From positions 1 to 49,768 of IMG/VR virus record IMGVR_UViG_3300010885_031374: a DNA stretch of 49,768 nucleotides. One strand, 5' to 3'. Within the stretch, counting starts at the first letter, position 1. Each line of letters opens with the position of its first letter. Positions 1 to 49,768 of this stretch are shown piece after piece. Made by a program: the position numbers and the translations under genes. Origin of the DNA: a virus. The notes below the pieces were generated by a model. The model saw only the letters and a program-made list of their open reading frames with translations. It searched no databases and was not told where the DNA came from.

Positions 1-123
1 CTCGCTCACAAGCTCCTCGAAGAAGCGCCCTCGCGAGCATAGGGAGGACCATCTGGTGTTTATCCGCTCCCTGCCCTGCCTTATCACCGGCAAGCGCCCG
101 GTGGATGCAGCGCATATCCGCTA
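1..123. repeat. Terminal direct repeat, left copy (circular joint)
   Basis: The first 123 bases are identical to 49646-49768. A reading frame opening at 49611 continues in phase across the joint into position 2. This is what an assembler leaves when it linearises a circular or circularly permuted molecule. A genuine short physical terminal repeat cannot be excluded from sequence alone. Confidence 0.95.
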
Positions 124-358
124 CGGAGATTTGAGGTATGGCAAGCCCCATGCAGGGGCCGGCGAAAAACCGAGTGATCAATACACAGTGCCGCTACACC
201 ACGAGGTCCATATGCAGCAGCACAGCCAGGGCGATGAAGCCGCATGGTGGAAGTCACAAGGAATTGACCCACTTGAGGCGGCCGGTAGGCTATGGCTGGT
301 GAGCGGGGACCAAGAGGCTGGCGAAATGGTTGTTGCGGCTTATAGGAGAGAGACATGA
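2..358 (+). CDS. HNH-like (DUF968/YbcO-type) recombination nuclease, 3' part
   Basis: This is the carboxy-terminal part of a protein whose start lies at 49611; joined across the circle it has 130 residues. The frame is open from base 2, so the GTG at 56 need not be used. The segment AAHIRYGD, a conserved Gly-Lys-Pro-Ser-Asp stretch and the His-rich PLHHEVHMQQHS resemble the small HNH-type proteins found in phage recombination operons (DUF968, YbcO-like). The usual zinc-binding cysteines are not obvious. It follows NinB with a TAATG overlap and overlaps the next gene by ATGA, so it closes the recombination operon. The family call is by resemblance and moderate. Confidence 0.7.
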   Translation, partial: SLTSSSKKRPREHREDHLVFIRSLPCLITGKRPVDAAHIRYGDLRYGKPHAGAGEKPSDQYTVPLHHEVHMQQHSQGDEAAWWKSQGIDPLEAAGRLWLVSGDQEAGEMVVAAYRRET

Positions 359-573
359 CCAACATCCCCACCTATGGCGGCCTGACGGCGGATCAATGGC
401 GAGACGACGCCTGGGAGGACCGCCTAAATCATGTTGGCGAACGGGCTATCCTCGACGCACTCGACCACATCGACCGGCTCAAGGCGGCGCTGCGCGTTAT
501 CCAAAACGCGGTCTCTGGAAATAGCTTTGTGCAGCTTGTCGCCAACGAAGCACTGGAGAAGATCAATGACTAA
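355..573 (+). CDS. Small acidic hypothetical protein
   Basis: A 72-residue protein starting with an ATGA overlap on the preceding nuclease gene. It is rich in Asp, Glu and Ala and looks helical, with a central DALDHIDRLKAALRVIQNA helix. No cysteine motif, membrane segment or family signature was recognised. It shares the rightward recombination transcript. Its last codons lie in the first copy of a 24-bp tandem repeat, which also carries a potential start codon for the next gene. Confidence 0.65.
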   Translation: MTNIPTYGGLTADQWRDDAWEDRLNHVGERAILDALDHIDRLKAALRVIQNAVSGNSFVQLVANEALEKIND

Positions 574-600
574 GAACTGGAGAAGATCAATGACTAAGAA
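553..600 (+). repeat. 24-bp perfect tandem duplication carrying a duplicated RBS and start
   Basis: Bases 553-576 and 577-600 are identical. Each copy contains GGAGAAG followed by ATGACTAA, so an SD sequence and ATG occur at 566 and again at 590 in the same frame. The stop codon of the upstream gene (571-573) lies in copy one. Confidence 0.9.
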
Positions 601-1066
601 CAGCCCATCCAAAAAGATTGCCTTCCTTCTAGGCGCCGGCATTGCGCTCGCCGCGACACAAGGCTCGGTCAGAGCCGATGAGCCTGCACGGAAGCCAGTC
701 TTCTGTGAGGTGCAGCAATATCTGTTCACCTGGCCTCGATGGGGCGTGGAGGACTGCAAACAGCCAACCCTATCGTATGGGCTGGGTGAACAAGCCGAAT
801 TCGGCGGCCCTAGCGGCTCCGGTGGTGGCTCCGGTGGTGGCTCTGGTGGCGGCTCTGGTGGCTCTGGCTCTGGTGGTGATGGTGGCTCCGGTGGTGGCTC
901 TGGTGGCTCTGGTGGTGGCTCTGGCGGTGGTGGGAACCCTTGCGGCGGCAATTGCGGCGTAGGAAACGGCAACGGCGGTGGAAACGGTACGGGGAACGAA
1001 GGCAACGGCAACGGTCCGAAGGACGACCATGGGCCGAAGGACGACCATGGGCCGAAGAAGCCATGA
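590..1066 (+). CDS. Exported Gly/Ser-rich repeat protein
   Basis: A 158-residue product when read from the ATG at 590. That start is chosen because it begins a classic signal peptide: basic MTKNSPSKK, a hydrophobic stretch, then SVRA just before DEP, where cleavage is likely. An in-frame ATG at 566 with a duplicated SD would add eight residues. The mature part has a short Cys-containing domain, then a long Gly-Gly-Ser tract (coded at 811-934), then CGGNC, a Gly/Asn tract and two GPKDDH repeats. It is probably secreted to the periplasm or beyond. Function is unknown. The tract resembles a flexible linker or surface-adhesion spacer. Confidence 0.75.
   Translation: MTKNSPSKKIAFLLGAGIALAATQGSVRADEPARKPVFCEVQQYLFTWPRWGVEDCKQPTLSYGLGEQAEFGGPSGSGGGSGGGSGGGSGGSGSGGDGGSGGGSGGSGGGSGGGGNPCGGNCGVGNGNGGGNGTGNEGNGNGPKDDHGPKDDHGPKKP
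811..934 (+). repeat. Gly-Ser-coding low-complexity tract
   Basis: A run of ggt/ggc/tct/tcc triplets encoding Gly-Gly-Ser units inside the exported protein gene. The period is three to nine bases, so it is prone to slippage and could vary in length between isolates. A separate 18-bp tandem near 1015-1050 encodes the GPKDDH units. Confidence 0.9.
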
Positions 1067-1188
1067 CCACCGCCCCATCAGCCCTGGAAGCCCATGACGC
1101 GGCCTATGACGCGGCCATAGCGCAAGCCGAGAAAGCCTATTCGGGCAAACGGCAGCCCCTCCCACACCCACCAGAGGAGGGGAAATGA
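1063..1188 (+). CDS. Small Ala-rich hypothetical protein
   Basis: A 41-residue reading frame starting with an ATGA overlap on the exported protein gene and ending with an ATGA overlap on the next gene. It contains an Ala-rich helix (AAYDAAIAQAEKAY) and a Pro-rich end. A longer frame from 940 exists but runs antiphase through the Gly-rich gene and is unlikely. Support is the two-sided coupling of start and stop codons; function is unknown. Confidence 0.5.
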   Translation: MTTAPSALEAHDAAYDAAIAQAEKAYSGKRQPLPHPPEEGK

Positions 1189-1493
1189 ACTCCCCGCGCT
1201 ACTACGCCCGCTCCGCCAGTGACAACACGGATGATTGGCCGTTCTGGTTTATCGCAGACCGAGAACAGGGCGGGCTGAATGTCATGGTCGATCTGTTGCC
1301 GCAATTCAAAGGGTATATGCCGTTCACAAGCCGCGGTCACGCTGAGTGGGTGGTGGCATTTATAGATGCCGGGTGCCTAGAAACAGCAAAAAGCCCCGCC
1401 GCCCAATTAAGGACAGCGGGGCCGCATCAACGCAGCATGGGGGAGGGCCATAGCTGCGGCGCTACTAGCACCAGCGGGAGCGCGCCGGGCTAG
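1185..1493 (+). CDS. Hypothetical protein at the end of the rightward operon
   Basis: A 102-residue frame beginning at an ATGA overlap with GGAGGGGAA just upstream. The first 60 residues look protein-like, with aromatic-rich WPFWFIADREQGGLNVMVD and WVVAFIDAGCLE. The last 40 are low complexity and lie over the terminator used by the opposite strand, so the tail may be fortuitous. It ends two bases before the convergent late gene at 1496. No family recognised. Confidence 0.6.
   Translation: MNSPRYYARSASDNTDDWPFWFIADREQGGLNVMVDLLPQFKGYMPFTSRGHAEWVVAFIDAGCLETAKSPAAQLRTAGPHQRSMGEGHSCGATSTSGSAPG
1388..1422 (-). terminator. Intrinsic terminator of the leftward late operon
   Basis: On the minus strand GCGGGGC pairs with GCCCCGC (plus 1416-1422 and 1393-1399), and the second arm is followed directly by a run of five T. 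The hairpin lies just downstream of the last late gene and inside the 3' part of the opposing ORF. There is no T run on the plus side. Confidence 0.75.
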
Positions 1494-1495
1494 GT

Positions 1496-1867
1496 TCAGA
1501 TATTAGGCCAGATCACCTTCTCATGATAGATTGCTCTATTTGGGTCTTTTTTCACCATGGTCGGCTCGTTCTCTGCAAGCGGCCAGGCGCCTTCCGCGAC
1601 CGAGTGTTTGGCATTCCCGGCATATTCGTCCCTGCCACCGTCTGGGGGTAGCGGCGAGGGATTGGTGCTAACCCGCTCGATCTCCCGCTCGATGTGCCAT
1701 ATGGCCTTCTTGAGATCGGTGGTCGGGTCAGGGGTTTTGATGCCGGCGCGCCAGAGATATTTCAGCGCGGCGCCAAGGTTGTAATTCCAATTCTCGGCAA
1801 TTTCGATGCACTCCACGCCGTACCTTGTGCGGCTTCTGTAATGATTTGGGTTGATAGGGTCGCTCAT
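1496..1867 (-). CDS. DUF3310 family protein
   Basis: A 123-residue protein read from MSDPINPNHYR, which starts by an ATGA overlap on the upstream gene. The NPNHY motif and the segment IEIAENWNYNLGAALKYLWRAG, followed by a Lys/Asp-rich turn and a helix with IWHIEREIER, match the DUF3310 family. That family is common in phages and is sometimes annotated, without firm proof, as a nucleotide kinase-like or MazG-like protein. It is the last gene of the leftward block. A longer in-frame extension to 1900 overlaps the upstream gene and is less likely. Confidence 0.75.
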   Translation of the reverse strand: MSDPINPNHYRSRTRYGVECIEIAENWNYNLGAALKYLWRAGIKTPDPTTDLKKAIWHIEREIERVSTNPSPLPPDGGRDEYAGNAKHSVAEGAWPLAENEPTMVKKDPNRAIYHEKVIWPNI

Positions 1868-2085
1868 GTGCTCTCGTGCTCCACTCCGGTTTTCAGCCAA
1901 TCGTCTCCCGTCGATGATGTATCAGGCAACGGCTTCGGCGTCCACCTCAAGTGCGAGGTATTCGCCCGCACATACCCCCCGCTGATTTGGTCCATCGCCC
2001 AATTGTAGCATATACAAGCCTCCCGTAGAGCGGCGGGGTAGTCTCCGCCGTTGTCGTTTAGAAGCTGCTCCTCGGTTTTCCTCAC
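1864..2085 (-). CDS. Hypothetical protein
   Basis: A 73-residue protein coupled on both sides by ATGA overlaps, to the metallophosphoesterase gene upstream and the DUF3310 gene downstream. The start MRKTEEQLLNDNGGDYPAA and the segment CICYNWAMDQISGGYVRA look like a compact soluble domain. No family is recognised. Confidence 0.65.
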   Translation of the reverse strand: MRKTEEQLLNDNGGDYPAALREACICYNWAMDQISGGYVRANTSHLRWTPKPLPDTSSTGDDWLKTGVEHEST

Positions 2086-3326
2086 GTTCGCTCCTTTAGC
2101 ATTTGCGGCGAAATAATGCTCCTGTACACCTCGCCAAACTCCTTGTGATAGGTGATGACCTTAGCGTCTCTCCCAGAGAGCCACCCACCGGAGGCTGCGT
2201 AGGCATCGGCTGGGGCTAGCGTCCGATGGCGCTCGACCTTCATCAAATTGCTTTCCCTAACCTCGTCGTTATGCAAGTGCCCTAAATGGCTGTAGGCGAA
2301 TGGGCAGCGACCGAACATCTCCCTAAATTTGCCGGCAAAAACGCTATCGACATTGGCCACCTTACGCTTGTGGCCGTGGTGATAGAACAGCGCCGTCTTT
2401 CCCCATTCGTATGAATAATAAATATCGGGTGAGCGGTCAATCGTGATGCGCGGTTCGTTCTCGTACATGGCGAACAGTAGCTCACGCATCCACGCCGAGC
2501 TGGCCGGATCGTGGTTCGCGCTGGCCATAATGACATGAACGTGCCGATGCTTTTCCAGCAGCATCGCGATGATGTGGCGGATTACACGGATTGCGATGCG
2601 GATGATCTTCTGGAGCCGGCTATCGGCGTCTAGGACGTTCCTATGGGCCGGGGTCACGCTCTCAAGGCTATCGTGGTGCATAAAGTCGCCGAGCTGCGCC
2701 AAAATGCCAGTGTGCGCGTTCGGTGACATTTCGATGGCGGCCGAGAACCAATCGATGAGTAGTTTTTCGGCTATCTTGAGATCGTAATCCTCGCCGCCCG
2801 TCTCCTCAGACCAGGCTAGCATACCGAGGTGGAGATCGGTTATCGTGTATTGGTTTAGGAGCATCTCCGATGAGTGCTCAGGCCCCTTGGTGGGGGAAAT
2901 GCGCGGAAGCGATTTAGAAAGCTCATCAACAGCGATCTTTACAACGTCGATTTGAGCCGCGCCATCGTCCTTAGTCTTAATCCACTGTTGAATCGTGTTG
3001 CCGTCCGCGCCCACCAGCGCCGACACGCCCTTGACGCTATGGCCCTCCGGGGCCTTCCAGGGCTCGCCAGCCTCCGGCCGCTGGGTGATCCACTCGCGCT
3101 GCGTTTCGCCGTTAGGGCCACGCTGCGTTGAAATGGTGCGTATCTCAAAGCCGTCCAGAACTGGCTTGGTTCCCATCATGCCGCGACGGGCAGCTATCCT
3201 GAGCCGTGACTTTAGCGATGACCCTGGGATACCTAGTTCTCTAGCGGCGGCTTCATGGGATATGTGACGGCCGCGAAGCGCGACCATTTCTGCGAGTAGC
3301 TCATCACTGAGTTGCTCTATCGGCAT
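2082..3326 (-). CDS. Calcineurin-like metallophosphoesterase with N-terminal HTH
   Basis: A 414-residue protein. Residues about 20-50 form a helix-turn-helix (EAARELGIPGSSLKSRL). The rest carries the metallophosphoesterase motifs in order: TDLHLG (about 163-168), LGDFMHHD (212-219), SANHDP (269-274), HHGH (316-319) and GHLH (349-352). These provide the Asp, His and Asn ligands of a dinuclear metal site. The fold includes DNA nucleases of the Mre11/SbcD type and phosphatases. The HTH suggests a DNA-acting enzyme, but the substrate is inferred. It sits near the end of the late operon and has ATGA coupling downstream. Confidence 0.85.
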   Translation of the reverse strand: MPIEQLSDELLAEMVALRGRHISHEAAARELGIPGSSLKSRLRIAARRGMMGTKPVLDGFEIRTISTQRGPNGETQREWITQRPEAGEPWKAPEGHSVKGVSALVGADGNTIQQWIKTKDDGAAQIDVVKIAVDELSKSLPRISPTKGPEHSSEMLLNQYTITDLHLGMLAWSEETGGEDYDLKIAEKLLIDWFSAAIEMSPNAHTGILAQLGDFMHHDSLESVTPAHRNVLDADSRLQKIIRIAIRVIRHIIAMLLEKHRHVHVIMASANHDPASSAWMRELLFAMYENEPRITIDRSPDIYYSYEWGKTALFYHHGHKRKVANVDSVFAGKFREMFGRCPFAYSHLGHLHNDEVRESNLMKVERHRTLAPADAYAASGGWLSGRDAKVITYHKEFGEVYRSIISPQMLKERT

Positions 3327-3347
3327 TCACTGATCTTGCTCCCGTTA

Positions 3348-3965
3348 TTATCGCGCCATTCCCATTAACAGGCAAATTGTTGACCCCGGCACCCCTAGCC
3401 CGATGGCTAGTCCACCCCCTGCCGTCGCTCTGGCGATACCGACTAATCTGCCGTTTGCGTCTATAACCCCTCCGCCGCTCATCCCCGGCGCGAACGTAAT
3501 ATCATATGGCTGAACGTAGCCTAATATTGATTGCTTAGCTATAGCACCACTAATGCGACCAGTGAAAGCCTGGAACGTCAAGTCGAGGGGTGAGCCATAG
3601 GTAGTGATAATGTCGCCCACCTTGGGGTCGCGGCACTCGATCTGCCGAACCGCGATACCGTCACCGGCAACGTGCAACAGTGCAACGTCGGCATCCTGGT
3701 TCGCCCACATTATTTCTGGGGAAAGGATGCGGCCATCGTCCGTCTTGACGAGGATCGTGGAAGCCTTGTCTGCCCCAATCACATGCTGAGCGGTTATGAT
3801 ATAGCCGTTGCCGATATGAACGCCGCTGCCGTGGCCTGTTGAGGTTTGAATGTATAGAGCGGCGCCCGAAATGTTTGGGCGGGCTGCGGATAGATTGAGG
3901 ACAAAGACGCCAAACGCAAAGACGAGAGAGCCGAGGAACAGGACAAGCGCGCCTTTGGTTGTCAT
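3348..3965 (-). CDS. Membrane-anchored trypsin-like (HtrA-type) serine protease
   Basis: A 205-residue protein with an N-terminal hydrophobic helix (about 5-26) preceded by a basic start, so the catalytic domain should face the periplasm. The trypsin-like triad is visible: His61 in ITAQHV, Asp93 in DADVALL and Ser163 in PGMSGGG. GSGVHIGNGYIITAQHV is typical of HtrA/DegP-type domains. No PDZ domain follows, so it is a minimal protease. It lies in a run of exported and membrane proteins next to the lysis genes. Processing of an envelope or virion protein is inferred. Confidence 0.85.
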   Translation of the reverse strand: MTTKGALVLFLGSLVFAFGVFVLNLSAARPNISGAALYIQTSTGHGSGVHIGNGYIITAQHVIGADKASTILVKTDDGRILSPEIMWANQDADVALLHVAGDGIAVRQIECRDPKVGDIITTYGSPLDLTFQAFTGRISGAIAKQSILGYVQPYDITFAPGMSGGGVIDANGRLVGIARATAGGGLAIGLGVPGSTICLLMGMAR

Positions 3966-3968
3966 GGG

Positions 3969-4337
3969 TTATGATCCTGAAAGAGGGGCCACGAAGCAGC
4001 GAAACTCAGGAGGATTTGCACCAACAGGCCAGACGAACAAAAGACCCTGCTCTGTCGGGCTTACGTCATGCTTAAGGACTATTTCAGGGGCAATAAGGTA
4101 TTTCTTGCCCTCGTAGGTTATTTGCCAACGGCCGTCTCTAGTTATCTCCGCGTCAACCCATTTCCCGTCCGCAATCGAGCAACATAGCCCGCCACCCCCA
4201 TAGACGGTCTCGGGGACGGTTAGCCCCTTAATCCAATCTCCAAGCGGCGAGGGGTTAGCGGTGTATTGTCCGTCTAAGTCCCTCGCCTGCGCCGCTAGCG
4301 CAATTACCGCTAAGGCTGCGGCGATTACGGCTCTCAT
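3969..4337 (-). CDS. Secreted or periplasmic hypothetical protein
   Basis: A 122-residue protein with a signal peptide (MRAVIAAALAVIALAAQA, likely cleaved before RDLDG). The mature part contains GGGGLCCSIADG with adjacent cysteines, a beta-rich middle (GRWQITYEGKKYLIAP) and a hydrophobic LLFVWPVG segment. Similar small exported proteins are common in alphaproteobacteria and their phages, but I cannot name a function. It is coupled to the membrane protein gene upstream by an ATGA overlap at 4334-4337. Confidence 0.65.
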   Translation of the reverse strand: MRAVIAAALAVIALAAQARDLDGQYTANPSPLGDWIKGLTVPETVYGGGGLCCSIADGKWVDAEITRDGRWQITYEGKKYLIAPEIVLKHDVSPTEQGLLFVWPVGANPPEFRCFVAPLSGS

Positions 4338-4807
4338 TCTCCGCGTCCCGTTGCGGGGGCGGGGAGTATAATCTTGCCGAAATCTTGGCTCACAAGCCAG
4401 AATGGGTGAAAGCTATCATACCAGCCGACCCCCTCCAGGATGTCTCCCTGTGCTGCATCCATCGGGACCAGAGACGAATAACGCACTGCCACGCACCTCT
4501 TAGGCAGCGGAGATTGGCCAGCAGGTAGCTTAGTCGCCTCGTTTGTAATCTGCACCTGTACCCCAGGGCCAGTTCCTTTGGCGTAGCGAAACGTAAACCC
4601 GGTGCTATCAAGGTGGAGACCGCGCACCTTGCATGTTTGGAGTGTCCAATAAACGCGGCGGCCTTCCATTGCCACGTCCTGTATTGACAAATTCTGCATT
4701 ACTGGGAGGAAGTACTCCTCGGCCCTCTGGCCATAAATCGCGACAGAGATAATCAGCGCCACTATCGCGCCGCTGAGGTTTATCGCCCACGCCGCCTTCC
4801 TAGTCAT
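4334..4807 (-). CDS. Membrane-anchored hypothetical protein
   Basis: A 157-residue product from MTRKAAWAINLSG, whose ATG overlaps the previous stop as TAATG at 4805-4809. A longer frame to 4927 runs through the upstream gene and is rejected. One transmembrane helix (about residues 8-26) is followed by a soluble domain with a beta-rich character and two separated cysteines (LQTCKVRG, PKRCVAV). The topology predicts a periplasmic domain. Function unknown; it belongs to the envelope cluster beside the lysis genes. Confidence 0.65.
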   Translation of the reverse strand: MTRKAAWAINLSGAIVALIISVAIYGQRAEEYFLPVMQNLSIQDVAMEGRRVYWTLQTCKVRGLHLDSTGFTFRYAKGTGPGVQVQITNEATKLPAGQSPLPKRCVAVRYSSLVPMDAAQGDILEGVGWYDSFHPFWLVSQDFGKIILPAPATGRGE

Positions 4808-5025
4808 TAATGCGGCCCTCCGATGAGCGCCTTTAGACTGTCTTTCAATATCGCTATGGCCGCATAAAGCCCCCCGACAACAACAGCAGTCCACGTTGCC
4901 CAGATACGGGCCGTGGCCCAAAGCCACTGGACGCGCTGTTGCTGCTGGAGGATGCGGCGGATTTCATGCCGCTCAGACGGCGAAAACTCATTATCGGGGA
5001 TGTCGTCCTTGTTATCTGCCATCAA
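4807..5025 (-). CDS. Small single-helix membrane protein, holin/spanin-like candidate
   Basis: A 72-residue protein with a charged cytoplasmic N terminus (DDIPDNEFSPSERHEIRR), a Gln-rich amphipathic stretch (LQQQQRVQWLW) and one hydrophobic segment (TAVVVGGLYAAIAIL) followed by a basic helix. It lies directly downstream of a 3TM holin gene, overlapping it by ATGA. Size, topology and position suit an accessory holin or holin regulator, but no family motif is decisive. Two adjacent ATGs open the frame; either could be used. Confidence 0.6.
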   Translation of the reverse strand: MMADNKDDIPDNEFSPSERHEIRRILQQQQRVQWLWATARIWATWTAVVVGGLYAAIAILKDSLKALIGGPH

Positions 5026-5366
5026 CGCCCCCGAACAATCGCATGAAGGAAATAAAACCCAATGATCACCATCTCAATATAGGTCAGGTCGGAAGACAGC
5101 GCGTCGGTCGAGCCCCAACCAAGAACCTTATCCCAAAGCACCAATTTCGAGTTATATATGACGAATGGCAGCGTCCAAGCCGCCCGCATAAAAGCGTTAA
5201 CCCGCGACCCAGCCTCGGCGGCTTGGAGCTTCTGCTGTGCCTGGATTTGGGCAATGCGCTCCTCGGCGTCGATCCGCTCTTGGTCGGTGAAGGCGTCTTG
5301 CTTAGCTTTGTAAGCCGCAGCAAGCTGACCGGCGAGAGGGAGTAGGAAGCCGAGGAGCGAGAGCAT
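5022..5366 (-). CDS. Holin, 3TM gene-transfer-release type
   Basis: A 114-residue protein from MLSLLGFLLPLAG, overlapping the previous stop by one base at 5366. It has a hydrophobic N-terminal helix, a long charged helical middle (DAEERIAQIQAQQKLQAAEAG) and two later membrane segments around ALPF-like TLPFVIYNSKLVLWDKVLG and YIEMVIIGFYFLHAIV. The motif with VIYN, LWDK and GSTDALS is characteristic of the holin family described from gene transfer agents (GTA_holin_3TM). It would permeabilise the inner membrane for release. The ORF extension upstream to 5480 is a shadow of the next gene. Confidence 0.85.
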   Translation of the reverse strand: MLSLLGFLLPLAGQLAAAYKAKQDAFTDQERIDAEERIAQIQAQQKLQAAEAGSRVNAFMRAAWTLPFVIYNSKLVLWDKVLGWGSTDALSSDLTYIEMVIIGFYFLHAIVRGR

Positions 5367-5635
5367 TATTCTTGCCCGCCGACCGGGCCGGTAGTCATGG
5401 TGCGAAGAACGATGTTCGCGACCAGAACAGCGAGGCCGATCAGAGCGGCTGTCTGCGAGTTGCTTACAATCTTGCCCCAATCGAAATTGGTAAGGACACC
5501 CGCCAGTTCGCCGCCGACAAGCGGGATAGCCGAAACGGCATTGAACGCGATAGTCCGATAACCGGGAGGGGCGAAGGTGATGACAAGATAGAAAACGATG
5601 GAAACGACAGCGATGACGAGAAGAAAGTTAAGCAT
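5366..5635 (-). CDS. Two-helix membrane protein, second holin candidate
   Basis: An 89-residue protein with a hydrophobic start (LNFLLVIAVVSIVFYLVITF), a short polar loop containing FDWGKIVSNSQTA, and a second helix (LIGLAVLVANIVL). It lies immediately upstream of the 3TM holin gene and shares one base with it. The two-helix shape suggests a class II holin or antiholin partner. No named family recognised. Confidence 0.65.
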   Translation of the reverse strand: MLNFLLVIAVVSIVFYLVITFAPPGYRTIAFNAVSAIPLVGGELAGVLTNFDWGKIVSNSQTAALIGLAVLVANIVLRTMTTGPVGGQE

Positions 5636-5644
5636 GGGACACTC

Positions 5645-5974
5645 CTATTTGATGGGTTGAACGGTGACGCGAGCAAGGCCGTTAACGCCCAACGCGCGAG
5701 CGGCCCCTAGAGACAAATCAACGATGCGACCATTGATGTATGGTCCACGGTCTAACACTTGGCACTCGATAGAGCGCCCGGTGGCAGCCACCGTGACGCG
5801 GATAAACGAGCGAAGCGGCAGTGTCTTATGAGCGCAAAGAACCCGCTCAGGATAGAACCGCTCGCCCGTAGCTAGTTTGGCCCCCTCCCAATAGACTGAC
5901 GCGATGCCGTCTTGGGCAATGGCCGGGGATGTAAGCAACAAGCTGACAATCAGTGCTTTAAGGTTTCGGCCCAT
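5645..5974 (-). CDS. RlpA-like double-psi beta-barrel protein, exported
   Basis: A 109-residue protein with a signal peptide (MGRNLKALIVSLLLTSPAIAQ) and an RlpA-like domain: GIASVYWEGAKLATGERF, then HKTLPLRSFIRVTVAATGRS, then VLDRGPY and GRIVDLSLGAARALG. RlpA proteins are septal lytic transglycosylases or peptidoglycan-binding factors; the catalytic Asp region is the VLDRGPY segment. Here it sits between endolysin and holin genes, so a role in cell-wall breakdown at lysis is likely. RBS GGAGACC precedes the ATG. It overlaps the endolysin gene by 17 bases. Confidence 0.85.
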   Translation of the reverse strand: MGRNLKALIVSLLLTSPAIAQDGIASVYWEGAKLATGERFYPERVLCAHKTLPLRSFIRVTVAATGRSIECQVLDRGPYINGRIVDLSLGAARALGVNGLARVTVQPIK

Positions 5975-6749
5975 TTGGTCTCCTCGCCTTTAGGACAGCA
6001 TAGACGAGAAAGCCTACCACGGCCACCCCAAGTGCGACAACCCATATCGGCAACCCTGCCGGGATAAGCAAAGCGCCAGCGGCAGACGCGACCGCGCCGG
6101 CAATAGCGCCGTGGTTCGTGTCGGGCTTTGGAGCAACCCAAGGAGGAACGTCTGGAATGGGAGCCGTTACCGGCCCAATGGCCAGCGAGGCATCAATCGC
6201 AATCATGCGCTGCATTACAGGACATGCGCCTAATTGACGATCCATAACCGTGCCGTCCCAAACGCCGTCCGCGACGTATTTGCCGGATTGCTGTTGATTG
6301 GTGCCTCCCCAGAGATAGGGCGAGCGGATGGAGTGATATTGACGGTAGCCAAAGCCGTTGAACGCCTCGAACGCATAGCAAGCGCGTTCGACGTTCCAGC
6401 CGCGGACCTTGTCCAGCCCTTGATAGGTGAGGGCGTCAATCGCCCCTTCCTCCCAAGACTTGAACGGGCCTCGCCCTTTGGGCACTAGCCGTGTCTTTTT
6501 CGACAGCGGCTCGCCGTTGCCGAGATAGGTGGTGAAGTCCGCGTTGCTCTCCCGCATGTGCAGCGCGGCGATAACGGCAGCCGGAACGCCGGTGGCAATT
6601 TCGACCGCTTTATACCGATCCTTGCTTTTGAGGAGCTTCCTAGCGGCATTTTCGACCGACGCCACCATGTCGGGCTTGGTCGTCATAGCTAGCCAGAGAT
6701 GGGCGTACTCATCGCGCAATTCATCGAACGTGAATATCTTGGCTGCCAT
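5958..6749 (-). CDS. Endolysin, lysozyme-family (COG5526-like) with C-terminal membrane helix
   Basis: A 263-residue protein. The middle has ALHMRESNADF (a likely catalytic Glu), TYLGNGEPL, a PKGRGPF motif, then SWEEGAIDAL. This pattern matches the lysozyme-family proteins of alphaproteobacteria and their phages. The last 50 residues hold a Gly/Ala-rich segment and a hydrophobic helix (IWVVALGVAVVGFLVYAVL) with a basic tail, so it is probably membrane tethered through its C terminus, like a signal-arrest-release or tail-anchored endolysin. SD GAGGAG is present. It heads the lysis cassette. Confidence 0.8.
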   Translation of the reverse strand: MAAKIFTFDELRDEYAHLWLAMTTKPDMVASVENAARKLLKSKDRYKAVEIATGVPAAVIAALHMRESNADFTTYLGNGEPLSKKTRLVPKGRGPFKSWEEGAIDALTYQGLDKVRGWNVERACYAFEAFNGFGYRQYHSIRSPYLWGGTNQQQSGKYVADGVWDGTVMDRQLGACPVMQRMIAIDASLAIGPVTAPIPDVPPWVAPKPDTNHGAIAGAVASAAGALLIPAGLPIWVVALGVAVVGFLVYAVLKARRPNGPKP

Positions 6750-6775
6750 GGTGGATGCTCCTCGGTTAGCTAAGG

Positions 6776-7069
6776 TTAGCTAGTAATACTCATTTTAGCG
6801 ATGTTCAATATTTTAGCACCATCTTCCAGCGCCACGAACCCATGCTCTACGCCAAGTGGCCAATCTCGGCAATCGCCGGGAAACAGCACATCGCCATCAA
6901 TGCCGGGGGCACCAATGCACCGGATTGTCCCAGATAGCACAATGGTAATGTGGTTCTGCTCTGGCTTGGTGTGGGTGTGGACTGGCAGCTCGTCGCCAAC
7001 AGCATCAAACAAATAGATCGTGCTGGCCAATCCTATTAGATCGCGCTTTTCTCTCTTAGGCTGGGCCAC
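6776..7069 (-). CDS. Small cupin-fold protein
   Basis: A 97-residue protein starting at GTG 7069, overlapping the upstream gene. VHTHTKPEQNHITIVLSG contains the His cluster of a cupin metal site, followed by the second motif PGDCRDWPLGVEHGFVAL. This is a single small beta-barrel domain. It lies between tail proteins and lysis genes, a position where phages often carry a small cupin that may bind ligands or metal. Its role in the particle or cell is unknown. Confidence 0.75.
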   Translation of the reverse strand: MAQPKREKRDLIGLASTIYLFDAVGDELPVHTHTKPEQNHITIVLSGTIRCIGAPGIDGDVLFPGDCRDWPLGVEHGFVALEDGAKILNIAKMSITS

Positions 7070-7718
7070 AGGCTATCCCCCACATTACTCCAGTACCGCC
7101 ACCCGTTGCGGTCCAAGTCAAAGCTGCGCCAGTATTATTGGCATAGGCAACATTCATCCTAATATCGAACGGAACACAGCAAGCGTCTGTTTTGCCGTCA
7201 ACCGCCTGTGTCATCCCGAGTGTTTGCCCCGACGGTGTCGCGCTTGAATTAGAATTAGTTATCCCCCAAAGGATGACCCCAGTTACCGGCGTCGGGGTCA
7301 CGGTCACAGACCAATTTGATGTAACGTCTGTTGTATAATTTGTAGGCGCAGCAATCGGTGCGGACAGTTCTATGACCGTAGCGTGGTTAATCTCCGCAGC
7401 TGTAAAGGTGTAAGCCAAGGTACCGCTTGCTGGATTATTCTTATAATAGACATAAGTCCTCGCCCCCCCCGTGGTTGGCGACCCCGTAACGATTGTGGTA
7501 GCAACCCCACCCAACGTAGGGGCCGACGCAATGCTTGGAGGCCCACCAGTAATATTGGTGCTAATGAAAATAATAACAGCTTTAGTGGACGCATTTAATG
7601 TGACTGTATGGGAGAACCCGGCACCATCAGTATTGAAATAATAGTCGGTCGCCGCAATAAAATGCGGGACCGTATCCTCTCCCCCGCCAAACCCATACAG
7701 CTGATTAACGCGCAGCAT
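7056..7718 (-). CDS. Beta-rich tail-associated structural protein
   Basis: A 220-residue protein with a Thr/Ser/Ala/Gly-rich, beta-strand-like sequence and few charged residues. Its last part has paired Cys (TDACCVPFD). The start overlaps the previous stop at 7718 (TAATG). It follows the fibre gene and a short assembly-like gene, so it may be a fibre or receptor-binding component, or an Ig-like decoration. Base composition is more AT-rich in places than its neighbours. No specific family recognised. Confidence 0.6.
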   Translation of the reverse strand: MLRVNQLYGFGGGEDTVPHFIAATDYYFNTDGAGFSHTVTLNASTKAVIIFISTNITGGPPSIASAPTLGGVATTIVTGSPTTGGARTYVYYKNNPASGTLAYTFTAAEINHATVIELSAPIAAPTNYTTDVTSNWSVTVTPTPVTGVILWGITNSNSSATPSGQTLGMTQAVDGKTDACCVPFDIRMNVAYANNTGAALTWTATGGGTGVMWGIACGPA

Positions 7719-8089
7719 TAGAGCATCGCCTTGAGGGCAGCACGAAACTGCTGCATGGTGATGGGGGCTTTACTCTCCAACGCACGAATTCGGTTCTCAT
7801 GATTGTGGGCCACCTTGATCATCAGGACATCGACGGCGTCTATCCGGCCATCCGACAGACTATCCAATTCGGACGGGGTGTAATCCCGCACAGACCAAAC
7901 GCGAGTGACCCTATCAGCAAAGACAGTAACCACAGGGGCAAGCAGCTTTTGCGTAGCCGTCGGCTGGAGCATAGTGTCTTCTAAAGGGAGCCACTTCCAG
8001 GGTGGGCGAGTCATGACATTAGGATCAGCATTAGCTGAGTATTCCTTAACCTCACTAGTCTCAGGATTGGCTAGAGCGTATTGCTGCAT
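7718..8089 (-). CDS. Tail fibre-associated or assembly-like protein
   Basis: A 123-residue protein beginning MQQYALANPETSEVKEYS. The central WSVRDYTPSELDSL and the closing helix with NRIRALESKAPITMQQF resemble short proteins next to tail fibres in many phages (tail fibre assembly or tip proteins). It lies two bases downstream of the fibre gene and is coupled to the next gene by a TAATG overlap. The call rests mainly on position and a loose sequence resemblance. Confidence 0.55.
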   Translation of the reverse strand: MQQYALANPETSEVKEYSANADPNVMTRPPWKWLPLEDTMLQPTATQKLLAPVVTVFADRVTRVWSVRDYTPSELDSLSDGRIDAVDVLMIKVAHNHENRIRALESKAPITMQQFRAALKAML

Positions 8090-8090
8090 A

Positions 8091-9317
8091 TTAGTTGTCC
8101 TTCAAGGCATTGATCGTGTAGAAAATAGAAATACCAAGCAGGCCAGCATCAATTGCCATCGTGTCGTTGCCGTCGGCTGGGACTCTCCTCACCCTAAATT
8201 TCACCCAATCACCCGCAGCAGGAGAATTGGCAATTGTGCAAGCTGCGCTAGTCGGGCTGATATAGATGTTGTTTGTCGTGCCACCCGTATCGGTCATGGT
8301 GACAGTGGTTCCGAAGGCCGCTGGCGTTTCATTGTCGGAATAAGCTCCACCCGCAATGTCCCAAACAACACCAAAGTTTGTAGTCGTGGCAGCGTGTTTC
8401 CAGACTGCCTTTGCGGTTATTGTACCTTCGTCCCAGCTAATAGGCATATGCACATCAAACTGGACACTTTCTTGGGTAGTAGTGTCGAAGTCCTTTGTGA
8501 CGAGCATCGTCAGATTGGTTGCGACCTCAACGGTGCCGCTGGCCGGGCCATTGGTGGTGTTGGCCGTCATCGCCGAGGCGGGAACATAGATCGTTTGCAG
8601 TCCAATATCCACCGCAAGGGTCGTGGTCGTGATCGCAAGCCCGGTGCCGGCTGTGAGCCAGTCAACCGCGCCCGCGCTATCGTCCCAGAACATGACCCTA
8701 TCGGCGTTCGGGTCAGCAAGGCTTGCGCCCGTTCCGCCGTCCGCAAGGGCAACGTCAGTTCCGCCAGCCGCATAGCCGATCAAGGCCGCGCCGGTGGCCC
8801 GCTGATACGCGAACACACGCGCATTGCTCGATCCATCCGATTCTACGATAAACGTATCGCCGGAGGCCGCAACGATATTCGCGGCGGTCGGAAGGATGAG
8901 CGTGGTCCCGTTATGGGTGAGCGTGAATGCGCCCGTCGCCCGACAAAACTTGATCGTCTTGGTGCCGGTGCCGAGCGAGGTAATCGCCGCCGTGCCGGAT
9001 ATGGCCACCAGGATCGACGCAGCGCCTAGAACGTCGGTGGTGGCAGAGCTAGCAACCGTTACCTCGGTCGCGCCAGACAAGCCCCCGAGATTGGTGATAA
9101 GATATCCACCCCAATCGATATTCGCGGTTGGTTTGTTGGCGCCGTCCTTTTGCAGCGAGGTATTGATGGCCGCCGCCAAGTCCTGGTCGTGCGTGTCGGC
9201 ATCGTCCGCACGGATGCCTCGCGATGCCGCAGATGTCTGCGTCCATGCGGTTGCGCCGGTATAAACGCCGGTGTCGCGGGAATATGTCTTGTTTGGCGCT
9301 GAGCCGGAAAATGGCAT
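8091..9317 (-). CDS. Tail fibre / tail spike protein
   Basis: A 408-residue protein rich in Thr, Ala, Gly and Asn with repeated short beta segments. The N-terminal quarter (INTSLQKDGANKPTANID, then LGGLSGATEV) is typical of phage fibre proteins that attach to the particle through a helix and continue as a trimeric beta shaft. ADGGTGASLADPN is a common fibre motif. The C-terminal half forms a compact beta domain, likely receptor binding. SD GGAGAACG precedes the start. An intrinsic terminator just upstream suggests it has its own promoter. Confidence 0.7.
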   Translation of the reverse strand: MPFSGSAPNKTYSRDTGVYTGATAWTQTSAASRGIRADDADTHDQDLAAAINTSLQKDGANKPTANIDWGGYLITNLGGLSGATEVTVASSATTDVLGAASILVAISGTAAITSLGTGTKTIKFCRATGAFTLTHNGTTLILPTAANIVAASGDTFIVESDGSSNARVFAYQRATGAALIGYAAGGTDVALADGGTGASLADPNADRVMFWDDSAGAVDWLTAGTGLAITTTTLAVDIGLQTIYVPASAMTANTTNGPASGTVEVATNLTMLVTKDFDTTTQESVQFDVHMPISWDEGTITAKAVWKHAATTTNFGVVWDIAGGAYSDNETPAAFGTTVTMTDTGGTTNNIYISPTSAACTIANSPAAGDWVKFRVRRVPADGNDTMAIDAGLLGISIFYTINALKDN

Positions 9318-9331
9318 TCACGTTCTCCATA

Positions 9332-9356
9332 GAAAAAGCCCGCGCAATGGCGGGCT
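9332..9356 (-). terminator. Intrinsic terminator upstream of the tail fibre gene
   Basis: On the minus strand AGCCCGC (revcomp of 9350-9356) pairs with GCGGGCT (revcomp of 9337-9343) around a six-base loop, followed by five T. It would end transcripts coming from the internal virion protein gene at 9725 and separate the fibre and lysis genes into another transcription unit. Confidence 0.75.
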
Positions 9357-9412
9357 GGAATTTCGGCAAGATTTGCTGTAGGGGTTAGCTGGGCGGGCGC
9401 GGAGATAAGCTG

Positions 9413-9952
9413 TTGAAATCTAACGCCACCTTTAGGGCGATCGAACTGGCCGCCTTTGTTGGCTATGCCTTCTTCGTCAGCCTCGAATTGCCTATCGACA
9501 GCCACTCGATTGTTCTGGGCGGGCTTTTTTACTCAGGTGTCTTGTTCCTTTGGTATGGAACAATTGCCGTGTGGTCGTCGATCCGGCTGGGAGGCGCCGA
9601 CAGCGCAGAGCGCATCCGATGGGGCCTCTGGTGGGTAGCCACGTTTGCGGCTGGGTGGATTTTCTCCTCAGTGAATGGGCGGCCGTGGATGATCGGACCA
9701 TTCGCGGGGATGCTTGCCTCGACGCTATTTTACCTTGGCCCGTTGAGCTACTTCCGCCGCGTCAACAGTCGGGCCAACCCTAGCGAGAGCGGCGACAAGA
9801 GCGTCCTTGACCGGAGCGTTATTGGCGGCCCGAGAGAGCCTCCGCATCGTTCCCCAATCGCCTTGTCCGACAAGAATTTCGGCAAGGTTCTGGGTGTTCC
9901 GCCCCAAATTAGCTCGCGTCAAGGTATCCCTAAGCCCGGTAAAGGGATTTAG
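9413..9952 (+). CDS. Plus-strand multi-helix membrane protein (candidate moron)
   Basis: A 179-residue frame starting at TTG 9413 with GGAGATAAG upstream. The first 115 residues contain four hydrophobic helices (AFVGYAFFVSLEL, IVLGGLFYSGVLFLW, WVATFAAGWIFS, FAGMLASTLFYLGPLSYF) with basic loops, a credible inner-membrane protein. It is the only plausible gene in the 9357-9724 gap and opposes the late operon. The last 65 residues lie antisense to the end of the neighbouring virion gene and are low in hydrophobicity, so the 3' end may be fortuitous. Superinfection exclusion or lysogenic conversion is possible but not shown. Confidence 0.5.
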   Translation: MKSNATFRAIELAAFVGYAFFVSLELPIDSHSIVLGGLFYSGVLFLWYGTIAVWSSIRLGGADSAERIRWGLWWVATFAAGWIFSSVNGRPWMIGPFAGMLASTLFYLGPLSYFRRVNSRANPSESGDKSVLDRSVIGGPREPPHRSPIALSDKNFGKVLGVPPQISSRQGIPKPGKGI

Positions 9953-11749
9953 CGCAAGCTTGGGTGCCGACGTAAGCAATGAGCTAGACAGATCGTCGGC
10001 GAGCGCACCTGCATTGAATGCGGTCCTTGAGCCAACAGGAACGCGCCAGCCGGTAACCCCCATCAAGTCAAGCGCGTTTGACAATTCCTGCGCGGCCTGC
10101 GGCCCTGCCGTATTCTCGACGGCCGCAAGGACACTTCTAGCAACTTGCGGGTTATCTCGTAGTTTTTTCGCAAACGCAGCCCCGGCCAATTCTGCACCGG
10201 GCGCACGGTTGAGCGGTACGGATGGGTCGCCCCTCTGAGCGGCGGTGAATTTATTCTCCAGGCCCGCCCTTACAACTCTATTGGTGGCATCTGGGTTTTG
10301 CTGTGACAATAGGCGCGCCGCTGCCGCCGCTTCAGCCTCATGCTTGGCGTTGAAAAGCGCGCTTGATTGGCTAATCGGGTTGTTTGTGGCGGCTATGTCA
10401 CCAAGAGGGCCTGCTTGTAGCGGGCCAAGAACTTGATCGCGGCCGGCACTTTCAATTCCCCGCGCCGTGCGCCAGTCTGCGGAATACCCGCCGGCAACGG
10501 TGTTGGCGTCGGCGCGAGAGCCGCCGCGAATGCCTGCCAACGTAGCGTTAGAATACGGGTTTGCGGGATTGGGCACGGCATTGTTCGCAAGCGTGTCCAT
10601 CTGCTTTACGACTTCGTTCACTACGGCGAGGTTGTTATCCGGAAGGGCGGCATAGGCTCGATTCAATTCATCGTTGCCACGAAGCACACCGAGTGCTTTG
10701 ACATAGGTCGGGTTGGATGCCAGTGCCGCATAGTCACCTTGAGGAAGGTGGACTTGTTTGAGCGCGTCATAATATGGCGTTGCCATACTGTTGATCTGGC
10801 CCTTGATCCTGTTCAGCGCGTCGCCGGCAGCCTCCTGCAACTGCGCGCCGGCATAGGCTGGGGTAGCTGTTCGAGGCGAGATCGTATCGAATGCGCGATT
10901 AGCCAATTCCTGTTGCTGGGCCGGCCGGGCGTTGACGAATGGCGTTATGACATTGCCACCGCGCGATGTGCCCTCGATCACTCTGGCTGCGTCGCCAATA
11001 TTAGTCCGCCCGCCTGTGACCGCCTGAATTGCCTCGCTTTTCATTAGCGGCTGGCCGGCGACATTGGCGCGGTTGGCTAAACCCTCTGCCGCTCGAAATT
11101 CGTCATCGGTCACATCTGAGACGGCGCGACCAAGGTAGCGACCGGATCGGCCGGACTGCAAAAAGGCACCAGGCAGAGTCCCCAAGATGCCCGCTCCGAA
11201 CCGTACCCAAGGCTCGTATTTGGTCCCCTTGATACCTTTTAGGTCGCCCGCAAACTGCGACGCGATACCGCCAGGTGCAGCGATTGTGGTGGCAGCCCGC
11301 ATGGCTCCGCCAACGTCCCCAGCGAGTAGCTCCGGGGCGACGATTGCCGGAACGAAATTGCCGATAGTTCTCGCATACTTGCCAGCCTCAGTCTCTGGCT
11401 GGTGGAGAATGCCATTCTCCATCTTGCGCAGCTTATCTTGGCCGGCATACATAGCGGCGTCAGCGCGGGCGGCGATGGATTGGTCGCCCTTCTCTTGGTC
11501 TACCTTTGGGATCGGGAATGCCCAATTCAGTCCTTCTTTAATCTTATCCTCGGCAAAGCGCTTAATAGACGCCGGGGCCATAGCAATCTCTGGGATAGCT
11601 TCGGCGACGCCGGTTCCAAGCGACATTGCCGCGTCGCCCAATGTGCCCCATAGGCCAGGGGGTTCTTTGGGCTTCGCAGCCTCCGCCGCACGTGCTTTGG
11701 CTTGGGCCAGAATAAGCATCTGCCGCTGCTTGATTTCGGTATCATCCAT
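9725..11749 (-). CDS. Large internal virion / ejection-type protein
   Basis: A 674-residue protein from MDDTEIKQRQM, whose ATG overlaps the previous stop as TAATG; an upstream in-frame ATG at 11764 is less likely. It is Ala- and Gly-rich and mostly helical. Near the N terminus are hydrophobic, glycine-patterned stretches (FVPAIVAPELLAGDVGGAM) as seen in phage internal proteins that cross the membrane. Repeated Asn/Gln-rich helices occupy the middle. Position after two other internal proteins, before the fibre, suits a DNA-ejection protein. No enzymatic motif seen. Confidence 0.6.
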   Translation of the reverse strand: MDDTEIKQRQMLILAQAKARAAEAAKPKEPPGLWGTLGDAAMSLGTGVAEAIPEIAMAPASIKRFAEDKIKEGLNWAFPIPKVDQEKGDQSIAARADAAMYAGQDKLRKMENGILHQPETEAGKYARTIGNFVPAIVAPELLAGDVGGAMRAATTIAAPGGIASQFAGDLKGIKGTKYEPWVRFGAGILGTLPGAFLQSGRSGRYLGRAVSDVTDDEFRAAEGLANRANVAGQPLMKSEAIQAVTGGRTNIGDAARVIEGTSRGGNVITPFVNARPAQQQELANRAFDTISPRTATPAYAGAQLQEAAGDALNRIKGQINSMATPYYDALKQVHLPQGDYAALASNPTYVKALGVLRGNDELNRAYAALPDNNLAVVNEVVKQMDTLANNAVPNPANPYSNATLAGIRGGSRADANTVAGGYSADWRTARGIESAGRDQVLGPLQAGPLGDIAATNNPISQSSALFNAKHEAEAAAAARLLSQQNPDATNRVVRAGLENKFTAAQRGDPSVPLNRAPGAELAGAAFAKKLRDNPQVARSVLAAVENTAGPQAAQELSNALDLMGVTGWRVPVGSRTAFNAGALADDLSSSLLTSAPKLALNPFTGLRDTLTRANLGRNTQNLAEILVGQGDWGTMRRLSRAANNAPVKDALVAALARVGPTVDAAEVAQRAKVK

Positions 11750-13239
11750 TAGCCGTTCCCCCATGCTCTATTGGTTCTCGGCGGGGAGGCAGGCTTGGCG
11801 AATACCGGGTCCGCCTGTTGCTCTGGGCTAAGCAAATCCCAATCCGACTGCTTCATCCAGTCCGGCCGGATGCCCTTGGGCCGCACAGAAGGATCGGCGG
11901 GGGGCAGAGTGGCGGGCGCGGCGGCGGATGGATTGGTCGGACCAAGCGCGGGAGTAGCTTCGGGGCCAGCGGCCGGGATGTCCTTGAATACGGGATTTTC
12001 CCTAGCATATTGATTGAGTGTTTCATATAGACCAACATCAACGTGCCCGCCGTGGTCCATTATGTATTTGCGGGTGATGTCGGCGACTTCAATTTTTCTC
12101 TGCGCAACGGCCCGCTGCACCGAGATAATGCGCTTGTTTCCCTCTGGCGTATTCGATGTGGTGGGAACCTGCTGTTCGACGAAATCTCGGTCAGCGTTAG
12201 AGAAGCCAGTACCGAGCGAACCGCCCATAGCTTTGAGGGCAGCGTTTTTAGACAGGGCGCTGAACGACTCCATAGACGAAACGGAATCGGGGTCCGCTAT
12301 ACCTAGCGATACCGCAGCTTTCTTGGCCCACATAAGCTGGGTTGACCCAGCGCCGCTAAAGAAAGCGGGGTCATTCATTTCGGCCTCCATCTTATTCAAG
12401 ACCGAAAGCTGCTCCCATCCGGCATCGCCGCCCTTTAGCCGGGCCATGGCGTCGTTACCAAGGCCAGTGCCAAGGGCCTCGTCCGACTTGCTTTCTTGGT
12501 TCGCCACCCCCGCCCTTTTCAGCATGATCTGATAATCCGTAAACGAGCCGGAGTACCCTTCCTTTACAGCCCTGGCGTACCCCTTTTCATCGGCAGTCGG
12601 CTCGTCTGGCTTTGGCGCAGACCTCCCAGTCGGGATGCTCTGGCCGGTTCTTTTGTTGCGCTTCACCTCGGTTCCGTCCGGCAGAACGCCGAAGGACCAT
12701 TCGTCAACACCGTTCTTTGCAGCGTCGGCATTAAGGCTAGCGCCGAGCTTAATCAGCTCCATGTTGCCTGATTGGCCGCCCGCTCGAATGTAGGCGTCGC
12801 CGGGCCTCGGGATTGGTGCTGTGGCAGGGGCCGCGCCGTCCGCAGGGGCGGCAGGCGGTGGCCCAATTAGGCTTTCGGAGAGGGACTTGTAGCTATCGAG
12901 CTTCTTCTGCTCGGCGTCCCGCTGTAATTTATTCCCCGTATAGCTCTGCGCCAAGCGGCCCATAAGCTCCAACGGCGTCTCAATCGGCTGGCCGGAATTG
13001 GCCTGACCAAGCAAAGCCTCCGCGAGCGAGGAATCGGCGGGGTTCGGTGTGACGAATTTCTTTGGCTCTAGAGGGGGCGTAGCCGTTGACGGAGGGGCCA
13101 CGGCAGCGAGGGCCTCGTCGAGGGGCGGGGCCGTCCCAGGTGCCCTCTGAGCCTTTAGCTGGCCCGCTCTAGCAATAGCCCGCATATTCTGGCCAGCCAG
13201 CCATTCAGGGTTGGGCGCGGCGTTGAGCGGTTGTACCAT
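11749..13239 (-). CDS. Internal virion / DNA-ejection-like protein
   Basis: A 496-residue protein with Pro/Ala-rich disordered ends and a helical core. The first part has MVQPLNAAPNPEWLAGQ and the last a Pro-rich segment ending in the conserved-looking RPDWMKQSDWDLLSPEQQ. The centre contains NADRDFVEQQVPT, resembling ejection-protein segments in podoviruses. It forms a block with its two neighbours and abuts them (2-bp gap upstream, TAATG overlap downstream). Function is inferred from position and composition. Confidence 0.55.
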   Translation of the reverse strand: MVQPLNAAPNPEWLAGQNMRAIARAGQLKAQRAPGTAPPLDEALAAVAPPSTATPPLEPKKFVTPNPADSSLAEALLGQANSGQPIETPLELMGRLAQSYTGNKLQRDAEQKKLDSYKSLSESLIGPPPAAPADGAAPATAPIPRPGDAYIRAGGQSGNMELIKLGASLNADAAKNGVDEWSFGVLPDGTEVKRNKRTGQSIPTGRSAPKPDEPTADEKGYARAVKEGYSGSFTDYQIMLKRAGVANQESKSDEALGTGLGNDAMARLKGGDAGWEQLSVLNKMEAEMNDPAFFSGAGSTQLMWAKKAAVSLGIADPDSVSSMESFSALSKNAALKAMGGSLGTGFSNADRDFVEQQVPTTSNTPEGNKRIISVQRAVAQRKIEVADITRKYIMDHGGHVDVGLYETLNQYARENPVFKDIPAAGPEATPALGPTNPSAAAPATLPPADPSVRPKGIRPDWMKQSDWDLLSPEQQADPVFAKPASPPRTNRAWGNG

Positions 13240-13240
13240 A

Positions 13241-15313
13241 TTAAATCCTCACCAGTTGGCGCGAGAGAATGCGCCGTCCGATTGCCGAAGAAATTGGCCC
13301 CAGCGTAGCCAGGGCGATCTTGCCGACGAATGATCCACGCGAAACAGCGCCGTGACGGTGAGCCATTTCATAGGACCATCCGCGAATGACGGGCCACAAC
13401 AGCCGCTCAATGAACGGACGCGCCGGAGCATCGCTCTTGAGCCAGTGCGAAACAGGCTTGGCCCACGCCTGATAGCCGACGCGCATTTCTAGCGGCAGCG
13501 TCATGGAGTAGCGCGTGTCGGCCCGCCAGATTTCACGATCAAGCCAGCCGCGCATCATGTAATGCGAGCAAAGAGCTGCCTTGAGGGTTTCGCCCGAGGG
13601 GTTCCCGGCGTCGGAATAGGACATGCCGCCCGGAACGTCGGTTAGGATTTGCTGGACGCCGTTAGGCGTGTTCCAGCTCGTGACGTTCTGCCCGGCTGAG
13701 TTCTGTCCTATCGTGTAGTCGTATTGCGAGCCGCCGTTTGACGGAATGCTCTCTGTCATGGGGTTGAACGAAGCCGGAGTTGCCACCTGATTAAGGAGGT
13801 GCAGATTGTTCGACCATGAAGGTAATGAGGCTATGGCAGGGGCAGACAATGCTCCGCCACTAGCCGGCTGGGAAGCCCCGCTCGGCTGGCTCGGGGATTT
13901 GCTGCCGGCAATCAGGTTTGAGCCCGCGAAGGTCTGGAAGCCTGGCGTCATAAGCCCAGCCGTCGAATAAAGAGAAGTGGCTGGGGAGAGAGAGACGTTC
14001 GGGGTCGGGGTCGGGGTCGTATTGAATTTAGCATTGTTGAGATCGAAACCCCAACCGAACGGGTTTTGGGCGCCTGTCATATCTAGAGCGGGCGGCTTCC
14101 ATTGGTCGCTGAGCGGGTTGTCCTCGGGTTTGCCTTCCTGCTTTCCCCAAGCTGATCCGAAGCTGATATTGCTTGTCGGAGACGGCGACCAATCTGCCCG
14201 GTCCAGCGTAGAACTAGTGTCAGGCGAGCCCCATGCGCTTCCGCCAAGCATGGCTGAGCCAAAGGACGGCCCAAGATTACCCCAAAAGTCCTTAGCTTGT
14301 TGAGTTGGCCCGGCAGCAGCCGGGGAGTATGCCAAGCCAGCCCCGGTGAACCCAAACGGATTAGCCGGGTTATTCTTTTCGGCATATAAGAGGTGCATAT
14401 TGTTGGCGGGGTCGTTATAATACGCCTTTAGTGCGTCAGGGCCATCTGCCTGCGCTTTGGCAATAAACCCAGGAATATCTGATAGAGCCGAGGTTAACCC
14501 ATCAAGCCCGAAAAAGCCGCCTGTCGTAGGCGCTTGCGGGTGCGAATAGTAGTTGTTGATGGCAGACGTATCAGCAAGGCTTGGCGAAGCGTCCGCCCAT
14601 GCTGGGGGGGGGGAGGTGGATGGGCTAGCCTCTTGAGGAGGGGCTCCACCCTCCGCCGCCGCCGATCCCCAGAACGGAACATTTCCTATCCCGCCATTGC
14701 TAGGAGCGGCAAAGGCAGCGGGGTCTGGCTGTTGGGCAAAGGACGGGGTTTGGCCAAGGAGGGCTTTCGACAGGTCTTCGCTAGACCATTGCAATGGAGA
14801 CGGCGCTGATTGAGCCTCGGGGGCGGGAGATGGTTGCTGCCCGCCATCCGGTTGCGCGGGCGCCGACGAGGCAGGAGGCGTCCCGCCGTTAAATAGTGCA
14901 AGCTCCGCCGCTCTGCGATTGGCGAGGCCCGCTGCGTCTGCTGGATTGTTTGATTTGGCGTATTGAGGGATCAATCCTGCAATGGCGGACGTGTTCCCGC
15001 TCTTAACGGCCGCCGTCAGGTCAGGACCAAACGAACCAACATTGTAGGCGAGAGAAGTAAGCGCCGCCTTTTGGCTATCGGACAGAGCGCCGGGAGGGGC
15101 AATACCGTCAACATAGTTGGCGGCCTTGGAAAGCTCTTGCGCTAGGCGCGCCTCGGCATCTGCTTGGGATATGACGGCTCCGCTAGAAACCTCCTGCGGA
15201 GTGGCCTTTGTGCCATAGCCGATAGAATACTGTCCGTTGTCCCATTGCGGGCGATCGGCAAACCCCTCTGCGTTTTTGACGAAATCAATTAGCGTCGGGG
15301 ATAAAGTCGCCAT
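13241..15313 (-). CDS. Virion-associated GH24 lysozyme fused to a long linker and C-terminal domain
   Basis: A 690-residue protein. Residues 1-145 are a T4-type lysozyme domain: catalytic Glu16 in NAEGF, Asp25, and YSIGYGT with Ser30 where the T4 enzyme has its catalytic Thr26, then SDSQKAALTSLAYNVG. About 400 residues of Pro/Ser/Ala-rich disordered linker follow. The last 110 residues form a distinct basic, Trp/Arg-rich helical domain (MMRGWLDREIWRADTRYSM, WAKPVSHWLKSDAP). The layout suggests an internal virion protein that opens the cell wall during entry rather than a lysis enzyme. The C-terminal domain is not recognised. Confidence 0.8.
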   Translation of the reverse strand: MATLSPTLIDFVKNAEGFADRPQWDNGQYSIGYGTKATPQEVSSGAVISQADAEARLAQELSKAANYVDGIAPPGALSDSQKAALTSLAYNVGSFGPDLTAAVKSGNTSAIAGLIPQYAKSNNPADAAGLANRRAAELALFNGGTPPASSAPAQPDGGQQPSPAPEAQSAPSPLQWSSEDLSKALLGQTPSFAQQPDPAAFAAPSNGGIGNVPFWGSAAAEGGAPPQEASPSTSPPPAWADASPSLADTSAINNYYSHPQAPTTGGFFGLDGLTSALSDIPGFIAKAQADGPDALKAYYNDPANNMHLLYAEKNNPANPFGFTGAGLAYSPAAAGPTQQAKDFWGNLGPSFGSAMLGGSAWGSPDTSSTLDRADWSPSPTSNISFGSAWGKQEGKPEDNPLSDQWKPPALDMTGAQNPFGWGFDLNNAKFNTTPTPTPNVSLSPATSLYSTAGLMTPGFQTFAGSNLIAGSKSPSQPSGASQPASGGALSAPAIASLPSWSNNLHLLNQVATPASFNPMTESIPSNGGSQYDYTIGQNSAGQNVTSWNTPNGVQQILTDVPGGMSYSDAGNPSGETLKAALCSHYMMRGWLDREIWRADTRYSMTLPLEMRVGYQAWAKPVSHWLKSDAPARPFIERLLWPVIRGWSYEMAHRHGAVSRGSFVGKIALATLGPISSAIGRRILSRQLVRI

Positions 15314-15324
15314 GCCGCTACTCC

Positions 15325-16590
15325 CTATCGACGAAGCCTTGGGCTATTTGCCTCAAGCGCGGCCTTGCGCTTGGCGGCCTCCTGGGCAATCGCGTCGTTG
15401 ATTATGGCCTCAAGGGCTGCCTTAGTCGGGCCTCGTCCGGTCCCTGTCGGGCCTTGCATAAGGGGATTCTGCTCCGGGTATGTCGGGGGAGGCGCAAGTG
15501 CACCCGTTGCCGGAATGCCCTCTGGGGGCAATTGCGGTGGCAGCGGGGGGCCGTCGCTTGTCATGCCGGAATAGTCCGGGCGCGATCCTTCAAACGGGAT
15601 AGGGCCGCCGCCGATCTGCGAAGGAGCAACGCCGTACCCTCTTGGGTCTTCAGGGACTTGGGCAAGAGCCGCCGCAAGATCAGGTGGCAACTGCTGCATT
15701 AGCCCCCGCTCACGGGCGGCTTGGATCGTCGGGCCTCGACCGTCGCCCATTCTGGTGGCGAAGGGGTCGTTGGTGGGATAAGTCGGCGGCGGAGCTAAGT
15801 CGCCAGTCGCGGGGATGTCGGCCGGAGGCAGGGCAACGCCTGATGCATCATATGGAGGTTGCGCTGCGTTTATTTTCCCGTCTCCGCTTTTAAATGTATC
15901 CTCCCACGAGGCTTGCCCTGGCGCGGGGCCTGTGTCCATTGTGCGCGATCTCACAATAGACTCGAATGGCTTCTGCCCAGGAGCTGGGAGCCTATCCATG
16001 CCGAGAGGGACTTCAGGGCCTAGAATTGGATTGGCGCCGGCAAGCGTCTTTTGCAGATTGTCAGCCTCAGTCGGTGTACCATTGAGTGGTACACTGGGTT
16101 CTTCCGGGCCGCCTGCCATATCCTGGCCGGTATCAGGTACGGTATCCGTAGCGGCCTCTGCCGCCATGTTCGGGCGCGGGGTCGGAATGGGGATCGTCTT
16201 GGCAAGCTCGCCGTAGGTCTCATTTCCGACTACGCCATCAACCCCAATCCCCGCATTGGTCTGGAAGTTCTGGACGGCCTTTTTGGTCTCGGGACCGAAC
16301 TGCCCGTCTACCTTGACGGCTTCTCCTGAACGCTTGAGATCGCGTTGTAGCGCCTTTACGCGGTCGCCACTGTCGCCGACCCTTAAAAAAGGCACCTGTA
16401 GGTTCCCCTTGGTGTCCTTGCCGACTTCGCCATCAACCGAAAGCCCATTAGCCTTTTGGTAGGCCATGACGGCCTTCTTGGTTTCGGGGCCATAGGTTCC
16501 GTCAATGCCGACCTTATAGCCAGCCGCCGTGAGGGCGCGTTGGAGGTCGCGGACTTCTTGGCCCTGTGAGCCGGTGCGGAGAACTGCCAT
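15325..16590 (-). CDS. Peptidoglycan-binding (two PGBD1 domains) virion protein
   Basis: A 421-residue protein from MAVLRTGSQGQEVRDLQ, which has GAGG seven bases upstream; an ATG four codons earlier exists. Two peptidoglycan-binding type 1 domains are visible: VRDLQRALTAAGYKVG with GIDGTYGPETKKAV, and VKALQRDLKRSG with VDGQFGPETKKAV. The rest is Pro/Gly-rich and disordered, and contains a repeated block: IPATGDLAPPPTYP and IPATGALAPPPTYP, each followed by a GRGPT motif. It lies next to the GH24 protein, so the pair may bind and cut peptidoglycan at entry. Confidence 0.8.
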   Translation of the reverse strand: MAVLRTGSQGQEVRDLQRALTAAGYKVGIDGTYGPETKKAVMAYQKANGLSVDGEVGKDTKGNLQVPFLRVGDSGDRVKALQRDLKRSGEAVKVDGQFGPETKKAVQNFQTNAGIGVDGVVGNETYGELAKTIPIPTPRPNMAAEAATDTVPDTGQDMAGGPEEPSVPLNGTPTEADNLQKTLAGANPILGPEVPLGMDRLPAPGQKPFESIVRSRTMDTGPAPGQASWEDTFKSGDGKINAAQPPYDASGVALPPADIPATGDLAPPPTYPTNDPFATRMGDGRGPTIQAARERGLMQQLPPDLAAALAQVPEDPRGYGVAPSQIGGGPIPFEGSRPDYSGMTSDGPPLPPQLPPEGIPATGALAPPPTYPEQNPLMQGPTGTGRGPTKAALEAIINDAIAQEAAKRKAALEANSPRLRR

Positions 16591-16641
16591 ATCGGGCCTC
16601 ATTAAGTAAGGAATGACGGGAAATTGAAGCGCATTAAACCA

Positions 16642-17607
16642 TTAAACGACCATCGAATAATCGACGTGACGGATGCCGCCGATAACATGCACGGCATCGG
16701 GGATGACCTTCTCGACCTCTTGGGCCATTACGCCCATCTGGACCGGGCCGCCTGAGATGTAGCGGAAGGTATAGACGGGAAGGCCGCCGTCGGTTGTGCC
16801 GACGCGTTTAATGTCTTTCTTGGTGCGCTCGTCAGACATGAGCCACGGCGAGGCAAGCGCCGACGAGCCAAGCCCAAACAGTCCACCAAGCATGGAGGAA
16901 TTCTGCTGGTTCTGAAGATTGGCGCTGTTGTAGACATTCTGCGCCACGTTCGGCGGCGTGATATTATACGCCGGATTGCCCTGGAACTGCGGCATCTGTC
17001 CGCCCGCCGCGCCGGCCATGAGCGAGCCGATCTCGTTATATGGCTGGTTGCGCGCCGTAATCATGTCCTGCAATTGGCGTGTCTGCTCTTGCCCGCCCGC
17101 CATAGTGGCGTCTTGGGAGATAGCCGCGAGCTGATCCGAGCGGTTCCGGTCAAGCCGGTTGCGCTCGTCATTGTAAACCTCGGACCCAATCGGGATGCCG
17201 CGATTGGCGAGTGTGACTTCGGATTGCTTGTCGGCCTGATCAAGCTGCGGCTGGATCATCGCCATCTTGCGGTCGTATAAAGCCTTCTGCACGGCGTCGC
17301 CCGCGCCGGGGCCGGGGCCTTGGAACGGCGTCGAGGGGAGCTGCCCCGCGAACAGCCCAGCCTGATTGGCTAAGGCGTTCTTAGTGGCGCCTGTGGTGTT
17401 GTAGTTCTGCTGTTCCGGGCCGCCAAGCGTGACGGTCTGGGAAATCGGGATGCCTTGGGCGTCCTTTTGGTACGTAGTCGAGCCAGAAGGCCCGTATTGG
17501 TTAACCGCATTAATCTTGGCCGACTCTTGGACTGCCTTCACGCCAGCATCAAGCTGGGCCTGCGAGGTCTGGTACGGGTCCGGCACACCGGCTGAGTTTT
17601 TGCCCAT
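16642..17607 (-). CDS. Virion protein with C-terminal S74 chaperone-like domain
   Basis: A 321-residue protein from MGKNSAGVPDPYQ, with RBS AGAGGAAATAAC. An upstream extension to 17754 overlaps the antisense HNH gene and is rejected. The body is Gln/Asn-rich and helical with a Gly/Ala-rich patch. The last 60 residues carry SDERTKKDIKRVG, YTFRYISGGPVQMGVMAQEV and HVDYSMVV, matching peptidase S74 / intramolecular chaperone domains. Ser and Lys spaced five apart in SDERTK are the known self-cleavage dyad. The domain is shorter than in endosialidase, so release may be reduced or absent. Probably a tail or ejection component. Confidence 0.75.
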   Translation of the reverse strand: MGKNSAGVPDPYQTSQAQLDAGVKAVQESAKINAVNQYGPSGSTTYQKDAQGIPISQTVTLGGPEQQNYNTTGATKNALANQAGLFAGQLPSTPFQGPGPGAGDAVQKALYDRKMAMIQPQLDQADKQSEVTLANRGIPIGSEVYNDERNRLDRNRSDQLAAISQDATMAGGQEQTRQLQDMITARNQPYNEIGSLMAGAAGGQMPQFQGNPAYNITPPNVAQNVYNSANLQNQQNSSMLGGLFGLGSSALASPWLMSDERTKKDIKRVGTTDGGLPVYTFRYISGGPVQMGVMAQEVEKVIPDAVHVIGGIRHVDYSMVV

Positions 17608-17618
17608 GTTATTTCCTC

Positions 17619-17648
17619 TTGAAACCAATGCCACGGCCGCTATATGAT
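17619..17648 (+). promoter_or_regulatory. Sigma-70-like promoter for a leaderless HNH gene
   Basis: TTGAAA at 17619-17624, an 18-bp spacer, and TATGAT at 17643-17648. The ATG of the HNH gene begins at 17654, five bases after the -10 box. Initiation at the usual 6-7 bases would place the 5' end on the start codon, and no SD is present. Confidence 0.65.
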
Positions 17649-17653
17649 AGCGC

Positions 17654-18355
17654 ATGACAGGAAAACGCGGTCCGCTCTCTGAGCGATTTTGGTCGAAGGT
17701 TGACAGGCGCGGCGACGATGAGTGCTGGGCTTGGATGGCCAACAAGAACAACAAGGGCTACGGAATGATTAGCCCCGGTGACGGAGGCAGCAAGAGGCTA
17801 GCCCACCGCATGTCCTGGCAGCTAGCGAACGGCACAATCCCAGTGGGCCTGTGCGTTCTTCATAAATGCGACAACCCACCCTGCGTTAACCCATCCCATC
17901 TTTTTCTTGGAACATACCAAGATAACGCCATTGATAAGGTCGCGAAGGGCAGGGCCGTCTACAACCCAGCCATAGGAGAGAGGCACCCGCAGGCCGTTTA
18001 TACGGAGGCTGAAGTAGTCGAGTTGCGGAGACGTTTAGCCGCCGGGGAAAGGGTTAGGGTGCTTGCGCGGGAGATCGGGAGGCCTGCGTCTGGCATCAGG
18101 CGCATTAGAGAGGGTACGTCATGGGCGCATCTTTCTAGCGGCCCAATCGTCCAAAAACTAAAACCATTTCGCGGCGGGGATCACAGCAATTCAGTGCTGG
18201 ACGAGCGATCTGTTGTGGCCATTAAGATAGGCTTAGCTGAAGGTGCCCGCAACAAGGACTTGGCTGCCAAGTACGGAGTAGCGACATCGACCATATGCGA
18301 CATCAGGCAAGGGCGGACGTGGGGCTGGCTTAAGCCCATGGTTTATTCCTCTTGA
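17654..18355 (+). CDS. HNH homing-type endonuclease with two C-terminal HTH repeats
   Basis: A 233-residue protein. The N-terminal HNH domain has SERFWSKVDRRGDDECWAW, AHRMSWQLANG, then VLHKCDNPPCVNPSHL and LGTYQDN, giving the His/Cys ligands of the HNH_3-type fold. Two similar C-terminal DNA-binding units follow, one around VRVLAREIGRPASGIRRIREG and one around NKDLAAKYGVATSTICDIRQG. It lies on the plus strand inside a leftward operon. It is a paralogue of the next gene, which has only one such unit. Its stop codon lies within the -35 box of the next gene's promoter. A homing or free-standing selfish nuclease is the likely role. Confidence 0.85.
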   Translation: MTGKRGPLSERFWSKVDRRGDDECWAWMANKNNKGYGMISPGDGGSKRLAHRMSWQLANGTIPVGLCVLHKCDNPPCVNPSHLFLGTYQDNAIDKVAKGRAVYNPAIGERHPQAVYTEAEVVELRRRLAAGERVRVLAREIGRPASGIRRIREGTSWAHLSSGPIVQKLKPFRGGDHSNSVLDERSVVAIKIGLAEGARNKDLAAKYGVATSTICDIRQGRTWGWLKPMVYSS

Positions 18356-18380
18356 GTTTAGGCCAAAGCGGCGGTATAGT
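18352..18380 (+). promoter_or_regulatory. Sigma-70-like promoter for the second leaderless HNH gene
   Basis: TTGAGT at 18352-18357, a 17-bp spacer, and TATAGT at 18375-18380. The ATG is at 18387, six bases after the -10 box. The layout repeats that of the upstream HNH gene, and the -35 overlaps that gene's stop codon. Confidence 0.65.
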
Positions 18381-18386
18381 CGCGGC

Positions 18387-18848
18387 ATGGCAAAGCGAAA
18401 ATCACTTGCAGAGCGGTTCTGGGCAAAGGTTGATAAGCGAGGGACGGACGAATGTTGGCCGTGGACAGCCAGCACCATAAATGACGGATATGGCCACATT
18501 AGTCGGCATGGCAAAATGTTTCTTGCTCATCGGGCGTCATTTGAGATGGCTAACGGCCCGATCCCCTACGGTCTACTTGTCTGTCACCATTGCGACAACC
18601 CGCCATGCGTTAATCCTGCGCACCTTTTCCTAGGGACGCAGAGCGACAACGCCAGAGATAGAAACAAGAAAGGAAGGGCGGCCAACTGGGCTGGTGAGCG
18701 GCACCCATTAGCAAGGCTAAGTGCTGACGAAATAGTCTCAATCAGGTCCGACGATCGCACGCAGAGAAAAATTGCGGCCGAATACGGAGTAAGTCAATCG
18801 CTCATCCATCTGATAAAGAGCAGAAAGGCGTGGAGGCACATACCCTAG
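18387..18848 (+). CDS. HNH homing-type endonuclease, paralogue
   Basis: A 153-residue protein with the same domain plan as its neighbour: LAERFWAKVDKRGTDECWPW, AHRASFEMANG, VCHHCDNPPCVNPAHLFLG, then a single C-terminal HTH (RKIAAEYGVSQSLIHLIKS). The similarity extends upstream into the promoter, so the pair arose by duplication of a unit that included its control region. The last bases overlap the convergent acetyltransferase gene by four, at a CTAG that serves as stop codon on both strands. Confidence 0.85.
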   Translation: MAKRKSLAERFWAKVDKRGTDECWPWTASTINDGYGHISRHGKMFLAHRASFEMANGPIPYGLLVCHHCDNPPCVNPAHLFLGTQSDNARDRNKKGRAANWAGERHPLARLSADEIVSIRSDDRTQRKIAAEYGVSQSLIHLIKSRKAWRHIP

Positions 18849-19267
18849 GTAATCCTCTGCTCTGACTTAAGAAGCCCGTAAATCACCGCATCCTTGCCCG
18901 GTCCGAAGCCTTCCCTAGCCTTGCCCTCAAGGACAAAGCCTAGCCCCTCTAGAAATGTCCGTGTCGTCTTGTTGTTCTTCCGCGTGATCGCCGTAATGCG
19001 ATTGCATTTGAGCTGATCGAACGCATACCCGAACACGGTGCGAATAACCCGGCGCGAAATCCAATTGTGGCCCGCTGCCCAGATGCGAATATCGCCGCCA
19101 CCGGGACACGGGCTGTAGTCCGTAAATAATGCGCCCCCGACTAGGCGACCGTCCCGCATAAACCCGATAGCCTCATAGCCGCCGGGGAGATCCGTGACTT
19201 CCGGCAATCGTTCCAACATCCAAAGCCCGACATATTCGCGCTGACCGGCTAGGATTTCGAGAGGCAT
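18845..19267 (-). CDS. GNAT family N-acetyltransferase
   Basis: A 140-residue protein from MPLEILAGQREYVGLWM, starting with a TAATG overlap on the upstream gene. GYEAIGFMRDGRLVGGALFTDY, then RRVIRTVFGYAFDQL, then CNRITAITRKNNKTTRTFLE and GLGFVLEG fit the GNAT fold, including the acetyl-CoA-binding helix and the last beta strand typical of RimJ-like enzymes. Phages of alphaproteobacteria often carry such a gene among the structural genes; the substrate may be a virion or host protein. The start eight codons upstream is less likely. Confidence 0.8.
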   Translation of the reverse strand: MPLEILAGQREYVGLWMLERLPEVTDLPGGYEAIGFMRDGRLVGGALFTDYSPCPGGGDIRIWAAGHNWISRRVIRTVFGYAFDQLKCNRITAITRKNNKTTRTFLEGLGFVLEGKAREGFGPGKDAVIYGLLKSEQRIT

Positions 19268-21057
19268 TATTGGGCCGCCAGAGGTTTCCAAGTGCCATCT
19301 CTAGCTAAATACTCGACGCCCTTAACTGGGCTGGTCGAAAATATGTCGCCAGTTCCGCTTTCTGTCTTGAATGAAGGGGACCGCTTTGATCTCAGGAGAA
19401 CCGGCTGACCATCTTCCGGGGCAAAACTCGCCGCTGACGATGGCCTGGTCGTCCAGTAAGACCGCTTTTCTCTAGCACCATCGGGCCAAACCGACTGGTC
19501 AGTCCCGAAAGACGGGCCATGCGCCCTTACAGCCCCGCTTTCCGAGATACTTTGGGCGCGTTCAGAGTTGGTGGCGTGGTAAACATACACAGGATCAGGT
19601 TCAGGAGGGCGTCTGGTGAAATCCATAAAGTCATCACGGGGAGGAGCCCCTCCGCCCATCGGAGCCTCGCCAGCGAGCGATTCGGCTAGGCTGGGGACAA
19701 TGGGCCTGTCTATGGGCAGCGATGCCTGTGGGCCGCTATTGCCAAAGCGGACGATCTGCCGATCGCGGGGAACATCCTCGGTTGACCACGGCGGGGAGGC
19801 GCGGCGCTCCTCTGGGGTCATGTTCATGCGGGTTTGGACGTTGCGGGCTTCGGTTTCTCCGGAGAGGCGGCGGTATTGTCCAAACGGGCTGCGTTTTTCG
19901 TCCTCTATTTTCAGAAAGTTGACGGCGTCGTCAACGGACGAAAACCCGTATTTTTCAACGATAGGGGTAATCGTCTTGGGGTCGGCATATTTTATAGTTC
20001 CGACTACTTCCGAGGGGCGCATTGTCCCGCTTCCGGTGATGGCTTGGCTTAGCTCAAAGTTGAGATCGTTCGCCGACTTGTTAAACATCGGCCCGCTATT
20101 GAATTGCTTCGGACTTCCACCTGAGGCGAATCCCTCCTCTCTCTGTGCCGCGTGCTGAGCTTCGTGTAAAGTAATCCCATGCACGCCGGTTTCTCCGCTT
20201 AGCCCATCGGAAAGAGCCGAAATGCGAGCCGGCGTTCCGTCTATAGACAGTTGTTCGAAAGAGCCGCTATGGCCGGGATTAGGCAACCTCGTTACAGAGG
20301 CGTCTATCGCCCTAAGTTCCGGGTAGGCATCAAACAAATCCTTGTGCCACAACACGCCTGCCATTTTGCCTGTGCTTCTTCCATCGCTAGAGAGAAACTC
20401 GTCGGCTGACTTGCCCCCTATCTGGCTAGCATTATCCGGTATCTCAAACCGCCATTTGCCGTCCGCACCAACCCCCCAACCCGTCTCTTTCCATATCGCG
20501 TCGGGGTGAGCGCCCGCCGCCGTCATCTTCTCCGCCTTAGCGAGCGCCTCAAGGTCGGCCGTCTTAGCGAGCTTGCCGCCGAATATGCCCAGCCTCGGCG
20601 CGGCGAACTTGGTCGTAGCCATGCCGCCCCCCGCTAGGGCTGCTGCAAGGTCAACTAACTCCGCGTTGGCCTCCGGGCGGATTGAGCCGGTTTCCGGGTC
20701 CATGACTTTCCAGCCAGCGCCGGGATGGCCAAGCGCGCTTTCTACCGCGTCACCGAATAACCCGCCTGCGCCGGTCCATAGGCCCTTAGCCATAGTACCA
20801 ATGCCCTTAGCTATTTCACCAAGGCGGTGAGCCGCAATGGGCGGAACCATTTCAGCCGTCGTTAATGCCCGCTCATGCCACGGCATTTGATCGAGTGGCT
20901 TACCGCTGTATTGCCCGCGCACAAGAACGTCGGCAAGGTCTTGGACGCTTGGGCCGTAGTTAGCCATTGGGCCGGTGGGCTTAGGCTTTTGCTTGGGCTT
21001 TAATTGGCCCCAAATGTCTTGGCCGGCAGCAAGGGCATCGGAAAGGAAATCAGCCAT
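19267..21057 (-). CDS. Polyvalent virion protein: LPD23-like, zincin HEAQH and ART-like domains
   Basis: A 596-residue protein. The N-terminal third is helical with Gly/Ala-rich stretches. Around residues 185-210 GAHPDAIWKETGW and GADGKWRFEIPD match a large polyvalent-protein domain of the LPD23 type. It is followed by a zinc metallopeptidase-like segment with GITLHEAQHAAQ and EEGFASGGS, a HExxH motif plus a downstream Glu. The C-terminal 110 residues (VYVYHATNSERAQSI, SYWTTRPSSAASF, VKGVEYLARDGTW) resemble ADP-ribosyltransferase-like domains of polyvalent proteins. Such proteins are thought to enter the host with phage DNA and act on host targets. Substrate unknown. Confidence 0.75.
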   Translation of the reverse strand: MADFLSDALAAGQDIWGQLKPKQKPKPTGPMANYGPSVQDLADVLVRGQYSGKPLDQMPWHERALTTAEMVPPIAAHRLGEIAKGIGTMAKGLWTGAGGLFGDAVESALGHPGAGWKVMDPETGSIRPEANAELVDLAAALAGGGMATTKFAAPRLGIFGGKLAKTADLEALAKAEKMTAAGAHPDAIWKETGWGVGADGKWRFEIPDNASQIGGKSADEFLSSDGRSTGKMAGVLWHKDLFDAYPELRAIDASVTRLPNPGHSGSFEQLSIDGTPARISALSDGLSGETGVHGITLHEAQHAAQREEGFASGGSPKQFNSGPMFNKSANDLNFELSQAITGSGTMRPSEVVGTIKYADPKTITPIVEKYGFSSVDDAVNFLKIEDEKRSPFGQYRRLSGETEARNVQTRMNMTPEERRASPPWSTEDVPRDRQIVRFGNSGPQASLPIDRPIVPSLAESLAGEAPMGGGAPPRDDFMDFTRRPPEPDPVYVYHATNSERAQSISESGAVRAHGPSFGTDQSVWPDGAREKRSYWTTRPSSAASFAPEDGQPVLLRSKRSPSFKTESGTGDIFSTSPVKGVEYLARDGTWKPLAAQ

Positions 21058-21065
21058 TGAACCCC

Positions 21066-22541
21066 CTACCGTCGCGCTTGCTTAACCAGAACGTGGCTGC
21101 CCATCCACTCCATTGCCGACACTAAGCCGGACATCTCAAGCGCGATGCCGATTGACCGTCCCAGGCCGTAGGTGGCGAACCACTGGCCGTTGTATTGGTT
21201 GCTCGCGCTCCATGAGGAGCCCCACGCATCGCCCCAGTTCGTTGTGGAATAGGACGCAGCGATAGAAACGGACGGAGTGGTGATCGAGCGTTGGATGTAG
21301 TCCGTATCGACGCCCCAGCGGCCTGTCACTGTGCCGTCAACAGCCATGTCAAATCTAATCGCGTCCGCTTCAATGCGCTGCCCACCTTGGCCCGAGGTCA
21401 CAAACGCGGTGCGGACCTTCATGGCGATTGAGGAGCCGGCGTCACTGGTGCCGGACATCTTGTATACTACGCCCGTTGCCCACGCCCCGATATAGAGGCT
21501 ATTGCCCCAAACGCACCATGCAGAGGCCGGAATGGAGCTCCATTGCGACCAAGCGCCTGTCTGTACGTTGTATACACGTTGCTTAGAGGTGGCCCCGTCC
21601 GAAGTCGGGATGTTGACGATAACCCGCCCCTCGTGGAAGGTCGGCGCCCAGCCCTCGAATGTGCCGTAGCTGTTGGCCTCCGATGTGATCGACGGCGCGA
21701 CCTTGCCGAAATTCCCAAGAGCGAGTTGGTCGAAGGCGGTCCCCTGAATGGCCGCAGCGAGAGGCACCAGGCCCATTCTGGTGACGACCGAAAGCTGCCC
21801 GCCGATCTTGACCAAGCACTGCCGGCCTATCGGGGGAGGCATTCGGTACGAGCCAACCAGACTAAACGTGGTGGCCGGGTCGCCGGAATAAATCAGCACC
21901 TCGCCGGTGGACATGACGAATGCGATATAGTCGTCAGGCCCGTTCCCGGCGTCCTGGGAGTGAGAGCCGATCGCCATGCACGTTCCGCCGCCCGCAATCT
22001 GCGAGAGCTGGAACTTGGTCAATGCGCCCGTGATGGCACCGACCGCCCCATACCAGACATCGGCGTTGTTGGTCTGGCAGAACCAAAGCCGCGAGCGGAC
22101 ATATGCGACATTGGCGAGTTGGGTCAGCGTAAGCCCGGTGAAGCCGGTCGCGGCTACCGTGGAGCCGTCATAGACCCACGGCGTGTCGGTGCCATTCACG
22201 CCAATCAGGCGGTTGTTATAATTGACCGTCTGAAAGCGGCTGTCGGAATAGCCAGCGGCGGAAAGAAGCGAGGCCGACGCCCCGGAATAGTCATAGATCG
22301 AGCCGCCCGCAACGCCGATCATTGTCGAGGCGGTCAGTCCGTTAAACGCGGCAAGGGTTTCAACCGTAGAAGCCGCCCCTCCGGTGGAATAGGAGGCAGT
22401 GCCCTTCCTGATCTGGACGACATTGCCTACCGGGTCGAGGTTCTCTAGGTGCCGCGATTCTGCGGGCTGAAGAACGGCCACGCCGTCGCGCGTGTTCTCG
22501 CCCATATACGGCGCTGGAATGGGAACCGGCTGGGACGCCAT
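21066..22541 (-). CDS. P22 gp10-like packaged DNA stabilisation / tail hub protein
   Basis: A 491-residue beta-rich protein. Repeated blade-like units (YNNRLIGVNGTDTPWVYDG, YVRSRLWFCQTNNADVWYG, DYIAFVMSTGEVLIYSGDP) with aromatic and Gly-Asp turns give a propeller-like pattern. It follows the gp4-like adaptor gene with a one-base overlap, as gp10 follows gp4 in P22-like phages. The assignment uses order and pattern, not strict identity. It would close the portal channel and hold the tail spike or fibre. Confidence 0.65.
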   Translation of the reverse strand: MASQPVPIPAPYMGENTRDGVAVLQPAESRHLENLDPVGNVVQIRKGTASYSTGGAASTVETLAAFNGLTASTMIGVAGGSIYDYSGASASLLSAAGYSDSRFQTVNYNNRLIGVNGTDTPWVYDGSTVAATGFTGLTLTQLANVAYVRSRLWFCQTNNADVWYGAVGAITGALTKFQLSQIAGGGTCMAIGSHSQDAGNGPDDYIAFVMSTGEVLIYSGDPATTFSLVGSYRMPPPIGRQCLVKIGGQLSVVTRMGLVPLAAAIQGTAFDQLALGNFGKVAPSITSEANSYGTFEGWAPTFHEGRVIVNIPTSDGATSKQRVYNVQTGAWSQWSSIPASAWCVWGNSLYIGAWATGVVYKMSGTSDAGSSIAMKVRTAFVTSGQGGQRIEADAIRFDMAVDGTVTGRWGVDTDYIQRSITTPSVSIAASYSTTNWGDAWGSSWSASNQYNGQWFATYGLGRSIGIALEMSGLVSAMEWMGSHVLVKQARR

Positions 22542-23230
22542 TAGCCGAAGCCCGTATAAGGTAGATTGCCCTCTCGGCTGAACCGATGACGATGAGGCGA
22601 ACCAAACCGGATTGCATCCCTAGCGCCGTCCTTGGACAGGATAGCATCGCGACGCTCGATCGCCTCTTGTTTTTCGTTGGCGAAATCCATTCCCTTGGCT
22701 TGGAGATAGCGCCAGCGGAGATCGATTGTCAGGAGGTCATCGTCCAACAGCGGAACGTCCGCATCGTCGGTGTAGGCTGCCTTGCCGCTGATCCAGTATT
22801 TGGAATAATACTGATAGGCGATTGTCTCCACGGCGGTAGGCGTGGGCCAAATCTCGAACAAGTCCGCCGCCACCCTGAAATACTTCCACGCTGCAACCCA
22901 CGCGACAGAGGACGACCTGAGCGCCTCGAATTTCTGGGGAGATACCGGCCCCTCAATCTCCCAGTAGTTTGTGCGGTCCCAGAACGTGATATTCGCGAAC
23001 GATTTGAACGCGGTCGGCAGCGCATAGGTGGCCGTGGAGGCGACCGTCGCAAAGGTGTGTGTGGCCAACAGCACTTGCCACTTGTGATCGAACGCCAGCG
23101 TCTTGCCGGACCTTTGAGCCAAGGCAAGAAGCTGCACGGCAATGGGATCGGTATTGCCGATAATCGACGAGGGGACGTTGTAGTCCCCGATTTCACGGAG
23201 GGCCGCTTGGCAAATTGTGAGCAAACTCAT
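22541..23230 (-). CDS. Head-to-tail adaptor (P22 gp4 / T7 gp11-like)
   Basis: A 229-residue protein starting MSLLTICQAALREIG, a typical N terminus of the podoviral adaptor family. A central KYFRVAADLFEIWPTP and IAYQYYSKYWISG, then LLDDDLLTIDLRWRYLQAKG, match phage adaptor proteins that bind below the portal. It is one gene upstream of the gp10-like protein. The overlap with the next start codon is one base. Confidence 0.7.
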   Translation of the reverse strand: MSLLTICQAALREIGDYNVPSSIIGNTDPIAVQLLALAQRSGKTLAFDHKWQVLLATHTFATVASTATYALPTAFKSFANITFWDRTNYWEIEGPVSPQKFEALRSSSVAWVAAWKYFRVAADLFEIWPTPTAVETIAYQYYSKYWISGKAAYTDDADVPLLDDDLLTIDLRWRYLQAKGMDFANEKQEAIERRDAILSKDGARDAIRFGSPHRHRFSREGNLPYTGFG

Positions 23231-23246
23231 ATCGGCCCCTCGTTAG

Positions 23247-23783
23247 TTAGGCGGCGGCAGTTGCTTGGACGACCTTGGGAGGGCGGCCACGGCGCTTGAT
23301 TGGTTCGGATATAGGCGCGGATGCGGCGATTGCCGCCGCAAGAGCCGAGGCTTTTTTCTCGGCAAGGATTTCAATTGCCTTCTTGCGGAGGGTAATCATT
23401 CCAAAGCCGAGATTGCGGCAGCCCTCGTCGGAGAGAAGCGCCATTTGTTCGACGCTCTCAATTCCGCTGAGATTGAACCGGGTAATCTCGTTCTCGCTAA
23501 GGCCAAGAACTTCCAACCCGATCCCTTCAGCTTTGGGAGCCGATCCCTTAAAAGCCGCCCAAGCGTCTGGGAATCGCTCGATATGCTGGTTCTGCTCGCC
23601 TGGGCGCATTTTGCGGCATCCAACCTCATTGCCGTTTATCGAGCGTTCATAGAGGACGGTAAACCGCTTGTAGATTTTCTCGTCGGCCGCCCGTGAGGCT
23701 GCTAAATCCTCAACGTCTAGAAAATCGAATTTTCCAAGCACCGATCTATCGTTGGCCGATGGGTACCACTTACCTTCAGACAT
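23247..23783 (-). CDS. Structural-region protein with HhH-like core and AT-hook tail
   Basis: A 178-residue protein. The first half contains VLYERSINGNEVGCRKM; the middle has a helix-hairpin-helix-like stretch (FNLSGIESVEQMALLSD); and the C terminus has an Ala-rich helix and KRRGRPPK, an AT-hook-like basic motif. It is between the adaptor and a small structural protein. A DNA-contacting head-completion protein is possible. No family named. Confidence 0.6.
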   Translation of the reverse strand: MSEGKWYPSANDRSVLGKFDFLDVEDLAASRAADEKIYKRFTVLYERSINGNEVGCRKMRPGEQNQHIERFPDAWAAFKGSAPKAEGIGLEVLGLSENEITRFNLSGIESVEQMALLSDEGCRNLGFGMITLRKKAIEILAEKKASALAAAIAASAPISEPIKRRGRPPKVVQATAAA

Positions 23784-23797
23784 AAACGCTCCTGGGG

Positions 23798-24142
23798 TTA
23801 CGTCGTCACCACATTGATTGCGGTGGACGACAAAAAGAGGAATATCGCGGCCCGCCCAGCCGGGAGATTCAGCGCAAGGTTGGCGGCTTGGCCGTTGAAA
23901 GCCGAGCCCACGGGCGGATAGACCAACAAGCTCGTGCCCGTGGCGGCAGAGGTATGATTGCCGACCGAGCGCATTTGGAACGCATTGCCGGTGGCCAGAA
24001 TAACCCCTTGCCCTGCGGTTACGGTGGTCACAGAAACATTGTCCGCCGTGCAGAGGGTGGCGGTGGCTTGCGTGGTGCCAGCCGAGGAAAGCCCAGTGGC
24101 GACATCGCCAACAATTGCTACGGCGGATTGCTGAATTGGCAT
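23798..24142 (-). CDS. Small structural protein (decoration/stabiliser-like)
   Basis: A 114-residue protein read from MPIQQSAVAIVGDVA; the in-frame extension upstream overlaps the glycosyltransferase end and is unlikely. The sequence is Thr/Ala/Val-rich with no strongly charged segment and looks beta-rich, as do small head decoration proteins. It has one base between it and the upstream gene. No family recognised. Confidence 0.55.
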   Translation of the reverse strand: MPIQQSAVAIVGDVATGLSSAGTTQATATLCTADNVSVTTVTAGQGVILATGNAFQMRSVGNHTSAATGTSLLVYPPVGSAFNGQAANLALNLPAGRAAIFLFLSSTAINVVTT

Positions 24143-24143
24143 C

Positions 24144-24794
24144 TTAGGTTTCCTTGTCCCAAAGCTGTTGTGCCCAATCCACGCCTGAAGCGTGAGGGCG
24201 AGGAAGGCCGTGAAAGAGCAACACCCGGCAACCAACGGGAAGCCGGTTGATCGGCCGGGCGTCTTTCTTGAAAGAGCAAAACTGGCGGGGGAATAAGTCC
24301 TGCCACAAATCGACCTTGAGGCCGCCCATCATTGCCTCGATCCAGCGTTGATCGCCGTTGCGATCAAACATTGGACAATTGGCCTGAACCCATTTGGTCC
24401 AGATATGGTCTAGGGTTCCCGCCTCCCACGCCATCACCGAGGAGCCGAAATGCTCCTGAAAATAAACGTCTTGCAAGATAGCGAACGGCCCGCGATAGGC
24501 CGCAATGTCATCAATGTTTCCAGTGATAATCGTATCAAGGTCAATGAATAGAACCCTCTCGCCAGGATCAAACGCCCCCGGCTTGAAAAGCTCTAACTTG
24601 TGCCACCAGCTCTGCGGGCCCTCCTGGGCCTTTATGGCGTCAACCCCCCTGGGAAGAGTGCTTGTGTCGTCTGTCAGGCAAACGCCTCTCCACGGGGTCG
24701 TGAGGTTCTTTGCAATGCCGTCATAGAGCTTGGCGAGATATTCGGCCCCGCGCCCGCAATAGTTTCCGGTCTGCACCGTTGCAATGGTCAGCAT
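24144..24794 (-). CDS. Glycosyltransferase, GT8-like
   Basis: A 216-residue protein from MLTIATVQTGNYCGRGAEYL. The motif VLFIDLDTIITGNID carries the DxD metal-binding pair of GT-A glycosyltransferases. FKPGAFDPGERV before it and a later CRVLLFHGLPRPH match the glycosyltransferase 8-like family, which uses nucleotide sugars. It overlaps the DUF115-FkbM gene by seven bases and so is translated with it. The target may be a virion protein, a host glycan or DNA; the sequence does not decide. Confidence 0.8.
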   Translation of the reverse strand: MLTIATVQTGNYCGRGAEYLAKLYDGIAKNLTTPWRGVCLTDDTSTLPRGVDAIKAQEGPQSWWHKLELFKPGAFDPGERVLFIDLDTIITGNIDDIAAYRGPFAILQDVYFQEHFGSSVMAWEAGTLDHIWTKWVQANCPMFDRNGDQRWIEAMMGGLKVDLWQDLFPRQFCSFKKDARPINRLPVGCRVLLFHGLPRPHASGVDWAQQLWDKET

Positions 24795-26233
24795 GGCAGG
24801 AATAGACAATCATTGGCGATTTTGAGGACGGCTTTATACCCGTGGTCTTCAAGCCACATTCTAGCCCCGCCTGGGTTTAGCCCATGCTTTTCCGGCAGAG
24901 AGTTTTCCTCAATAATAATCGCCGGCCTAAAACGGTTTATCGTGTCAGTGCCGCCGATTAGGGCCAACTCCTCGTAGCCCTCAATATCAAGCCAGATCAG
25001 ATCGCAGGCGTCTAATTTTAGATCGTCGATCCGGCGCATTGGAACGTCGCCCTCGCCGCTTATTCTAATGGCCCCTGCATTGTCGGGTTCGGCCTGAATC
25101 ATGCCGACCGTATCGATCCGATCACCTAAAGCCGCATGGTATGCCGCGACATTCCCAATATTCTTGTCAATGTTCTTCGACAGGCAGATATAATTCTGCA
25201 TGTCCGGTTCGAACGTGTGAACGTGGTTGAAATACTGGGCAAGGTGAGCGGGATAAACCCCCACATTCCCCCCTGCTTGGATTGCCAATCTGCGGTTATT
25301 AACATGGGCCATGAACTGATCCATGCTCTTGACTTCTTCGCGAATGGCCAGCGCGCCCATTACGTCGCCAGCGGGCCAGATAAAATCATCCGTCAACATC
25401 TTGGGCTTTTCCCTGCCCTCATGCTTGCCGGGATTGCGGCGCTTCCATTCAGCGAACTTCGATTGCAATAATCCATCGCCGTGAACCGTGATCGAAATCG
25501 GCTCAACGTCGGGATGCTGTAGGCGCCCCATCCAGCCTAGAAAATCGGATACTTGGCCAATGAAATTAATCCGCGTTTGATAGCCGTCAAACGTGATCCA
25601 ATCCGTCTTGGCGTCCTGATGGTCGGGGTAGGCGTGAGACGCCTTGCCTCGCTTGGGGTCGATCCTGAATGAGGAATCTAGCCCATGAAGATGAAAGTTT
25701 CTAAAGCCGCAAGTGTATCCGAGGGTCAGCCAGCGAAGGCCCATGGTGGACCCGCCGCCGATCGTCAGAGATTCCGGTTCCAGCTCGTCCAGGATAGCCT
25801 CGCCGCCGGGGATCGAGGAAACATTCCAGCGGACCACATAACAGCCGGCGTTGATTAGCTTGTCATAGACGCTAGGGTGAACGGTCGAGGCGAGGAAATA
25901 GTTGACGCTCTTTCTCGGCTCAATAATGTCAACCATGTGCGGGCTGGGGTCGCATACCCCGCATAGGTCAGGAACCACGTCACGGTCCAATAGGAACGAC
26001 AGAGAGCCATTCACGGCTGCGATCTGTCCGGTTAGCTCCTTATAGGTATCTTCAAGGCTAGGCCCGCCCCCGGCTACGCTAAGCTCCAAAGCGTGGGGTT
26101 GGCACCTTGTAACGACCGGCAAGTTCCTTGCGATAGACGAGCGCATGTTTTCGTGCAGCTGCTCTGGTTTAATCGCTGGAATAAGGGTGAATTTGAAATT
26201 CAGAATTTCGTCCGCTGGCTCAACTGTTTGCAC
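24788..26233 (-). CDS. DUF115 (MAF-like) - FkbM methyltransferase fusion
   Basis: A 481-residue protein starting at GTG 26233 with AAGGTGG upstream. The N-terminal half matches DUF115/MAF-type proteins: VAGGGPSLEDTYKEL, VVPDLCGVCDPSP, TIGGGSTMGLRWLTLGYTCG and FHLHGLDSSF. The C-terminal half is an FkbM-type SAM methyltransferase: AIQAGGNVGVYPAHLAQYF, HTFEPDMQNYICLSKN, AAYHAALGDR, DLIWLDIEGYEELALIGG. DUF115 enzymes act in flagellin glycosylation and sugar or pterin transfer, while FkbM enzymes O-methylate sugars. With the next glycosyltransferase, it may add and cap a glycan. Both domains are usually separate proteins. Confidence 0.8.
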   Translation of the reverse strand: MQTVEPADEILNFKFTLIPAIKPEQLHENMRSSIARNLPVVTRCQPHALELSVAGGGPSLEDTYKELTGQIAAVNGSLSFLLDRDVVPDLCGVCDPSPHMVDIIEPRKSVNYFLASTVHPSVYDKLINAGCYVVRWNVSSIPGGEAILDELEPESLTIGGGSTMGLRWLTLGYTCGFRNFHLHGLDSSFRIDPKRGKASHAYPDHQDAKTDWITFDGYQTRINFIGQVSDFLGWMGRLQHPDVEPISITVHGDGLLQSKFAEWKRRNPGKHEGREKPKMLTDDFIWPAGDVMGALAIREEVKSMDQFMAHVNNRRLAIQAGGNVGVYPAHLAQYFNHVHTFEPDMQNYICLSKNIDKNIGNVAAYHAALGDRIDTVGMIQAEPDNAGAIRISGEGDVPMRRIDDLKLDACDLIWLDIEGYEELALIGGTDTINRFRPAIIIEENSLPEKHGLNPGGARMWLEDHGYKAVLKIANDCLFLPC

Positions 26234-26255
26234 AATCCACCTTGGGTTGGAGAAA

Positions 26256-26283
26256 TGGGGGCGGGAGTTTATTCCCGCCCCCA
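26256..26283 (-). terminator. GC-rich hairpin after the capsid genes
   Basis: Eleven-base perfect arms (26256-26266 and 26273-26283) around a six-base loop, followed on the minus strand by ATTTCT. It lies between the decoration gene and the glycan-enzyme genes, where partial termination would keep capsid transcripts high. The T run is short, so it may act as an attenuator. Confidence 0.65.
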
Positions 26284-26289
26284 GAGTTG

Positions 26290-26793
26290 TTAGTTCGACA
26301 GAACGACGCGGTTAAGCGTGAACGGCCGATTGATGTTGTAGGTATCGAGGAAGGTACCCACGACATGCACAGTGGTCGTCTTGCGGGCATTAAGCACCGA
26401 ATCGCCAATCACTGACGCATCATCCACCGAACCGGCAGTGGCGGTGAGCCACAGGAAGCCGGTAGAGTGAGTGATCGAGGTCAGGCCGAGAGCCTGAGCC
26501 ACGCCGTTAATCTGATACCAGCCATAGGAAGTCGTGGTGGTGTTGGTGGACATGGAAACGGCAAGCGGATAGTTGCCGTTAGCGACCGCCAGCACCGACG
26601 TGCCCAGCGCGGGAGAGTAGCCTACCCAAGAGCCGACTGCCGTAGAGGCAACGCCCTTAAGATAGATAAACTCGCCTTCGCCATAGGTGGGGTCGGCCGC
26701 TTTGATGATCGTGCCAAGCGGTTGGTTCTGCGTGGTGCTCTTCTGGTTGATCGCCTGAGCACCCACCACAGGGCTAGTGAGATTATAAGCCAT
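26290..26793 (-). CDS. Head decoration / capsid-stabilising protein
   Basis: A 167-residue protein directly downstream of the major capsid gene. It starts MAYNLTSPVVGAQAI, and includes GEGEFIYLKGVAS, GWYQINGVAQALG and FLWLTATAGSVDDA. These strand-rich segments with Gly turns are typical of small decoration proteins that follow the major capsid gene in many phages (gpD-like position). The assignment is by position and composition. Confidence 0.6.
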   Translation of the reverse strand: MAYNLTSPVVGAQAINQKSTTQNQPLGTIIKAADPTYGEGEFIYLKGVASTAVGSWVGYSPALGTSVLAVANGNYPLAVSMSTNTTTTSYGWYQINGVAQALGLTSITHSTGFLWLTATAGSVDDASVIGDSVLNARKTTTVHVVGTFLDTYNINRPFTLNRVVLSN

Positions 26794-26817
26794 GTAAGTT
26801 TTCCTTTCGTGTGGTGA

Positions 26818-27789
26818 CTACGCGCAGACGACGCCCTGCAGGATGCGGTTGCTAACTGTCATGTTTCCCTTCCAGTAGATCGGGACGACAGTGCCGTCTT
26901 GGTTCACAGACGACTTCTCGTCGAGGGTGACGAAGTTGAAGTCGCTATGGGGACGGAAGTGCAAGTAGTCGCTATTCAACGCGTACATGTGGTTTGCCGG
27001 CGCGGAGGAGTCGAAAAACACGTCCGCAACGCCGCCCCAAAACTTCAGGGAGGCAAAGCCAGCACCGGCCGTATCGGCGCTCTGGAAGCGCTGATTAGCC
27101 TGGAGGCTTTCCAGGTAATACGAGAAGTAGGTCGTATCACCCACGAACATATCCGGCCTATCGCGGCCACGAGTGGCGTTGATATAGACCGTGTTCATGG
27201 CGTGCTGGATCGTGGTCGAAGACGCCGTGACCGAGTTCGTGGAAAAATCGTAGAACTGATTTCTCCACCAGGTCTGAGTGTCCTGCGCAATGCCGCCAGG
27301 TGAGCTGGAAGCGGTCGGCAAGTCGGCGACAAGAAGCTGAAGGCCGCCAATCGTCTTGGAACTAAACTCAGTGCCAAGCGCAAACAGGCCGTCGGCAACG
27401 GTGTTCTGCATGGTCTTTTCCGCAACTGAAATGCGGGACTTGACCAGGTTAAACACAGCTTCCTTAGTGCCGCTGTTCTGGGCTTTCTCAAGTCCAGAGA
27501 TAACAACATTACAGTTTAACTCTTTCCAGCTGAACGAAGCCGAAGTCAAAACGTCTGACTGCGACACGTCCAAAACTTCGAGGCCGGAATACCATTTTAC
27601 GGTCGAGTTCTGGGCATACATAAGGTTTTCAAGCAACGTGGCGCCGCCAGGAGCGGGGTCCGCATTGCCCTTCGACTTCATGCGCTCAAGCAAGGGGTTG
27701 TGAGTGAGGACGTTATCGCTCATCTGCGAGCGATAGTTATTAAGCGTGGTGGTGACGATTTCGGTATAGGTACTCGACGGGATCGCCAT
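26818..27789 (-). CDS. Major capsid protein
   Basis: A 323-residue protein with a strong SD (AAAGGACGG). The N-terminal helix (STYTEIVTTTLNNYRSQM) with DNVLTHNPLLERMKSKG, then the extended loop (FSWKELNCNVVISGLEKAQ), then DGLFALGTEFSSKTIGGL match major capsid proteins of HK97 fold found with a separate scaffold. It follows the scaffolding gene. Length is normal for a shell protein without a fused delta domain. Confidence 0.8.
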   Translation of the reverse strand: MAIPSSTYTEIVTTTLNNYRSQMSDNVLTHNPLLERMKSKGNADPAPGGATLLENLMYAQNSTVKWYSGLEVLDVSQSDVLTSASFSWKELNCNVVISGLEKAQNSGTKEAVFNLVKSRISVAEKTMQNTVADGLFALGTEFSSKTIGGLQLLVADLPTASSSPGGIAQDTQTWWRNQFYDFSTNSVTASSTTIQHAMNTVYINATRGRDRPDMFVGDTTYFSYYLESLQANQRFQSADTAGAGFASLKFWGGVADVFFDSSAPANHMYALNSDYLHFRPHSDFNFVTLDEKSSVNQDGTVVPIYWKGNMTVSNRILQGVVCA

Positions 27790-27812
27790 TGATCCGTCCT
27801 TTCATGGATTAT

Positions 27813-29000
27813 CTAGGCGCTGATACCGCCCATTGCACCACGAAGGGCATCCGTAAGAGTTTTTGGCTTGTTCCTCAGTCCGCTAGTTGGGGCGTTTGGC
27901 TTGATTGCCGGGGATGCCCGGCGAGCCTTTTCAACGTCCTGTTGCTTGCGCTGCTCGGCCTTCGCCCGCGCCAACTCAGAATCCATGACATTCTTTCTTA
28001 GGCTCGGCTCGGCATAGATTGCCGTCTCATAAGCCTGAGCGAGACGATCGCTAATGTCGGGGATATTCTTGATGGTCGGATGGGAGGCGCAGAGTTGCGC
28101 GATTACTTCTTTCACCTGATCGAAGTAGGGATGGGCGGGGGAACCGGCCTCATCGGTGGCATCGCGGAATTTCGCAATGACATCGCCGGCAGATGCCAAG
28201 CGGCCTTCATACTCAGTGGCCGCTTGCTGTTGCTGGTATCTCTCTCGGGCTGCCTCGCGCTGCTGGAGCGTTTGCACAGTCGCCTGGAGCTGTTGGAGTT
28301 GCGGGTCGATCTGGGGAGGCTGATATGCCTGCCCGTCCTGTCCCGCTGCGAAATATTCAGGGAACGCCTGTCGAGGGTCGATCCGCGCTTGCGTCATTAC
28401 CCATCGGACATAACCGGCCGGGTCTTTCGTCGCGTAGTCGTTGAGCTTCAGCAGATGGTTGATGCCATCCACCTCGTTCATTCCGACTTGGCGAAGCTGT
28501 TCCCGGTGGTCGTCACGGATGAGAGATTTTACGCTCTGTGCGAATTTCCTATCCTCGGCTAGTTCCGTCGATTTCCTGGTGAAGCCCGCCTCCAAGTGCT
28601 TGGAACGCTCTAAAAGAAGCTTCTGCGCCTCGGCGGGCAGTTTACCGAACGCATCTCGCGTAGCGGCGTCCCAGTGTGCCGGAGGAGACATTGCCGGGGT
28701 TGCAGGCTTGGCGGCGGTCTTGGTTGCTTCTGCCTCTCTGGCAAAGCGGCCTTTCTCGTCGCGTAGGCGCTGCGCTTTTTCCTCGGCCGTCTCATTCAGC
28801 GCGGGGGCGCTATCTAGAGGGGCATCTTCGGTAGTGGAATCTTCGACCGGCTCAATAGGTTCGGGGTCAAACACCCCTTTGGCGAATGAGTTGTCGTCTG
28901 GCGCAATGTCTCCGATAGCCGCATCGAAGGCTTGCGAAAGAGCGTCCGCCTTACCGGCATTGCCCGCTTCCGGGCCGCTCACGGTATTCTGTAATGCCAT
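27813..29000 (-). CDS. Scaffolding protein
   Basis: A 395-residue highly charged helical protein. It has an acidic, disordered N terminus, a long central coiled-coil stretch rich in Gln (QLQQLQATVQTLQQREAA) and a basic C terminus (RNKPKTLTDALRGAMGG), as in podoviral scaffolds whose C terminus binds the coat. It lies between structural proteins and the major capsid gene, which supports the call. SD TAGGAG upstream. Confidence 0.75.
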   Translation of the reverse strand: MALQNTVSGPEAGNAGKADALSQAFDAAIGDIAPDDNSFAKGVFDPEPIEPVEDSTTEDAPLDSAPALNETAEEKAQRLRDEKGRFAREAEATKTAAKPATPAMSPPAHWDAATRDAFGKLPAEAQKLLLERSKHLEAGFTRKSTELAEDRKFAQSVKSLIRDDHREQLRQVGMNEVDGINHLLKLNDYATKDPAGYVRWVMTQARIDPRQAFPEYFAAGQDGQAYQPPQIDPQLQQLQATVQTLQQREAARERYQQQQAATEYEGRLASAGDVIAKFRDATDEAGSPAHPYFDQVKEVIAQLCASHPTIKNIPDISDRLAQAYETAIYAEPSLRKNVMDSELARAKAEQRKQQDVEKARRASPAIKPNAPTSGLRNKPKTLTDALRGAMGGISA

Positions 29001-29081
29001 AGTGTTGCAGTCTCCTAAAACCGCGTCTGGCTAGGGCCGACTGCGGAGGATTTCGGGGGTAGGTTCTCCCTTGGGCGTGAG

Positions 29082-29102
29082 CTATCCGGAATTCCCGGAT
29101 AG
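29082..29102. promoter_or_regulatory. Palindromic hairpin between scaffold and small structural gene
   Basis: CTATCCGG and CCGGATAG pair around a five-base loop in the 29001-29128 intergenic space. No T run follows on either strand, so a terminator is unlikely; it may be an mRNA-stability hairpin or operator. The rest of this gap holds nothing recognisable. Confidence 0.45.
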
Positions 29103-29128
29103 TTGGCCCTTAGTGAGTGGTGGACTGG

Positions 29129-29365
29129 TTAGACAAACGGGCACTTGTCTTCGACGGTCACAGTAGCGCCGCCGTCAGTTACAACGCGGGTATTGTAGAC
29201 GCCGGATGAGGTGCCGCCGCCCGTTACATGCACCTGGACGCGCCGGCCGGTGCCGATCACGCGCGAATTGGTGGCTGATACCGTGCCTAGAGCGGCCGAT
29301 CCAGCCACCGGGACGCATGTGGCGAGTTCAATTCCCGACTTGTAAATCCGCGCTGCAAGTGCCAT
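29129..29365 (-). CDS. Small structural-region protein
   Basis: A 78-residue strand-rich protein (GRRVQVHVTGGGTSSG, VVTDGGATVTVEDKC) lying between the scaffold and the plus-strand endonuclease gene. The start MALAARIYKSGIEL has AGGGATT upstream. It resembles a small decoration or head-fibre protein. No family named. Confidence 0.6.
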   Translation of the reverse strand: MALAARIYKSGIELATCVPVAGSAALGTVSATNSRVIGTGRRVQVHVTGGGTSSGVYNTRVVTDGGATVTVEDKCPFV

Positions 29366-29406
29366 TATAATAATCCCTATATTTGAGACGACATGAGGAC
29401 CGCACG

Positions 29407-30084
29407 ATGTTGACGGCAGCCCGACTTAAGGAACTTTTGTCCTACGATATCGACACTGGCGTTTTCACTTGCCTCGTATCGAGGGCGCCAGCGAGGGCCG
29501 GGCAGCCTACTGGGTGCCTCAACACGCTAGGGTACACGGTCATTGGTGTAGACCGAAGGCTGTACTTGGCTCATCGCCTTGCCTGGCTGTATGTGCACGG
29601 CAATTGGCCCAATGGAGTAATTGACCACTTAAACGGCAAAAGGTCAGACAACCGACTAGCTAACCTTCAGGATGGGACCCAGAAAGACAACGTTCAGAAT
29701 CCAAACAACCGCCCCAAGGAGAACCAACACGGCGCTACTGGGGTTTCCCGAGACCGCAGGACTGGGCGATGGGCGGCGACCATCCGCCGGGATGGCAAGA
29801 GATACTTCTTGGGGTCTTTTGGAAGCATGCAAGAGGCTGGAGCGGCGTTCGGTGAGGCCGACGCAAAGCTAAGGGCCGGTATAGCCTTACCCCGTACTGA
29901 TGCTACATTGCGCCGGCGTAGCGATAACATAAGCGGGTTCAGGGGCGTCTATTGGGATAAGCAAAGGAAGCGATGGCGGGCCCGGATAACGGTCAGCGGA
30001 AAGAAAACCCACATTGGCCTTTTTGATACGCCAGAATCTGCCCATGCCGCCTATTGCGAGGCCCGAAAGCAGTTGCTCGGTTAA
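29407..30084 (+). CDS. HNH endonuclease with two AP2 DNA-binding domains
   Basis: A 225-residue protein from MLTAARLKELLSYD, with GAGGA eight bases upstream; an ATG at 29383 is in frame but weaker. The HNH core has LAHRLAWLYVHGNWP, IDHLNGKRSDNRLANL and DGTQKDNVQN. Two AP2-type domains follow: GVSRDRRTGRWAATI with YFLGSFGSMQEAG, and GVYWDKQRKRWRARITV with HIGLFDTPESAH. HNH-AP2 proteins are mobile homing endonucleases. It is antisense to the late operon and ends four bases into the convergent gene. Confidence 0.85.
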   Translation: MLTAARLKELLSYDIDTGVFTCLVSRAPARAGQPTGCLNTLGYTVIGVDRRLYLAHRLAWLYVHGNWPNGVIDHLNGKRSDNRLANLQDGTQKDNVQNPNNRPKENQHGATGVSRDRRTGRWAATIRRDGKRYFLGSFGSMQEAGAAFGEADAKLRAGIALPRTDATLRRRSDNISGFRGVYWDKQRKRWRARITVSGKKTHIGLFDTPESAHAAYCEARKQLLG

Positions 30085-30404
30085 AACTGCACCTCTTGAA
30101 CGGTCTGCCGATAAGCATTCTCAAGCGCGCGCTCATTGAGCGGGTTCTGGCGCTTCTGGGCAACGTCGTAATCTCTTTGCTTTAGATCGTTACCGATCTG
30201 GACGACGTTGTGCTTTTTCTCATGTTCACGAAGGGCTGAGCGGGAGCCGACTTCCTTGCCGTCAAGCGGGGAGATGAACGCCTTAATGTCCGGCATGACC
30301 GTGGGGGCACTGCCCTTCTCAGACTTGCGGCGCCAATATTCGTCGGCCTCAAGTACCGACTGACTAGCCTCGTCCCAAATCCACCTTCCGCCGATATTGC
30401 TCAT
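30081..30404 (-). CDS. Hypothetical virion-region protein
   Basis: A 107-residue protein from MSNIGGRWIWDEASQSV, starting with an ATGA overlap on a 36-residue gene. It includes ADEYWRRKSEKG, then AFISPLDGKEVGSRSALREHEKKHN, a zinc-finger-lookalike His pair without cysteines, and a charged helix. Similar small charged proteins lie between portal and capsid genes of related phages. Function unknown. Confidence 0.6.
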   Translation of the reverse strand: MSNIGGRWIWDEASQSVLEADEYWRRKSEKGSAPTVMPDIKAFISPLDGKEVGSRSALREHEKKHNVVQIGNDLKQRDYDVAQKRQNPLNERALENAYRQTVQEVQF

Positions 30405-30511
30405 TGCTGCATCCATTTTACGATAGGCAGCGAGACGGCGGCTACCTTAGCCGTCAGTTCTCGCTTGGCCTTCTTGATGGCCCGAATAAGGGCCTTGTGA
30501 GCGCGGGTCAT
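30401..30511 (-). CDS. 36-residue Lys-rich small protein
   Basis: This reading frame was found from its coupling. Its ATG overlaps the previous stop as TAATG at 30509-30513, and its stop overlaps the next start as ATGA at 30401-30404. The product is a basic amphipathic helix (HKALIRAIKKAKRELTAKV) with a hydrophobic end. Two-sided overlap makes it likely to be translated. Function unknown; DNA contact is possible given its charge. Confidence 0.55.
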   Translation of the reverse strand: MTRAHKALIRAIKKAKRELTAKVAAVSLPIVKWMQQ

Positions 30512-30825
30512 TAGGTGCGGTAAACAATCGTGATGTCGTCCGCAGCGCCGGTTAGGATGGTGATCCCGTTGGCCATGTCGGCCCCATAGGGGAGGACGTA
30601 CTGATTTTGTAGCAATGTGGCGGGATGCGTGATCGTGCCGACCTTAGTCCCGCTCGCGGCGCTCGCATTGTCGTAGATCGTAATGACGCCGTTTACGAGG
30701 GCCTTGTTGCAGACGATGGCAACCAAAGTGGCCGGGGCTGCCGCAACAACCGTCGTGGTGGCGCTGGCGATGTTGGTGTATTTATTGCCGCCGGGATATG
30801 AGGTCGTCGGGTTAAATGTCGGCAT
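30511..30825 (-). CDS. Small strand-rich structural protein
   Basis: A 104-residue protein starting MPTFNPTTSYPGGNKY. ATLVAIVCNKALVNGVITIYDN followed by GTKVGTITHPATLLQNQYVL has the pattern of small phage structural proteins with a beta-sandwich fold, often decoration proteins. It ends with a TAATG overlap with a mini gene. No family named. Confidence 0.6.
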   Translation of the reverse strand: MPTFNPTTSYPGGNKYTNIASATTTVVAAAPATLVAIVCNKALVNGVITIYDNASAASGTKVGTITHPATLLQNQYVLPYGADMANGITILTGAADDITIVYRT

Positions 30826-30835
30826 GTGGGTATCC

Positions 30836-31285
30836 TTAAGCCATGAGGAGGATTAAAACGTCCTCCTCGTCCTGTTCCATTTCTCGAATTAGCCGCGCCC
30901 GCTCTTGAGCAAGCCTCGACCGAGCGGCAATCGCCGCAATGATTTCCTGCGCCCTAGCGAGATCGAGGGCATTGGACCAATCCACCCTTGGGGCTGCAAT
31001 GGCCCTGGGAGCCGTTACGGTGGCCTTCGCCTCTTGCGGGGCATCCGTAGCCGGAACGCCAAAGGATCGCTCGTAAGCCGCCTCTAGGGCCTTGGTTAGC
31101 TTAGCGGATAGTTCTACTCGCCTATCCTCGCGGGCCTTGAAGGCTTTCTCGGCTTGGCGGCGGAGGCGCTTGATCTCACCATCGGATACATAATCCGCGC
31201 CGTCGTGTGTGTCGGCGACGGCCGCCAGGGCCGGGACAAACGCCGTTGCCAATGGTAACTGGGAGAACGAGCCTGAACCAAACAT
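30836..31285 (-). CDS. Helical hypothetical protein
   Basis: A 149-residue protein. The middle is a long charged helix (EIKRLRRQAEKAFKAREDRR), followed by an Ala/Pro-rich linker and a second helix (AQEIIAAIAARSRLAQERARL) ending in EEDVLILLMA. It has no catalytic motif. It lies in a run of small proteins between the capsid and portal genes. Function unknown. Confidence 0.55.
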   Translation of the reverse strand: MFGSGSFSQLPLATAFVPALAAVADTHDGADYVSDGEIKRLRRQAEKAFKAREDRRVELSAKLTKALEAAYERSFGVPATDAPQEAKATVTAPRAIAAPRVDWSNALDLARAQEIIAAIAARSRLAQERARLIREMEQDEEDVLILLMA

Positions 31286-31307
31286 CAGCCCGTCTCCGTT
31301 GCGTTAT

Positions 31308-31496
31308 TTACGGCGTGGCAATGGCGTCTAGAAGGCTCTGGAAGGCCTGAGCCGCCCCATCGTGCGCGTTGGCCTGGGCCTGCTGCTGGGCTTGGGCGAT
31401 GCGATGCTCCTGAATGCGGGCCTTCAGCCACTCAGCCGAGCCGGGCTTGGGCGTCTTTTCGGCATCCATAGAAATATGCTCCATTTCTTCAGACAT
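31308..31496 (-). CDS. Small Gln/Ala-rich protein
   Basis: A 62-residue protein with MSEEMEHISMDAEK, then PGSAEWLKARIQEH and a Gln/Ala-rich helix. The SD AGGAG overlaps the stop codon of the frameshifted gene upstream. Function unknown. Confidence 0.55.
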   Translation of the reverse strand: MSEEMEHISMDAEKTPKPGSAEWLKARIQEHRIAQAQQQAQANAHDGAAQAFQSLLDAIATP

Positions 31497-31504
31497 AAAC
31501 GCTC

Positions 31505-31688
31505 CTAGGTTGCGGTGAATGTGGCAGGCGGGGCAACGGCAGCTTGAGCCGCCTTAGTCTCGTAGCTAATGACTGCCTGACGCGTGTCCTCGATCACTTG
31601 CTTGGCCCAATAGAGCAAGACCTGAGCGCGGGTCGCGGTGCCATTGTACCACAGGCGTGCGGCTGATCTCTAGTCGGACAGCGCTCAT
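31505..31688 (-). pseudogene. Small virion-region gene split by a frameshift
   Basis: From the ATG at 31688 the frame codes MSAVRLEIS and soon leaves a sensible sequence. The frame shifted by one base codes a good protein to a TAG at 31505: RLWYNGTATRAQVLLYWAK, then QVIEDTRQAVISYETKAAQ. Removing one base (or adding two) near 31660 joins them into a product of about 60 residues. It starts two bases after the upstream stop. Either a real disruption, a programmed shift, or an assembly error; the local sequence shows no clear slippery run. Confidence 0.55.
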
Positions 31689-31690
31689 AT

Positions 31691-31993
31691 TTAGCCCTTG
31701 GCTACCGCGTCGATAGCCTGCTCTACAGCCGAACGCTTGCCGACGGGGATGGCCGCCAGGAACTCAGCCTTCTTCGCCCCGACCGTGTCGAATTGCTTGG
31801 CGTAGCTCGCAGCGGCATTCGCCATGACGAACTGAACGTATTCTTCGTCGGTTTCCAGCCGCGCCGGGTCAACGACGACATTCCCGTCCTCGTCCTTCGT
31901 GTCGGGGAACATCGAGGCGTTGTTGCTCTCGCGTGCGGCGGTGATGCCTGCGAGGTGGGCGGGGTCGACGATGGTGACGGTAAACTTGGTCAT
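31691..31993 (-). CDS. Hypothetical structural-region protein
   Basis: A 100-residue protein from MTKFTVTIVDPAHLAGITA, coupled by ATGA to a 32-residue gene. DEEYVQFVMANAAASYAKQ and a C-terminal helix (KRSAVEQAIDAVAKG) are clear. Longer reading upstream to 32179 runs antiphase and is rejected. Similar short proteins with a HLAGIT segment occur next to phage fibres. Function unknown. Confidence 0.6.
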   Translation of the reverse strand: MTKFTVTIVDPAHLAGITAARESNNASMFPDTKDEDGNVVVDPARLETDEEYVQFVMANAAASYAKQFDTVGAKKAEFLAAIPVGKRSAVEQAIDAVAKG

Positions 31994-32088
31994 GTGGAGG
32001 CTCCCGCTCCCTTGAGCGACTTGACGGCGGCTTTTGCGGCGAAGGCGTTGATGCGCTGCTGGTCGAAGGTGATGTCGAGGGTTTGCAT
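31990..32088 (-). CDS. 32-residue small protein
   Basis: A short frame, MQTLDITFDQQRINAF then AAKAAVKSLKG, with GGGAGAC as SD and an ATGA overlap at its end. It lies 11 bases after the fibre-like gene. Coupling on the 3' side and the SD support translation. Function unknown. Confidence 0.5.
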   Translation of the reverse strand: MQTLDITFDQQRINAFAAKAAVKSLKGAGAST

Positions 32089-32099
32089 GGGGTCTCCCG

Positions 32100-33386
32100 T
32101 TACCACGCCGGAATGTAGCGAGTGGTGCCGTTGTCGTTGATGCCGATCCACTTGGTCGGGTTGCCAGCGGCAGGGGCATTCAATATGGTTCCGGAACCCG
32201 CGCCTGCGCCATCAGTAAGCGCTGTAGATGTGGTCAAGAATACTGCACCTCCAGCAGTTGTGACACCAGCACTTAGGTATATTCGTCTCGGCCTCGTCGC
32301 GCCGCTTGCGCCGATGTCGTAGGTGTTGTCGGCCTGAGCGAGAAGATTACCGCTGCCGTTGACGCTCCATCGTCCAGTACCGTTTGTGGTGATATTAAAG
32401 CTGTTATTTACCAGAGTGCCAACGGAAAGGGATCGCGCCGCGCCAGTTCCTGCCGCATTTTGGTAGATAGTGGTTCCACTGGCACCCGCCGCTATTTCTA
32501 GCCGCTCGTAGTTGCCGGCATCCGTGTACGTGTTGTAAACCCGCAAAGTCTGAGCATTCGCCCCGTTGCGCTGGGCGGACGTGTTGGCGGCGTCGCGGAA
32601 GAGGGATAGATCAATAGAGCCATACCAAAGCGCAGTGGACGACCACTTAACACCAGCGCTGGAGCCAAGTTGCAATCCAGACACTGACACCATCGCAATG
32701 GAGTTATTCGAGCTATCGAAGAACCCAGCATTCGATGCTGCATAACCATCGGCACGAGAGTAAAACTGCGTCACTCCGCCACTCTGCACATCAAGCAATC
32801 TCGATGCCGTGTTACTCGCCGTATTCGTGACATTCAGCAACATGCCCGTGAACGTCACCCCGGCATTGTTCCAGGTCTGCGTGGCGTTGATAACCGGGAA
32901 GCTCGCCGTCTGCGTCGCGCCGGTAAGGGTCAGGGCGGATGAGCCCACCGCTTCGTTGAGCAGCGTGCTCCCCGTCACCGCCAGCGCGCTAGCGCCGATG
33001 GTTGCGCCGCCGATGGCAACCTGAGTAACTGTCTGCAAGGCAGTAAACGTATTCCCAGAGGCAAGAAGGGCGACCTCGCCGATCCCGGCGAACTTCTCAG
33101 CCGGAACACCGACAAAGATATTGCGTGTGCCGGCAGCCCAATTGACCGCCGCGCCGGCATTACTTGAGGCGAGGACGGCTGTGCGGGCTAGGGTAGTCCC
33201 GGCGGAGGTATAGGTGCCAGTGCCGACTTCCCAATTGGTGCCGTCTTCAGCGACGTAATAACAGGTGTTGGTATCCCCGATGGCGGAGAATGACTGATAG
33301 CCCGTTACCGCGCCGGCAAGCGTGTAGGTGCCCGTTCCGGTCGTGGTAGAGGTCTCTTTGACGCGATTCTTGTGGGTAAGCGCCAT
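32100..33386 (-). CDS. Second fibre-like / head-fibre structural protein
   Basis: A 428-residue protein rich in Thr, Ala, Gly, Asn and Ser, with repeated short strands. The start MALTHKNRVKETSTTTGTG and TYTLAGAVTGYQSFSAIG, then GDTNTCYYVAEDGTNWEVG, matches an N-terminal module shared by many phage fibres and appendages. It lies next to the portal rather than with the other fibre, so it may be a head fibre or a second receptor-binding protein. The C-terminal part repeats fibre-type turns (NGTGRWSVNGSGNLL). Confidence 0.65.
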   Translation of the reverse strand: MALTHKNRVKETSTTTGTGTYTLAGAVTGYQSFSAIGDTNTCYYVAEDGTNWEVGTGTYTSAGTTLARTAVLASSNAGAAVNWAAGTRNIFVGVPAEKFAGIGEVALLASGNTFTALQTVTQVAIGGATIGASALAVTGSTLLNEAVGSSALTLTGATQTASFPVINATQTWNNAGVTFTGMLLNVTNTASNTASRLLDVQSGGVTQFYSRADGYAASNAGFFDSSNNSIAMVSVSGLQLGSSAGVKWSSTALWYGSIDLSLFRDAANTSAQRNGANAQTLRVYNTYTDAGNYERLEIAAGASGTTIYQNAAGTGAARSLSVGTLVNNSFNITTNGTGRWSVNGSGNLLAQADNTYDIGASGATRPRRIYLSAGVTTAGGAVFLTTSTALTDGAGAGSGTILNAPAAGNPTKWIGINDNGTTRYIPAW

Positions 33387-36086
33387 TTATTGCATCCCCA
33401 CCAGCTTGCCGTCCGGCCCGCGCACAACGCTATGGATCACGCCGGCCTTGCGGATGCCGGCCGCCTTGCCTTGGCCGTCGCGAATGATCTCAACCGGCGC
33501 GTCAGCGGCCGCAGCCATTGAATTAACCGCGCCGGCCACCTGTTGAACCTCACCGTCGATCTTGGCGACTTCCTGAGCCACCATCTCAATGCGCTGGCCT
33601 AGCTGCATCTGAGCGTCAAGCATGGCCTGCTGGCCCTGAATGCTCATGGCGGCGAACTCTTGCACCGTCTGGCCGATCTGCTCGATAGCCGAGGGGCCAC
33701 CCAATTCACCAGGTTGCATTCCCTCGGTAGCGAGTTGCTTATTATGCCCAGCAATAGACAGGCCCATATCCATTTGCTTGGCCTTGTCGGCTTGCTGTAT
33801 CTTCATCTGCTCAACCGCCATAGTGTCGGAATGAGCGCCCTTCATATGTTCCAGCTTGGCGGCCTCGGTGGCTGCTTGCGCCTGCGCTTTTTCGCGTTCG
33901 ATTTGGAGGCGAGCGGCCTTGTCTTGAGCGTCAAGCTGGATTGATTGCTGCTTGTGGCCGGTGTCGGCTTGCAGCATTTGTTGTTTATGGGCCATTTCGG
34001 CCTGATGCTTCTGCGCCTCAAACGCCAGACGCGCCTGTTCGGCTTCGGCCTTGCCCGCATTGGGGTCGGGCGGAGGCTGGGGCTTGGGAGGCGGGTGCTT
34101 GGACAATTCATCGAACGCAGTCTCGACGCCCTCTTCCAGCGCCTTGCCGGGCCTGAATGAGCGCATCGTGAACAGAGTGACTTCCTTGATGAGCGGCAAC
34201 ATGGCGGGCGCGGACATCATCGCCTGATAGGCCCCGGCTAGCGCCTTCTCCATTGCGCCGACGAACTCTAGGCGCGCCGCCTTCTCGGCTTCCGCATCCA
34301 CCGCCATCGTGGAATCGGTCTCAATATCAACCCGATAGCCGCGCAGCTTGTCCGAGCGTAAAATCTCAATAACCTGTTCCCAGGTCGGGCCATGGGCGCG
34401 CTTAAGCTCCTCGGCATTGTCCTCTGGGGCAGTCGGCAGCGGCCCTGTGGGGGGCGCGCTCGATAGGCGCATGTTCCCGCCAGCCACGGGCAGGATCGAG
34501 CGGGAATCGCTTGTGGCGCCCTGTGGGCCGCCTTGCATAGCGTTTGGGCCGCCTTGCATAGCGTTCTGATCTTGTCCGCCATCAGCAGGCATACCCGGCG
34601 CCATATCGCCGCCAGCGGGCATCTGTGGGGAAGCGGGCGAGGTGGCCAGCTTGACCTTGAGCGCCTGCTGTTCCTCCATCGTCGGCAAATCAATGCCGGT
34701 TATGTCGGCCAATGTCTCCTGCGTGAAATGCTCGCAGATGATCTCGGCCATGATCCGATAAAGATCGCGGATGAATTTCTGCACATGCGCTTGACGGCGC
34801 TGCATACGCATCGAGCCGAACTGCGCCTTGATCTGCTGCGCGCCCTTGGTTTCGGTCGGGTCGGTAGACCCTCGCATGATGTCGGAGATGCCAGTGACGT
34901 TATAGATTTCCTGCACCAACGCCTGCCGCTGGGCCTGAAGCTGGGCAATGATCGGCGGAATACGGTCGATCGGCACAAAGCCTATGGCCGCGTCAATGCC
35001 GCCCTTCTCTCGCAATTGAGCGAAATTTTCATGCGGAAGAAGTGTCCCGTCTTCTGCGTTCTCCAGCCCCTTGAGGGACGATCCGTCCTTGTCAATCGTC
35101 GCATCGTAAATGCCGCGCCAGCGCAACTGCTCCAACAGCCGCGCAATGCGGGTCGTGATGTTGTCCAGCTCGCTCGCCTGATCCTGATATTGCAGGAACT
35201 CCGGGATCGGCTGCATTGTGTCGGTCGTAGTGACCGAATAAAGAGGCTCTGGGCACGGAAAGAAATTCTCTAGCCCCAGAGGGTCTTTGTCGGCTTGGAG
35301 GATATTCTCATACCCTCGCCCGACGTAGAGCCTTTCTTTGCCCTTCCGTGCCCAGATTTCCCAAATCTCTACGAAATTGCCGTCCTGGCTATCGTCGTCC
35401 AGGCTCTTTAGCCCGTAGCTGGTGATCGCCTCCTCAGCGTCGGGGAACCTGGCTTCGAATTCGTCCTTCGGCATCGCATGGCGGCGGGCAACCCATGGAA
35501 TGTCCTTCCAAATCCGGGCCAGTCCGTGAGTGAAGTCCTCCCAATAGACGTATTCCACGCAAAGCTTCTGCCCGGTGATCTGCGCCTCGGGCGGCTCGGT
35601 CGCGTCGTCGTCTGTTGGCTCGTCGTCGTCTTCCGAGGGCGGCTCGCTTTCGCCGATCTCCTCGATCTGGGGATCATAGGAAACCCAAGCGATGCCGCGT
35701 CCCGGCAGCAGCATATCGGCGACGGCCGCATCTAACGCCGCGTCAACGTCATAGGCATCGATGCAGTAGCTCTCCGAACGCTCGATTATCTCGGCAGCCA
35801 CTCTTGCGGTGCCGTTGTCCCTCGAGGCGTCCGCCCAGCGCCTGCGAACGTCGGGCTTGGGAGTGCGCGCGTAAAGCCCAGACTTGAGAATTTCCGTATT
35901 CGACCAGAGAATATTCACCTTGCGCTGAACGGAGCTTTCCGACCGCTCGTCGCGGTAGCGCCGGATGACTTTCTTGCCCTTCTCACGCCACTTTTCCTCG
36001 CGCTTGAGGGCCTTGTCGATCTCGCTTAGCCACGGCTGCGCCGCGCGCGTCCCGTCCAGCGATGGGGCGTCGTCGGCTTCTGCCAT
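33387..36086 (-). CDS. Portal protein (large podoviral type)
   Basis: An 899-residue protein downstream of the terminase genes. The N-terminal part has KREEKWREKGKKVIRRYRD, NILWSNTEILKSGLYAR and WVSYDPQIEEIGE; the middle has YNVTGISDIMRGST, a signature of the P22-type portal family, then EIICEHFTQETLADITG. From about residue 650 the sequence becomes a Gln/Ala/Lys-rich coiled coil, resembling the P22 portal barrel. It includes a short tandem of NAMQGGP (about 540). SD AAGGAT precedes the start. It is longer than P22 gp1. Confidence 0.85.
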   Translation of the reverse strand: MAEADDAPSLDGTRAAQPWLSEIDKALKREEKWREKGKKVIRRYRDERSESSVQRKVNILWSNTEILKSGLYARTPKPDVRRRWADASRDNGTARVAAEIIERSESYCIDAYDVDAALDAAVADMLLPGRGIAWVSYDPQIEEIGESEPPSEDDDEPTDDDATEPPEAQITGQKLCVEYVYWEDFTHGLARIWKDIPWVARRHAMPKDEFEARFPDAEEAITSYGLKSLDDDSQDGNFVEIWEIWARKGKERLYVGRGYENILQADKDPLGLENFFPCPEPLYSVTTTDTMQPIPEFLQYQDQASELDNITTRIARLLEQLRWRGIYDATIDKDGSSLKGLENAEDGTLLPHENFAQLREKGGIDAAIGFVPIDRIPPIIAQLQAQRQALVQEIYNVTGISDIMRGSTDPTETKGAQQIKAQFGSMRMQRRQAHVQKFIRDLYRIMAEIICEHFTQETLADITGIDLPTMEEQQALKVKLATSPASPQMPAGGDMAPGMPADGGQDQNAMQGGPNAMQGGPQGATSDSRSILPVAGGNMRLSSAPPTGPLPTAPEDNAEELKRAHGPTWEQVIEILRSDKLRGYRVDIETDSTMAVDAEAEKAARLEFVGAMEKALAGAYQAMMSAPAMLPLIKEVTLFTMRSFRPGKALEEGVETAFDELSKHPPPKPQPPPDPNAGKAEAEQARLAFEAQKHQAEMAHKQQMLQADTGHKQQSIQLDAQDKAARLQIEREKAQAQAATEAAKLEHMKGAHSDTMAVEQMKIQQADKAKQMDMGLSIAGHNKQLATEGMQPGELGGPSAIEQIGQTVQEFAAMSIQGQQAMLDAQMQLGQRIEMVAQEVAKIDGEVQQVAGAVNSMAAAADAPVEIIRDGQGKAAGIRKAGVIHSVVRGPDGKLVGMQ

Positions 36087-36095
36087 GTGGTATCC

Positions 36096-36401
36096 TTAGT
36101 CGGTCAGGCTCTTGGCCCACTCCGGTATGCGCCTGATGGGGAACGTATCCACCCCCGACGCATTGTCGAAATCACGCATTTTGCGCTGCATTTTCTCAAC
36201 GCCGCGAATAACAATCTGCCGCGCTCGCTCGGTGCTGACACCGAACAGCCCGCCCAACTCAACGAAGTTTAGCGGTTGGCACCGGATGCCATAATACAGC
36301 GCCACCGCCACAGCTTCGCGCGGCTTGATATGCTGAATCAGCGCAGCAAGGGTTAGCTCGTCCTCCGCCGACCCTATCGGATCAGTGCCGATGATGCCCA
36401 T
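36096..36401 (-). CDS. Sigma-70 region 4-like DNA-binding protein
   Basis: A 101-residue protein from MGIIGTDPIGSAEDELTL, starting with a TAATG overlap. The C-terminal half, LNFVELGGLFGVSTERARQ followed by IVIRGVEKMQRKMR, matches the helix-turn-helix of sigma-70 region 4, including the ERARQI core that binds the -35 element. The N-terminal half (AALIQHIKPREAVAVALYYG) fits the preceding helices. No region 2 is present. It lies between terminase and portal genes. It could direct RNA polymerase to late promoters or act as a regulator; a DNA-packaging role is another option. Confidence 0.75.
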   Translation of the reverse strand: MGIIGTDPIGSAEDELTLAALIQHIKPREAVAVALYYGIRCQPLNFVELGGLFGVSTERARQIVIRGVEKMQRKMRDFDNASGVDTFPIRRIPEWAKSLTD

Positions 36402-36685
36402 TAGTGCGTTGTCGCGGTATCCTGCCCGGAGGCCTGCTTGATGAGCCACTTCTGTAGCCCAAGCGCCCTGGCCATCTCACGGGGCAGCCCGTCCACCATA
36501 TCTGAATGCAGGCACCAGATGGCGCCCTCCTCCCCGCCGTCTGGGTCGTCCCTGGTCTGGAGCTTGCTTAGCTCGATCGTGACGTCGTAGCCTTTGAGCC
36601 TCCAGAATTTCTTGATCGTGCTGCCCAAGCGGGTTGCGCCCTTCTTGGATAGCGAGGGGTCTGTGTTAGTCGGTGCTCCTGACAT
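36401..36685 (-). CDS. Hypothetical protein between terminase and sigma-like gene
   Basis: A 94-residue protein with MSGAPTNTDPSLSKKG, then KFWRLKGYDVTIELSKLQTRDD, GAIWCLHSDMVDGLP and a closing amphipathic helix. It is strand-rich in the middle. It is coupled to the next gene by TAATG. Similar proteins occur beside terminases in alphaproteobacterial phages. Function unknown. Confidence 0.55.
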   Translation of the reverse strand: MSGAPTNTDPSLSKKGATRLGSTIKKFWRLKGYDVTIELSKLQTRDDPDGGEEGAIWCLHSDMVDGLPREMARALGLQKWLIKQASGQDTATTH

Positions 36686-36693
36686 GTTTGCTC

Positions 36694-38169
36694 CTATATC
36701 CTACCTTGTGCCCTCGCCCTACTCCGTGACGATTGCTCCGCTAGTTCTCGCAAGGTTGGCATCCGAACGTCAACCTTGAACGGCTCCTCAACCAACGATG
36801 CCCTGCCTGGTATCATTCTGTCAAGTAGCTGTCCAATTAATCCCAAGGCGTCCACTTGGTCGTCGTGCTTGCCGCTTGGGAAATTCAGCAGTTCCCGCTG
36901 GAACTCCGCCACCCACGGTGCATTGGCGGGGCAATACAGCCCCTCCATCGCCATGCGGCCTCGGATCGACTGAGCGCGAACCGCTTTGTCTCCCCTGGTG
37001 GGGAATTGCTCCCGGTGGCAGTAGGCGCCGCGATCTCGCATGGTGCGAACTAAGAAAGGCCCGACCGATCCTTTGATCTGGCCGGACTCCTCCGCCCAAG
37101 CCAAGGGCTTGTATTTCAGCACTAGGTCGCAAAAGCTCTCGACCCATTCATCAGACGCAGCTTGTTTGCGCCACAAATCCAACAGGTACAGACGACCAGT
37201 GGGGTCCATGCCGATAACGACATGAGCCGTGTAGTCCCCGCCACCCTCCGTCACGGCATAGTCTGACCCGCCGTAGACCCGCATTTCAGATAATGGCGGC
37301 GCCGTCGTGTAGGTGCGGAACCAATCCGACTTGAAATAATCGCCCTCGTCCGGCGTTGGCTTCTGTTGGTATAGAGCCGACCAATAACGGGGCAGCGTGT
37401 TAGCCCTGATGCGTTCCAATGCCTCGATGGGGTAGGCCTCAGGCCACAGCGCCTTACCGTCCTCGGAGATAGCCGGAAGCTCAACCACCTCCCACTTATC
37501 GCCCCCTGCCGCCTGTTGGGCTAAGAGGCGGCCCGACAGGTCGTCCTCATGCATTCGGTGATTGATTAGGACGATCCCGCCGCCCGGCTGTAGCCGATTG
37601 TAGGCCGTGCCCGTGTACCAGTTCCAGACGTTGTTGCGCGTCGTCTCCGACATCGCCTCTTGCATGTTGGCGTAAGGATCATCGATCAACATTAGATCGG
37701 CGCCACGGCCCATGAGCTGCCCGCCCACGCCGACTGAGTAATAAACCCCGCCGTCCTGAGTGTGCCATTTATTCTTGGCCTGGCTGTCCTCCGCCAACTT
37801 GGTGTCGAACAGCGCCGCGTATTCCTCGCTCGTCATCAGGTTTCTGACCTCGCGGCCAAAATCCGACGCAAAGTCCGCGCTCGCCGAAACAGAAATCAAT
37901 TGCTTGGTCGGGTTCCGCCCCAGGTAGAACGCCGGGAGACGCCTTGACGCCAATTCGCTCTTGCCGTGCCTTGGTGGCAGCAGCAGCATTAGGCGATCGA
38001 TCTCGCCCCGCTCAACGCGTTCTAGGTGGAAGGCGATGGCCTGATGGTGCGCGCCCGTCTTGTAGCGGTCGAACGTGTACTCAGTGAACCGGACCAGATT
38101 CTGCCGGGCCGCTCTCCGACGCAGCAACTCCCTCGCCGCGTCCTGTGGCGATGGTTGTAAGCTCGACAT
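36694..38169 (-). CDS. terL: Terminase large subunit
   Basis: A 491-residue packaging motor. The ATPase part has Walker A LPPRHGKSE (about 64-72), the Walker B LMLIDDP (159-165) and a coupling segment VLINHRMHEDD. The nuclease part has GGSDYAVTEGGGDYT (about 300-314, Asp303), a central Glu in AWAEESGQ, and HDDQVDALG (435-443) as the last acidic pair. Length is normal for the family. The start overlaps the upstream DUF5681 gene by 89 bases, unusual in this compact genome, but residues before it do not suit another start. Confidence 0.92.
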   Translation of the reverse strand: MSSLQPSPQDAARELLRRRAARQNLVRFTEYTFDRYKTGAHHQAIAFHLERVERGEIDRLMLLLPPRHGKSELASRRLPAFYLGRNPTKQLISVSASADFASDFGREVRNLMTSEEYAALFDTKLAEDSQAKNKWHTQDGGVYYSVGVGGQLMGRGADLMLIDDPYANMQEAMSETTRNNVWNWYTGTAYNRLQPGGGIVLINHRMHEDDLSGRLLAQQAAGGDKWEVVELPAISEDGKALWPEAYPIEALERIRANTLPRYWSALYQQKPTPDEGDYFKSDWFRTYTTAPPLSEMRVYGGSDYAVTEGGGDYTAHVVIGMDPTGRLYLLDLWRKQAASDEWVESFCDLVLKYKPLAWAEESGQIKGSVGPFLVRTMRDRGAYCHREQFPTRGDKAVRAQSIRGRMAMEGLYCPANAPWVAEFQRELLNFPSGKHDDQVDALGLIGQLLDRMIPGRASLVEEPFKVDVRMPTLRELAEQSSRSRARAQGRI

Positions 38170-38473
38170 CGCTGACCTGTGCTAGTGATCGCTGGATATT
38201 GCTATTGATCGTCGCTACCGGCTTGCCAAAGCCCCGGTCCAGCAATGCCGAGGCGGCGGAAACCCTTGCCCCCTCCTGTTTGCCGGTCCGGGCGATCTCA
38301 ACGAGCGCCTGAATAGCGTCAGAGGCGTGGGTGCGGGCTAGGGCCACCAGATCGGCCACCACCTTCGGGCGACCGTTGGGGTTGCCGCTCTGCCCCTTTT
38401 TGAAGGGCTTCAGGTTGGCCGAGTTATCTACCTTGGCGCCCACTGTAGCCTCACTGTTACCAACGAGCCGCAT
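38081..38473 (-). CDS. DUF5681 protein, terminase small subunit candidate
   Basis: A 130-residue protein. PFKKGQSGNPNGRPK near residue 24 is the DUF5681 signature. It is followed by a helical stretch (DAIQALVEIARTGKQEG, AASALLDRGFGKPVATI). Its position immediately upstream of TerL is where the small terminase subunit is normally coded, so a DNA-recognition role in packaging is reasonable but unproven. No other TerS candidate is visible. Confidence 0.7.
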   Translation of the reverse strand: MRLVGNSEATVGAKVDNSANLKPFKKGQSGNPNGRPKVVADLVALARTHASDAIQALVEIARTGKQEGARVSAASALLDRGFGKPVATINSNIQRSLAQVSDVELTTIATGRGEGVAASESGPAESGPVH

Positions 38474-38506
38474 TTCTCATGCCTGCGGTTCTCTAAGGCT
38501 GGCATG

Positions 38507-38689
38507 CTAGCTCCTCATTGCCGCGTAGAGCGCCCGTGCCACGATTTCCTTGCTGGCCTCGTCTATCGCCCCGGATCGCTTGCCTTCACGTATTGCAGCC
38601 CTTACGGCCTCGTCGGCTTGTCGATTAAGGCTCGCTTGGGAATGGGCGCGCCTTGCAGCGATCATAGCCCCGTCCGCCGTCTCATGCAT
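38507..38689 (-). CDS. Small basic hypothetical protein
   Basis: A 60-residue frame from the ATG at 38689 (MHETADGAMIAARRAHSQ), followed by ADEAVRAAIREGKRSG and IDEASKEIVARALYAAM. The frame is open to 38797 and that extension encodes CPIC followed by another Cys, which looks ribbon-like. However, it covers the promoter of the divergent operon and would need a non-ATG start, so the true start is uncertain. It is the first gene of the packaging block. No family named. Confidence 0.45.
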   Translation of the reverse strand: MHETADGAMIAARRAHSQASLNRQADEAVRAAIREGKRSGAIDEASKEIVARALYAAMRS

Positions 38690-38752
38690 GGGCGCCGGGA
38701 CTGTCCATACAGGGAGGCACTGGTAGCTCACGATTTTGTGATCCGATTGCGA

Positions 38753-38781
38753 TTGACATATAGGGCAAGGCGCCCTATCTT
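38753..38781 (+). promoter_or_regulatory. Strong sigma-70 promoter for the 38810 operon
   Basis: TTGACA at 38753-38758, a 17-bp spacer and TATCTT at 38776-38781, 28 bases before the ATG, with AAGGAG at 38796-38801. It is the best consensus -35 box seen in the window. Confidence 0.75.
38760..38778. promoter_or_regulatory. Palindromic operator over the promoter
   Basis: ATAGGGC and GCCCTAT are perfect seven-base inverted arms around five bases. The site covers most of the spacer and the first half of the -10 box, so a dimeric protein bound here should block the promoter. The small HTH protein of the same operon is a natural candidate. Confidence 0.6.
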
Positions 38782-38809
38782 GAGAATGTAGCAACAAGGA
38801 GACACGAAC

Positions 38810-39118
38810 ATGAACACCAATCTCACCACCCTCGCCGCAGCCATTAAAAATGCCGCAAACCTTCGTGACCTTCTGGCCTCACTGCGAGAGTTCGAGGACG
38901 CACTACCGCCCCGCGATGAATACGGCTATACCGACACCACCGCAGAAGAGGCCCTCGGCCGCCTCGGTGTTGACCTCTGCGAGCTGCCTTCATGGGGCGC
39001 TTGGCCCCACGACACACAGGGCGTGTGGTCCTGGTCCCCGACCGAAACCCTGGAAGGCAGCGGCCCGTTTAGCGACTGGGTGATTTCCCCGCGCTCCGAC
39101 ATCGGAGGCAACGCATGA
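38810..39118 (+). CDS. Hypothetical protein, first gene of a regulated operon
   Basis: A 102-residue protein starting MNTNLTTLAAAIKNAANLRDL. The helical first half is followed by an acidic, Trp-rich second half (SWGAWPHDTQGVWSWSP). It has a good promoter and SD and overlaps an HTH protein gene by ATGA. Pairs of this kind, a short acidic protein followed by an XRE-like HTH protein, are common in alphaproteobacterial mobile elements. Function unknown. Confidence 0.65.
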   Translation: MNTNLTTLAAAIKNAANLRDLLASLREFEDALPPRDEYGYTDTTAEEALGRLGVDLCELPSWGAWPHDTQGVWSWSPTETLEGSGPFSDWVISPRSDIGGNA

Positions 39119-39315
39119 CCCCCGCTGAATACCGATCCACACTCTCCCGCCTCGGCCTATCTCAGGTCGCGGCGGCGAGGGTGATGGGGATTGACCCCCG
39201 AACCTCACGCCGCTATGCCCTCGGGGAAACGCCAATCCCCAAAATCGTGGAAAACCTACTCGACATCCTACGAGCGCAGCCTATTCACGACCTCGCGCCA
39301 AGCGTCGGCCCATGA
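39115..39315 (+). CDS. Small XRE-like helix-turn-helix protein
   Basis: A 66-residue protein with one HTH: LSRLGLSQVAAARVMGIDP followed by TSRRYALGETPIP. This matches compact XRE-family or transcriptional-regulator HTH proteins. The SD GGAGGCAACGC is visible and the start overlaps the previous stop (ATGA). It may bind the palindrome over the operon promoter and repress itself. It is the nearest thing to a phage switch protein in the window, but too short for a full repressor. Confidence 0.7.
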   Translation: MTPAEYRSTLSRLGLSQVAAARVMGIDPRTSRRYALGETPIPKIVENLLDILRAQPIHDLAPSVGP

Positions 39316-39447
39316 ACGGGTCGCGGAAACCGACGCTTTCTCGATTTCGTCTATAACACTCCGTGTGGGGTCGGCTTTGGGCTGAGGAGCGGATACACCG
39401 CGAAACCACCCCGCCCAAAACTCCGACAGGAGCTTAGCCGGGTCCAT
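39268..39447 (-). CDS. 59-residue small protein opposite the HTH gene end
   Basis: A minus-strand frame from ATG 39447, one base after the stop of the next upstream gene, to TAG at 39268. The product, MDPAKLLSEFWAGWFRG and then DEIEKASVSATRSWADAW, looks like a genuine compact helical protein rich in Trp. It overlaps the end of the convergent HTH gene by 48 bases. It fills the 39316-39448 space. Confidence 0.5.
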   Translation of the reverse strand: MDPAKLLSEFWAGWFRGVSAPQPKADPTRSVIDEIEKASVSATRSWADAWREVVNRLRS

Positions 39448-39448
39448 G

Positions 39449-39637
39449 CTATTCGGTTCCGTTAGGCTCGCCGCCCATAGGCTCGTCGCTGTTGGACTTG
39501 CTGGGGTTATTGGCCTGACCGGGGTTCGGTCCGGGGACAGTCGGCGCCTTGGTATTGTCGCCAGGCAAGGGCGAAATCGGACCGAAGTCCTCGCCGGACT
39601 TGCTAGGGTTATTCTCTTGGCCTGGATTAGTTCCCAT
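39449..39637 (-). CDS. Small Pro/Asn-rich repeat protein
   Basis: A 62-residue protein with an AGGAG site eight bases before the ATG. It contains two similar units: NPGQENNPSKSGED and NPGQANNPSKSNSD, with a Gly-Pro-rich centre. It is probably disordered. The internal repeat points to recent duplication. Function unknown. Confidence 0.55.
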   Translation of the reverse strand: MGTNPGQENNPSKSGEDFGPISPLPGDNTKAPTVPGPNPGQANNPSKSNSDEPMGGEPNGTE

Positions 39638-39655
39638 GGTCGTTCTCCTGTTGAA

Positions 39656-39703
39656 TTAGCAGCGTTTTCCGCCGCCGCTACCCTTTTTCGTCGTCTTCTT
39701 CAT
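39656..39703 (-). CDS. 15-residue basic mini protein
   Basis: A short frame, MKKTTKKGSGGGKRC, just after the upstream gene's stop and preceded by GAGGGTGATTG as SD. Tiny Lys/Gly-rich frames of this type occur in phage operons. Its size makes chance occurrence quite possible; the SD and fit to the gap are the only evidence. Confidence 0.35.
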   Translation of the reverse strand: MKKTTKKGSGGGKRC

Positions 39704-39704
39704 A

Positions 39705-39968
39705 TCAATCACCCTCGATCTGGTCCACAACGTACAAACGGCGGTTTTCGTCAATGATCGAACCCACTCGGCTCAACAAGTCGAAATGGTGGATAGTACC
39801 CTCTTCCAGCGTCGACCGGAAACAGAATGTTCCGTCTCGCCCGACAGAAACAACGACGCATCCTACCGGGTCGCCCACCCCGCTGAGTGTTTCACTCAAG
39901 CACTCCCGCGCCATCGTGCGGATGAACTTCTTCCGAGGCCTTGGCGGCAGCTTTACTACCTCACCCAT
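39705..39968 (-). CDS. Hypothetical protein
   Basis: An 87-residue protein from MGEVVKLPPRPRKKF, where AGAGGGG precedes an ATG; a GTG eight codons upstream at 39992 is the alternative. RKKFIRTMARECLSETLSG, then VGCVVVSVGRDGTFCFRST and LSRVGSIIDENRRLYVVDQ alternate helix and strands. It opens a leftward mini operon. No family named. Confidence 0.55.
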   Translation of the reverse strand: MGEVVKLPPRPRKKFIRTMARECLSETLSGVGDPVGCVVVSVGRDGTFCFRSTLEEGTIHHFDLLSRVGSIIDENRRLYVVDQIEGD

Positions 39969-40054
39969 CGGCCCCTCTAAATCAAACGCCACGTTACCTA
40001 GATATTAGGGACCGGAGGCGGCTCGTGCCTCTAGGCCAATTCGGAGTGCTTCCA

Positions 40055-40222
40055 ATGGGTCAGGATCAGCCGCTAGCAGCAGCAAGTGCTTCACGCCTAG
40101 AGATCGCCCCGCCATCGGGAGAACTAATTCGGTTTGAGTTTCAGTCGAAGGACGGACAAAGGCTCGTTGTCGACCTAAGCCTTCCGGATGCGATGCAGGC
40201 ATATCAGACGCTGCATTCATAG
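40055..40222 (+). CDS. Small plus-strand hypothetical protein
   Basis: A 55-residue frame from ATG 40055 with CGGAG eight bases upstream. SGELIRFEFQSKDGQRLVV followed by DLSLPDAMQAYQTLHS looks protein-like, more so than the opposing frame at 40005-40346. It stands alone between two leftward genes. No promoter is clear. Confidence 0.45.
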   Translation: MGQDQPLAAASASRLEIAPPSGELIRFEFQSKDGQRLVVDLSLPDAMQAYQTLHS

Positions 40223-40256
40223 GTTCGGCCCACCATCTTAACGCGACCAAAGGAAC

Positions 40257-40271
40257 CGGCTTGGCAAGCCG
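40257..40271. other. Hairpin in the 40223-40364 gap
   Basis: CGGCTT and AAGCCG pair around three bases. No T run follows on either strand. It lies between a rightward and a leftward gene and could mark the end of either transcript; the rest of the gap has no clear feature. Confidence 0.35.
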
Positions 40272-40364
40272 ACATGCCGGAGGCTGCATACCTCGCCAAA
40301 ACCAAAGAGGCCCCAGATGGGATACCCCGATTGGATAAGGAGCCAACGAGGCTACCAGAAGCGG

Positions 40365-40604
40365 TCACGAACGCAGACGGTGGGCCGGTACATTTGCGAA
40401 CGGCGGCTTATCCGAAGGGGCTGAAGATAACCCAGCCGCTTCCAATACCGCCGCCGCCATCAGTCGGGAGATAAACGGAGCAACGTCGAACTGTCGCTCA
40501 AGCGCCCATGCGCCTTCCATTATCTGCGCAGCAGTCAGCCCTTCAGGGACCCACACGCCGCGACCCTTGTAAACTTGCCCCGTTCCGGGCTGATGCTCTG
40601 ACAT
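40365..40604 (-). CDS. Hypothetical protein under a palindrome-containing promoter
   Basis: A 79-residue protein, MSEHQPGTGQVYKGRGVW then VPEGLTAAQIMEGAWALER and FISRLMAAAVLEAAG. It combines a charged N terminus with helices. It has its own upstream control region with two palindromes and so may be an early gene. No family named. Confidence 0.6.
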   Translation of the reverse strand: MSEHQPGTGQVYKGRGVWVPEGLTAAQIMEGAWALERQFDVAPFISRLMAAAVLEAAGLSSAPSDKPPFANVPAHRLRS

Positions 40605-40621
40605 TGGCCGCTCTATTTGTT

Positions 40622-40672
40622 TGGCGCAAGACGCCAGAATACCTATCTGACATAAATCAGAATCAATGTCAA
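40622..40672 (-). promoter_or_regulatory. Leftward promoter region with two palindromes
   Basis: On the minus strand TTGACA (plus 40667-40672) is followed by AT-rich sequence and a poor -10. TGACAT and ATGTCA (40648-40653 and 40666-40671) form an inverted repeat with 12 bases between arms. TGGCG and CGCCA (40622-40626 and 40632-40636) form a second one nearer the gene. The layout suggests a repressor-controlled promoter, although the -10 box is weak. Confidence 0.5.
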
Positions 40673-40677
40673 GTGAT

Positions 40678-41253
40678 TTATCGCCCTACCGGGGTTTGAA
40701 TTTTCAGCATCCTAGCCAGAGCGTTGCAGCCTATGCGTATCTCTGGGACCATTATCGGGTTGCTGCGGGCAAGGGCGAGGGCCATAACATGATCGTCTGC
40801 GATGGCTTGGTCTAGCGCGTATCTAGCCAAAGCCTCGCCGCAGTCCCGCAAGCACCGCCACGCCCGATTGGCCGCTTCGGTGGCCGCCCGGCATTTGGCG
40901 ACGTATTCAGGGGAAGTCCCATCGTCGCTATCGTGTCCGCCCCTGGATCGGTTTAGGTCGCCCGGAGACGGATAGCCCTTGGCGAGAATAGCCCGATTGG
41001 CGGCCTGCACGATTTCCTCATAGCGCATAGCAGCTTGGAGCTGGTGCAAAACGATATATTCCCCAAGGTATAGCCGGCCCATAAGCGACCCGGCCTCTAC
41101 GCGGTCGGACTGCTCACGAGATAGGCCGAACACCCGGCCCCTAGCCGCCAATACCACGATCTTAGCGTCCTCCTCGGCTTCCCTGGATGGCTTTCTCTGG
41201 GGCCGTCCGTTTGGCTCACGAGGGGCAAGCCTTTTGCGTCGTGTTTTCGCCAA
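40678..41253 (-). CDS. Hypothetical basic protein
   Basis: A 191-residue protein with a strongly basic start (MAKTRRKRLAPREPNGRP), then IVVLAARGRVFGLSREQ, a helical centre (GEYIVLHQLQAAMRYEEIV) and AATEAANRAWRCLRDCGEAL. It ends the replication block, after SSB. The basic tail suggests nucleic acid contact. No named family; it could be an antitermination or regulatory protein, but that is a guess. Confidence 0.55.
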   Translation of the reverse strand: MAKTRRKRLAPREPNGRPQRKPSREAEEDAKIVVLAARGRVFGLSREQSDRVEAGSLMGRLYLGEYIVLHQLQAAMRYEEIVQAANRAILAKGYPSPGDLNRSRGGHDSDDGTSPEYVAKCRAATEAANRAWRCLRDCGEALARYALDQAIADDHVMALALARSNPIMVPEIRIGCNALARMLKIQTPVGR

Positions 41254-41308
41254 TTCCCAGCCCCGCCTGTGCTGTAGTTACAATGTCGGTACTTCTAAGT
41301 CATTGACA

Positions 41309-41791
41309 TCAAAAAGGTATTCCGTCGTCCAGGTCGTCGTCCGCAATCGACTTACGCGCGCCCGAAGCCTTCGCGTATCCCCCCGCTGGGTTGGCTGGCG
41401 GATAAATGCTGCCCTCCGGCTCCCGCTCACGCTCACCGCTAGGCTTGCCATCCAGCATGGTCAACACCGAATTGAAGCCCTGCAACACGATCTCGGTGGA
41501 GTATTTGTCAGCGCCGTCCTTGTCCTGCCATTTGCGGGTTTGGATTTGGCCCTCCAGGTAAACCTTTGAGCCCTTCTTCAGGTATTGCTCGGCGACCTTA
41601 GCCAGCGGCTCCGAGAATATCGAAACCTTATGGAACTCCGCCCGCTCTTTCCGCTCGCCGGTTGTTTTGTCTTTCCAGCTTTCGTTGGTGGCAACGCGGA
41701 GATTTGCTATAGCCCGTCCGTCAGCCGTCCGTCTAATCTCAGGATCGGCAACTAGCGCCCCGAGTATGATACACTTATTGACGCTGCTCAT
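41309..41791 (-). CDS. ssb: Single-stranded DNA-binding protein
   Basis: A 160-residue protein with the full OB-fold pattern: SVNKCIILGALVADPEIR, ANLRVATNESWKD, ERAEFHKVSIFSEPLAKVA, QYLKKGSKVYLEGQIQTRKW. A Gly/Ala-rich linker and an acidic tip DDLDDGIPF follow, like the bacterial SSB C terminus that recruits partner proteins. It follows a replication-linked gene by an ATGA overlap. It protects single strands in replication and recombination. Confidence 0.93.
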   Translation of the reverse strand: MSSVNKCIILGALVADPEIRRTADGRAIANLRVATNESWKDKTTGERKERAEFHKVSIFSEPLAKVAEQYLKKGSKVYLEGQIQTRKWQDKDGADKYSTEIVLQGFNSVLTMLDGKPSGEREREPEGSIYPPANPAGGYAKASGARKSIADDDLDDGIPF

Positions 41792-42501
41792 GCTACTTGC
41801 TCCTTTTGGTCCTGCAAAATCCTAGCGAGACTTGGGCTGATATTGCTGCCAGCCATCCCGTGCGCCTCGCATTCCGCATCGAACGATTGCTTGTTTGCGC
41901 GGTCCATGAGTTCACGGCTAATGGCCTTTTCCTTGGATTTAGCCGAAACCGCCGTCGCCTTCAACTCGGCCGCTAGCGCGTCAAACCCAGACCCGATCTT
42001 GTCCCGAACTGACACGGCATCAGCCTGTGGCGCCTTGCCGTCCAGAAATTGCTTTAGCGTCCGCCGCTCCTCGGCAACCGGCCCAAGCTCAGTCGCGGCC
42101 GCTTGGTAAAGCTCATCCACGGACGGGGGCCATCCAGGGTGCTGGTTCTGACACCGGCCCTGCGTCCACCGGATAGCGGCAGCCCTGATCGCCCAAACCG
42201 GGAGGCCCTCAAGAACCCCCACAAACCCCGCAACAGCATCGGCTGGCGAGGCGTAGGCCGCTTTGTTGCCGTAGGTGGCCATCAACTCAGACACGATCGC
42301 CGCGACCTCAATTCGATCATCCTGCCCGGAGCGCATGGAGAAATCCAACTCCCGGAGGCGGCGCTGGGCGGCCTCAACGATACGCGGCGGCTTGTCCGAA
42401 ACCTCTGACGGACCGCCATCATCGGGGCGAAAAGTCGTCAGGCGCGCAATGTCCCTCAATAAGCTGGTGTCCCTCATGTCCGGGATTGAGATTGCTGACA
42501 T
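41788..42501 (-). CDS. Replication-module hypothetical protein
   Basis: A 237-residue product from MSAISIPDMRDTSLL; a longer reading frame upstream is a shadow of the initiator-like gene. GGAG lies 11 bases upstream, and an ATG three codons earlier is too close to it. The core, IVSELMATYGNKAAY then ADAVAGFVGVLEGLPVWAIR and GWPPSVDELYQAA, is a helical module seen in phage proteins beside SSB. There is no Walker motif, so it is not a helicase. A helicase-loader-like or initiator accessory role is possible. It overlaps the upstream gene by about 80 bases. Confidence 0.55.
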   Translation of the reverse strand: MSAISIPDMRDTSLLRDIARLTTFRPDDGGPSEVSDKPPRIVEAAQRRLRELDFSMRSGQDDRIEVAAIVSELMATYGNKAAYASPADAVAGFVGVLEGLPVWAIRAAAIRWTQGRCQNQHPGWPPSVDELYQAAATELGPVAEERRTLKQFLDGKAPQADAVSVRDKIGSGFDALAAELKATAVSAKSKEKAISRELMDRANKQSFDAECEAHGMAGSNISPSLARILQDQKEQVA

Positions 42502-43255
42502 TTTCGGCATTTCTCCTTTGCCTAAGTGCTGACGAAATCGAAGCGAAGCTCTCTGGTTTTTGCTGCCCTTGCCTTGGCCCATCCCTTGAGGCGCGGCGCA
42601 CCCAGTTCCGCCAAGTCGCCTCCCAAGAAACCTTACGATGCCCCCCACTCTCCGCCCAATCCCGTATGATTTCCAGTTGCCTACCACATTCCGCCGCGCC
42701 AAGCAACTCGCTAGCGTAGCCCATTCCGGCATCGGTTGGCGTCCACCCTGTCGGCATGACGGCCGCCTGAGCTTTGGGGATAGGTTTTTTCTTGGGAAAA
42801 TTGGGATCGATCGGCGCATCGCCGTCGCCCCCCGTCACTTCGGCGGGGGATCCTTCCTTTCTTTCTTCTTCTGTATCTGTATCTGTATCTGTATCTGTAT
42901 AGCTGTGGTTTCGCTCAGCGTCCGTTGAGCGAACGCTGAGCGAACGCTGAGCGGACGCTCTGGCTTTGGTTGATTTGTCGAAAACACGCGCTAATTCTGC
43001 ATCAATTCGGCTGTGGGTCCACTTGCCGCCAGCCTCGCTAAAGAACTCCTCTATCTCAGCCTTAACCGCAGGCCAGAGTTCCGGCGGCACCCTAGCGATG
43101 CGGCAAAGCCTAGTGTCGTCGGACGGGAGTGGCTTGCCGCGCTGCCAGTAGTTTAGGATCAGCATGAGATAGGCGCCATGCTCAATCGCCGTTAGGTGGG
43201 CCGTGTCGGCCAGGTAATCGGCAACGTAAAGCGGCATGTAGGGTAGGGCGGCCAT
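42419..43255 (-). CDS. DUF1376-type replication initiator-like protein
   Basis: A 278-residue protein. The N-terminal domain matches DUF1376: YMPLYVADYLADTAHLTAIE, HGAYLMLILNYWQRGKPLP, CRIARVPPELWP. This is followed by a repetitive linker of five Thr-Asp pairs and a basic C-terminal half ending in DNA-binding-like GGHRKVSWEATWRNWVRRA. DUF1376 proteins are often found in replication-initiator positions of phages. The linker DNA contains a repeat cluster that resembles an origin. This mirrors lambda O, where the origin lies within the initiator gene. Confidence 0.75.
   Translation of the reverse strand: MAALPYMPLYVADYLADTAHLTAIEHGAYLMLILNYWQRGKPLPSDDTRLCRIARVPPELWPAVKAEIEEFFSEAGGKWTHSRIDAELARVFDKSTKARASAQRSLSVRSTDAERNHSYTDTDTDTDTEEERKEGSPAEVTGGDGDAPIDPNFPKKKPIPKAQAAVMPTGWTPTDAGMGYASELLGAAECGRQLEIIRDWAESGGHRKVSWEATWRNWVRRASRDGPRQGQQKPESFASISSALRQRRNAENVSNLNPGHEGHQLIEGHCAPDDFSPR
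42871..42958. repeat. Iteron-like repeats and CTGTAT tract: putative replication origin
   Basis: Three contiguous 11-bp direct repeats TGAGCGAACGC, the third with one change (42926-42936, 42937-42947, 42948-42958), follow an inverted TGAGCG half-site at 42912-42917. Next to them are five CTGTAT units (42871-42900) and a polypyrimidine stretch (42851-42870). Tandem repeats beside a simple AT-containing tract, inside an initiator-like gene, match the layout of iteron origins. Confidence 0.6.
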
Positions 43256-44349
43256 TACACCGTCTCCAATTTCGACACCAAGTCAATTCTAGTCCCGATC
43301 CACCGCATAACGTTCACGGCCATAGAGTTCCCAAGCGCCTTGTAGCGAGGCCCGTCTGATGCTTCCTTACCTCGATATGGAACATGCGTGTAGCCATCAG
43401 GGAACCCCTGTAGGCGCTCACATTCAGTCGGCGTTAGCCTACGAACCACAAATCCGCCCCTAATGTAGCTTTGCTGTTTCATGCCAGTCCGTGCCGCTAG
43501 GACACCAACGACATCCATCTCCCTAACCTCATCGCGTGAGTTTTGTGCGAAATACACGGAGGCATAAGTTTGCCTAGTTAGCGTTGGATGTACCCCTGTG
43601 GCGTCCGGTTTCTGCTGGCTCATATTTGCTTCAAACGCAATAAGTGTTTCGCTCTCTGCGTCCATCCTCACACCGTGAACGTTTAGAGACATACTCACAG
43701 GCTCACCACAGAATCCGCTATATTGGATAGCGCCAACAGTAAGGCTGTCGGCAACTCTTTCCCCCGTTTTGCGGCGCGGCGGAGAATGCCCCGACAGGCT
43801 TTCGCGCTCAAATAGTACCGCTGCGGAACGTCGCCAGCCTCCAAGATTTCCGACAACGAACACACGCCTTCGTCTTTGAGGGACAGCCCTTCCAAACCCG
43901 TCCACTCGCACAAACTGAGCGTCCAGCACTCTGTAGCAGACGCCATACCCGCATTCGACCAGCCCCCCGATGATGGAACCAAAGTCCCGTCCTCCTGCCG
44001 AGGACAAAACTCCGGGGACGTTCTCCCAAAGAACCCACTGGGGGCGATATTGGTCAGCGATAGCAAGAAAGGTGAGGGCGAGGTTCCCCCTTGGGTCATC
44101 CATGCCTTTTCTAAGTCCTGCGACTGAGAATGATTGGCAGGGGGTTCCTCCGACGAGAACATTGACGTTTGCATCTGGCCAGTCCTTGAATTTGGTCATA
44201 TCGCCAAGGTTTGGAGTGCTTGGATAATGGTGGGCAAGCACGGCGGACGGGAATTTCTCAATCTCACTAAAGCCAACAGGCTCCCATCCTAGCGGCTCCC
44301 AAGCCACAGATGCAGCCTCGATCCCAGAGCAAACAGATAGGTATTTCAT
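43255..44349 (-). CDS. DNA cytosine-5 methyltransferase
   Basis: A 364-residue protein from MKYLSVCSGIEAASVAWE, preceded by GGAGAGGGCC. Motifs in order: SAM-binding SGIEAAS (I), FSEIEKFPSAVL (II), VLVGGTPCQSFSVAG with catalytic Cys71 (IV), WENVPGVLSS (VI), QRRRRVFVVGN (VIII) and near the end RLTPTECERLQGFPDGY and GNSMAVNV (IX-X). The variable region lies between VIII and IX. No restriction partner is nearby, so it is an orphan enzyme. It may hide phage DNA from host nucleases or alter gene control. Confidence 0.93.
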   Translation of the reverse strand: MKYLSVCSGIEAASVAWEPLGWEPVGFSEIEKFPSAVLAHHYPSTPNLGDMTKFKDWPDANVNVLVGGTPCQSFSVAGLRKGMDDPRGNLALTFLAIADQYRPQWVLWENVPGVLSSAGGRDFGSIIGGLVECGYGVCYRVLDAQFVRVDGFGRAVPQRRRRVFVVGNLGGWRRSAAVLFERESLSGHSPPRRKTGERVADSLTVGAIQYSGFCGEPVSMSLNVHGVRMDAESETLIAFEANMSQQKPDATGVHPTLTRQTYASVYFAQNSRDEVREMDVVGVLAARTGMKQQSYIRGGFVVRRLTPTECERLQGFPDGYTHVPYRGKEASDGPRYKALGNSMAVNVMRWIGTRIDLVSKLETV

Positions 44350-44370
44350 GGCCCTCTCCGTTAAAATGCA

Positions 44371-44423
44371 GGCGGGGCAGCCTCCAGGGGAGGAGAGAAC
44401 CCGTCGGAGGCAGCACGCCCGCC
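44371..44423 (-). promoter_or_regulatory. Extended stem-loop in the methyltransferase leader
   Basis: Plus bases 44381-44385 (CCTCC) pair with 44406-44410 (GGAGG), and 44371-44378 pair with 44413-44423 except for a small bulge, giving a long GC-rich hairpin upstream of the methyltransferase SD. The 44350-44475 gap has no gene. It may act in translation control or as a terminator remnant. Confidence 0.45.
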
Positions 44424-44475
44424 CCGGCCGAAGTAGCAACAAATCAGCCGTTTGCTCGATTAACCTATAACACAA

Positions 44476-44847
44476 TCATAACGCGCGCAAACCCGCCCGC
44501 TGGTCGCGCGCGCTTCTCCCCGGCAGCGGATCGCCCATAAACCGCTGCGTCGTGGTCCGCGTGTCTGCCGGAATGGCGTCCTGCAATGCCAGGCGCTCGG
44601 CTTCGGTGATGGGCCGGTTGCGCTGCTTGGCGATTTGCATGAGCACCTCTTTCTGGCCGACCGAGACATACCCGTCGGATAGCCCGAGTGCCCGAGCTAG
44701 GACGCTCCATGAAATATCGCAGGCATTCGCTGCCTCACGGATGTTCATGCCGTCATTAACCATGGCGACGCCCTTGGCTATGAGCGGCTCTATAGCTGAT
44801 TTCGTGCGCTTGGCACGGCGAGGGGCTGGCTTTCGACGTTTGGTCAC
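44476..44847 (-). CDS. Small DNA-binding-like protein
   Basis: A 123-residue protein from GTG 44847 with AGGTAGAG upstream. The start is highly basic (KRRKPAPRRAKRTKS), followed by a helical HTH-like stretch (MNIREAANACDISWSVLARAL) and DGYVSVGQKEVLMQI. The ORF extends further upstream into the GcrA gene, but those residues are not expected. It sits between the GcrA-like gene and the methyltransferase gene. No family named. Confidence 0.55.
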   Translation of the reverse strand: MTKRRKPAPRRAKRTKSAIEPLIAKGVAMVNDGMNIREAANACDISWSVLARALGLSDGYVSVGQKEVLMQIAKQRNRPITEAERLALQDAIPADTRTTTQRFMGDPLPGRSARDQRAGLRAL

Positions 44848-44851
44848 GTCT

Positions 44852-45394
44852 CTACCTCGCAAGCCGGTGGACAAAATTATCCGGCTTAGCTCTGCGCACA
44901 AACGGCTCGTAAGCAAGCCCCATATGATAGGCGCAATAACTCTGTCCGCCCAACGGCTTATCGGCGCCGCAAAAATGGAAGCCGGCGTCTTTCGGGTCGC
45001 CTACGGGCCAGCGACAATTCCTCGGCCCCAGGTCCATGAATGACATGTTTTTGTCGCCAACGTAGGGCGCAACAATGCGCTGCGGCTTGGTGTCCGGCAG
45101 GAGCTTGACCGCGATGCCAGCGCGGTAAATTAGCACCCGTTTCTTCAGCGACTTCGTGCGCCGAACGATCCCCTCCGCATGGACCGGCGACGGCTTGTAT
45201 GCCCGCTCGCCATATTGACGCTGGGTGCGAGTTTTGCGCGGCGCAAGGCTCATGCGATGCGCCATGCCGATGATGGAGTTCTTCGTCTTTCCCAGCGTCT
45301 CGCCGATCGTCTTTGTAGGCTGCCCGGAGGCCCACAATCTCCGCAAGTCGGCCTTAACGTCGTCTGTCCAATCAAGCCCTAAGTGATTTGTCAT
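44852..45394 (-). CDS. gcrA: GcrA-family cell-cycle regulator homologue
   Basis: A 180-residue protein from MTNHLGLDWTDDVKADL, with GGGGGGAAAG upstream. The N-terminal HTH (LWASGQPTKTIGETLGKTKN then IIGMAHRMSL) is the GcrA DNA-binding domain. The C terminus has PRNCRWPVGDP, FHFCGADKPLGGQSYCAYHMGL and AYEPF, the conserved Cys-rich sigma-interacting part. In Caulobacter GcrA binds methylated promoters and the sigma-70 subunit. A phage copy could redirect host transcription, here beside a DNA methyltransferase gene. It overlaps the upstream gene by 23 bases. Confidence 0.85.
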   Translation of the reverse strand: MTNHLGLDWTDDVKADLRRLWASGQPTKTIGETLGKTKNSIIGMAHRMSLAPRKTRTQRQYGERAYKPSPVHAEGIVRRTKSLKKRVLIYRAGIAVKLLPDTKPQRIVAPYVGDKNMSFMDLGPRNCRWPVGDPKDAGFHFCGADKPLGGQSYCAYHMGLAYEPFVRRAKPDNFVHRLAR

Positions 45395-45620
45395 TCTTTC
45401 CCCCCAAGAAAAAATTACCGGCAACCATTATGGCGTCGGCTTGCTCCATTAGCGCCGTCCAAGTCGGGCGCCCGCCTTCCGTTTCGACCAAGAACCGCGT
45501 TCCTGCTCGGATCATCGCGGCGGCCAATATCTGAGCCCGCCCACGCTCCTCCTCAACTGCCGCACTCCACAGCGAGCAAAGGAAACTCTCCGTATCCGCG
45601 CCTATCTCTAATTCTGTCAT
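45372..45620 (-). CDS. Hypothetical protein
   Basis: An 82-residue acidic protein with MTELEIGADTESFLCSLW, then SAAVEEERGRAQILAAAMIRAG and a helix AIMVAGNFFLGG. It starts with an ATGA overlap on the nuclease gene and covers the GcrA start. No family named. Confidence 0.6.
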   Translation of the reverse strand: MTELEIGADTESFLCSLWSAAVEEERGRAQILAAAMIRAGTRFLVETEGGRPTWTALMEQADAIMVAGNFFLGGKNDKSLRA

Positions 45621-45994
45621 GTTACCTCCTGTTTCCGCTTCAGGGCGTCCCAGGACGCCAAAACGTCTAGAGCCTCGTCAACACCCCTAGCGACGGCATA
45701 AACGCCCCCAGCGGCCTCCCAGGCGATTTGCGCGGCCTTCTGGGCTAGCGACTGACTGCCGCCGCGTTTTTTCATTTCTAAGCCGTGCGTCAGGCCGTTG
45801 ATGATAAACACCAGGTCGGGAACCCCCGCCCGCACCCCCTCCGCCTTGAGCCGAACAGCCGTGCCGATAGCACGTTTCCCCCCATTCGGAACCGCCCACC
45901 AGAACACGCCGGGGTAGGCCGACACGCGCAAGACTTCCACAAGCGCGGCCTGGATTTGATGCTCGGACGGATGGAGTGCGGGGAGGCGGGCCAT
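45617..45994 (-). CDS. VRR-NUC domain nuclease
   Basis: A 125-residue protein from MARLPALHPSEHQIQAAL, with TAATG coupling. FWWAVPNGGKRAIGTA, then GVRAGVPDLVFIINGLTHG and LEMKKRGGSQSLAQKAAQI match the VRR-NUC (virus-type replication-repair nuclease) fold, with the PD...ExK residues Asp and Glu/Lys in place. Such enzymes process branched DNA. The upstream in-frame ATG at 46009 is less likely. It is the only obvious Holliday-type nuclease in the leftward block. Confidence 0.85.
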   Translation of the reverse strand: MARLPALHPSEHQIQAALVEVLRVSAYPGVFWWAVPNGGKRAIGTAVRLKAEGVRAGVPDLVFIINGLTHGLEMKKRGGSQSLAQKAAQIAWEAAGGVYAVARGVDEALDVLASWDALKRKQEVT

Positions 45995-46410
45995 TATGCG
46001 CGCAGCCATCCGACAATGCGGCGGATGAGCGACGGCTGGGACGTGATGCCTCTAGATGCACGGCGCTTAATTGGCCGCCGCCCACGCGGACGGTTAACCG
46101 CCCGAACGTCGCCCCTTTTCCTAGCTCTGGCAATTACGGAGGCGATGCCTGATCTCCCAACCCCGGTGAGTGAGGAAATGTTATCGGTGCTCACTCCAGA
46201 GCACCAGAGGTCCAGTATTGCGTTGTTGTTAACCTTAGAGTCCTCAACGCCCCTACGTTTTCCTCTTGCGCCCCAGCCGTTGCGCTTTGCCAGCGTTCGC
46301 ACATATGGAGCAGCCGTACCAAAAAGCCCCGCGATGTCGGTGCTAGAAACACCGTCCCTCCATGCCTTCTCAATTCCGGCGTAGTCCAAGTAGTAACCGC
46401 TATTCTCCAC
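45994..46410 (-). CDS. DNA-binding HTH protein with basic tail
   Basis: A 138-residue protein with two HTH-like segments: VSSTDIAGLFGTAAPYVRTL and VSTDNISSLTGVGRSGIASV. A basic linker with NRPRGRRPIKRRASR, an AT-hook-like motif, follows. It is likely a regulator or terminase-like recognition protein. Its start is 11 bases inside the upstream gene. No family named. Confidence 0.65.
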   Translation of the reverse strand: MENSGYYLDYAGIEKAWRDGVSSTDIAGLFGTAAPYVRTLAKRNGWGARGKRRGVEDSKVNNNAILDLWCSGVSTDNISSLTGVGRSGIASVIARARKRGDVRAVNRPRGRRPIKRRASRGITSQPSLIRRIVGWLRA

Positions 46411-46657
46411 TGTCCTGCTCCTTTGGTTGCCTCACAGTTTCATACACTACCCACACGGCAATGCCAACAAGCACCGCCACGACCCATCCGCTATATACAA
46501 GCCACAGCCAAAGCCACGCGGTAACGAGCATGGCAATGCCTAAAAGGGTATAGAGCGCGATTGTTACCCGCGAAGATGGTATGCCAGCGGCCCCGGCGCG
46601 GGCTTCAGGGTTTAGAGCGGGATTGCTCTTGCCGCTGGCAATCTCTGAATTATCCAT
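46400..46657 (-). CDS. Two-helix membrane protein
   Basis: An 85-residue protein from MDNSEIASGKSNPALNPE, with two membrane segments (TIALYTLLGIAMLVTAWLWL and WVVAVLVGIAVWVVYETV) and a charged tail. An in-frame ATG 26 codons upstream overlaps the previous gene by more than 80 bases and is unlikely. As an early gene product it may affect host membrane or superinfection. No family named. Confidence 0.6.
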   Translation of the reverse strand: MDNSEIASGKSNPALNPEARAGAAGIPSSRVTIALYTLLGIAMLVTAWLWLWLVYSGWVVAVLVGIAVWVVYETVRQPKEQDSGE

Positions 46658-46859
46658 GACGATGCCCGTTCGCCGTATCGAGGTCGCACACCGGCACCGA
46701 TCCCTCGAACGCCCATCGGCATTCTTGCTGGTCATCGAGCCTGGGTGTCAGTGTACCGGCGCGGATTTTCTGCTCGCGCAATGCGGCGTGGGCTATTTCG
46801 TAATTGCGGCGGCTGTCGTTGTCGAGCCAATTCGGGTCAATTGCATCGTGGTCACGCAT
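46650..46859 (-). CDS. Hypothetical protein, first gene of the leftward early block
   Basis: A 69-residue protein from MRDHDAIDPNWLDNDSRR; 12 additional residues upstream have no support. NYEIAHAALREQKIRAG and DDQQECRWAFEG are visible. It overlaps the next gene by eight bases. No family named. Confidence 0.55.
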   Translation of the reverse strand: MRDHDAIDPNWLDNDSRRNYEIAHAALREQKIRAGTLTPRLDDQQECRWAFEGSVPVCDLDTANGHRHG

Positions 46860-47013
46860 CTGTGCTACCCCCTCCCGTAAACGTCTGGACGCCAACTAAC
46901 CACGGCCATTTTACCCCGTCAACAGGTGCGCGCAAAAATAATTTTTACGAAATGGCTTTACAACCAAAAACGCGAGGAATAATGTCTTGGGAGCAACAAG
47001 AGGAGAACCTAAC
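46860..47013. promoter_or_regulatory. Divergent early promoter region
   Basis: The only long divergent gap between the leftward and rightward blocks. Rightward: TTTACA at 46957-46962, a 17-bp spacer and TAATGT at 46980-46985, followed by GAGGAG before the ATG at 47014. Leftward: TAAAAT on the minus strand (plus 46908-46913), with a poor -35. The centre is AT-rich (46933-46946). Matches are moderate, so one or both may need a phage factor. Confidence 0.5.
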
Positions 47014-47391
47014 ATGACAACCGCATTCGAACGCGCCCTTGCACAAATGACTGCCGCTTCCGCCGCCATCCCAGCTATGCGGCGCCGGGCTCTGGCCCGC
47101 GAAATCCGCCGCGAGGCTAGCGCCCTTCGCCTCAAGCCAATTGCGAGCATTGCGCGCTATCTCGGAAACTCCCCGCCGATCAGCACAGGGCGCTGCCTTG
47201 AGCGGGCCGAGCTGCTTTATAACGCACAGACGACGCTGAAGGCCGAGGGCAGCTTCGCGTATGATTTCAACCGCCTAGTGTCGATGGGCGGGATTGTGGT
47301 GGAGCTTCGCCGCCGGATGCGGGTTGCGATGGCACAGGAAGAGGCCCGCGAGCTTGAGGACGCCGGTTCACAGTTTGGGATGGGAGCTTGA
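47014..47391 (+). CDS. Hypothetical protein, first gene of the rightward block
   Basis: A 125-residue protein from MTTAFERALAQMTAASAA. Highly helical, with IPAMRRRALAREIRREASA, SIARYLGNSPPIS and a long C-terminal helix (VELRRRMRVAMAQEEARE). The ATG is chosen for the SD GAGGAG. No family named. Confidence 0.65.
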   Translation: MTTAFERALAQMTAASAAIPAMRRRALAREIRREASALRLKPIASIARYLGNSPPISTGRCLERAELLYNAQTTLKAEGSFAYDFNRLVSMGGIVVELRRRMRVAMAQEEARELEDAGSQFGMGA

Positions 47392-47393
47392 CC

Positions 47394-47723
47394 ATGGCTA
47401 AGAAATTCACATCAGGCGTCGCCTTCCTTGATTATAGCAGTGACGATGACGAGACCGAAATTGATCTCATTATCACCTACACATGCACCCCGGCACAGGC
47501 GGCTAGAGGGCCGTCATACGCCAGCGGCGGGGAGCCGGCCGAGCCTGCTGAGTTGGAAATCCTCGATGTTACCTATGAGGGCGGCAGGGCGGTCTCGCCG
47601 GAGCTATATCAAAAGATCGTGGACGATCACGATATTTACTATTTTTTGGGCAAGGATTGCGATTGGGGCGTTCCGTACCGCGACCCGGACGCCGCTAGAG
47701 ACGCCATGAGGGATAGGGGCTAA
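47394..47723 (+). CDS. Acidic hypothetical protein
   Basis: A 109-residue protein from ATG 47394 with GGGAG eight bases upstream; the TTG at 47388 is not needed. SGVAFLDYSSDDDETEID followed by LIITYTCTPAQAARGPSYAS has strand character, and ISYFLG-like YYFLGKDCDWGVPYRDPDA ends it. Proteins with such strands and acidic ends are common in the recombination operons of these phages. No family named. Confidence 0.6.
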   Translation: MAKKFTSGVAFLDYSSDDDETEIDLIITYTCTPAQAARGPSYASGGEPAEPAELEILDVTYEGGRAVSPELYQKIVDDHDIYYFLGKDCDWGVPYRDPDAARDAMRDRG

Positions 47724-47726
47724 GCC

Positions 47727-47849
47727 ATGAGCGACAAAATACTCGGCCTTCTGGTCGTCTCCGCCCTCGGCGCCATGCTTGCTGTGTCGCTGGGGGTTCT
47801 GGTGCTGTATCGGATCGACGCGGCTATTCTGGCGATGACGGGAGGGTGA
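47727..47849 (+). CDS. 40-residue single-helix membrane protein
   Basis: A short frame starting at ATG 47727, three bases after the upstream stop, and ending one base before the next start. The product has one strong membrane helix (LLVVSALGAMLAVSLGVLVL) with charged flanks. Tight packing between neighbouring genes supports it. Function unknown. Confidence 0.6.
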   Translation: MSDKILGLLVVSALGAMLAVSLGVLVLYRIDAAILAMTGG

Positions 47850-47850
47850 C

Positions 47851-48039
47851 ATGGATACGCTAATCCAGCAATCGCGCAGCCGACCGGGGTTTGAGGTCGC
47901 GTATCTCATCGGATCGCTGGCGGAATTAATCGCATGGCAGGAGAGCGAGGAATCGCTCGGCTATGAAACAGCGTGGAATTTGGCTCCGCTAGGTGGCGGG
48001 CAATACTGGGCATCGCTTTACGCAAGGAGAAAAACATGA
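47851..48039 (+). CDS. Small hypothetical protein
   Basis: A 62-residue protein with SD GGGAGGG and an ATGA overlap to the next gene. EVAYLIGSLAELIAWQESEE and ETAWNLAPLGGGQYWASLY are its main segments. No family named. Confidence 0.6.
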   Translation: MDTLIQQSRSRPGFEVAYLIGSLAELIAWQESEESLGYETAWNLAPLGGGQYWASLYARRKT

Positions 48040-48530
48040 ACATTCCAATGCTTGTCGCAGAATGGCAGCGCATCCGTGAGGCCATCCTAATAACCTGTCC
48101 CGACATCGACGCCGAGACGCTAACTGACACCTTGGATGGCGAAGCCGCCGCCTTAGACGCGGTTGCCTACCTGATCCGCCAAGCCCGCGAAGATGACGCC
48201 CAAGCTGATGCCGTAGCCTCCATGATAGCCGACATGCGGGTTCGCATGGCTCGCCATGAGCATCGCTCCGACACGCGTCGCAAGGCTGCGCTGGCGCTCA
48301 TGCGGGCGATTGGCGTTCGGAAGATTGACCGGCCCGACATTTCAGCCAGCGTGAGAAAAAACGCCGCGAAGCTCGAAATACCGCTTGAAAGCGCCGTTCC
48401 ATCGGAATACTGTGAAGTGATAACGAAGCCGGATCGGAGCAAGATCAAAGCGGCTTTGGAGAACGGCTTAGAGGCCAATTGGGCGGCCTTAGCAGAGCCG
48501 ACCGAAAGCCTAACGGTGAGGACAAAATGA
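48036..48530 (+). CDS. Siphovirus Gp157-like protein
   Basis: A 164-residue protein from MNIPMLVAEWQRIREAI, starting with an ATGA overlap. The helical N-terminal half (DTLDGEAAALDAVAYLIRQA, MIADMRVRMARHEHRSD, ALALMRAIGVRKI) and the end (IPLESAVPSEYCEVI, PDRSKIKAALENG, SLTVRTK) match the Gp157 family, seen in phage recombination operons and tied to phage resistance in Streptococcus thermophilus. Its exact activity is unproven. Translation is coupled to the next gene. Confidence 0.85.
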   Translation: MNIPMLVAEWQRIREAILITCPDIDAETLTDTLDGEAAALDAVAYLIRQAREDDAQADAVASMIADMRVRMARHEHRSDTRRKAALALMRAIGVRKIDRPDISASVRKNAAKLEIPLESAVPSEYCEVITKPDRSKIKAALENGLEANWAALAEPTESLTVRTK

Positions 48531-49219
48531 CCGACAATCCAAATATCGCACTATGGGACGCCGTGCAGCGGACCGACCCACATCACGTCAAGCCGATAAC
48601 CGGCAAGGCGTACAAGGGATCGTCTCCCAAGCCTCACTACCTGGTCCACAAGGCAACCGAGACATTCGGCCCATGCGGGATAGGATGGGGGTTCACCATT
48701 GAAAGCGAGCGGATCGAGGAAGGCGCGGGCGGCGCGAGGATGAGCTTGGCCCGTGTCCGCGTGTGGTACAAGTGGAACGGTGAGCGGGGCGAGGTTGAGC
48801 ATATCGGCGGAACGCTGTTCTCTGGCCAACGCTCGGACGGTAAGGCGTTCACCGACGAGGACGCCCCCAAGAAATCCGTCACCGACGCCTTGGTTAAGGC
48901 CCTCTCAATGATCGGTTTCGCTGGCGACATCTTCATGGGCCGGTATGACGATAGCAAATACGTCGATGAGTTGCGCGACGAATTCAGGGAGCCGACCCCT
49001 AAGCCGGAAATCCCGCCTTATGTGGTGGCGTCTCAGGCATTGCAGGACGACATAGGTAGGACCGAGAGCGACAGTGAGATGGACGACGTAGTTAAGGCGG
49101 CGTCATTTAAGACGGTCCTCGATGGTCTGCCGGCCAAGGAGCGGGCAAGGGTGGCGGATGTGGCTAAGCGTCAGCGAGCGAGGTTTAGCAAGATAACCGA
49201 CACAACGGCGGCTGGGTAA
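48527..49219 (+). CDS. Rad52/Erf-like single-strand annealing protein candidate
   Basis: A 230-residue protein from MTDNPNIALWDAVQRTDP. HYLVHKATETFGPCGIGWGF, FSGQRSDGKAFTDEDAPKKS and TDALVKALSMIGFAGDIFMG, then a short charged tail, match a phage family often placed in the Rad52/Erf recombinase group. The C-terminal half is low in conserved residues, as in those proteins. It lies between Gp157 and NinB in a recombination operon, which supports an annealing role. The assignment is by family memory and context. Confidence 0.6.
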   Translation: MTDNPNIALWDAVQRTDPHHVKPITGKAYKGSSPKPHYLVHKATETFGPCGIGWGFTIESERIEEGAGGARMSLARVRVWYKWNGERGEVEHIGGTLFSGQRSDGKAFTDEDAPKKSVTDALVKALSMIGFAGDIFMGRYDDSKYVDELRDEFREPTPKPEIPPYVVASQALQDDIGRTESDSEMDDVVKAASFKTVLDGLPAKERARVADVAKRQRARFSKITDTTAAG

Positions 49220-49611
49220 TGTCCCGCGCCGCCATCATCATCAAGTCCGAGGACGATCGACGAAAGGCCGATGGCTGGCTACAATCGGCCGCCCTTGGGA
49301 CGCGGGTTGAGTTTCGGGCGACGAAGCGGACAATTCCACAGAACTCGAAACTTTGGACATGCTTGACGGACATATCCGAACAGGTCGAGTGGTATGGGCA
49401 ATATCTCGCCCCCGGCGACTGGAAAGACATATTCACGGCCAGCCTACGCCAAGCCCGCGTTGTGCCAGGCATTGATCCCGGGAGCTTTGTGCTGTTGGGA
49501 TTGCATACGTCGGAGATGGATAAAGAGGAACTGGCCATGCTGATCGAATTGATTTACGCCTTCGGGACGGAGCGAGGCGTCATTTTCCACGACGCAATGG
49601 AGGCGCGATAA
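49219..49611 (+). CDS. ninB: NinB family recombination protein
   Basis: A 130-residue protein starting with an overlap on the previous stop. SEDDRRKADGWLQSA, then FRATKRTIPQNSKLWTCLTD and GDWKDIFTASLRQARVVPG, then EMDKEELAMLIELIYAFG match lambda NinB (Orf), which binds single-stranded DNA and loads recombinases onto SSB-coated DNA. Length is close to lambda NinB. It overlaps the last gene of the window as TAATG. Confidence 0.92.
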   Translation: MSRAAIIIKSEDDRRKADGWLQSAALGTRVEFRATKRTIPQNSKLWTCLTDISEQVEWYGQYLAPGDWKDIFTASLRQARVVPGIDPGSFVLLGLHTSEMDKEELAMLIELIYAFGTERGVIFHDAMEAR

Positions 49612-49768
49612 TGGCTCAGCGCATCGTCCGCCCCGCAACGGCGTTCTCGCTCACAAGCTCCTCGAAGAAGCGCCCTCGCGAGCATAGGGAGGACCATCTG
49701 GTGTTTATCCGCTCCCTGCCCTGCCTTATCACCGGCAAGCGCCCGGTGGATGCAGCGCATATCCGCTA
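49611..49768 (+). CDS. HNH-like recombination nuclease, 5' part (continues at position 2)
   Basis: The first 52 codons of the nuclease whose remainder is at 2-358. It starts at ATG 49611, sharing one base with the NinB stop. The N terminus (MAQRIVRPATAFSLTSSSKK) is basic. The window ends inside the gene because the circle was opened here. The last 123 bases repeat the beginning of the window. Confidence 0.8.
   Translation, partial: MAQRIVRPATAFSLTSSSKKRPREHREDHLVFIRSLPCLITGKRPVDAAHIR
49646..49768. repeat. Terminal direct repeat, right copy
   Basis: Identical to bases 1-123. See the left copy for its meaning: the genome is a circle or circularly permuted molecule of about 49,645 bp. Confidence 0.95.

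Follow-up and report, generated by a model that had tools for sequence, protein, structure and literature searches.

A Maf-like DUF115–FkbM fusion and an overlapping glycosyltransferase gene beside the capsid genes suggest methylated virion glycans in Mx8-type phages

To our knowledge, few tailed phages are reported to have glycosylated virion proteins. Here, we describe a conserved set of enzymes encoded beside the capsid genes of Mx8-type phages, which suggests, from sequence, that these phages attach a methylated sugar to their own particles. The set consists of a DUF115 domain of the Maf type, a glycosyltransferase (GT) and a methyltransferase, and we consider it probable that this module is a phage-encoded protein-glycosylation unit acting on a virion protein, with the FkbM methyltransferase O-methylating a sugar of the glycan. 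Computation establishes the three enzyme families, the retention of their catalytic motifs, a fixed location, repeated re-fusion and purifying selection in close relatives. If the reading is right, a widespread environmental phage group has a compact unit for flagellin-type glycosylation and methylation in a fixed place beside its capsid genes, and several natural fusion designs identify the partner enzymes.

The window, that is, the whole stretch of DNA analyzed, is a virus record of 49,768 bases whose structural genes are encoded on the minus strand. The features that matter here are as follows.

33387–36086, minus strand: portal
26818–27789, minus strand: major capsid protein (MCP) of the Mx8 type (phrog_9953, E 1.5e-87; tblastn matches to Mx8, ppBjS10J-1 and BUCT555), candidate acceptor
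26290–26793, minus strand: virion structural protein, probable decoration protein (phrog_29386, E 5.2e-24), candidate acceptor
26256–26283, minus strand: GC-rich hairpin with an 11-bp stem and without a T-tract, between the decoration gene and the module
24788–26233, minus strand: fusion of DUF115 (Maf-like) and FkbM, 481 aa (Pfam and NCBIfam matches, counterpart in the related locus L107)
25664–26089, minus strand: DUF115/PF01973 domain (Pfam stretch; the modelled domain extends to about 25436)
24791–25396, minus strand: FkbM methyltransferase half (motifs IQAGGNVGVY, TFEPD and LDIEG; profile match to 2py6)
24144–24794, minus strand: GT8/glycogenin-like glycosyltransferase, 216 aa from the ATG (phrog_1962, homologue alignment, glycogenin-1 profile match)
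24534–24542, minus strand: DLD (DxD) codons of the GT, residues 85–87, invariant in 22 homologues
23798–24142, minus strand: small protein, 114 aa, 23% Ser+Thr, candidate acceptor or structural protein
23247–23783, minus strand: P178, conserved gene directly before the adaptor (phrog_20268), found in most relatives
22541–23230, minus strand: SU10-type adaptor (PF24175, E 1.9e-15), downstream boundary of the module

The preliminary description of this DNA had placed the module between capsid/decoration genes and adaptor genes, after a hairpin, and had proposed a DUF115–FkbM fusion overlapped over seven bases by a DxD-type glycosyltransferase gene; each of these points held up. The PHROG and Pfam matches of the neighbors fix the position, and homologues of the decoration protein adjoin the MCP throughout the phage group. 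Folding of the 76-nt stretch that contains the hairpin, on the upstream side of the fusion, gives −29.9 kcal/mol (z −3.55); as it has no T-tract, the hairpin is absent from the output of the terminator scan. The fusion starts at a GTG preceded by AAGGTGG. The longest GT reading frame opens at a TTG at 24809, and the 7-nt overlap with the fusion results from a start at the ATG at 24794. One nucleotide past the GT stop, the gene of the small protein begins.

Both halves of the fusion match their family models above the Pfam gathering cut-offs, as the HMM check proposed in the preliminary description called for: PF01973 (MptE-like/DUF115) at residues 49–190 (E 2.1e-13, 50.8 bits, cut-off 34.6) and PF05050 (FkbM) at residues 335–467 (E 8.2e-15, 55.8 bits, cut-off 22.7). 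The NCBIfam model fkbM_fam (TIGR01444) also matches above its cut-off (E 4.7e-18). The FkbM half keeps the SAM-binding motifs of its family intact, and its profile matches the FkbM structure 2py6 (E 6.3e-10); what sets it apart from the usual FkbM family is its fusion to DUF115 and its linkage with phage head genes. The fusion does not stem from an assembly error, because L107 encodes the same one at 51% identity, with a GT gene that overlaps it by 4 nt.

The DUF115 half carries the database name MptE-like, and the reading that goes with this name, a pterin diphosphokinase or another enzyme of nucleotide metabolism in a small-molecule pathway with no link to a glycan, has to be weighed. AlphaFold2 applied to the whole fusion as a single sequence gave an unusable model (pLDDT 30); with an alignment of 26 homologues, residues 1–285 were modelled at pLDDT 87.1. 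In Foldseek searches, the best PDB match of this model is the Magnetospirillum Maf 5mu5 (E 4e-8, TMq 0.57), followed by archaeal HPPK/MptE, with 8sd5 in second place, and then by the human sialyltransferase ST8SiaIII. The second rank of an archaeal HPPK is what the pterin reading has in its favor besides the Pfam name. The sequence profile, however, matches Maf 5mu5 far better than MptE (E 6e-13 versus 9e-4) and along a longer part of the domain; the MptE match is confined to profile positions 30–108 and does not span the whole domain. In addition, PHROG profiles connect DUF115 homologues with alpha-2,3-sialyltransferase, and in three fusion types DUF115 is joined directly to glycosyltransferases. 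We thus reject the pterin-kinase reading, which we regard as highly improbable. Profile and predicted fold agree and point to a Maf-type glycosyltransferase, in keeping with the DUF115/MAF assignment made initially, and the name "pterin diphosphokinase" is probably misleading for this half. The same name is the only annotation of uncultured Caudovirales MptE-like proteins in BFVD (A0A6J7XC21, A0A6J5PVH5) that are close fold matches (TM 0.73–0.77), in contrast to the Maf reading given here; a long BFVD match, A0A6J7X5Q0, is named as a methyltransferase domain protein. Should the Maf reading be correct, this suggests that many phage proteins annotated as MptE-like pterin kinases are glycosyltransferases.

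How far does the likeness to Maf extend? Maf O-glycosylates Ser/Thr of flagellin, and its central domain (pfam01973) has a Cst-II-like fold (PMC11339370); glycosylation of flagellin by a Maf-type enzyme is reported to precede export (PMC4065374). The DUF115 half keeps the motifs GGGPSL, GGGSTMG, GLDSS and HAY and shares GPS, GxTV and GFRxxxLxGxD with 5mu5, its best match in both profile and fold. In contrast to Maf, it comprises about 260 aa and has neither of the extra N- and C-terminal domains, and the DUF115 domains of these phages are fused to FkbM or GT and adjoin capsid rather than flagellar genes. Only a central-type domain was found, without the full three-domain Maf architecture or a flagellar locus. 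The half thus appears, by sequence and model, to be like the Maf central domain, and we do not class it as a flagellar Maf.

The GT has no match in the Pfam search. It matches the PHROG glycosyltransferase family phrog_1962 (E 1.1e-36), its profile matches glycogenin-1 (GT8, E 1e-5) and its DLD motif is invariant in the alignment of 22 homologues, which bears out its description as a DxD-type enzyme. PmgQ of phage P1 and HdmD of P7 belong to the same PHROG family and are about 30% identical to the window GT over the whole length, PmgQ being a distant relative; our searches found no DUF115 or FkbM partner for either. In P1, pmgQ is non-essential and sits among other late genes (PMC10695390). 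Tetraselmis viridis virus S20 has FkbM and phrog_1962-type GT genes in one operon between head genes and later genes. Unlike the window, S20 has no detected DUF115, no Mx8-type capsid match and several further genes, one of them annotated as a glycosyl transferase.

Two MCP-seeded scans of viral contigs yielded 98 loci; after the named phages and the window had been added, 92 Mx8-type loci could be scored. The DUF115 module is present in 35 of these, and wherever both flanks are visible it lies between the MCP/decoration genes and the adaptor (35/35 carriers), so that the gene order which the preliminary description proposed to look for in related phages is indeed found. The named relatives Mx8, ppBjS10J-1, BUCT555, 45A6 and ctMlz233 lack the module. 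A scan of viral contigs seeded with the DUF115 domains of the window and of locus L089 gave 34 loci, 29 of them at the capsid–adaptor site, a count that is not independent since the seeds come from the same phage group and three loci are contigs already seen. Among the five off-site loci, L133 and L134 adjoin a terminase-like gene, L137 and L140 lie beside structural-looking proteins, and L139 is the remaining one. In L137 (7438–11943) and L140 (7266–12912), DUF115 and methyltransferase genes sit between long structural-looking proteins, outside an Mx8-type context. No loci were returned by a viral-contig scan that used only the window fusion as seed, and no relatives by a genome-contig scan with the GT~DUF115 alignment. 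The MCP scan of genome contigs found seven relatives, one of which (L145) has the module. The host is probably an alphaproteobacterium, because related capsids lie on one alphaproteobacterial and one Rhizobiales MAG contig.

Across the loci, the same activities are joined in different ways (a tilde marks one reading frame, a slash separate genes):

GT~DUF115 / FkbM: 21 loci
DUF115~class-I methyltransferase (MT): 12 loci
DUF115 / GT: 11 loci
DUF115, no partner detected: 7 loci
GT~DUF115: 5 loci
GT~DUF115~MT24: 4 loci
DUF115~GT: 3 loci
MT / DUF115: 3 loci
DUF115~FkbM / GT: window and L107
MT~DUF115: L093
MT24 / DUF115 / GT: L145, three overlapping genes on a contig binned to an alphaproteobacterial MAG

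The exchange of partners can be followed within single proteins. In the scan, the DUF115 domains of the window and L089 are 48% identical, and the match ends at about residue 258, past which the window continues as FkbM and L089 as a class-I methyltransferase. The strongest evidence for a single pathway is that the same activities have been fused repeatedly; the swapped fusions indicate, at the level of sequence, that the enzymes serve one glycan, a sugar of which is O-methylated. The pathway of glycan building and methylation initially proposed is well supported: dozens of relatives have the same three activities at this location, in several fusion permutations. Several loci have DUF115 plus GT only, with no methyltransferase detected. 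In close relatives, purifying selection acts on the module genes, with dN/dS of 0.05–0.12 in GT~DUF115 and FkbM genes. MCP and DUF115 divergence are correlated (r 0.63, 0/5000 permutations). The nearest DUF115 to that of the window is nevertheless found in L107 (59%), yet the L107 capsid is only 43% identical, so that transfer of modules between lineages also takes place at this site. The MCP tree requires at least four changes in presence of the module, which was thus gained or lost repeatedly.

This patchiness is also what would be expected of cargo (moron) genes, mutually unrelated products that happen to share a permissive site, and the DNA methyltransferase gene inside the L062 module fits such an account. 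The recurrence of the same three activities, re-fused together in several ways, and the strong purifying selection in close relatives argue against it, and we give it little weight. As to the site itself, BUCT555 has lysis genes (holin/endolysin) in the capsid–adaptor interval, which is therefore not reserved for virion modification, and the position of the module may reflect only a permissive, late-expressed site. The inserted gene in L062 (8089–8766) encodes an N6/N4 DNA methyltransferase and lies between GT~DUF115 and FkbM.

On the reading that we favor, a virion-glycosylation pathway, the Maf-like DUF115 and the GT8-like GT would build a short glycan in the cytoplasm; this would be placed during late infection on a virion protein, most likely the decoration or capsid protein, and the fused FkbM domain would O-methylate a sugar of that glycan. 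We infer a glycan common to all the enzymes, a virion acceptor, a sugar as the FkbM substrate and this order of action. A virion protein is the probable acceptor given the position of the module, the fold class and the precedent of glycosylated mycobacteriophages; a host surface protein or glycan would be a distinctly less probable one. Points against this reading are that the module is absent from over half of the relatives, so any virion modification would be dispensable for the capsid fold, that some loci have no detected methyltransferase, and that pmgQ, the distant P1 relative of the GT gene, is non-essential. Two more specific ideas on the acceptor were set aside. Enrichment of Ser/Thr in the decoration proteins of carriers is unconvincing, as carriers (20.6%) do not split cleanly from non-carriers (19.5% in marine and 14.7% in other non-carriers), and the small protein P121 is not specific to the module, with six of eight homologues in loci that have it and two in loci without it.

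Maf enzymes are familiar from flagellin glycosylation and FkbM enzymes from sugar methylation, which lends itself to the main rival explanation: in infected or lysogenic cells, the module might alter the host surface (flagellin, pilin or a surface glycan) so as to exclude superinfecting phages or mask receptors. The ability of the capsid–adaptor interval to hold non-structural genes is compatible with this, as is Citrobacter phage phiNP, where an overlapping pair of a sialyltransferase-like gene and a phrog_1962 GT lies outside the head genes. However, no flippase, polyprenol transferase, oligosaccharyltransferase or envelope-glycan gene was detected near the module, and the GT and DUF115 domains appear soluble, with no strong membrane segment. 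Hydropathy rises to 2.2 in some FkbM cores, a value common for buried strands. With neither strong membrane segments in the GT and DUF115 domains nor envelope-glycan genes detected nearby, direct glycosylation of a virion protein, with O-methylation of the sugar as the next step, offers the simplest explanation. The placement between decoration and adaptor genes is, moreover, constant across diverse relatives, and late expression, as judged from position, would leave little time to change the host surface. On balance, we hold modification of the host surface to be rather unlikely.

In mycobacteriophages of the Che8 type, the major capsid proteins are glycosylated, which is credited to phage-encoded glycosyltransferases (Freeman 2023, as cited in PMC11256854). 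The present phages likewise encode glycosyltransferases, here in the structural operon and with a putative virion acceptor; in contrast, the related mycobacteriophage Maravista has its glycosyltransferases near the genome end (PMC11256854). The literature on mycobacteriophage glycosylation that we examined does not mention a Maf-like/FkbM fusion, and we found no description of a DUF115 or MptE system in a phage in the open-access literature. Within the open-access literature searched, a Maf-type enzyme in a phage variant of virion glycosylation is thus unreported. Tentatively, and with less assurance than for the general reading, we propose that Mx8-type phages O-glycosylate their own capsid or decoration proteins by a Maf-type system, in which a glycan built by the GT8-like enzyme would be capped by interchangeable methyltransferases (FkbM, Methyltransf_23/25, Methyltransf_24), the methyltransferase being the variable part that is swapped as a switch of surface chemistry at a fixed locus. 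The natural domain pairs would be a ready set for probing the acceptor, the sugar and the role of methylation.

Finally, several other genes were observed. In cultured Citrobacter phage phiNP (locus L141, 6451–8288), the related enzyme pair consists of an alpha-2,3-sialyltransferase gene overlapping the phrog_1962 GT, upstream of the terminase, and a Manatee Spring phage (L003, 6007–7072) has overlapping mannosyltransferase and FkbM genes, also upstream of the terminase. Within the window, the tail gene region encodes a 596-aa protein (19267–21057, minus strand) with an LPD23 polyvalent-protein domain (PF18838, E 1.6e-22), whose C-terminal end matches phrog_3147 and by eye resembles ADP-ribosyltransferase-like domains. 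An HNH plus AP2 homing-endonuclease-like gene (29383–30084) lies upstream of the scaffold gene and is encoded on the plus strand, opposite the structural genes. A trypsin-like peptidase gene (3348–3965, minus strand; PF13365, E 4e-20) is found outside the head genes, and a C5-cytosine DNA methyltransferase gene occupies 43255–44475 on the minus strand (PF00145, E 1.3e-49).
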